Below are positions 1-64,000 of a DNA stretch of 64,000 nucleotides, one piece after another. Position numbers and translations under genes: made by a program. The stretch is from Tubulanus polymorphus. Lineage: Eukaryota; Nemertea; Palaeonemertea; Tubulaniformes; Tubulanidae. Location of the stretch: assembly GCF_964204645.1 (NCBI RefSeq), contig NC_134029.1, forward strand, positions 23,020,450-23,084,449, written 5' to 3'. Within the stretch, counting starts at the first letter, position 1. Every line of letters starts with the position of its first letter. The notes beneath the pieces were generated by a model that had not been told where the DNA came from, made no database searches, and worked only from the letters and a program-made list of their open reading frames with translations.

Positions 1-9
1 AATTTACAG

Positions 10-1649
10 TTAGTTCACAAATACAGTAATATGCTTCTCTTCACGTGGACAAACTATCGCAATCCGGACCAACGTCAATTGTTGGGTTACGTACTTCATT
101 ACAGAGAGGCGTAAGTTGACCCAATAGCTGGTGTTCATGTGTTGTGTGTTACAGGAGAATGAGATGTTTTTACATTGAAACTGTTTCTGATATTATAACT
201 GGGTCCTTACGACTCCTTGATTCCTTTAAAAAAAATCCTTCTAGATGGAAAATGCTTTTGAAGGTGCTCGAAACTCCTTTAATTTGAGCAAAATGACAGA
301 AACTCTTTTAAAACTCCTTTAATTTTGAGAAAAAGACAATTAGATACTTTCAAAGTTGTACATTAGACTACGCCTAAATCGGTATTTAGTTGGAACCAGG
401 ATCCTTTTGGAACCCAAGTAGGCGGTTCCTGAATTAGAAACTCTGTTTAGGAGTGTAAAGGAAAAAAATCAGCTAAGTAAAACTAATTAATGGTTTACTA
501 AGATAGAACACATCAATATGACATTGCTGAAATCATCTGATGATTTATTTCTCGACAGTTTTTGAAATAATTTTGTTTCTAGATAATGTTGTTGAACACT
601 TTCTGCTGCCGTCTATGATTTGATCGGTCCTCGTGGACGTCATCAACATTCCGTCTCATATTTCGCGATCACACGAGCGCAATTCATGTAAATGCAAAAA
701 GTCGATTGATTTCTAAATCGCGCTAACTAAAACCAAGAGTTGTGTTTTAACAAATTTCATATTCATCATGTGCTTAACATATTGTTATTCATTGAGTTCA
801 GACACGTATAACCTGCTTCGTAAATGTTGCGTAACTCTTTACGAAATTACTTAATATCTTGGCGTTGCGCGCACAACATTATAATGCCAAATAGCACGAA
901 TCCAATGCTAATATGAACTTCAATAATTCTGTTTACATAAAAGCTTCATGATTGACGTCATTCATTGAATCTCGAACTGCTCAAAGATTCTCATTATTAG
1001 AATCGATTATTTTTAGCTTCGTTTGTTGTTCGGTTGTATTTGATTTTTGCATCTATTTTTTTGTAGGCCTGAGAAAAATATGACTATATTCAGCGGAAGA
1101 GACGCGTGTGGAACTGAAGTGTTAGTATAGATGATTATATATTTGAGTTTTTATTTCTTTTGAAAGATGGCAGCACCTGTCAAACATGAGATACATCACA
1201 CCTAAGTGGTCTGCCAGCACTTTTGGGAATTGATTACTCGGTGCAGAAATGTTTTTAAATCGTTCTATATTTTTCTATGTTTTTAAATCATTCTATATTT
1301 AGTTGGAAGACGCAGGACGTTCGAGCAGATAATGACAAAACTGCCGACAAACTAGCGACTTTACTGACTGATCTAAAACCATGGACTCAATACGCGATTT
1401 ATGTGGAAACGTACACTACAGCGATGGCTAACGAAGGAGCTATGAGCGAACTTATCTACGTCAAAACATTACCAGAATGTATGTACCATAGTCCGTCGTT
1501 TTTAGATAACAATCCAACGATTGTATAAGAACATTCTTCGCAAAGGACATTGAATATCTAAACTGTGAGGCTGTCTGTGCATAGACCTATGGCATTCTTT
1601 GATGATAAATAATGATATCATATGATATTATAAAATGTGTAAAATATTC

Positions 1650-1738
<89 letters not shown>

Positions 1739-4700
1739 TCTATCTGACAGTTTCTTATGCCTCCCTCCGTTTAAAATGCTAGGTAAATTTTTCAAACAAA
1801 AACTAAATTAAAAACTAAATTTTTTCATTTTAAAACAATATCGTAGCATTTTCAAACATATCGACTACTACAACTACTATTTGAGAGTAGTTTCTACTCT
1901 TTCTAAGCGATCAACTTCTTCCAAAAACATCGAAATACTTTCAAAATCAGAATTATTATTGTAGTTCATTTTCAATTTAAGTACAATTTATGATGTCGAA
2001 TTACTCACATATTTGGTGTGAAGTCTTCTACTATGAGAGATATCTAGTAAAAGAGTCTGGACCGGATTCTTTATCATACATTTTCATGGATATTGTGACA
2101 TTTTCCCTTGTGATTTACGTCGAATGATTAAAAAGCTCGGCGACAATTTCATGTTTTAATAATCGTTGATTTTTCCGCAGCGCCGACTCATCCACGCGAT
2201 CTGAACGTCGAGATGAAAAATCCTGGTGAACTGTACGTGACGTGGTCTCCTCCGCGACATCCCAACGGCAACGTTACTCATTATTTCGTGTATTGGGCTC
2301 CGCAACAAATTGAAGCAGCAGAATTTGATAAAAGAGACTACTGCGTTGACAGTAAGTACGCCCTCCGAAAACCACGATGTGATGAAATTTGAAAATCTGT
2401 GAGAAGTCGGGAAAATTCTTGGAAAATGCTAGAAAAAGATTGTCAGTATTCTTATCCCCTTTTTAAGCCATATACCGTAGCGAATATTATTTATGCGCAA
2501 GCTGTGTAAAAGTTTTAAAAAGTTTTATTCAAATCTACAGATTGTGACGTTTATGTTATTGATCCCTGCAAAAATGAAAAACTTAGAAAAATCTTGAAGG
2601 TTTTTGTGCAGGATGTGAACAATCCTGGTATTTTGGCACGCGTAAAGTGCGATAAAAAGCCAATTTTGATTTTGTAAAAAAAACTTGGAACATGGGAAAA
2701 CCCGTAGTTCAACAATCCAGCTCCTGAGATGAAAATCAAACCGATTCATTTTATCATTTTGTCGTTGACGCTTTTCAGAACTTCGGTTCCCGACTCAAAA
2801 ATCATCGGTCGTCGTCATGAGAGAGAACAAGAAAAACGAAACGACAAACGACGGCGGGCAGACGCAGTGTGGTAAACAGCCGAAGGATATCCATCTCGAG
2901 GAACAAGAAGTGATGTCGCAGATCGCGTTCGAAGATTTTCTACAAAGCGACGTTTACAGGAAACGTCCGACCAACATGACGCTGCAAGGCGGTAAAAATA
3001 ACCCTAAAAGGCGGCATCGCCGTTCGAACTTAGCGATGCCGGCCGACGTCGCGAACGCAACCATGGAAACCTATCCGAACACGACTTACAATCCTAAGGT
3101 CAAGCGGCCGGCGTCTGCTAAACAGGATTACCTCGCGGTGATCGTTTATAACAGACTCTCCGTAGTGATACCGAACTTGAAACATTTCCAGGAATACAGC
3201 ATCGAGGTAATTCATACAGACTATCATTGTTCGTATTGATTGTGTGTGTGGCCACGTATTGAATATAATGATTTATTGATTGACAGGTGGTCGCGTGTCA
3301 AGAGTATGAACCAACCAAAGATACAAAATACTGTAGTAATCGAGCTATCATAACTGCCACTACACTTCCTAATTGTAAGTACTGCCCTATATACTCATCC
3401 TCCCCCGGCAGGGATTCGAACCTGATGGCATTGAGATTGCCACGGCACGAAACCCTGCCATAATCGACCGTGTGCGCAGATACATGCGCAGTTCAGATGA
3501 TGTGATTTTTAGCCAATCAGAAGTCCCGTTTTATTTTAGCCCGGGTTTTCCCATTTATAGTTCTTCCTTGAAATTTATCTCAGCAATTATACAACAAGCA
3601 ATCTGATTGGTGCCGCAAGTTTTTTCGCGCAGCAAAGCTGCGCATGTACCTACGCACCCGGTCTACTGATGCAGGGTTTCGTGCCGTGGCTGAGTGTAGC
3701 GATGCCATCAGGTTCGAGTCCCTGCAGAGGGAGGATGTATATACTCGGATTTGACGAAAATTATTCAGTTTATTTACTTTAATTGACTTAAATTTTGCTA
3801 CAATTTACTTGACTCTAATCTTATATTTGATAAATTCTAATAATTATTTCCGGGAGGATGTGCACTTATCAATGTATCGGGATTAGACTGGTTGCCAGTC
3901 AATTCAGTTCAATTAATCTACATACTCAGATCCAAAATAACTTTATTGATTCTGGATATTATGAATTTATATTATATTATTTTAAGTAATATGTTAATTT
4001 TCAAGGCCTCAATAAACTTTCAAGTCTGATTTCACGTTGATGTTTGTTTTCGTTTAGATAAAGCCGACAACATCGATCAGCGCAATATAACCATTAGCAA
4101 CAATAGTAACGATCAGGGTGTGTTGATCAGGTGGAATGATCCTCTGCATCCGAACGGACTTATTCTTAGTTACGAAATCGAGTATCGTCAACTTAACATC
4201 GGAAATGTGAGTCTATTTTAAACCTCGAAAACCATTACATTCTTCTCAGTGAAATTGTTGAGATCCACCCAGATCTGCATTGAATGATCCTAAATACTTG
4301 TTCAATTGTAAACAACTTGCCATATTAGATAGAAAATCACTTAACACTGGATGGCCTCTTGCTTAGGAAATCGAGAAATCCTCGAGAATTTTGTGAAAAA
4401 AGCTAACATGAGATTGTTAGATGGCATGTGAAAAATCAGTTTCCATCTATGTCTTACATATTTGACTGCGTTAATTGATTGGATTCTTAGAAGATTGAGT
4501 CGGGTAAACGTCGTGCGTGTCGGGGAATAATAGGGGAAAATACGAATGAAAGTGGCCACTCAGTAACAGTCAACAGAATAGACTAATCTCTGAGCACCGG
4601 TTGTCATTTAATCGTTGTTTTCTTGTTCAGATCAAACCGACTGTCATTTGCATTCCGCATAAACAATATCGTAAGAAACGTGGATACAAATTGTCGAATT

Positions 4701-7700
4701 TGCCACCTGGCAATTATACTTATCGTATACGAGCTACCTCACTGGCCGGCAACGGGTCATGGACACAACAGTTAAACTTCTATATCAGAAATCCACTGAG
4801 TAAGTACACGCTCACCGACACCATTTGAAGTCACTAACGATGAAAAATGTTAATCTGAATTTGATGTCAAAGCGGGACTCTGAATGTTTTGAAGTTGTCA
4901 AACCCAGATATACCATTAATGCATGTATGATATGAAAATGTAGAGTGAATGAGGGAAAATCAGGGGTTAATTTCGACTATTCATTCTCAGAAGAAAATAC
5001 CGGGGACAGGCAGGATCAGGGACAGGGATGAATCCCGGAATTTTGAATAGGGGACCTAAAACATCTGATGCCTAGTTGTATACAATATATGCACTTGGTA
5101 GGCCTACATGACTGCAAGCGTTGTAGACATGAAGCCTCTTATGGTGGATTCGGGAGTCCTCCCAAGAAAATCTGGAAAATATTTATCTTTTTCTTAGCAT
5201 CTAGATTGATTCTAGAACAAAATGAGTGGCAATAATTTGCCACTGCATGTGTAACTTGCCGACGAATGGGTGGGTGGAGTGGTCCACTTTCCCCCCTTGG
5301 ATGCACCCTCTCAGAGGCAATGTATCAAGGATTGACTAATTGTATATCAATAATGATGATTTTATTTCACATTTGTAGAGAGTGATGATAAATTCTGGAA
5401 AGAAGAAATTATAGCCTTAGTCTCAACGGCTGTGTTACTTATCATCGTATTAGTGGGTGGATTTTCGTTTTGGTATTTTGCACGAAAAAGGTAACCTTTT
5501 ATTTATTACAGCAGACTTTTGCGCGTTAAAGAATGAAGAATGTTCGAATGTGTGAGCAACGAAGTGAATTTATTTTCAGATCTCATCAACGCATTCCTGG
5601 AATACTGTATTCATCCGTTAATCCAGAATACATGAGAACAGGAGGTTACCGTAAGTATTTCACCATTTCGATCGATAATTTTCAAATAATGCACAAGTAG
5701 TGAAGGAGTGGTAGTAGTTATTCCAAAATAACGTAAACTTCATTTTGAAGTGGTAGTAGTTATTCCAAAATAACGTAAACTTCATTTCGAGAACAACTGT
5801 ATAACTCAACTGAACATTTCATATTTCGGCTATCATCCTGGTAAAAGCGGAAAATGCTTAAGGTTATATTGTTATCCTCATTCACTATATGAAGTTATAC
5901 CAATGGGGTACCGGTACTATTACTGTGGCAAGCAAGTATCTGCCAGTTTCACTTGTTTCTTACAGTGAGAGCAGGAATCCTACAATATTTTATTTTTAAG
6001 GGGTGGCTGATTTTCAGAAGGGTGGATGTAAAAATGAATGGGGTAAAAAAAGTTGTTGTGGTGAACTTTACGTCGAAAATGAACTAATTTTCGCTGCATA
6101 TAACACACTGTATAGTTGCGCCATCTGGTGTGTGCCGGCACCCCCTCGGTTATCCCTATGGATAGCAATAGAAACTTTGTTTCTTTGTTCGATTCAGAAT
6201 ACATAGCAGACGAATGGGAAATTGACCGTGAGAAAGTGAAATTGATACAGGAGTTAGGCCAGGGTTCGTTCGGTATGGTTTACGAAGGCATCGCGAAAAA
6301 TCTTACACAAGACGAAGAATTGACGAAAGTGGCGGTGAAAACGGTGAATCTGAACGCGACGAGTCAAGAGAGAAATGATTTCTTAATCGAAGCCTCCGTA
6401 ATGAAGTAAGTTTATGACTGTGCAGGGGGCGTAGCCAGGATATTGTGCGGGGTTGTTTTTGAAAAAAATACAGACAATGAGATCAGTTTTCAAAGGAGTT
6501 GTAAGGTTTAAAAAGTCCTGAATCTTTTATAATGTGTAAAGAATATATTGGAGACTCAAACATAGCGGAATTGCTAGGATTTTTGGGTTATTCACTCCTG
6601 GTTATGCCCCTCTGTACCGAATAATGATTTCAAATAGATTACTGGGAGTGAGTTGCCACAATAATCAATGCTGTAAGGATAGATTGTTTTCAACCCCACT
6701 GAACTACCTGATTAAACTTTACCTTTGCGTAATTGAAAAAATGGATTGGTTTTTACCCCACTGACTAGCTGATTAAACTTAATTGTAAGACTTGGACTTT
6801 TTAACCCCACTGACTAGGTGATTGAACCTTTGCATAATTGTGAAAAAAATGGATTGCTTGCTACCACATTGACTGGCTGATTAAACTTTACCATTGCGTA
6901 ATTGTAAAGAATGGATTGTTTGCTTCTCCATTGACTTGCTAATTAAACTTTACCATTGCTGTCATTACAAATATTTCATAGAAATTGCTTCGGTCAGGTT
7001 ATAGGTCTAGAGGTCTGGTACTGATAGGTTATAGAGGTCATGTACTGATAGGTTATAGAGGTCTGGTACTGATAGGTTATAGAGGTCCTGTACTGATAGG
7101 TTATAGAGGTCCAGTACTGATAGGTTATAGAGGTCCTGTACTGATAGGTTATAGAGGTCCTGTACTGATAGGTTATAGAGGTCCAGTACTGATAGGTTAT
7201 AGAGGTCCTGTACTGATAGGTTATAGAGGTCCTGTACTGATAGGTTATAGAGGTCCTGTACTGATAGGTTATAGAGGTCCTGTACTGATAGGTTATAGAG
7301 GTCCTGTACTGATAGGTTATAGAGGTCCTGTACTGAAAGGTTATAGAGGTCCAGTAGTCACTGGTAAACAATTACCATAATAGTTAATGAAATCTTAAAT
7401 CTATATGCTCATTTGTTTTATATGAAAATATTTGCATGGATGATTATCTTTTTTGTTTTCAGGGCGTTCAAGTGTAGCCACGTTGTAAAGTTACTAGGCG
7501 TTTGTTCAATAGGTGAACCGACGTTAGTTGTTATGGAACTTATGCCTAACGGTGACCTCAAAAACTTCCTACGATTGCATCGACCCGATGAACTGGTTAG
7601 TGTTCCTCTGACTATCAAAAAATGATTTCAGCAAAATGAACAACAGCCAATTGTAATCCTGATAATAGAAACGATAATTTATGCATCAATGAGTTATTCA

Positions 7701-9395
7701 TAAATGTTAATTAGCCGACTTGTCCTACATAATTGAAAGGACATCCTTAAGGCTTTACTGGGAAATACCATGGAAGAATATTGGCGAAAGATCGGCGATA
7801 GCCATACGTCAAAATAACTGATTTATTCCTGAATATTGAAATTAATTGCATATGTATTTTGTTTTTTCGGTCAGCAGGAAAATAACGGCAAGGTTCCACC
7901 ATCGTTGAAACAGATCCTACAAATGGCTGGCGAAATAGCTGACGGGATGGGCTACCTGGCTACTCAGAAGTTTGTACACAGAGATCTGGCTGCTAGAAAT
8001 TGTATGGTGGCTGATGATTTAACCTGTAAAATTGGAGGTAGAAAAAAAAACTACACATTCATATAAGAAATAAAACTTAGAATTATGAATAATTGATTGA
8101 TGATTTCGTTCGTTTTAATTTCAGATTTTGGAATGACTCGAGATATTTATGAGACAGATTACTATAAGAAAGCTGGAAAAGGTCCGCTACCTGTCAGATG
8201 GATGTCTCCAGAATCGTTAAGAGATGGTGTTTTCTCCAGTCAATCCGACGTGTGGTAAGAAACTCACGATGATATTACGTACAGAAGAACCCGCTTAATT
8301 TGATGCTCGAGAAATCCGATTTAAACATATTTTATGTATAAGTGTAAATGATATCGGGATGAGATCAAAATCCAGATTAAACTGATCCGAATTAAGCGAG
8401 TTTTCGCCGTATATTTGAATTTGTAAATATTTTTGCCGTTTTTCATTCGTGCTAAAACCTTTCCACGCAGGTCGTACGGCGTAGTTTTATGGGAAATGGC
8501 GACGCTTGCTGCGCAGCCTTATCAAGGTTTAACTAACGAACAGGTTCTGAAATACGTTATTGATGGTAATCTAATGAAGAAACCAGAAGGTTGCCCCGAT
8601 AAACTGTAAGTTTTACAACACTAGTGATTCAGCGGATCTTATGTGACTAGGTAAAGAATTCCGTAAAACAAGCGCAGAGCAATTTCATCATCGTCGGTTA
8701 TTTTCATCCATTTCAGATTTAGTTTAATGACATTATGTTGGCAAATACGGCCGAAACAGCGGCCGACTTTCGACGAAATAGTGGAATATCTCATACCAGA
8801 TCTGAATGAAACGTTCGTAAAACGTTCGCATTTCTTCAGCGACGACAACGTGCGCGAAGAAGACAACGGCGACGCGACGGAACAACGCGACGATGGCGAT
8901 AAATACGGGGATTACGTGGATGATTTGGACGCGACGGCAGCGGTCGAGACGACGCCGCTGCAATCCCCGACGCACGTCGGTAGTCAGGTCGTACTACGCG
9001 ATAAAAACAATCGTCGCAAATCGATTCCCGTCGATCATGTGATACTACGCGATACGAAGGACTGTAGCAGTATTCTGATCGTCGACGAACAGCAGCAGAC
9101 GCCGCGCGGAGACGACGCGGAACCGTCGCCAAAAAACCGTCGCGACTGCGTTCACTTAGAACCGGACGAGAACTGCGAATGTGCCGTTAACCCCGGGTCG
9201 CCTGCATCGGCCGCGACGGCGCGACCTCACAAGTCGAGTTCGAACTCTCATCTACACGCGACCGCGATGAATTCTAACCATGGCAACGGATTATCCAGCG
9301 ATGACAGTAAAGGTAGCACGAAAAGTAGTCATTCGTATCTCAACGGAGGAGTCATGAACGGACATATGAAAATGCCAAAATCGACAAAATGCTAG
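10..9395 (+). CDS. INSR-like: Insulin/IGF-type receptor tyrosine kinase (5' part missing)
   Basis: Coding exons by splice sites and phase: 10-110, 1067-1120, 1303-1478, 2181-2351, 2779-3206, 3287-3374, 4058-4206, 4631-4799, 5379-5490, 5580-5650, 6198-6405, 7463-7595, 7875-8037, 8125-8254, 8471-8605, 8717-9395 (988 residues in the window; the ligand-binding L1/CR/L2 part lies to the left). In order: fibronectin III repeats ([13 protein letters not shown] at 1375), an insert with a basic cleavage site KRRHRRS near 3010 that matches the alpha/beta furin site, a further FnIII repeat ([14 protein letters not shown], about 4720), a transmembrane helix at 5400-5475, and juxtamembrane NPEYM (about 5623), the docking site for IRS/Shc PTB domains. 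The kinase has [30 protein letters not shown], activation loop [14 protein letters not shown] with three tyrosines, and [10 protein letters not shown]. All catalytic residues are present. The C-tail is Ser/Asp-rich, ends in MPKSTKC, and is GC-richer than its surroundings. Family identity is certain; the exact orthologue name is not. Confidence 0.96.
1653..1734. repeat. (TA)n microsatellite
   Basis: About 82 bp of uninterrupted TA dinucleotide in the receptor intron between exons 1303-1478 and 2181-2351. Low complexity; length probably polymorphic. Confidence 0.98.
3397..3737. mobile_element. Palindromic MITE-like element with tRNA B-box-like termini and 9-bp target duplication
   Basis: The two ends are inverted copies of each other: the left end carries GGCAGGGATTCGAACCTGAT and the right end reads ATCAGGTTCGAGTCCCTGC. 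The direct repeat TATATACTC lies immediately outside both ends (3388-3396 and 3738-3746), as expected for a 9-bp target-site duplication. No coding capacity. Each terminus contains a sequence like the tRNA B box (GGTTCGANNCC). A diverged partial copy lies at 9979-10190 and shares the core GCCCGGGTTTTCCCATTTAT. The element sits in the receptor intron after exon 3287-3374. Confidence 0.8.
4335..4560. mobile_element. Dispersed GTGGCCACT-family repeat copy
   Basis: Sequence rich in short pieces such as GAGAATTTTGTGAAAAAAGC and TCTATGTCTTACATATTTGAC, ending in AGTGGCCACT. A related copy at 30600-30862 shares the TCTATGT.TTACATATTTGAC core and ends in AGTGGCC. Further relatives lie at about 46105-46370, 52930-53190 and 60835-61130. 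It is intronic here. Boundaries are approximate because the ends are diverged. Confidence 0.55.
5707..5790. repeat. Two-copy 42-bp tandem duplication
   Basis: The unit AGTGGTAGTAGTTATTCC followed by AAAATAACGTAAACTTCATTT occurs twice in tandem inside the receptor intron after exon 5580-5650. The copies are almost identical, which suggests a recent duplication. Confidence 0.9.
6660..6965. repeat. Degenerate ~65-70-bp tandem repeat
   Basis: About five diverged copies of a unit containing CCCCACTGACTAGCTGATTA, TAAACTTTACC and GCGTAATTG, in the receptor intron between exons 6198-6405 and 7463-7595. It lies immediately before the younger 24-bp minisatellite, so the same intron holds an old and a young array. 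Confidence 0.8.
6998..7352. repeat. 24-bp minisatellite, about 15 copies
   Basis: The unit GGTCCTGTACTGATAGGTTA plus TAGA is repeated about 15 times with single-base variants (CTG/CAG, one GAAAGG). Because 24 is divisible by 3 and the unit lacks stop codons, long reading frames appear on both strands (RGPVLIGY repeats on +). It lies inside a kinase-domain intron between exons that join cleanly without it, so I treat it as non-coding. Confidence 0.95.
8284..8408. mobile_element. Short inverted-repeat element in receptor intron
   Basis: The left end GAACCCGCTTAATTT and the right end GAATTAAGCGAGTTTTC form imperfect terminal inverted repeats around about 95 bp, between kinase exons 8125-8254 and 8471-8605. 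Related CGCTTAA/TTAAGCG sequences occur at about 20725-20800. Probably a decayed MITE; boundaries are approximate. Confidence 0.45.
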
Positions 9396-9442
9396 CATCA
9401 AATGTAAAAAATCATGATATTATTTTTTGTTTTACTGACAGG

Positions 9443-9791
9443 CAGGGTTCGTACTAGTCCTGAATATACGGGAGAGATTTTTTAGTTAAAAATTTTCGTA
9501 CATGTTTTTCACAGCTTGCAAAAGTTTTGAAATTATGAAAGAGTTATGGAATGATAGAAGTGTAGTGAAGTTAATTTTTTCTTCCGACTGAAGCTATGAA
9601 AAAGTTACGATATTTTAGAAGTGTCGTCTGAACAATTTTTTCTCGTGTTAACTGTTGGTCAAGATATTTTTTTTCGTAAGCTTTCAATTCTTCTGTAATG
9701 AGTATAAGCACATTTCGTAGCTATGAAAATTAGGATATTTCGCAATGAAATAGGTGTTGAAAATTGAAAACTGTGTATAGTACGAACCCTG
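9443..9791. mobile_element. MITE with perfect 14-bp terminal inverted repeats
   Basis: CAGGGTTCGTACTA at 9443-9456 is exactly reverse-complemented at 9778-9791 (TAGTACGAACCCTG). The 349-bp interior is AT-rich and non-coding. Termini beginning CAGGG are typical of hAT-type elements (family knowledge), but no matching 8-bp target duplication is visible, so class assignment is tentative. Confidence 0.75.
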
Positions 9792-9978
9792 ATATCATCA
9801 TCATTGTTATTGCTGTTGTATGTTCACTTGTGCGTGAATTATTGTTCTAAATGAATTGAATTTGACAAACGCGGATGTGTTTACACCGGCTCTCATTTTG
9901 TCGATACCAGACTCGATCAACTGAAATATTTAAACAATGTGTTGAAAACCGCTAAAACACAACCGAACCTAAAGAACC

Positions 9979-10190
9979 ATCTTTCCTGGCAGGGATTTGA
10001 ATCGGAGGAATATGAAACCCTGCCACACTAGACTTAGTGCGCGGCCAATTATTAGCCTATCAGATATCCCATTTTATTTTGGCCCGGGTTTTCCCATTTA
10101 TAGTTGTTCCGTGAAATTTGCCTAAGCAATTATACAACGAGCAATTAGCTTGGTAATGCAAGTTTTCGTGCGGCAAACTCTCTCAACCAG
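9979..10190. mobile_element. Diverged, truncated copy of the 3397-3737 element
   Basis: It shares GGCAGGGATT, GAAACCCTGCC, GCCCGGGTTTTCCCATTTAT and AGCAATTATACAACGAGCAA with the intact element at 3397-3737. The right terminus is not recognisable, so this is an old or truncated copy. Confidence 0.7.
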
Positions 10191-13100
10191 TAAGAAATAT
10201 ACACTTGCGTATCTAAAATAAATAAGCATTCTACTGCCCATATTTAAAAGGCAGGCGTCAGTTTGTATCAGTGTCCTAAGTATATTCATGTACAAATGTA
10301 GTTTGTTGTAGTTTACTTCACTTGCTTTATTTTGACTTAACGGTAAAATTTCAAACCCATTGCGTTGGAAATTTTTTGACAAGTCACTGATGAAAGTATT
10401 CATCAAATTTTCGGCTTTGTTTGCAGTTTTTCTACCATTTTAGAATGAAGAAAGAAATTTTTCTGAATTTCAGATTTTTGATGTGGATGCCCGGGGTCGG
10501 GCAGGGTGGGATCATGTGCCCACAAATTACCGGTGACTCAATAATATGGACACACTTGTTGGTTTTCTATTACATCTCTGTAGTAAATATTTGCTTGTTC
10601 ATTCAGTGTAAACTACCTAAATTTTGTGGTAGATTTTATAATTCTCAATGTGTATGAACTCGTATAGAACATAATAATTTATTAGTTAAGAATGTTCCTC
10701 GGTACAGTAATGTATCCCCCTACACACAGCTGGCCTCATTGAGGTTTTCTACGTGGAGAGAATTACCGGTATATAGATGTGTAACGTACATCGCGATCAT
10801 ACCCATATTTTTTAATCGTTGATAGTTCGAACCTTCGAATCAAAACCGATGATTTCATTTGCTGCGAAAAAAAAACCATGCTCGAAAATCTTTGAAATGA
10901 TAATGTACAATTCTGTTTGTAAATCAAAACATTGTCGCGTGTGTTTGTCAAAAATCGAAATGAAATGAATGATATTGTATTTAGTTAGATGAATGAAATT
11001 GTGTTCATCCAGTTTCCATTTCATATGATTGTGTAAATGAAAAAGAATTCAAACTTATGATACACGAATTCAAGTATACAAAAAAAATAGTCATTATTAT
11101 TTATAACTATTGAATGCGAACCATATCATGGAAATGTTTTATGTTTTTTTTTTATACCTGTATAATAGAATGAAGAGAACTTGGAAGAGTTATTGAATGT
11201 TTTTTTAACCGATTTGTGTACAGAATTAACAGTAGGTTAGAGATCGAGTTCTTTTCTGTTCGCGAGGAAAAGGTACTCGGTAAAATTGTGCTTTTCATGA
11301 GATGAAACATGATTTTGATCTAGGTTTTAAGCGTATAAAATTTGGTATATTGTATGATGATGATGATGTGAAACATTTTTACCGTGAAGTTTTATGCATT
11401 AGAAATCTACTGTTTTAGTGCTGAATTTTGGCCGATGGACGGTTCTTTTGTCTCGATGTGATGAAAAAAGGGTCGCTATTTTACTTCAGTCATTTTATCT
11501 ACGGAACTTTCCGAGAGGTATTTAGGAGGACGACGGTACGTGTACGTACCCGTCGTCCTATTGTTATCGTGAAATCCGTCACGTCAAAACCATTACGTGC
11601 GTTTAATGCCACATACACATCTGAAAATTTCACAGTCGCTTAAATATGAAACATAGAAGGTTGAGTTTGTATATGGTGGATTTTTGTTATTTACAGTTAT
11701 TTTGTCGTTTATTGCCAGAAAGTGTGGTATTTTCTTGTGCGTGTGTCAGCGGGATAATTGAATGTTTAACCATTAGTTGTTTTGTATCATTCACTCATTC
11801 CCATAATCAAACTTTCGAAGATATCATTCAAGAATTCTGATGAGCCTGCTGGTAAATATTCATTCTGTTCCACTTGGTCGATCGTTAGACTAGATTCAGG
11901 CCCTAAGGGAACAGCTAGCAAGTGGCCTTTGGTTCAGTCTGTGAACAGCTTCAAAACAACCGTGTTAACACATGGATGTGATGTACCCCATGGACTGCGT
12001 GGTCTATGTCATGGGTTCTTGGCGATTGTGCCGAGAGCAGACTGTATCCGGTGGTCATGTTAAGTATAACTTGATAGTATATGTATTGAACATGCATCGT
12101 GGCTAAAATGATACCTTCGTTTCCCAACCCCTCTAATTGTATCTAAGGCAATATCAATCTATGCCGACGACGATTTTGTTGATCGAGCTTACATATTTTG
12201 AACCTCAGGACCTTAGTTTTCAAACTTGCAGGGATGCCAACTGCTCCGTTTTTTCTTAAATCTCTGTAGGCTTATACTTTAAACTTGCATTGTATGTTGA
12301 CTATAATCTCAACTCTTTGTCTAACAGTGTAACTTCGTTTGGACCTGACTTGCAAACATGTTTTAAAAGCACTACAGGTGTAAGCCTTTTCCAACCAAAT
12401 TAACTCGTAAAAGTATCTTTCTAGTTAAAAGTTTAGAAATAATTAATACTGCTGGTGACACCGACGATTGTGGGGATAAATCTTATGGGTTTGATTCGAA
12501 TAGATGAAGCAGAAATTGGAAAATAAAATGCACTTAATTCAATACAATCAATCCTTGATAAAACTACCCATACAAATGCCTGATGTGCTTTTCATTAATG
12601 ACTTGAAAATAGTGTGCAATAGTGCTAGTATGTGAAAATGATTGTGTGCTATTTATTGATTTCTCGCGACAGAATATTTATATTTCTATCAGAACGACCT
12701 GTACTTACCAATGATGAAGATTTATTTACTGATGATCAAGATATACACGTAAGATAGCGTCATAACTGTTTTAACTGTAATCATGGTGTTATTCTGCTGT
12801 ATGCATGTCATCCCTGTCAGTGTATAGTATAATATACCTCTCCGTATTATATATATATATATATATATATATAACTGGGAAAATCTCCATCCCATATTTT
12901 TTCCATCTGAGTTCGAGCTTTTGTAGCGTAATTTTTTTAGACATTTCAAAAGCAGACTCCACTTATAGCGGTAGCGCCAGCTCCGGGTAAATTTTTGGGG
13001 TTTCGGATTTTTTTCACTTTGAAAAGCGGATGGGACCGAAAGAACTTTTTATAGTTCTACCGGTTTTAATTGATTACCGAATGGACCGCAGCAAGCCGAG

Positions 13101-13672
13101 TCTGCTGTAAGTGATGAAATTTATCGACGAAAACAACTTCAAACCAAATATATTGAAAACGCTTTTCGCACGTCGCAGGACTTTTAATGAAGCATCTTCA
13201 GTGTTATAACTAAAACCTGACATGAAAACCCAATTTTGCAGTTGAGAATTTTTATTTTGTATATAATTGTATTTATTAAATGCTGTACAGTAATGTGTCA
13301 TGGATCCTGTAAACCATGTTAAAAATATACAATAAAATGAGTTGTTTTAAGTAATATTGTTGGCCGTTTCTCTTTCCTTAGCTTTTCAATGATCTATGTG
13401 TACCAGGAATCAGCTGACACCATACAGATTACATCCTCTTGAAGTCCACCGCTTTCGTATAGGACCCGAGCACATTGTGCTCATCATTTTGATCATTGAT
13501 AGAACGCTATATTCGTGTTATGATAAAGAGTATACAACAATAATGACGAAAAAAGAATATCAAGTCCGAGATATAGATTATTTGGCCGGATGAAACGGCT
13601 ACATGGAAAAGTGAAATCAAGTAATCTTGTATGCAGTGCTTTTATTTTCACAAAATAGTACATATGAATGTA

Positions 13673-16600
13673 TTATGCACGCAAGCTTGTAGGGCTAAAT
13701 GCAACACTTTTTGGACTTGTGGATTGAGACATTGAACCGCCACGTTTCCCCATACGCTTGTATCGTTGTTCAATCCAAACTTTAGGCAGGTAATGTTGCG
13801 GCGGTGCTATTAGAACCAGACGACTGTCAACGCTGTTAGTGTTTTGAGCGCAGGAAATGAGTAAGACTATCGTCGATATGGAGATAGCTATCAGCCAGGC
13901 AATTAGTCCGATGAATACTTGTGGATTTACAAAGAGATTTTCACCTGCAAAGGTAGTATACAATAGCATCAAAGCAAGAATTTATCGAGGAACTTCGCAG
14001 TTAATCAAAACCGTTGAATTCTTGGATACCTTTTAACTTTCCACGGTTAGGTTTTTGAACCAACGTATTGTAGCATTCATAACTCCCTTGAGTATTCATA
14101 CAGATCTGATTTTTTGCGCACGGAGATTTTTCATTCTGGCATTCGTCGATATCTGGAACAGTAAACATACATTTAGAATGCATACATACACCTGGGTCCA
14201 GTTCCACAGTTCTAAGTTAAAATTTGACCCTGAGTTAACTCATTGAAAATGAACTAATTTTAACTCAGAGTTAACTCTAACTCACAACTGTGGAACTGGA
14301 CCCTGTGCTTTATATTCTAGTACAACTTATTGGATAAAATGTAAAATCGTACCATTACAAGAGACGCGATTGCTGGACATTCGGAAACCTTTACTACACC
14401 GACACGCGTAATCTGTCCCATACACTAAATCATCTTTGGGTCCATCATCAAGCTTATTCGGGTACAAATGACACAGTTCTTGACAACCACCATTCGTTAT
14501 TAGACAACCATTAATTTCTGTAGTTGAAATACGTTCCGATATTGATTAACAAAAATAAAATCGCCTGTGAAGATCAGAATTAACTTAATTAATCTTATGA
14601 CACGCACCAATACAAGTTTTACTGTCTATACCGAGTTTAAATCCTGGACGACAAGAACAAATAACATCAGCAAAACGTTCTGTGCAGATATCATCACATC
14701 CACCATTACTCAACCTGCATATTCTACCTGCATTTAAAAACATTGAATAGTTGTGGATCAAACACTATCGATACGCGATGACGGGACAGGAAAAACTCAC
14801 TGGCAATAGCTCCGACTGGCCCTTTTTCTCCTTTGGTTCCAATCAAACCAGGCGGTCCCGGGTCACCTACCGGACCCTTCTTACCAGGTAAGCCAACTTT
14901 ACCTTTAAGTCCAGGAATACCTGAAACAAGACATTATGACAAGTATAAGAACATTCGCGGAGACTTTCAACTACCCAGGCATTCATTACAGCATCGAATG
15001 AGTTACCTTGTGGCCCTGGAATTCCACGACGTCCATTTACTTTGGAAGGAATGCCTTTTTTGCCTCTTAGACCTACATCACCTGGAGGACCTGGTGGACC
15101 AGGTTTAGCAATGCGACCTGTAGGTCCAGGAATCCCCAAAATGCCTCGACTACCATCAGCTCCTTTAAGGCCCTTTTCCCCCTGGTCTCCTTGCTCTCCT
15201 TTATCCCCAAAAGGTCCCTGAAATATAAAGATTATAAAAGTAATCTTTGACAAATATGAAAAGTACCAGAACATGAATTTGCATGTGATAGATACCATTT
15301 TTCCCGGGTATCCAGGATATCCACGTGGCCCTCTTGCACCAATCAATCCCATTTTTCCAGGTAGACCAACTGGACCTCTGTCTCCAGTAGGTCCTGGTGG
15401 CCCTGGATGACCATCCGGGGGTGCGGGAGCACGTTTGTATACTTTAGCTGAAAGAATAAACAAAAGGTAAGTGAACAATCAATAATCATAGACAATTCAG
15501 AAAAAATACTTACTTATCTCAACGTTTAAAGCATAAATTCTATCAACAGTTTTAGTCGAAGCAGATGAAAACTGCCCCACGCCGACTAATTTTGGCTGAT
15601 AAAGTACGAGCACTTGACTTCCTTCAGTTGGATTTTGTGTAAGATTAAAAGTCATCGGGGATTTTCCGTCGGTCGAAAATCCTAATGTGTCACCAATCAT
15701 AACGGTTACTGGACTGGGTGGGTAAACCTATGAAAGAGTGAGCACGAAAACTATCAATTTCACTGGGACTCAACAATTTATGCAACATTCACGCTCGATT
15801 ACCTGATGCGTTTTTGGAACTTTATTTGCTCTGATGCCGAATGAATAAACCAATTCCCAGATATCGTTTAGAACCGGTCGCCATAATTGTAAATATACGG
15901 CCTTATTTGTAGCGAGATAAACGCTGAATCGATAAATGAATCCATTAATTGGACTAATCTTCTTCATTAAGACGTAACCACTCACATCGGCCGGTAGTTC
16001 AAACATTCCAAAGTTTGCCGGGTTACCGATTGGCTTTGCTGTAAATAAAGACACTGATCTTCATTTGATAGAAGTAAAAGATCGGAGATTGTGCTCATGG
16101 AAAACATATACATCTACATACATGTATGTTCTTCACCAATGATCAGTTCACCACCAGCTGTAAGGAAAAGTAAGGTAAGCAAAAGAGAAACTTCGCACAA
16201 AGACATAGATTGAAAACAAACTTACAGAGGCTGATGACGCTCTTGGGTTTTATTGTAGAGGTCGGTAAAACTGAAGATGTGGTGAGAATAGAAGTTGTTG
16301 TACTCAGATGATGACCTGATAAGATATGATAAACATTTAACAATACTAATAACCGTTGATAAAACACTGTAGAGTCAACAATGATATCAGAACACTAATG
16401 AAAAATAGAATCCAAAATTTTCCTTAAACTGCAGTTTATTCGACTAATCCTAATATTCCTGAAGATAACTTTTAGTTGAAACATTGTAACCAAAACTACT
16501 AACTAGCTCAATGAAACATTTTGAACTTTATTCTTCATTTCAAGTGTGGGATTCTATATAGTGCTGTTATGATTCATAGTTAACATCAGCCAGATCAATT

Positions 16601-19600
16601 ACATTCACTTACAATACTGAGTGCTGTTTGTGGTGCTGACTGTTATCGCAAATTCCAATGGAGATATCATATTTGCGACGGTCACCGTGTCATCGACGTT
16701 TGGTAAAGAATTCAATGATGGAAATTTTGCAATCGACACAGCCTTGTTTACGCTAGCTAACTGACTGAGTGGAGCCCACGGAATTGTCGCCATTCCGAGA
16801 GTTGTGAAACCTAGTCGATCACCATCTTCAATCTGTATTACTTGACCGGTATTAATGAAAATCTACAAAACGCGTAACAGAAATTGCAAATAAAACACGA
16901 AGATCGTGAATGATTTTCTATTTTCCGATATAAGCCTACTAACTCTATGAAAACCTTGTGAATCCGGTTTGTAATTCAGTTGACCGATGAGTTTGTAGCG
17001 ATTATCTCCGACCGGACGCCAGACCTGATAGCGAGTCATTATTTTAGCGTTCATTATATACGCAGAGAAATGGCAAAGTTCACCACTGGTTAAATTATAC
17101 CCTTGAATCACGTATGAATTATAGCCATTTAACATTTCCGCTATCGAGGGCATTAATTTAAATCCTGTTTCTATGACTGAAATATGAAAATTTCATACAT
17201 TATCATTTACATCCATATACCCCGGTACATGTATGACATTCTTTTTTGTACCTGGATTTTGCTCGCTTTCAAGAGGGCAAGGAACAGGAGTAGGAGCAAC
17301 AAAGTTCTCACCTAAAAATCAATCGATATTTATCCACTCAGGTTTGTTATCTTGTAAGTACGATCAAATAATAAGGCTTTGATGAACTGTACATTTGAAA
17401 GAATGAGAAGTCGGAGAACAAGAAATATTTGGAATAGAATTCAACGCAACTTACAGTGTTCAGGATGATTAGAGACACCAACTTTAATAGAATATCTATA
17501 GACAACTGTTGAAGAAATTGCTACAGTATCATTCACTTGTGGTAGTTGTTCAATTGATGCGAACTCTTTGTAGTATGAATTTTGATAGTCTACAGTGAAG
17601 GCAATTGTCCCGGTACCGACTGTCGCAAAACCTATTTGATCGTGATTATGCACATGAATAGGATATCTCCAGTCGACAATGTATGCCTAGAAATAAACAA
17701 AGAACTGATGACAAATAGATAGAGGTTCTGGCTTGTTAAAGTAAATTAGAAACTACCACTCACTTTGTGTTTTTGATCAGCCGATGGAGGCGTGAATTTC
17801 AATTCAGCCACGAGTTTTTTTGAGAATGTGAACTTTTGTAGATGGACGTCCCGCCATATTTGAAATCGTACGGGAGCGACTTTTGTAAAATATGCCTCGA
17901 AGTAACATATGTAGCTTTCGAGCAGATGAAACCCGTCAATGATGTGTACAAAATAACCATCTTTTGTCGCCAATCCAGGCACGATACTGTTACCAAATAC
18001 TGCTTCTATGAAAAGCGTATGAACAAAACAAGTTAATACCAAGAAAAAATGACACATCATTTCCTGCAGTATTGCACATTGATACATACTAATATGCTCT
18101 GCAGGTTTTGGATGAAAAGTTGGTGGAGCCACGGTCATACAGACTTTCTCAGTTGTTATTCTAGGAATTACTAAAAAAACAGCAGTTCATTCTTGAAGCG
18201 TCTCGAAGCAATAAATACACAGCTATCAGTCTTAAATATTCAAAGATATACCTGTTGGTATTACGCAGTTTGTTGGTACCGGAAAGTTTGGACCTGCAAA
18301 AAGAATGTTGACATTTTCTGGCTGCATAACAAAATAGAAATATCTAGTAACCGTTTGAACAATTTTCAAAAACTACTCACAAGAAACTGGATGAGAAGCT
18401 ACATCAACATTCAACGAAAACTTGTACACATTTACGAGAGAATCTATTTTCATTGTGGAGTTGACTTGCGGAGAGCTATCGTTAGCTTTCAGTTTTCGGA
18501 AAACAACAACAGAACCTTCGCTATAAAACTGGTAGGGAATAGCTCCCATATCATTGGATGTAAATCCGATCAAATCTCCAGCCAGAATTTCAGTTTGAGT
18601 TGAACTCCAGTCAGGCTCAATCTGAAATTGATGTCATTCGTCGATAATTCAATTGGTATCAATTAGATCTGCACGATTATTTTAGTAAATGCATAATCAA
18701 ATTTCTTTACCGTATGATTGCCAATTGTTGAAGCATTGAAACGAACTTCACTTATGAGTTTGAAAGTCGTCGTTGAAAGTTTCCTCCATATTTGAAACTT
18801 AGTAGTCGAAGGTCGCGTGAAATATGCGTTGAAATTGCACACATAGCCTTTGGGTAGCGGAACTGATATCAAAATATACACGTAATGCCCATTCAGAGTT
18901 TTAGTACCTGATTCAGCTGGATATCCAAACTGTTCAACTAGAAGTAAAAAAAATCGATTCATCCTAAATTCCTACAACGACTTGCTTTGCAATTAATATA
19001 TATGTTCAGTAATACAAATACAAGGAAAAAGATATTCCTTACTTCGACTGTTACTGTAAGGTCCATATGTATCAGTTATGTGTAAACATTCAGGAGCCAT
19101 GGTAGTCGTAGTTTTCAAAGGAGTAGTTGTTGTTATAGTTGATTGAGTAGTAGTTAATGCTGTGGTAGTTGAAGTTGCCGTAGTAGTCTTAGTAGGAACA
19201 GTGGTTGGTAGTGTTGTAGATAAGGTAGTAGAAATAGTGCTTGACATAGTGTCTGAAATAAAAGAAATGAATGGAGTAAAGATGAAACAAATGATTTATT
19301 AACATTTCTAGAATGGGATCAATGGGTTCACTCGAAGTTGAGAATCAGGGAAATTCTATCCTTGATCAAAACACTTACTTGGAGTGGTACAAGTTGGTAT
19401 AGTATGATTATAACTGGGGCACAGTACTGGATGTGTTACGACAGTTGCTTGTAACGCGAACTTGTAAAGCGACGCAGTTGATGAAATAACAACATTCTCT
19501 CCTCGCATGAACACGTGAAGCGGTGAAAATGATCGAAAGAAAACGTTCGATTTGAAATCTACATTGAACGATATCGGACATTTGTTGTCACACGTAAATC

Positions 19601-20268
19601 CAAATTTTTCTGTGCCATCGAGAGGAATGGGGTCTGTCCAATCTACATCTGCCTGTAACATTGGAAAAATCAATGAAATTCACCTATAAAAGCTACATAT
19701 GTTACTTCGAGGCATATTTAACAAAAGTCGCTCCCGTGCGATTTCAAATATGGTGGGACGTCCATCTACAAAAAGTTCACACTCTCAAAAAAACTTGTGG
19801 CTGAATTGAAAATGTGAAATCATTAAGAATGAAATCAAACTGAATAAAACTAACCTGGGATTTTCCTGCTACGGATACATGTTTATGAATCTGTCCAACA
19901 ATTACCCAGTGAATGTGATCGACTAGTCCTTCTAATCTTTTAAACACTTGCAATGTTACATGACCCCGTCGACTACTTAACAGTTTGAAGTCGCACAAAT
20001 ATCCACGACTTAATGTGAAATCCTTGATGATATACGTCACTTTATGTTTGCCAGGAGTACTAAGTCGGACACCTGCAACCAATGGGTTCCCAGACACAGT
20101 CCCTGAAAGTTTTAGAAATATAATTTGAAGTTTTATGTCATGAAATTGAAATGGTATTTCATAATACGCCTCACCAAAATGAGAGAAGTTTTTGTGAAAA
20201 CATACGAGTATCTGTTGCTGAAACTGTTCTGTTGACTTGAAACCGAATGCCACAGGGTACACCACTCG
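13673..20268 (-). CDS. Modular type I membrane protein: five copies of an unrecognised two-exon domain, collagen repeats, three EGF modules, TM helix
   Basis: Exons from 5' to 3' (minus): 20206-20268, 19855-20102, 19379-19652, 19043-19252, 18711-18937, 18381-18621, 18252-18293, 18090-18170, 17764-18005, 17455-17686, 17252-17311, 16944-17176, 16613-16862, 16226-16315, 16122-16157, 15803-16038, 15514-15727, 15296-15447, 15007-15217, 14801-14920, 14608-14727, 14353-14517, 14030-14152, 13673-13944; about 1380 residues. Five domains are each split into half A (GYxC, then FQIWRPV) and half B (DxxGFT, later QVN.TV and HPxxC). A-exons have phases 1-0, B-exons 0-1 and linkers 1-1, so the modules are symmetric. 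A Thr-rich mucin-like linker (19043-19252) follows the first domain. Then come Gly-X-Y triplets with one interruption, two EGF modules, a calcium-binding EGF ([12 protein letters not shown]), a TM helix ([20 protein letters not shown]) and a basic tail of about 55 residues. A poly(A) signal (minus) lies at 13641-13646. No signal peptide was found, so the 5' end is open. Function unknown; cell-surface or matrix adhesion is inference. Confidence 0.85.
14194..14303. mobile_element. Foldback MITE, 110 bp
   Basis: The ends GGGTCCAGTTCCACAGTT and AACTGTGGAACTGGACCC are perfect 18-bp inverted repeats. The interior also contains inverted GAGTTAACTC pieces, so the whole element folds back. It lies in the intron between EGF exons 14353-14517 and 14030-14152. 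A related half (CCAGTTCCACGGTTCC) is seen near 56422. Confidence 0.85.
19691..19812 (+). pseudogene. Inverted partial copy of a half-A exon of the modular membrane protein
   Basis: On the plus strand this stretch encodes [20 protein letters not shown] and then a frame-broken continuation. It is a near-identical, opposite-orientation copy of about 17797-17917 within exon 17764-18005 of the same gene. One frameshift near HLQK and a downstream TGA break it. It sits in the intron between exons 19855-20102 and 19379-19652, antisense to transcription. The high identity implies a recent inverted duplication, or an assembly artefact. Confidence 0.85.
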
Positions 20269-20372
20269 CTGAAAATATTCATTCGGAAAATCATTGATAA
20301 AGATTCATTTTATAGGTATGTAATAAATTGACCATGCAATACCCTAACAACAGTCTAATTAACTTACAAACT

Positions 20373-20525
20373 TTGTTGCGTAGCTTATGGGAAATATTTC
20401 CATTATCCCATACAAAGATGGTAAAAATGTATTCGGAAGGCCTCCAAATTCAAAAACTGTTTTCCATGTCAGTACAAAGCCCATTTCGATACAGTTTAAA
20501 TATCCATACTCCAAATAAAAAGAAT
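20373..20525 (-). pseudogene. Possible decayed half-A exon (sixth domain copy)
   Basis: The minus strand reads IWRPSEYIFTIFVWDN and on to KLRNKV, ending at a good donor (GTAAGT, complement at 20367-20372) in the phase needed by the next exon (20206-20268). It resembles the FQIWRPV half-A signature of the downstream gene, with LCTDMENSF upstream. A TGA stands where the residue before IWRP should be, so it is either a dead exon, a shorter exon starting inside, or a sequencing error. Confidence 0.35.
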
Positions 20526-20539
20526 AACTCAAAATATTT

Positions 20540-21655
20540 TTGAATCAGCAGTGAGCGATTTATTAAACATTTAAACTTCAGACCAATAAATACAGTGCAA
20601 GATGATTATATCTATTTTACAAAGGAATGTTCCAGGGGTTTAAATGGTAAACCCTGCCTAACTCAGACATGGACACTTTAGACTTCAGACAAAAACAAAA
20701 TAATTATCTATTTATATGTATTTTCCGCTTAACTGGAATTTCGCTTAAATCAGACCAATTTTACCATTCCTACAGTTTTGTCCCGAGTAAGGCGAGTTTA
20801 TTTGCAGTTGCCTTCATATTTAGACATCATTTTATAAATTAATTAAACTATCCATATACCGACATTTACATTGATTACATTATAAAATATGTAAATAACT
20901 ATTTGATATTCTATTCATGATGGCTTTAAAATGATAAATCATAAAGATTCCACTAAATACGCATTAACAATACAATACTAACAAAATTCCATGAATTCAT
21001 TCAACAATTGTATCAAATATCTAATTTAACAATTTCTATCATAATGCCAATTTACAATTCATAGCACCAAATTCACGATTCTAAAATCAACCTACATGTA
21101 TATATGATGTTATAAAAAGTAGCCTAGGTGCATTCTTTCCTGAGCCAGGATTGAAGCCCGGGCCCTTCACTTTTGAAGTAAGGTGGTGGGACATGCTAGT
21201 TCCCGGATTCACAAAAATTACCCTCGTCTAGCAATCTTATGATGAAAGCAACGCTGTTTTTTGCATTATCTCCCCAATAATACAGTATTTTTTGAAGAGA
21301 GCGAAGAAAATCACAGAGTTCATAAAAACTAACCTTTTCTACGATTTCTAGGAGAAAGGTTAGACTAAAATAAAATGATACCTTGTTTCTCCTAATCCTC
21401 CGGGTCATTCTGTTAATTGCAATTGAAATCAGTTCATTTCTTACCGCTTAGTCTGTTATGGTTAGCTTGATCATGATCTTATGAATAACGTACAGGGCAT
21501 CGAGGCTGCTGGCTGGGTCAACCTTTAAGCTCAACAGAAAGGGAAAACAAAGTATCAATTTCGCTAGCCTTATCTCTAATTTTTTAACCTTTCTCTGCAA
21601 TTTCGGGAACAGAGATTATTTACGTAAGTGAAGGACCCGGGAATGAAAAAACATT
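20540..21655. other. Interval without a recognised gene
   Basis: AT-rich, with short spurious reading frames only. It holds a TIR-bearing repeat (21380-21553) and a tRNA B-box-like GGATTGAAGCCCGGG near 21147. It was checked specifically for a MoaC/MOCS1B-like reading frame downstream of MOCS1A on the minus strand and none was found. First exons of the modular membrane protein could lie here, but I could not identify them. Confidence 0.6.
21380..21553. mobile_element. Repeat of the ACCTTGTTTCTC family (copy 1)
   Basis: Left end ACCTTGTTTCTC, right end GGGAAAACAAAGTATC. It shares AGTCTGTTATGGT, GCTTGATC, GCTGGCTGGGTCAAC and the CAGAAA...ACAA end with the copy at 48368-48560, where the termini are better preserved. 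Confidence 0.7.
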
Positions 21656-22858
21656 TCATCCTCCGATGAGAATCATAGGTCTATTTTTCATCGTCGCTAT
21701 ATTTAACATTCCAGCATGTTGTTTCTTCTTGCGTTTCACGGCGCGACCGATAATTTCCAACAATTGCGCGTCGTCCGTCGACGTCATCGTTCCGGAACGC
21801 AGCGCGTCGCGTAACGAAACCTCGTTGGCGCCGAACAAACAAACTTTCAAATTACCGTCCGCCGTTATACGCAGACGATTACACGAACCGCAAAAATGAT
21901 CGCTCATCGACGTGATGAAACCGACTCGACCGCGATAACCCGGTACCGCGTACGCTTTAGACGTATCGTTCGCACCGTCGTTCAAACGTTCGAAATCCGG
22001 CCAAACTTCGCGGATCGATTCGACCATTTTTTTATAGCTGACAAACTTTTTCAAATTCCAGCGATTTCCGTCGAACGGCATATACTCGATAAAACGCACG
22101 TCGATGTCTTTGTTTTCGGTTAATTTGACGAAATCGACGACTTCTTCCTCGTTGACTCCGTTCATCACGACGCAGTTTAATTTAACCGGGCTGTATCCGA
22201 GTTCTAACGCTTTATCCAAACTATTCATCACTTTATCCCAGCCTCTACGACGCGTAATGAATTCGAATTTCGCCGGAATCAACGTGTCCAAACTGATATT
22301 TATCAAATCGAGTCCGGCTCGTTTTAAATCGGGAAGTTTTCGACCTAACGTGATTCCGTTCGTCGTCATAGCGATCGTCTCTAAACCGTATTTTCGGAAT
22401 TTGTTCATTTCGCCGATAATCGATACGATATCCGGTCTAACGAGCGGTTCGCCACCTGTCAATCGTATTTTAGTCACGCCTTCTTTTACGAATAAGCGTG
22501 CGATCGTGATCACTTCGTCAGTCGTTAGCAGCTCATTTTTTGGACTTAGATCAACGCCTTCTTCGGGCATACAATACTGACATCTCAAGTTACATCGTTC
22601 GGTAAGCGAAATTCGGAGGTAATCATGTTGACGGGCGTACGTGTCAGTGAGGAACTCAGAAAATGGCCTGATTTCCTCGGTAAACTTAGACTTGACACCC
22701 TGCATTACATCGTTGCTTTGCGCTTTACTTGTGGTATCTGATACGAGACGATTTACGTGTTGTCTTACTGACAAACATGACTTAAATAGCTTAATTTTGT
22801 GAAAATTATAGACACTGTTGCGAATCATGTAAGTCGCCATTTTGTCCAAGCTGGTCAT
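21656..22858 (-). CDS. MOCS1: Molybdenum cofactor biosynthesis radical SAM enzyme, GTP 3',8-cyclase (MOCS1A/MoaA)
   Basis: One uninterrupted 400-residue reading frame. MoaA-type enzymes convert GTP to 3',8-cyclo-7,8-dihydro-GTP, the first step of molybdopterin synthesis, in the mitochondrial matrix in animals. Residues 1-60 are basic, low in acidic residues and compatible with a mitochondrial presequence. The radical SAM cluster motif CNLRCQYC gives Cys89, Cys93 and Cys96. [11 protein letters not shown] follows, and the C-terminal second-cluster motif CGSCNRLR...KVC is intact. The protein ends in ...MILIGG: the C-terminal Gly-Gly is essential in MOCS1A-type proteins (family knowledge). Usual animal MOCS1 genes have several exons and also encode MOCS1B. 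Here there are no introns and no MOCS1B sequence nearby. GC content is higher than in the flanks. The start chosen is the first ATG; an upstream exon cannot be excluded. Confidence 0.95.
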
Positions 22859-24648
22859 GTGATTTATCTAGACGCTACATCCGCGGCAATCTCAGTGGGT
22901 TCGAATCCTGTAAATGTTTCACACGCGGGATTTTCAAACTTCTACTTTCACCAACACCAAAAGAAAGTAGCAATGATTTTTATATCATACAAAATATGAA
23001 AATGTGAAACATTTGATAATCATTGGAATTTTATAATTTAATTTTCCAATTACTTAATTCGGACATATGATACAGATTTCAGAACAATAATCCGTGTCTA
23101 AGGAAAACTCATACCTGAATAGATGTAAATAATTCCAAGGAAAAAGGTTGTCAGGAAAATCATAGCTTGTTCTTCTCTTACCACTGTAAGGATCCACCTA
23201 CTTCAGACACTGAAAGAATCCACCTACTTCAGCACGGACGGAATAATTCCAAATTTGAACTGGTGTGGCCACTGCGCACGGTTGACGTACCCGTTTATCG
23301 GGTCGCGTGAGTCCAATCAACCAGATCCACTTAATCCTTAAGTACGATGATGCGGGGCTTTTACATTTATTTGGCAAGGACGTTCTCTGAGTGAGGACGT
23401 TCTCTAGTGTAATTTAAGTCTTTCGCAAATCAGAGTGCCTGTCTCTGTCATTGAATCCAACGTGCACCGGTGGCTGTTTTTGGGTGTAAATGAATGTTTA
23501 AAGATTGATCCCGTCTGGTCAGCTGAAATTGAAAATGACCAATGTGTCGTGTCGTGATATGTGTTTTACTTTTTTTCTATAATGCATACTTTGACTTACA
23601 TTTCATATGACAATATCATCCGAATAAAAAGATCAGAAATCATAGCAGCTATGACATTAAGATGGAATTTTCTTAAAATCCGCTGCGAGTTCTTTTTTTT
23701 ATTCATTTCAGTTATTTTATACCGTGAAAAAAGGCACTAAAATGAACCACTTTTAAAAAATGATTATTCTCTTTTATCTAGAATGAATAAATGCGATAAC
23801 TTTTCAATGAGAAAAAATTTATATACGCCAAAAATTGTCTGATTTTCCATTTGATGGCTCGTATCAGAGAGTGTAAACGCGAACGACACATACAAAATAT
23901 TTCATATACTATATTAAAGCCTACAACTCTAAAGTGGAAAAGTCTGAATAAAATTACCAATCCAGCAAAAGCTTAATTTTGATATTCATTAATTCATGAT
24001 ATCGAGCGAGGGCACGCCCAATCAAAAAAGTTATTGGGATTCGAACCCACGCGTCGATTATGTGTCATTGACGGTCGTGACGTCACGAAGTGATATCAGT
24101 ACTATAAAATGGAAAAATTACCAAGATGATGAAATATCAGTAAAAGTACTAATCAACAACCATTCGGTATTGATTCATTGTTAAGATTAAAAGGTAAGTT
24201 TTCGAGTGATATCTGTGATGTTTATGATGAGAAGGAGGAAAGATGAGAAAATGTGTAGAAACTTCAGCGTTTTCATCAAATTCAATTCAATAAAGATTTA
24301 TTGTATATCCTTGCTGTAGTTTTGAAACCGAAAGTTAGAATTGTTCACTAGATTTTACACGTCTACTGTTAAAGCATCACATATTAAGCTGTCTAACTAT
24401 TGCTATGCCCTTTGACCACAACCCTTATCCTTCCTTCTTAATCTTAACACTGTCAGTCAGTCAGTTAGTGATGGAAATGTTTGATCTTCCAAACTTAGTC
24501 TGAATACCAGTCGTTGTTACCGGTTGTTTGTAGAACGACGGCTAGGTACTAGACTAACGACTCCAAACTTTACCAGGCATCTATCTGTTCACTATTTCGA
24601 AACTTCTTGTTAATACTTTTTTGAAAACTTCTTGTTAATATTTTGTAG
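22859..24648. other. Divergent intergenic region between MOCS1A and HMG-CoA reductase
   Basis: No coding exon recognised. Two tRNA B-box-like sequences occur (GGGTTCGAATCC at about 22897 on +; GGATTCGAACCC at about 24038 on +), probably tails of tRNA-derived SINEs. A perfect CRE octamer TGACGTCA lies at 24078-24085. The HMG-CoA reductase promoter and 5' UTR exon(s) must lie here, because the first coding ATG directly follows a splice acceptor (TTTTGTAG). Confidence 0.55.
24078..24085. promoter_or_regulatory. CRE-like octamer TGACGTCA
   Basis: A perfect CREB-type palindrome about 560 bp upstream of the HMG-CoA reductase start codon. CRE sites occur in vertebrate HMG-CoA reductase promoters, but a single octamer is weak evidence, and the same octamer also appears in a receptor intron at about 953-960. 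Confidence 0.3.
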
Positions 24649-27600
24649 ATGGTACTGGCAGAAATATTCCACGCACATGGCCAGTTGTGCGCTTGTCATC
24701 CGTGGGAAGTAATCGTAGTTGCTTTAACCGTTACTATATGTCTACTGTCGATGCGTTCATTTCATCATCACGACGAACGGAAAATATGCGGTTGGAATTA
24801 CGATTGCGGCGACGAGACTCAACACGTGAGTATACATTAGTTAATGAGTGAAACCCACAGTTGATGTTTTAACAATTTATGGTCTGACTGCTTCGAAGTT
24901 TTGACTAAACTTCATCGTCACAGAAATGAAAATAATGTTATTGTCGTGTCTCCGATGATGAAGTCTAGTCAAAACTTTGAAACTGTCAGAATAAATTGTT
25001 AAAACATCAACTCTGAAATGCTGAGATCAACATCAATTTACCGGTCATAGAATAGATAAATGCGATATCTGTCGATCCAGTATTGATGAGTTTGAATCCT
25101 TGTGGCGACGAGTCGAAGATGCTGACCCCTTTTATCGGCAAAAAGGAAACCTCTAATCTGTTCATGAAACCCTGTGCTCGGCGGGTTTAAGAGTAAATTG
25201 AATAACACGTAATGTGATGTTTATATTTTTCTAGCCGTATCGCTCACGTGAAGTCCTAGTCTTCCTCACTGTCACCAAGTGTCTCGCTATCGTTTATATC
25301 TACGTACAATTTAGAAAACTGCGAAAACATGGCTCCAAATATCTATTAGGTAAACAACCGTTCGGTCGTGCGTTTCATGAGATTGATATAGTCGCAATCT
25401 CACGGATATTGTTTCCTGTTTTTAGGTATATCCGGATTATTTACGTTGTTCTCTAGTTTTGCATTTACGAGTGCAATGATTAGCGTTTTAGAAAACGATC
25501 TCGCTGAACTGAAGTAAGCATCAATAAAATCGAGTTTCTGATATTAAATGAAAAACAGCCCTTAAATGTGAAATAAAACTAAATCTCTTCTTCTATTTTT
25601 CAGCGAAGCTTTCCCGTTCTTTCTGCTGTTAGTAGATTTATGCAAGGCTAGCACTCTAGCCAGATTTGCGTTGAACTCCGGATCGCAGGTGAAAAATTTT
25701 TGATGCTTAAATTGGTCGACAAACTCTTAACCATGCAGGTATCTGTGAACGTCAATGATGTTCTATTCTCGTTACAGGCTGAATTGAAAGATAATATAGC
25801 GAAAGGTATGGCCAAACTCGGGCCTATGATAACACTAGATGCCTTCGTAGAGTTACTAGTTATTAGTGTCGGTACACTGTCAGGTAAAGTACTTACTCAT
25901 CGGTAGACTGATATAAATCTCATTATTTCAGAGTTAATGAGCAAAACCCACAGTTGATGATATAACAGTTAATTTTCTGACAGTTTTGAAGTTTGTAGAT
26001 TAAATTTGTCATCACAGAAACAAAAATAGAAGAAAATCTATCTTGGTTTTTTCGGATGATGAAGTTTAATCTAAATTTCGAAACTCAGAGTAATATGTTA
26101 AATCATCAGCTACATGTTTTGCTCGTTGAAGTACTTACTGTTTACGATGAATTGAAGAAATGTTTGAATAGTGAGCTCAGGGATGTGTCCTGTTCTAATA
26201 GTGAGCTCGGGGATGTGTCCTGTTCTAATAGTGAGCTCGGGGATGTGTCCTGTTCTAATAGTGAGCTCGGGGATGTGTCCTGTTCTAATAGTGAGCTCGG
26301 GGATGTGTCCTGTTCTAATAGTGAGCTCGGGGATGTGTCCTGTTCTAATAGTGAGCTCGGGGATGTGTCCTGTTCTAATAGTGAGCTCGGGGATGTGTCC
26401 TGTTCTAATAGTGAGCTCGGGGATGTGTCCTGTTCTAATAGTGAGCTCGGGGATGTGTCCTGTTCTAATAGTGAGCTCGGGGATGTGTCCTGTTCTAATA
26501 GTGAGCTCGGGGATGTGTCCTGTTCTAATAGTGAGCTCTGTCTTAATTAATGATTTTCAGGTGTACAACATTTAGAAACAATCTGTTGGTTAGGCTGCTT
26601 ATCGGTAGTCGTCAATTATCTCGCATTTATGACATTTTATCCTGCCTGTCTTGCTCTGGTGCTAGAGGTGAGCGTCAAGAAATTGCTGTTATCTTGCCCT
26701 TTCGTAGAATAGAAAATTTTCATTTAAGGGTAAAAGAAATCATGAAAATGTTTCATTTCATTTCAGTTATCTCGTGGATTGCGGGATGGTCGACCGGCTT
26801 GGCAAATCAAAGAAGTGGCCTCGAAAATGTTATTAGAAGACGAAAATCGTTTGAAACCGAATCCAGTTTCGCAAAGAGTGAAAATCATCATGGTACGTTT
26901 ATTAAATTTCTAGGACAGAGCTGCCAACTGTTGCTACTATGACAATGAATACTGTTTTGATTTGTTTGCGTACAGAGATATGAAAGATGTTACTGAATGT
27001 CTTATTGTCGATTACTGATTGATTTGAACATTTTCTTTCATATTTATATGTTATTGATTGCACTTTTCTGAGGTTGGCAACACTATAGAATTTCAAAGTT
27101 CATGTAGCGGTATAGACTGTTGCTGGTCCAAATTTTTCTCATGATTTGCGATATTATATTTTTAGTCTGCTGGTTTAGTTCTTGTTCACGCTCATAGTCG
27201 CCTAGTAACATCGCAGTCAACTTCAGGTTTAGTTTCGCAATTCCCGTCAGTGTTCAAGAAAATCGAACCCGAGATCCCTTTCTGGCAGTTTTATATCTAC
27301 AGGTTTGTATTTTACTATTCGAACCTCATATAAATCAGATTGATTATATAAATGTCTGTTTCAAAATATAACCAGTATGAAAAATCTTCAAAATGTCAAG
27401 AAAAGCGATCTGTGGCACAAGCTGAATTAAAGTTTAAGAAATGTTATCCTTTTCTGTCCAAATTGTGACCAATAGCTGATGTAATTGTACCTTGACATGG
27501 AAAAATCTGGAAAAATTATGCGGGAAAAAGTGTGATAAATCCCGATATTTTGTTTTGAATGACAATTATAAGGAGATGATATGAAATTCCTGAGTTCATC

Positions 27601-30600
27601 AATCTAACCCCTGATCCCCTGATAAGTTCCAATAAAACCTAGCTTCATTATATCCCGCATTGAAAACATTGTTTATTTGTTGACCAGATGTTTGCGTTTA
27701 AAGGCTTTAGTAAAGTTCTCATTCTGTTTAATTTGTTTGTTTACATATCTAAACGTCCTTACTGTCTTCTGCTCCTATTGTGGCTAGTAAATATAGCTGT
27801 CCCTAAACAGTGTATTCAATCATTATATGCGAACTACTCGCATACCTGAATACTGATTTCAATGATTTACGGATGATTTTAAGTTAACCTTTGATGAAAC
27901 GTTATGTCTGTGTTGTGAAGAATGAAAATTAATGTCTGAAATGTTTCTATGAGTTAAAGATTTATTCATCGTTTTGGACTTATGTTATAGTTATCTTCAG
28001 GAATACTGATTCAGTGGCCAGTATTCCTTAAGATGACTTAAGTAAACAACTACCTCAAGGAAAATTTTGCACTATTTCCTAATCTTATTGTAGGATTTTA
28101 TGATTCTAAGTTATGCTATTGATTACAGAGAGTTGGCGAATGTTGACGTCGCAATCGCGGTTTTATTGACGTTTTTCGTCATCGTTAAATACGTTTTCTT
28201 CGATGAAGATTCAGAAACAGAAGAATCTACTGCGACCTCAACGACAGTGGCATTACCATCTCATCACGATCAACAATCTCAAACACTGCCACCTAGCGAT
28301 CAAATCGATAATGCATTCAACGAAGTGATGAATTCTTTGTCAGTACCTGTCGTTACTTTTGGGGTGAGTGTACTATGACGATTCAATTTACGATCATCAG
28401 TTAGATTTTAGTTAGAATTGACACGTTTAAATCTAAGGTAAAATCAAAAACCATGATGTAGATATCTTATGTAGTGAAATGGCATTGAATGGGTTGTTTT
28501 TTTTAGCGTCGTACAGCGCATTTCAGTATCGGAGATGATTACAGCGATGACGACGATGATGAGAATAACGATGTATTATTTGAGGAGAAATCTACTCAGA
28601 CCGGTGATGATGAGGTGAATGATTTCGATGCTGTAATGTCACCCACTGATCGACCGGTACGACCTATAGACGAATGTAAGCGCATTCTGAAACTCGATGT
28701 AAGTCATGTGTGTATTGTGTACATAATTCCGCCCAACCTAGGGCTTTACCTCGAGCTGATTTCTATGTCTAAAAGATTATGTTTTTACTGGTTTCATCAA
28801 TCTACGATTCACTGGTTGAAGATCTTAGTTTTCCTTTGCCTCATGGATCTTGCCATTTGGAGTAGAAACATGGATTTATGTTTATTGCTGGTCTCATCTA
28901 TCACCGCTTGAGTTCAGTTTTGATGATTATTAGGCCTCTCCGGCCACATTGCATAAAAACGTTTCTCCAATTAGATTTTTATTCTAGAAAATGATTCAAT
29001 CCAAACTTATCTAAGTATCAGTGGTGTTGGAACGGAAGCGACTGCAGCGGCCAAAGCTGCGGCAGTAATTCACTGAATGACGTTTTTTTTTTCTTTGAAT
29101 ACCATGTTTTTGAAGAAAATTAAGTAAATTCGCCGCGGCAATATTTATAACCTGTTCAAAATCGGTATTTGGCCACAGCAATCAAAAATTGCTTCCAACG
29201 CGCATGAGTATTATATAATCAATAATCTGTGACATGTATATGTTTGTGTAGGATGGACCGTCACAGCTGTCAGATGACGAGGTGCTAGCGTTGGTGCGTT
29301 GTAAACACATCCCGTCTTATAAAATAGAGAGCGTATTGTCTGATTACGGTCGCGGTGTATCGATTCGTCGTAAACTCGTGTCTTCTAATATTTCAACCTC
29401 GACTCAATCGCTAGAAAATCTTCCGTATGAACACTACGATTATAAATATGTAAGTATTTCTCAAGATCGTTGAATATTTAGCTCAGTTTTAGGCAGGTTT
29501 CGATATAGTTAGTTACCTGATCGTAATATTTTATGATCGGATGGGCTTGAAAATATCTGATTGTGAAACTAAACCGCAGACGTGTTAATGACTAGTTATG
29601 ATTGGCCTCTACCGATTCTGAAATTCTCTTCTGGCGCTATCGTTTTCGACCGGATAACGCTCTACCTATTCTGGAATAGCAAACGCGATGTGGCTGATAG
29701 AGAGTTTGTAATCCAGAATAGATATTCCTTAACTGGAATACGTTTTGAATCAGTTATTCTGTCTGCTATTATACAGGTAGACGGAGCCTGTTGCGAGAAT
29801 GTTATAGGATATATGCCGATACCGGTAGGTGTCGCCGGCCCGCTTGTACTCGATGGCAAACGATATCAGGTTCCCATGGCGACTACTGAGGGCACGTTAG
29901 TAGCGAGCACCAACCGAGGATGCCGAGCTTTATCAGTAAGTTGTCATTCGACTGAAATTTACTCGATGTTTCTCATCGGCGATGTTTAAAACGAAGCTAT
30001 TTGTATTTTAGATGGGAACTGGCGTGCAGAGCTCGGTGATCGGCGATGGAATGACCAGAGCACCCGTTCTAAGACTACCTCGAATTCAAGACGCCAGTTT
30101 GGTTAAACACTGGTTAGATCTACCTGAAAACTATTCCATGATAAAAGACAGTTTTGATTCAACGAGCAGGTAATGTATTCAGTTAGTTCAAATCATCTTT
30201 CCGTAGGTTATCTGTATCGCCCCCCTTAGCGCGTCTAGGCTCTCATCATAATGATTGTTTTACTGGTTCGTTCGTAGATTTGCTCGCTTGCACGATTTAA
30301 AATCCGCTCAGGCCGGACGGAATTTGTACCTGAGATTTATCGCAAGGACAGGTGATGCAATGGGAATGAATATGTTATCGAAGGTAAGGAAGAGATCAAT
30401 TGTGAGGATTTTTCTCCCCCTAAAACTCTTTCGTTGAAAAAGATTTCTTCTTTATTTCGTAACTCACAGGGTTCTGAAAAAGCCATCAAGATGTTGTGTG
30501 AGCTTTTTCCCGATATTGAAGTATTGAGCATTAGTGGTAATTACTGCATTGATAAGAAGCCATCAGCAATAAACTGGTACGTAATCAATCTCCTGTTTTC

Positions 30601-32283
30601 CTTTGATACTGCTTTAAACAGGGTTTTAAGTTTCCCACTTAACTGGAAATCAGGGAAAAGTCATTGAATGTTTTTTTCTTTAAAAAAGTCACGGATAAGT
30701 CAGAGAATTTTGTAAAGAAGCTGAAGAGTCAGGGAAATTTGTTGAGATTGCTCAAATCCAAGTTTCTGTCTATGTTTTACATATTTGACAGTGTTAGTCG
30801 ATCGAAATCTTAGCAAGTTAGATCTTAGTAGATCAAGTCAGGGAAGAAGTGGCCCTCTGTTAAATCTAGCTCCTTTCATGTAAACAATAAGATGATTTCT
30901 GAATAATTCTTCAGGATCGAAGGTCGAGGAAAGTCAGTTGTTTGCGATGCCGTGATTCCTGCTGAAATAGTGAAAAGCGTATTGAAGACGTCGGTGCCGG
31001 CGCTGGTCGAGTTGAACATTAACAAGAATCTAGTCGGTTCAGCGATGGCCGCCAGTATCGGTGGCTTCAACGCTCACGCTGCTAATATTGTCACCGCTAT
31101 ATTCATCGCGACAGGACAGGTAAATATTGAATGGTCAAAAAATGTCCTGGGTTTATCTTTTGTAAACAGCTCTTTTCGTCACATTGATATTTGAGGAGCC
31201 TACAATATGAAGTAAAACTAATAAGAGGATTTTGATGTTTCAACTCAAATGCCTTTAGGCATTTTCAAAACAGATTTATATCCCGAGTACATCTGTGGGT
31301 TTCTTTTTCAATTGAATTAGACGGTCACTTGTTAATGGAAACCAAGCTCTTCTTGTAGCATTAAATGATTTGTATTTTTTCTAAAGGATCCCGCTCAGAA
31401 TGTCGCCAGTTCGAACTGTATAACGCTAATGGAAGCAACCGGTGAAAACAATGACGATCTATTGATAAGTGTCACAATGCCGTGTATTGAAGTAGGCACT
31501 GTGGGTGGAGGAACTGTGCTTCCTCCACAGGCTGCGTGTTTAGAGGTACGACAAAGTTTGCTGCACGTAAATAAATAAAGACTTCACACTGATGATGATA
31601 TTATGATTATTGAAATATTTACTGGTATCTGTTTGTTGATTTGTAGATGTTAGGAGTTTGTGGTGCTAGTTCAGTGAATCCCGGTGAAAACGCGTGTCAG
31701 TTAGCGAGAATAATCTGTGCTACAGTATTAGCCGGTGAATTGAGTCTAATGTCAGCTCTAGCTGCCGGTCACCTCGTCCGTAGTCATATGAGACACAATA
31801 GGTAAATAGAATAGAGAACTGAAACTACACCAGCTATCTCGCTTAAACACGTTACGAGCACTCGGCCCCTTACTTCGTCGAAATTAGTTCATTATCGATC
31901 AACTTCGAACTGAATTTTAGGCTCCTGAATCCATACATTATCACAATCAATTCATTGATCCTATTCAGAGAAAAGTTCCATCGTACTTTATTGAAATTTA
32001 GAAGAAATTGAACGGGGAAGAAACCGAGTTACTACAAGCAACACTAATAGTGGAGGCATTGATTGGATGTTCCCTGTTACTCCATCACCCAGTACAGAAC
32101 TATGTCTAAAAATAAATTGTGAAAAAACTTTCTTATGGTCTTTACAGGTCTACGTTGAGTATGTTAGGCACGGCATCGGCGCTGCCCACAAAATCATCGG
32201 ATTGTTTACAGAGTGAAAATCAAGTAACCGTTAAATCGGACGACTCGAAATTAACAGAGGCGCTTAAACTGGAAAAACGGTAG
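24649..32283 (+). CDS. HMGCR: 3-hydroxy-3-methylglutaryl-CoA reductase, complete
   Basis: Makes mevalonate from HMG-CoA with NADPH in the ER membrane, the committed step of isoprenoid synthesis. Coding exons: 24649-24825, 25235-25349, 25426-25513, 25604-25688, 25778-25883, 26561-26667, 26767-26892, 27166-27302, 28129-28363, 28507-28698, 29252-29449, 29777-29935, 30012-30169, 30278-30383, 30470-30576, 30915-31119, 31387-31545, 31647-31801, 32148-32283; 916 residues. The N-terminal membrane domain is spread over eight exons; a Ser/Asp-rich linker follows ([13 protein letters not shown]), then the catalytic domain. Visible catalytic residues: Glu in TTEGTLVAS, Lys in [11 protein letters not shown], Asp in [10 protein letters not shown], His in [11 protein letters not shown]. 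The serine of HNRS matches the AMPK target in mammals. The INSIG-contact tetrapeptide is YIYV rather than mammalian YIYF. Poly(A) candidates at 32420-32425 and 32805-32810. Confidence 0.98.
24845..25025. mobile_element. MITE, CACAGTTGATGTTTTAAC family (copy 1)
   Basis: Left CACAGTTGATGTTTTAACAA and right GTTAAAACATCAACTCTG are inverted repeats. Inner arms (GTTTTGACTAAACTTCATC, and GATGAAGTCTAGTCAAAAC) also pair, giving a foldback. Lies in HMGCR intron 1. Related copies at 25926-26130 and 45295-45410. Confidence 0.8.
25926..26135. mobile_element. MITE, same family (copy 2)
   Basis: Carries GAGTTAATGAGCAAAACCCA and CACAGTTGATGAT at its left, and inverted TTTTGCTCGTTGA with ATCATCAGCT at its right. 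It lies in the HMGCR intron after exon 25778-25883, directly before the 30-bp minisatellite. Confidence 0.7.
26167..26538. repeat. 30-bp minisatellite, about 12 copies
   Basis: The unit AGTGAGCTCGGGGATGTGTC plus CTGTTCTAAT is repeated about 12 times, almost without variation, in the HMGCR intron between exons 25778-25883 and 26561-26667. The array ends 22 bp before the splice acceptor. The 30-bp period keeps two frames open, giving spurious 134- and 164-codon reading frames. Confidence 0.97.
30600..30865. mobile_element. Dispersed GTGGCCACT-family repeat copy
   Basis: It has AAATCAGGGAAAAGTC, GTCAGGGAAATTTG and TCTATGTTTTACATATTTGAC, ending in AAGTGGCC, which matches the intronic copy at 4335-4560. 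Located in the HMGCR intron between exons 30470-30576 and 30915-31119. Confidence 0.6.
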
Positions 32284-34524
32284 CAGCATTCGACTTAATG
32301 TGTAACGTTGCTTAGAAGATCAAATGAAACTTTGCGCCCTGTCAATCACCTCTTATTTGTGACTCGTGATGTTTTGTGTGTCTCTTCAATGACGTTGCTG
32401 AAAAATGTCCACGAAATCAAATAAATTTGTATTTACAAATCTATGTACGGTATTCAAAAATGTGTGTATAGGTAAATAATGCTGCATAGTCTACAAAATC
32501 ATTTGAATTAAATTGAAATAGAAAATTCAAATTGATTCCTAGATATAAAAAAAACACTTAAAAGTTTGAAATAATATTCATCTTTTACTTGTCAGTTTTG
32601 CTTTTGATTATTTCAAAAATCGAGTAATGTTGCTTCATTGTGGTTTTTGGTTAGCGTTTGATTTATTGATCAAGCTGGATGTTACGTGTAGTTCATTGTT
32701 TTAGTTAAAGGCATTTAGAGGATCGAACTATTATTATTGTAAGATGAGTTAAACGTATCCAAGACAAATAATTGTTGATGGTTGAGTAGTATTTAACACT
32801 AGAAAATAAAAGCAAGATTTATTATAAATTTCCGACTTCTTAATGTCTATTTATGGTTTTTGTGTCGCATAAGAATGATCTGGATCACATTACATACACC
32901 AGGATTTTGATCGTGGACTCATAGTCGGTGGTTTAGTTGGCGGATCAGAGGATTTTCTGCGGATTGTGATGTTTTGAATTGCTCGGGTTTATCTGTTCGT
33001 TGAACTCGACGATTTATTTGTCTGATTTAAACCGAAATTTTGCTATCGTCATCTGAAGACGGTGTTGTTTGATTTTTGATCGCTGGGATCTTTTTATTGC
33101 CATATCAAATCTTATTCCAAAAATATACCATTAAAAGAATACAGTTAATACACTAGCAAATCGTCAAGCTGACATCTGTGTGGGATTTAGCCCTAGCGTT
33201 CTCAAATTTATTCCGATATCTTAAGCAGTTCTTTTTTTCAGAAAAAAGAACGTATTAATTGTCATTTCGTGTTAATTCTAATCTCAACTGACATCAGTGG
33301 CGTTGAGTAAAATCAAATACGTGTATTAGTCACTATCGAGAGGGAAGCTGTCAGTGTCAAAACAGCAGGGGGTGGGCGCGCATTTTCTAGAATTTGGTCG
33401 CCCTTAATTACTTCGCCAACAGGAGAGTGGAATCGTCCCAGGCTATAGATTGCTAATTGATTTATTTGACTATTTGCTTAAGAAACAACACTTCTAACCC
33501 GATTATCCTCGAGTAAGGTCTTTAAACTACTCCCAGTAGAAATAAGTTAATTACTGTTTGATATAGACTATCTAGGCCCTAAACTCACCCAGTCATCCAT
33601 TAAAGTTGAGTCGTATACAAATACTTGACCACTAACAGCTGGCCACCTGCTTCACTTAACATCAATAAAGACGACCTGACTGAATAGTTTGTCTATATTG
33701 CGATTCGTTAAATTAGAGTTGTGGCAAACTGACAAAAACAGTGGCAACATTATTTACAAAAGATATAATGCGCCCTTAAAAACGACCGAAATTGAAGATC
33801 TCCTGTTTTGTAGTCCTTGGTAATAAAATCCAAGGTTGAGACAAACAAAAACTTATCATTCAAGTTAATTTAGTGAATCAAATAAACTATGCTGGGCTCA
33901 CATTTATTAAAATTTACGAGATATTTGGGCCCCTATAATAGGATTTTAAATCAGTGAGAATTTTCAGAATCCGGAGACTCGATGACATGTCATTTGATAT
34001 ATTCAATCTCAGCTGTTTTTCCAAAATTTTAGTAATAATTCGAATCTTTTTATTTAAATTCATTAATTAGTAAGACTTTATACAGTTTTGATGACAATTC
34101 AGATTTCAGTTCAACTATCTGTGGGTCTCGAACCTGGTCGGAGTACTGATCAGTATTCGAGTATTCGACAAGTGACAAAACGTGTCCTGTTTCGGTAATA
34201 GTTCCATTTTTATGAATTGCGATTATAATGATTTGATGATAAATCACTTATTTTTCAGTTTTGATTATTAGAACAATGTTCGATTAATTTCCAACTAGTT
34301 TACCAGCTGATCGATCACGTGCGAAGATGCTAGCCTGTGATTGGCCCGTTTAACGGCTCGCGGGGAATTTAACGTTCTCTCATTCAGTTAATGCTTTCAT
34401 TGTAAACTAGGCAGCTGCACCAAGCACAACGACGCACACTATCTCTCGCATTTCAACTGCCTAAATACGTTTTAAGAACTTATTCTCGTGAATTATATCG
34501 CTCGCAACGGTGCAAACTAACGCT
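32284..34524. other. HMGCR 3' UTR, intergenic spacer and cyclin A 5' region
   Basis: HMGCR 3' UTR probably extends to a poly(A) signal at 32805-32810. From there to 34300 I see no gene. The last 200 bp before the cyclin A start contain an inverted CCAAT box and are likely its promoter and 5' UTR. Confidence 0.6.
34339..34344 (-). promoter_or_regulatory. Inverted CCAAT box upstream of cyclin A
   Basis: GATTGG on the plus strand is an inverted CCAAT core (NF-Y type), about 185 bp upstream of the cyclin A start codon. Cell-cycle genes of this class usually carry NF-Y sites near the start (family knowledge). No second CCAAT or clear CHR element was established. Confidence 0.4.
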
Positions 34525-37500
34525 ATGTCGGTTTTTCAACCACAAACGAACGTTTTAAACGAAGAAAATCGTCACGGACTTCGTCAAAGAACGACGAAAC
34601 GGGACGAGTCTCAACAACAAAATGGACAGAAAAGAGCCGCTTTAGGAACGATTACGAACCAAGTACGCCGTCAACCACACAGAGCTGTTAAACAGGTAAT
34701 ATTTTACATGGATATCTCGTATTCTTCGTATAGATGTGGGTTGGGAATTTTTAGATAAAACCGCTGAGAATTTAAGTTTCTCCCGGTCAGTGTTAATTTA
34801 GTGTTATTGCCGTTTTATTCTCTAAAAAGTCCTGTTATAATATCTTAAATGTTATAGGGACGGCTATTTTATTCAGATGTAAATTATCCTTTCATTTCAG
34901 CCCCTAAATGCCGGCATCGGTGGTATACAAGATGAAAACGCATTTGTGAAATCTGCTAAAAATACGAATGCGTTCGCGTTCCCGCAATCAGCTAGTCAAC
35001 CGTTCTCTATTCACGTGGATGAAGAGCAGAATCTACAACAAACGCATCAAACGTCGCAAATACCAGCAAACCGTGAACCCTTACAGCTTCATTCAGCCGT
35101 CACTAATCTACCCCGTCCAGCCTTATCAACTCTAGGTTTCCAACAAGTGTCAGAATCGCACGATGCATCGACGTCGGGTAATTATATAAACAGATTTCAA
35201 AAACGAGTATCGTAGGAGCCTAAATAAATAAGATTGATTGAAATTAATCTTTTTATTTGAATTTTGAATTGTAGATTCGCCGATGGTGCTCGATGATTCG
35301 GTTGTGATGATCGATATGGAGCCAATGGTTGATGTGGAAGAAGTGACGACCAGTAAATCTAACGATGAAATTGTGTATTGCGTGTCCGAATACGCAGATG
35401 ACATCTATTCGTATATGAGATCAGCTGAGGTATCAACTCGGAAGCTTTGAATTTTATATTTATGTGTCCAGGATACGTTCTTTAATAACCTCTTGTGTAA
35501 CATATCGGTCTAACTGTAGTTTAGGTACTTTTCCACTATGTGGCGCTAGTGTTATTTGAGAATACTGCTGGTAATTCCAATTAAATTTTAAAGTTTTGAA
35601 AGAATGCAAAATTCCAAAGACTACCGATTAATCCCTGGTCCAGATAAACATGGTTCCTACAGCCCCTCAAATCCCTCAAAAACCAATCAAATTCCAAAAT
35701 CCATTTTTGAGGGTACAAAATCCCTCAAATTCTGAGTTTACAACTTTCATTAATGTTGTATGCTGTTTTATTGAATGATCCATGAAAATTAGTCTCCCTT
35801 TTCTCTTAACAGTTGCGCAATAGATCGAAACCAGCCTACATGAAAAAACAGCCCGATATCACGAACAGTATGAGAAGTATCCTAGTCGATTGGTTAGCCG
35901 AGGTCGCTGAAGAATATAAACTGCATCGAGAAACATTACACCTGGCTGTAAACTACATCGACCGGTTTCTATCACAGATGTCGGTACTACGCGGAAAGTT
36001 GCAATTAGTCGGAGCTGCTAGTATGTTTTTAGCTGCGTAAGTATCATCGGTTGCACCTGCATGGTTCTTTAAAAGGGGAATTCTCGTTTAATTTTTTTTC
36101 TGTGAGGATATGTCAGTGTAATTTGAATTTGTCTCTCTTGGTGGTGATGGGTAGTTTCGTTGAAACTGTCCCCACTGAAGTTATCATAAAAGGTTAGTTA
36201 GGATTTTGGGGCACTGGGGATTTTGGAAAAATGAGGGAGTTCTGTATTCTCTGAGACCTGAGTTGTAACCCTGGCTCCTTCCTTGGAATCTCAAAGACCT
36301 AATTGTATCTTTGTTTTTTTTTTTATAGTAAATTTGAAGAGATCTATCCACCTGATGTCGGGGAGTTCGTTTACATCACCGATGACACGTATTCGAAGAA
36401 ACAAGTTTTGCGCATGGAACATTTAATTCTGAAAGTTCTGTCTTTCGAAGTCGCCGTACCAACTATACATTGCTTCACCGATTGGTTCTTGACTCAGCTT
36501 CACTCCGATGAAAAGACGCAATCGCTTGCTTCGGTGAGTTGTTTGAATTCTGCCAGGCATATGTTGCTCACATGAGAAGTCTAGGGATTTCCAGTGCAAA
36601 GTTGGTTGAACTTAACCAACTTTGATTGTCTGAGTACATCTGATAAAATTGTGTACAGGTTAAAACTGTTACTCTTGTAACTTAACTTTTTGTGTAACTG
36701 GCCTCGGGCTACTTCCTCGTATTAAGATCGTTAAAAATTTTGATGATTAATTCTCATCTTGATTTGTTTTCTTGAATTCAGTATTTGGGTGATTTAACGT
36801 TGGTCGACAGTGAGCCGTATTTGAAGTATCTTCCTAGCGTTATTTCTGCAGCTTCGGTTTGTCTCGCGAACTGGACTCTTCACAATACTCCATGGGTTCG
36901 TATTTTCACATATTTCTGTCTTTATTGTTTATTTCAGAAAGACGCAAATTATCCATTTTCTGAAGTGCATTATCCCACCCTATTATTCCTATCAATATTC
37001 AAAACAGCTGGTAGGAGTTTATTGCGTCAGTTTTTAAAAAGGATAAATTTTGTCGCAGAAAATGATACCCGAGTGACCAGTCCCCTCCCTCCAAATGGAA
37101 AACTTGACAATTTGTGTCTCTCGCAAATCTGCATTTTGCGCACTATTTGATAGTGTGAATTATAATAATAGACTTGTAATGACTATGAATTGATTTTTTC
37201 ATTTAAACAGGACTCTGAAATGCAACGCGTGACCGGGTATTCATTCGCCGATATTGAACCGTGTTTCCGAGACCTGCATAAAACCGCGTGCGCAGCACCT
37301 GATCATCCTCAACAGGCGTTATGCGAAAAGTACAAATCTTCCAAGTAAGTAAAACGGGATGGAAATCCTTGGGTTTTTGGCTCATTAGCCTTCGTTTCCG
37401 AACTTATACCATAGAAATAAATGGAATTTTACTTAGGTAATCAAGTTAGAAACATATTTTATTCAAAGTTTACATCGATAAATATTTAAAAAAAAATTTT

Positions 37501-37555
37501 CTTTAGGTATCACGAAGTGTCTTCTGTCACATTTCCCGACATTCCTCTACAATGA
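34525..37555 (+). CDS. CCNA: Cyclin A, complete
   Basis: Regulatory subunit of CDK1/CDK2 in S phase and mitosis. Exons: 34525-34695, 34901-35177, 35275-35429, 35813-36036, 36329-36533, 36782-36895, 37211-37344, 37507-37555; 442 residues, a usual length for the family. A destruction box RAALGTITN lies at residues 37-45, a target for APC/C. After about 150 poorly conserved N-terminal residues, the first cyclin box has [18 protein letters not shown] and [15 protein letters not shown] with EEIYPP (cyclin A type). The second box has [13 protein letters not shown] and ends in SKYHEVS. The ATG at 34525 is used; an upstream in-frame GTG is ignored. A long 3' UTR probably reaches the poly(A) signal at 39348-39353. 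Confidence 0.97.
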
Positions 37556-40500
37556 GCCAAGTGATCGTTAGATAATTCAGGACTTTATAGAACTAGGCGC
37601 TCGCGGAACGCGTGTTCGATTGAATGGATTTTATAGCTATACATGGATCAACGATTACGATTTTCGTCAAGAGAGTTTCGATGTTAATCACTGTCACGAG
37701 AGCAGAGAACCATAAAAAAACAACTGCACGTATCATGCAGCAAATTAACGCACCGTGTTCTTCAGATTTTAAATTTGATTTTAAACTTATCTTTTTTAAG
37801 GGGAAAAAAACATTTATCTTACACAAATAATATTTACGAAAAGAATGTTCCATTTTGATTATAAGGGGTCTGGTTATTTCTTTTACTTGGAAACAGAAAA
37901 AACCATTTGTGTAATGGTTTGATATGAAATTAATATAATTTGCGAATCAGATTTTTAAAGACTTAGAATATATTAAGACAAGTAGATAATCTTGAATTCG
38001 ATAGATATTTTACCTAATATATATTTATAATATGCAAGTAGTAGAGGTCTAGATTTTGTATAGAGCGTCACCATTTTAAATGAGTCCTATGCGTAGGTAT
38101 TTTAAACACTGGATTTTTTTCAATCAAATCTAACACATTACCGGACCCCGCAATTTTTAAACCCTTTCGTAGTTAACGCTTGTAATCAGTGTGTTCAAAG
38201 AGTGCAATTATTATTATCATGATTACTGAACGTACCTATAGCACAAGCGATGAAATAAGACTTTACTTCCGCGAGAAATGAGAAAATGTGGTAAAAGTAG
38301 AACGTTTTTGTATAACAATGCGAAATGTGAGAGTGAATGCGATCTATTTAAATGTTTGTGTTTTTTAATGTAAATAGTTTTTGTCGAGAGTGGATATTTT
38401 TTGTTTTATATTTAATTTTTTAAGCGGTTTCCGACCACTGCGTCGAAACCGCTGTTTTGTGTACATATATTTTGTTGTATGCCTCCGTTTTACACCATGA
38501 ATACAACGACTATTCTTTGTTAAAGCACGTTGCTGTCGGTCAGTGCGCGCGTTGTTAAGAATCTTGTTTCGAGAAGTCTCAAAGTTTTGACTCATATTTT
38601 TGGTCGAACTGCTGCCGTACGGAGGTGTACGACGTGACCTGGCCGCATGACTTGGTAAAAACCGTTCTGAACGACGAAGAACATAAAGTCAACGGCGGGG
38701 AAATTTTCACGAATTCGTCGGTACGCGTCAGCTGGGCTCGCATTGTAAAAATCGTCCAAATTATCAAGGCGTGGCTCGTACCACATATTCGAAAAGATTT
38801 TCTAGTACATTAAAAATTATTTCGGGGGAGAGCGATTGTAATTTGCAATATGTTGTACGGCATAATATTCATAATGATTAAAACGTACGTTGTCATTTAG
38901 CCAGGTCATGTCAATGTAAATTATTAAATTAAGCACATATTATACGAAGCATTTAATGATTATACACACTTAGAAATAAGCAGGGAAAAATACATCGTTT
39001 GTGACGGATGTAACATTTTTCAGCCTTTTCAATATGTACATTACTCGTTGTGTGATGTTGTACTATATAGAATGTGCTTGGTCTCAGATGATTATTCTAT
39101 TACTCAAGACAAAAACAATAACTAAACAACTATATTTTGATTGCAATTTATTTTTTAAAAAGGCTGGAAAGTTTATCACGCGAAGAACTCAATTGGAACC
39201 TGTTAGTTGTTTTAATGGCATTAGTTATTTGAATTCATGTTTTAGCTGTGCGCTTTTATTTGGTCGGATGTCTTTTTTTAGCATGCCTGATATTTTAATT
39301 TGCAGTCATTATTATTGTAGTTTTTACCCTGTAGTCTTTCTGTCAGTAATAAAATGATTGATATCTATTATATTTAGAAGTTCTCATCTCTTTAATCTTT
39401 ATGCATTAAGTTTGCGGTGATGTCAGTTTTCTTTACTTCAGTATAGGTTTAGCTTGGCCTGATCTTCTTTATGCCTGGCTGTATAAACTAAAGTCCGTGC
39501 CTTTTCACCTCTTGCGAATAGCTCTATATTATCATGGACAAAGTAGTCCAGTTAATACATCCATGACATTATGAGGTCTTGCATAATTTCCCTTCCAGTT
39601 ATTGCTGGATAGATTTCAATGAACCCTGATGGTTTGCCTGGATAATCATTAGTTCACGACTAATTACGTTACAATTGATCTTAACAATTACCTAATAAAA
39701 CCTTTTAGTTGTGCTTAAATCATTGTAGGGTATGATGTCAGAATACCCACTGCTTTATAGGAAATCAATTTGAGACATCAAGTATCAATCCTCTTTTAGT
39801 GAATGTTTGTGTTGATTAATGTTGCTAAGGCGAATGCTTGCATCATGCAATCCAGGGCACCTCTTGATCCAATCATTTGGACTCTCCACGGGCATCTAGT
39901 TTGTAGCAAAGTGCTACTTTCAGAAAAAAGACCCTGATTTGTGCTTACTTTTCATAAAAATGTCGAAAAGTGCCGAATAGGTCTGAAATATTTTTGTCAT
40001 AGCATTCGTAATTGTGATGCTAAACGAATGACGGTGATTTGTGAAAAGGTTATTGTTATGGTTTGATAAATCATGAAGAGCAGTTACAAATTCATTCAAT
40101 CGTCGGGGCTATTCACAAAAAGGTGTTCTTTGCCGCACGAAAAGTGCTTACTTTTGCTCAAGCCTTTCTGCTACAAACCATGAAGAAATCGTTCCTGGTG
40201 TAACAACACATTTAACTTTTCTGGTGGCAATAACAGTTGTACATGAAACAATTAGTTAATGTCATTATACATATAACCAACAATGATTTCACCTTTGATA
40301 TTCACAAATTTCATATTATCATGTTTTTAAACTAATTGTAATGACAGACCACGAGATAGACATGATCCATTGTTTGATAACAATGTAGCTTTCAATAATC
40401 ATACATGCACTGTCTCTCATTTAACGGTTATCATTTTCTAAATATGGGCACTATAGCTATCTTAATGGTAGTGTCGGCTGTCAAAGAATCATTCATTTTG

Positions 40501-40960
40501 TGTCCTGATGCTACAACTGACACTAGTTACGTTGTGATAATAGCCATTGAACTAATGACAGTCGCTGAAATTGCTGTGTTTAGGGTGGAGTAGTCAGGTG
40601 TATACAATATCTAAACCTAATTGCTAATAGTTGTTAGCCGAAACGTCGCTCCTCAAATATAATCATTCTGATATAGAAACTTTCAATCTTGGCTTTCGTT
40701 ATTGTGGGATTTCATCATACACGGATATTATGTATCTTCTCGTCTCATCTAAACCTGTTTTTTTCAAAAAACATTAGCAAACGCAAATATAGATTCAATC
40801 ATAATAATAGAATTTTTATTGGCATTGAAATGAAAATATTACTATATGCGTCTTCGAGCACATTTTGTTCGAACAGATATCTCATCATTTCAGGAAGCAG
40901 TAAACATTAGCATGTTACATGTAAATGCAAACAGACTTGTATTCAAGTAATCTAGTTTCA
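37556..40960. other. Cyclin A 3' UTR and spacer to EXOSC9
   Basis: An about 1.8-kb 3' UTR to AATAAA at 39348-39353 is likely, then AT-rich spacer. A hairpin lies at 38423-38453 and a GC-richer island at 38590-38790 that is open on several frames. EXOSC9 transcription from the opposite strand should end near the minus-strand AATAAA at 40815-40820. No other gene recognised; short ORFs at 39001 and 40405 have no coding support. Confidence 0.55.
38423..38453. other. RNA hairpin candidate in cyclin A 3' UTR
   Basis: AGCGGTTTCCGAC pairs with GTCGAAACCGCT around a six-base loop, with one bulged base. As cyclin mRNAs are post-transcriptionally controlled in many animals, a regulatory role is possible but unproven. 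Confidence 0.4.
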
Positions 40961-43900
40961 TCAAGTTTTTTCGATTTTTCTCTTTTCAGTCTTCTTTTTA
41001 CCACGTCTGAAAATAAATAACCATTCACACGATAAACATTGGAAAAATAATCTCTATGAATCTTCACCACAGCCTTCGATTCACTTACGCGGGTTTCGTT
41101 TTAGATTTCGTAATTTCTGGTTGCAATAATATCGTCACCTCTTCTTCACTACTGTCACCGCCTAATTCATCTGTAATATTAATCAAACGAAGCCTTATTA
41201 AAATGTATCATGTTGTTACCAACTTATCAAATTAACGGAAGCAACTTAGTTACCTGTCTGCCTTTCATTTGAACCAATTATTTCCACAACATCAGAATCT
41301 TCTGTATTATCATCATCAATGTTTATTATTTCCCATGTATTGTGGCCTCCGTCGCCTATCTGGCCACTTCCCTTACCCTGAAATATATAAAACGTAATTT
41401 TTCATTTCTAAAAAAACCGAAAATCTAATCATAGCAAGATATTCAGCTCTACTTACTATTATTTCGACGGATGATGTGTCATTACTATGATTATATCAAG
41501 GAAGAACAACTAATTCAGATTTGGGTAATTTTACATAGGGGAATCGTGGAGTTGTACATTATTTAACACCTAATGTCTATTTATTAATTGATGAGACCTG
41601 TTTTTCTGGGATATTTTGCTTACTTTTTGGGGTACATACCTCATTTATGTCTTAACAGAATGCCAAAAATCGCGGACAACAACTGAATATCTGATATATT
41701 TCCAGTTCTGTACCAATTAGATGGATTGGCAAAAAGACTCCTTAAGTCCAGTTGAATGAGAGAGAAAATCTTCCATTTTGTCAAATTTCTTGGATTTGAA
41801 CATTGTTACCATGCCTACGCCACCCTGATTTAGTTGTTGAGACCCCACAAGAAAAATAACTTCATTTCGTAGGCATGGTGACAATGTAAAAATTCAAGAA
41901 ATTTGACAAAATGGAGGATTTTCTCTCTCATTCAACTGGACTTAAGGAGTCTTTTTGCCAATCCATCTAATTGGTACAGAACTGGAAATATATCGGATAT
42001 TCAGTTGTTGTCCGCGATTTTTGGCATTCTGTTAAGACATAAATGAGGTATGTACCCCAAAAAGTAAGCAAAATATCCAAGAAAAACAGGTCTCATCAAT
42101 TAATAAATAGACATTAGGTGATTTTACCTCTAACCTCCATTTTGGTAACTGTCTAATATTAATATACTACACAAACCTTAGTCAGTAACCTGTCTGTGGT
42201 TTAGTTTCACGATCGGATAATTTTCACAAACCACAGCTCATCCGATTTATAGAAAGCTTACCACCAATGATTAGGTAACTAACTACAGAAACCTCTGCAT
42301 GGGCAATATCTAAACGCTACTGATATAGGTAAAATACAAAACTCCATCCGAGACACCTGATAATTTTCATTCTTTGAAAATTCTGTGATTCAATGGTCCA
42401 AGAATGATAGAACGCAATAACTTACCAGGGTCTCAAATGCAAGGGAAAGAAGGATTTTCAGAAATACTCGGAAGATCTAATTCTTAATTTTTTGAAAATG
42501 TGGCTATTTTTTCAAGGATACGCATCCATTTCAGAAGAATTGTCTTCATCATCATCATCAACATCAATAACTTCAGATAAATCGTCTTTGATGCTGATTT
42601 CTTGCACAGTTTTTTGCAATGCTGTTACTTTTTCTGTGTCAATTGAAGTTACAAAACCATATTTTTCTCCTTTTGATCTGTGTGAAAATTTCATCTTTGT
42701 CAATAAAAAGATTTGTTAACGAAATAAATTTCTCGTCGGATTTCCATAAAAACGATGCTCTTTACGTACTTGGCTTCAGCATCAACTTGTAAAGCTTTTT
42801 GTATTAGATCTGAAGAAGCCTTGACTTTTGATGCAGCTATATTTGAACATCTTATCACCTGGAATAAACCGGACAAGAACATAGCTAGAACAGAAGTTAG
42901 AATATAAGTATTGTGAAAAAGGAGACGAAATGTCAATTTTCGCAGAAATAATAAAGACCTAGTTTCCTCCAAAAACCAGGAATGGAAGTCCAGAAGAAAT
43001 GACAAAGGCATTTTTCGGATAAAGCAGGGCGTTGGATACAGAAGATAAAGGACGGTAAAAATGGAGGAGGTCCCTTGGTGTTTTTCCAGAAATACATCTG
43101 AAAATATGCAATTTCTGAGCGGATGAGCATCAAATGTGTAGGTTGTAACAGTCTCCGTCTTGCAACCTCAATGGGAAGACAGGAGTCCAAACTCTCTGAG
43201 ACAACCGCATAATTCCACCACTGAAGAGTATAATGCATTTCATAAGATTAGAGTTAATTTTGTTTAATTACTTGGTCTTTCAAGAGCAACATTTCGCCGG
43301 TCATTTGTAATACACAGATTTCACGATGTTTATTCATACCAATCACCATTCGACCCTCCATCACTTTCTCTTCGCTATTTGTCGGATCTAGCAGCATGTA
43401 TTTCCTGAAATCAGCCGTAGCAAATAGATATCGGACACTCGAATCGAGCGCAAGAATTTTGACAACATGAAATCAAGCCGTTTAGTCATACCCTTTTTCG
43501 AAAAAAGCAAATGTTGTACAGATGGGCATATGGTGAACGCTAAGTGGGACTGGATCTCGATCTTCTAAACTATGCTGAAATACAAAGTAACTCATATCAT
43601 CATCATCATCAGCATAAAACCGGTACCTATTTCCAGTTCGAAATTATCAATCAAATGAATCGATTAACTTTTTAGGGTCGGAAGGCGGTCATATCTTATC
43701 ACGTCAACCGGTATGCAAAATAATTACTCGATGCTAATGTTTAAGATGTAAGATTATGGAGTTTGTTTTAATGAATTAAGTCTACAATAACTTACAATTG
43801 TTATTTCATCTCCACAGACAGATACATCTGGCCGTCTGAAATACGAACACAGAAGTTATTTCGATTAGAAGCGCTGAATGTAGGAAAAAATGGCCGAGGA

Positions 43901-46900
43901 AACAACCATGGCCTTGGTAATTTATTCCTTGGGCATTCCTTCCGTAAACCAGAAGTGATAATGAGTAAGACAAGAAGCTCACTAGCAATTGAAGAAGCTG
44001 ATAGAATGTCACCACAGTAACATCTCGACGCACGTACACGTATATCATATATCGGTCAACTCGTGAGAGAATGATTCACCAATGCGCGGACAGACAAGTA
44101 ACACGTAACATGAATAATACTCAGTTTGATGGAGTTTACTCAACACGAACTACAAGTATATGGGAGTTGATAACAGGTTTGATGATTGCAGTTACAAATG
44201 GAACTATTTTCTGTGCCATCACTTTTACGTCGTTGAGAAGCAAAAACTCGATGTGCATTTTGATAAATAACTCAGCTGTTAGCAGCGCAATTGTTGGTTT
44301 ATTGGTTATACTTCAGTATTACTTAAATCTGAATTATGAAATCCATCTCTACGTTTGCGTTGTATTATCGGCTTCGATTACGGCTTCTACTCAAGTTTAC
44401 GGACTCACACTTGTTTTAATCACGCTTAATGGATACATGATGGTTTCCAGCGAACGCTACTTGTCCGTCGTTACGAAGACTGTCCTGCGCAGGATTATTG
44501 CCGGGATCTGGTTTCTATGCTACGCGTGTTTTATAACGGTCGGTACAATTGTTGCCCGACGCAGAAATCCCATCATCGCCGGACGTATGACGTGTCGTCG
44601 ATCGACGCTGGAGTTGGAGATCGCGTTCAGCTTCGCGATTCTTTTTTCGATGACCGCGTTTCAAGTGAAGATAATACAATTTCTGAAGGGACAACGACGA
44701 CGCAAGCGAGATGACGAAATGACGGCCACCGCAGAAAGTTGCGGAGAACAAAATCAAATCGAACTTAAGGGGAAAATGATCACGCGATTGTCTTCGATTA
44801 ATAAAACGATGAAAATTCTGACAGTTTTGACAATCTGTTTGTGTACTCCGGCAACTATTCTAAAACTGATCTATAACGTGTGTCCGCATAATTGTTATAT
44901 ACAATGGAACTACGTGCGAGGTTCCTCATTATTCACGCTTTTAAATCTAATACTGCACGTGTTCGTGCACACAGTCACGAATAAAGACTTCAGAAACATG
45001 TACAAAAAGATTTGCTGTTGCTGTAAAAACTTTGTAGCTCCCGAGCCGCCGCTACCCGTAGGACGCACTGAACTACACGAGATGACCCGTATTACGACCA
45101 TTTTCCAGAACAAAACTAATGAACAAACGAGTATTACGAGTATCACATCAACTAATAGAGATACATTTAACATCTGAGCATTTGCTGTAAAAATCTTGTT
45201 TCTTGGTGACTTAAAAAAAAACCTACTACTTATTGTAAAAGATTATGTGTGTACATATCATATTCATGACTGGTAAACCGATATTAATCTCAATATTACA
45301 GAGTTAAACCCTAAGATAATGATTTAACAATTCATTCTGACTAAACTACATCATCAGAGAAATAAAATTGTAAAATTATCAACTGTGGGTTTTGCTCATT
45401 AACTCAGTAGGCCTATCATTTTTATGTATATTAATATTCAAAGAAATTATACAAAATGAATATACAGATTTATGGTTGAAAACGTGTCAAATATTCTATT
45501 CATTTGATATGAGTTATAACAATAACTCCCTGTCCGGATTGCATGGAATTCTGTGCAGCAATGTTTAACAATCCAACGGTTTGATAAATAGACAGTTTAG
45601 TTGAAGAAATAACTCCAATTCGTGTCAACCGTTGATAGAAAAAAATTGTCTAACGTATAGAATTTTATGCGATGAAATTTCACAAAAAGATTTATGAAAA
45701 CGAAACAACCCGCAACTGTTAACTAACAGCTATCATCAGGTAGAATGACACCTATTTGTCAATAGCCGGAAACGTTGATGGTATTGTTGTTTTTACAAAT
45801 CTGTTAGTGACATTTCATCACAATTCTATTTCAGGTGATAATGGTGATAATTACCTGAAATGTGAGAGAGCCGTAATACCGGCCAAACTGGCCGCGTCGA
45901 TCAGATTACCGTCGTGGTTTAGAATATGAATATCCAGACGTATTGCCCACGCTTTCTCTTTGCTAACGATACACAGAGATTCCAAATCGACGCATCGCGA
46001 TTCCTTCAAACATCGTTCGATCAAACGATTCATCTCGACGCCTTGATCAGACAGTCTGAAATATATGAATTTAATGTATAGTTTCACTTCGCTAGAATAT
46101 CAGCATGGCCACTTTCCACTGATTTACAAATTCACTGATTTTTCCATGCGATAAGATGAAATTCCTTGAGTAAATCGGTCACAGGTGAATCAAGAGAAAT
46201 TTCTTGGGTTTAAAATCTTACAATTCATTCATTTTCTATGAATCATGTACCCGGTATTGATTAAGAAACACATGATTATTAGCATTATCCAAATCACAGG
46301 TTTTTTGGCAAAATTTGTTAAATTCCCTAGTCTTCCCTGGATTTTTTAGAATTTTCTAGTTTATCTGCTGCCTGTTGATGTCAATATTCTATCAGTACTG
46401 ATTATCGCTTTGTTTAGGAGTGAACAAATGTGCAAAATAGAAGATTGTACCGAAATCCAACATATTTTCAGTATTTTTGGAAAAATTGAAAGCTAGTTCA
46501 GGAGAAAAGGAAATTTCATACACTAATGAATGTATGCAGCCCCTCTAAAATCTCAGTGTATCGAGATCACAAGATCTAACAATTTCAACAAAGATTTCTA
46601 AGCTTATTCCGGGTATGTCTTTTTAAAAATTACCTGCCCGCTTCAAATCCTGGTGAAGCCATTGGTGACAATTCGACATTGACGTAAAGTAAACCCTCAT
46701 TCGGTCGCATTGGTTTTGGTTCAGCAATTTCACAAGACACTTGAGCTAACACTCTGAAATTTCAAGAAACTTCTGAATCCCTCAAAAACTATTTGAAATA
46801 ATCTTTCAGCCCATACACATATATGCATATCTTATTCTCAGACAGTTACCTAGTATTTCCAATTTCAACATGACAGCATCCATATTCGATACCAAATGAT

Positions 46901-47340
46901 ATCTTAATCCGTCGATAACTGTAAGCATCTCTTCCATCTAATCTCTTAAATGATAAACACAATAGAAATGTTGATATAAAATGAATGTATGAATTCAAAT
47001 ATATGAACATTGAGAATAAATAAACAATTTTGATAACTATATATTAATTGAAAATTTACATTGGGGATATAGAATAGGCCTAATAGTAATCTGCTGAAAA
47101 TGGACCATCCATCTGAATTATTCAAAAAATTCTTTGGCTACTACTGCCTTTTTAATATGTCAATATATATTGCTCTGGTGTGCCCAAGTTCCCAGACAAC
47201 CCGTAATCTTAGTTTTCGCCATGTTTCTGGTGGTAATTAGCACGATTAAATTGTAACTCTTAAAGATTAGTGACCTTTTTCTCAGCTACTGCGCGTAGAA
47301 TGAAATCTCGCTCACAATTCGACAATGGAACCTCTTTCAT
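40961..47340 (-). CDS. EXOSC9: Exosome complex component RRP45 (EXOSC9), complete
   Basis: A PH-domain-like subunit of the RNA exosome ring that processes and degrades RNA in nucleus and cytoplasm. Exons (5' to 3', minus): 47275-47340, 46850-46944, 46634-46753, 45855-46055, 43796-43835, 43492-43574, 43272-43404, 42770-42858, 42522-42677, 41457-41484, 41254-41377, 41089-41170, 40961-41006; 420 residues, near the usual vertebrate length. It starts MKEVPLSNCERDF and continues with RLDGRDAYSYR and LNHDGNLIDAASL, then DRDPVPLSVHHMPIC, MNKHREICVLQ and LLLKDQVIRCS. The C-terminus has acidic stretches with hydrophobic cores (VIDVDDDDED, WEIINIDDDN, VVEIIG) and a basic end (RGKKKTEKRKIEKT), as in known EXOSC9. 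The 28-nt exon 41457-41484 is inferred because it is the only piece that repairs the phase. Intron 4 hosts a GPCR gene. Confidence 0.95.
41567..42120. mobile_element. Long foldback element: 253-nt inverted arms, 48-nt spacer
   Basis: The left arm 41567-41819 starts CACCTAATGTCTATTTATTA and the right arm 41868-42120 ends with its complement. The arms are nearly identical, with a few mismatches near the centre (GATTTGAACATTGTTACC versus AATTTTTACATTGTCACC) and single changes elsewhere. No reading frame of note. It lies in the EXOSC9 intron between exons 42522-42677 and 41457-41484. No convincing target duplication. Transcription through it would give a long double-stranded hairpin. Confidence 0.93.
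44071..45177 (+). CDS. Orphan class A (rhodopsin-like) G protein-coupled receptor, intronless
   Basis: A single 368-codon frame lying inside EXOSC9 intron 4 on the opposite strand. Seven hydrophobic helices: TM1 about residues 31-55, TM2 65-85, TM3 90-125, TM4 140-160, TM5 185-205, TM6 245-270, TM7 285-310. The TM3 end has SERYLSVV, an ERY variant of DRY. A Cys at the start of TM3 (YVCVV) and one in extracellular loop 2 (MTCRR) can form the usual disulphide. TM6 keeps the Pro (CLCTPATIL). At TM7 the NPxxY motif is replaced by HVFVH, followed by helix-8-like NKDFRNMYKKI and CCCC, a probable palmitoylation site. N-terminal NNT is a glycosylation sequon. The start could be the first Met or the internal MNNTQF. 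The ligand cannot be guessed; the subfamily is not recognised. Confidence 0.88.
   Translation: MIHQCADRQVTRNMNNTQFDGVYSTRTTSIWELITGLMIAVTNGTIFCAITFTSLRSKNSMCILINNSAVSSAIVGLLVILQYYLNLNYEIHLYVCVVLSASITASTQVYGLTLVLITLNGYMMVSSERYLSVVTKTVLRRIIAGIWFLCYACFITVGTIVARRRNPIIAGRMTCRRSTLELEIAFSFAILFSMTAFQVKIIQFLKGQRRRKRDDEMTATAESCGEQNQIELKGKMITRLSSINKTMKILTVLTICLCTPATILKLIYNVCPHNCYIQWNYVRGSSLFTLLNLILHVFVHTVTNKDFRNMYKKICCCCKNFVAPEPPLPVGRTELHEMTRITTIFQNKTNEQTSITSITSTNRDTFNI
45295..45412. mobile_element. MITE of the CACAGTTGAT family (truncated copy 3)
   Basis: GAGTTAAACCC...GATTTAACAATTCATTCTGA at one end and AACTGTGGGTTTTGCTCATT followed by AACTC at the other match the copies in HMGCR introns at 24845 and 25926. 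The interior is shortened. It lies 118 bp downstream of the nested GPCR stop codon, inside the EXOSC9 intron. Confidence 0.75.
46105..46370. mobile_element. GTGGCCACT-family repeat, diverged copy
   Basis: It begins with TGGCCACTTTCCACTGATT and contains AATTCCCTAGTCTTCCCTGG, similar to the complement of the copies at 52930 and 60835. Located in EXOSC9 intron 3. Ends uncertain. Confidence 0.45.
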
Positions 47341-47616
47341 TTTATCGTCGGGTACACTGTATATTGTTTTAAACCGTGAAAAGAATCTAGTTAGACAGAA
47401 ACATTAATACATTAGGCACACTGTAATGCGCTCATGGAGGCTGACATCTTGGAATTCCCCCTGACAATTGAATGATTTAGGTCATTGGGAAACCCGGAAC
47501 TAATAACGCCATTCACTGACTGAAACCATAGTGCTAGGTAGTAACTGTAAAATATGGATGTTAAGCGCTAGAAATGCTGACGGATTTACAGGTTTAGTGA
47601 TCGAAGAGGTGTCGGG
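47341..47616. promoter_or_regulatory. Putative bidirectional promoter between EXOSC9 and the flippase gene
   Basis: The EXOSC9 start codon (47340, minus) and the upstream flippase start codon (47617, plus) are head to head with 276 bp between them. Both 5' UTRs and any shared core promoter must fit here, unless upstream non-coding exons exist. No TATA box or CpG island is evident by eye. Confidence 0.5.
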
Positions 47617-63574
<15,958 letters not shown>

Positions 63575-64000
63575 GTATTAACGATGGTTTTATGGGGGGT
63601 GTAGGTCGACTTGCGCCACGATGCAAGGGCGCATAGGTCGACGCAGCTTTGCGATTGAGTCGCAAGCAGTCACAAGGCCGACCTACACCCTACAGCTTTA
63701 TGTGGTGAGGTCAATGGTTGGTTGATGGATTCACAATAAATTCCACTCATATAAAGAATGAATAACCGATGATAATCCTAGCACGTTGTGTACGTTCAGG
63801 AAGGTTGAACATTCGTGATTATCTTTTGTTTTAGCCTAGAATTTTTATTTCGAACTGTATTTTCTACAAAACATGAAATAGATTATGATTTGAAGGTTAG
63901 CTTCGCAAGGGTTTAGACAACACGAGAAATCATTTGTTATTTGTGAAGATAGAACAATTGATACATTTAAAATGTGGTTTTTCCAAGGTATATTTGTAGC
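63575..64000. other. Flippase intron at the right edge with a short inverted-repeat element
   Basis: 63597-63690 has perfect 12-bp ends GGGTGTAGGTCG and CGACCTACACCC around a GC-rich interior, a probable MITE of 94 bp. No further flippase exon could be recognised to position 64000, so the C-terminal regulatory tail lies outside. Confidence 0.6.

Follow-up and report, generated by a model that had tools for sequence, protein, structure and literature searches.

A predicted transmembrane protein of the nemertean Tubulanus polymorphus with five copies of a library-unnamed, lectin/CBM-like domain ahead of collagen and EGF modules

A gene on the minus strand of contig NC_134029.1 (hereafter C5) of the nemertean Tubulanus polymorphus encodes five copies of a two-exon domain, a collagen stretch, three EGF modules, a single transmembrane (TM) helix and a tail. 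It lies in a stretch of 64,000 nucleotides that we analysed as a whole and call the window (C5:23020450-23084449, from a genome of 268 Mb in 77 contigs). All of these modules had been predicted from the letters of the window, and all are present; the observation is confirmed, and the interpretation that came with it is supported. A second gene on the same contig repeats the arrangement with 13 copies, and the lectin/CBM-like beta-sandwich fold predicted for the domain, like the architecture itself, is well supported.

Rebuilding the gene exon by exon from 20268 to 13673 yielded 24 exons, each preceded by AG and all except the last followed by GT (23/24). When joined, they form a frame of about 1,380 open residues with one stop, and all exon phases are compatible (Table 1). 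A linker exon comes first. The five domains follow, separated by one Ser/Thr-rich linker after domain 1, two short ones after domain 2, one after domain 3 and two after domain 4; behind domain 5 stand three collagen exons, three EGF exons and the TM, tail and stop sequence. Each domain consists of a half A (phase 1-0) and a half B (phase 0-1), and the seven linker exons are uniformly 1-1, so that either unit could be duplicated without loss of frame. This phase scheme is the one originally proposed, and the growth by exon-pair duplication that had been read from it is supported by the exon phases; the pattern recurs in the second gene.

Table 1. Exons of the window gene, in the order of transcription (window positions).
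Feature	Position	Strand	Remarks
Linker exon x0	20206..20268	-	Phase 1-1, one Cys; earliest exon recovered
Domain 1 half A	19855..20102	-	Phase 1-0
Domain 1 half B	19379..19652	-	Phase 0-1, carries HPVLC
Linker L1, mucin-like, Ser/Thr-rich	19043..19252	-	54% S+T
Domain 2 half A	18711..18937	-	Modelled copy, pLDDT 82.0, pTM 0.82
Domain 2 half B	18381..18621	-	Modelled copy
Linker L2	18252..18293	-	
Linker L2b	18090..18170	-	
Domain 3 half A	17764..18005	-	
Domain 3 half B	17455..17686	-	
Linker L3	17252..17311	-	
Domain 4 half A	16944..17176	-	Second modelled copy, pLDDT 77.8, pTM 0.77
Domain 4 half B	16613..16862	-	Second modelled copy
Linker L4, Ser/Thr-rich	16226..16315	-	47% S+T
Linker L4b	16122..16157	-	
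Domain 5 half A, membrane-proximal	15803..16038	-	Without GYxC Cys
Domain 5 half B	15514..15727	-	Without terminal Cys
Collagen exon 1	15296..15447	-	Pfam Collagen 4.4e-24 for tail
Collagen exon 2	15007..15217	-	
Collagen exon 3	14801..14920	-	
EGF 1, FXa_inhibition type	14608..14727	-	
EGF 2	14353..14517	-	
EGF 3, calcium type	14030..14152	-	Four Cys only
Single TM helix (hydrophobic run), cytoplasmic tail, stop	13673..13944	-	

The three collagen exons hold 47 Gly-X-Y triplets, broken into three runs (25, 6 and 16). Besides Collagen, the tail region matched the Pfam families FXa_inhibition (1.5e-15), cEGF (2.2e-12) and EGF_CA (5.8e-8). All three expected EGFs were found, the third of them reduced to four cysteines both here and in the two chassis paralogues described below. 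A Lys-Arg pair stands directly ahead of the collagen and is a possible cleavage point. Upstream, we found no convincing first (signal-peptide) exon between 20268 and 24500. A stricter scan to 32000 returned one weak candidate, an ATG at 23163 that opens a strongly hydrophobic stretch and is followed by a phase-1 donor of GTA type; it lies beyond a MOCS1-like ORF and is not claimed. We also dropped a putative relic of a sixth half A near 20450, where an IWRP string follows a stop, as the half-A profile did not list it.

Profiles built from four copies recovered the fifth in every case (10/10, five A and five B halves) among 2,825 window ORFs, with E values from 5.2e-15 to 8.2e-4. The best non-copy ORF in the window reached only 0.096 or worse, apart from an inverted duplicate of half A3 (123 bp, 95.1% identical, 19689-19811, opposite strand), a recent copy within the intron between the two halves of domain 1. 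The domains, which we call heads, are about 150 to 160 residues long and share 17 to 33% identity within the window. The motifs quoted in the original prediction are present in a looser form than it had given: FQIWRPV reads FQIWR in copies 2 and 3, YQVWRPV in copy 4, LQLWRPV in copy 5 and LQVFKRL in copy 1. After splicing, copies 1 to 4 carry one cysteine in the GYxC strand and one at the domain end, the two being the predicted partners of a disulphide, and copy 5 has neither.

With copies 4 and 2 as queries, a search of the T. polymorphus genome revealed a second cluster about 14 Mb from the window gene on the same contig (C5:9,176,865-9,195,929). A profile scan placed 13 A/B pairs there (Q1-Q13) on one strand, accompanied in the cluster by linkers rich in Ser/Thr, by collagen exons, by a TM helix with its tail and by three EGFs like those of the window gene. 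Twelve of the 13 copies have in-phase AG/GT borders of the expected kind, while Q11 misfits the B-exon border. Relative to the window gene, the tail of this paralogue aligns at E 4e-21, with 29% identity over 160 positions, TM helix included. Just upstream of the first copy lies an exon whose start closely resembles a signal peptide and whose donor is phase 1; behind it comes a 1-1 linker with a Cys, resembling x0. By analogy, the start of the window gene should resemble that of the paralogue.

Directly upstream of the paralogue, and on the same strand, a third gene carries the same chassis: collagen, three EGFs of which the last is once more limited to four cysteines, a TM helix and a tail that matches the window gene at E 2e-9. 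The TM helix and tail are thereby kept in all three chassis genes. No domain copies were found outside the paralogue in the 120 kb scanned around it. Some 3 kb upstream of the third gene, an exon encodes an I-set Ig domain (E 7.8e-6), and this gene may carry an Ig domain in place of heads. A search with its tail returned no further chassis genes. The chassis may have more members that have diverged, since even the paralogue was a weak match (E 0.079) when the window tail served as query.

Similar uncharacterised proteins may exist in other invertebrates. The domain had been called unknown, and its sequence family is indeed unnamed in the libraries searched, but it is not unique to the window gene. 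Searches with three relatives at E <= 1e-3 added at least 25 places, two being themselves queries, on contigs C2, C3, C4, C5, C6, C9 and C11, and all ten places that we fetched matched the profile at E 2.1e-6 or better. At least eight relatives match nearly the whole domain within one open frame, so their halves have no intron between them. When 18 two-exon rows were aligned with nine one-exon rows in hhalign, they matched over 137 columns with a probability of 98.9% (E 1.1e-17); at the level of sequence, the two classes are one family. Matches to Sushi, C-type lectin and ShK come from same-strand ORFs surrounding the copy at C5:6213687, and a VWD match comes from an ORF close to C7:561096, the site of a weak copy (E 0.167); these are candidate partner domains only.

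A tree of 27 copies (18 two-exon copies, comprising W1-W5 of the window gene and Q1-Q13, and nine one-exon copies) separated the two-exon copies from the one-exon copies by a branch with support of 100/98. The membrane-proximal copies W5 and Q13 pair with each other (98/93), and W4 falls with Q7-10 (92/83, a grouping to be used with care), so that the order of these pairings is parallel along both genes. This parallel order implies that the ancestral gene probably already had several copies before the gene itself duplicated. Q1-3 and Q7-10 are recent duplicates in the tree, in which Q11 sits on a long branch and several inner branches are unsettled; Q12 and W1 are long in a smaller tree.

The cysteines vary across the same copies. 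Eight lack the GYxC cysteine: W5, which has Thr at the terminal-Cys position, Q7-10, Q11, Q12 and Q13. In the paralogue, an intron interrupts the final codon of half B. Candidate next exons complete a cysteine in Q1, Q2, Q3 and Q5, with a weaker candidate for Q4 and none for Q6, and a stricter next-exon scan gave Ser-starting candidates for Q1, Q2, Q4 and Q6. The split codon of Q7-10, Q12 and Q13 begins with G or A and so cannot encode cysteine; Q11, which has another cysteine near its end, is the one copy of these eight that may have the terminal cysteine. A stricter rule, in which 10/10 copies with the GYxC cysteine end in Cys against 0/8 of the others, was rejected as partly an artefact, because the last codon is intron-split and unspliced T/GT donors read as Cys. 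By eye, seven of the nine one-exon copies have a different cysteine pair, within half B. Such pairs fit an extracellular domain with interchangeable staples.

The domain has no name in the profile libraries searched. The five window copies matched nothing in Pfam at E <= 1, and wider sets (19 members searched at E <= 1 and 27 at E <= 10) gave no convincing family: PKD (0.0092), Filamin (0.029) and DUF6337 (0.044) each matched a single member. Five members had no match in NCBIfam and no convincing one in PHROGs (five families, one member each, best 0.038), and sequence matches to the PDB were at chance level (best E 0.54 and 0.6), with no solved chain matched. Peptide patterns of one copy gave 26 matches in prokaryote genomes, none of them confirmed, and nothing in viral contigs, and tblastn of one copy found nothing in plasmids and phages; these three negatives are weak because the queries were single diverged copies. 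Among the open-licence PMC articles retrieved, also with motif strings, the titles and abstract openings gave no description of the domain or the architecture.

Domains 2 and 4 were chosen for structure prediction, and both models are nearly all-beta. The beta-rich sandwich suspected earlier is thus borne out in the models, as a fold that is already known and not a new one. The highest-Z whole-domain structural matches were lectin-like or CBM-type domains and phage virion domains, the closest being the lectin-like domain of Cwp84, phage virion domains (the ASCC191-group neck domain is among the matches) and esterase CBMs. The whole-domain fold of the predicted heads is the same as that of the Cwp84 domain, at 5 to 10% identity in the structural alignments. 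Cwp84 has a calcium site (Leu339, Glu448, Lys460, Asn487). The esterase CBMs (PbeAcXE, CspAcXE, FjoAcXE) align with the heads at 4 to 9% identity and, like the phage fibre and neck CBMs, are parts of soluble enzymes or virions, unlike the heads here. One phage study counts the Cwp84 fold in tail fibres among the putative CBMs (PMC11406892). A second likens the neck domain found C-terminally in the ASCC191 group to a carbohydrate-esterase CBM and reports that a neck CBM with a different fold binds host cells weakly (PMC6669499).

The comparison was extended to Lectin_like (PF18560) at the level of sequence. The Pfam model of this family, which we take to be that of the Cwp84 domain, has a cut-off of 27 bits and matched none of the 27 copies at E <= 10, in a search whose HMMER filters drop most weak matches; its one match in the T. 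polymorphus genome (15.6 bits) lies at another place. Archaeal members occurred at 31 places in 14 of 20 genomes. Thirty were fetched, and 24 of these rows entered a profile, six being dropped for want of a match to the anchor motif YDP.GW. Against this profile, hhalign scored 22.4 for all 27 rows (probability 6.5%) and 25.0 for the 18 two-exon rows (11.3%), compared to maxima of 15.9 and 18.1, respectively, in 29 shuffles and 12.1 and 9.5 for reversed profiles. The nine one-exon rows alone scored 17.4 over seven columns (0.9%). These scores, at such low probabilities, do no more than suggest common descent of the heads and PF18560. Unlike the heads, the Lectin_like members that we fetched are archaeal and the solved one is bacterial, and none sits on a collagen-EGF-TM chassis.

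Given that the fold kin are CBM and lectin domains, a glycan is the most likely guess for the ligand. We infer secretion and a type I orientation from the EGFs, the cysteines, the TM helix and the signal-peptide-like exon of the paralogue, and the Gly-X-Y repeats mean that the chains probably trimerize. In our estimate there is about an even chance that the protein is a type I receptor or adhesin, trimerized by its collagen, that binds glycans as a multivalent membrane lectin. Five heads on linkers, two of them mucin-like, would stand at the outer end of such a cell-surface protein. Below them, the collagen would wind three chains together, giving about 15 heads per molecule and up to 39 in the paralogue, and the three EGFs, the last cut short, and one helix would anchor the protein. 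The heads would bind glycans, whether from microbes or from the matrix of the animal itself, singly weakly and jointly tightly, and it is this combination that would make the protein work as a multivalent lectin.

It is possible, although well short of probable, that the protein is instead a homophilic or protein-binding adhesion molecule, whose heads recognise one another or proteins of the matrix instead of sugars, with the number of copies determining reach or specificity. The heads are highly diverged, a trait also of adhesion arrays, the fold class includes the protein-binding PHR, SUN and intraflagellar-transport domains, and the adjacent chassis gene may bear an Ig domain; however, the matches of highest Z over the whole domain are the lectin-like, CBM and phage virion ones. 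A structural or shed matrix protein, its collagen forming fibres or a coat and its heads serving as spacers or cross-linkers, seems improbable. Mucin-like linkers, collagen, a perhaps cleavable Lys-Arg pair and the furin-mediated shedding reported for one transmembrane MACIT collagen (PMC4678570) would suit it, but all three chassis genes retain a TM helix and tail. That this is not one working gene, being split into separate transcripts or decaying, is very hard to credit: the missing signal-peptide exon and the inverted A3 copy in an intron would fit, but the 24 exons have intact borders, phases and frame, and the paralogue repeats their order behind a signal-peptide-like exon.

Collectins, ficolins, C1q, MARCO and SR-A set recognition heads on a collagen stalk and gain avidity from it. 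The multivalent membrane lectin proposed here would share that idea, but its heads lie N-terminal to the collagen in what is probably a type I orientation, and not, as in collectins, ficolins and C1q, as a C-terminal lectin-C, fibrinogen or C1q head. Indeed, Pfam found no lectin-C, fibrinogen, C1q or SRCR domain at E <= 1 in heads or tail. The MACIT collagens (XIII, XXIII, XXV) are likewise membrane-bound with interrupted collagen. They are type II proteins with a short cytosolic N-terminus and a mostly collagenous ectodomain (PMC4678570). Here, instead of cytosolic N-terminus, TM helix and collagen, the order is heads, collagen, EGF, TM and tail, with the TM helix at the C-terminal end and a large noncollagenous head array.

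At least 43 places in one animal genome (the 18 two-exon copies and at least 25 more) carry a domain that the libraries searched do not name, so that the catalogue of extracellular modules is incomplete at this point, and the alignment of 27 rows made here can be used as a search profile for it. With it, an animal family joins a fold whose other examples in this analysis come mostly from phage virion proteins, bacterial surface proteins and CBMs. A broader reading, which we hold to be unlikely, is that of an animal recognition system, a chassis with exchangeable heads (five or 13 lectin-fold domains, or Ig in the third gene) that reads glycans, varies in copy number and presents up to 39 heads per trimer. 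If the heads do bind glycans, the protein would be a type I membrane lectin on a collagen stalk, unlike collectins, MARCO or the MACITs, and its tandem head exons, recently duplicated in the paralogue, would mark it as a candidate for recognising self or microbes.

The inverted duplicate of exon A3 lies in the intron that separates A1 from B1, the half-A and half-B exons of the first head copy, where 123 bp of the half-A exon of copy 3 recur in opposite orientation at 95.1% identity. Exon material is moving within the window gene. In its 13-head paralogue on the same contig, head copy number has grown recently, as the near-identical tandem copies Q7-10 and Q1-3 show. Head-domain relatives form further clusters on two other contigs, and two other copies on C9 share 87 and 88% identity with the copy from there that served as query. 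A third chassis gene lies next to the paralogue; upstream of it, in place of lectin-fold heads, is an I-set Ig exon that is putatively joined to the chassis.

Features in the window and elsewhere in the genome
Feature	Location	Strand	Context
Inverted A3 duplicate	window 19689-19811	+	aligned against 17797-17918 (-)
Palindromic repeat, ~117 bp	window 14185-14312		EGF2/EGF3 intron
403-codon open frame	window 21656-22867	-	upstream of window gene, same strand
Near-identical tandem head copies Q7-10 and Q1-3	C5:9,181,400-9,184,200 and 9,191,300-9,195,930		in paralogue
Third collagen-EGF-TM chassis gene and upstream I-set Ig exon	C5:9,199,127-9,201,148 and 9,204,374-9,204,745	-	adjoins paralogue
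More clusters of head-domain relatives	C9:15663551-15677499 and C6:2923109-2936050		

The palindromic repeat has the look of a MITE-like element that is abundant and has been active recently: a first look across the genome gave 1,951 candidates, and the 40 that were scored were mostly 92 to 100% identical. The upstream open frame, which we take to resemble MOCS1A/MoaA (radical-SAM CxxxCxxC), limits where the missing first exon, expected to encode the signal peptide, could lie, unless the frame is nested in an intron. Counting domains from open reading frames holds an easy trap, as codons split T|GT at exon ends such as 18381, 17455 and 16613 are read as Cys when the frame is taken without splicing.

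Two phage proteins matched in BFVD, A0A6J5MYA7 and A0A6J5N5F5_2, also contain a region whose predicted fold resembles that of the heads (TMq 0.59 and 0.51, respectively), and both are annotated as collagen triple-helix repeat. On these structural models, viruses would show the same pairing of a head-like fold with collagen repeats, a pairing that in the phage proteins is perhaps convergent.
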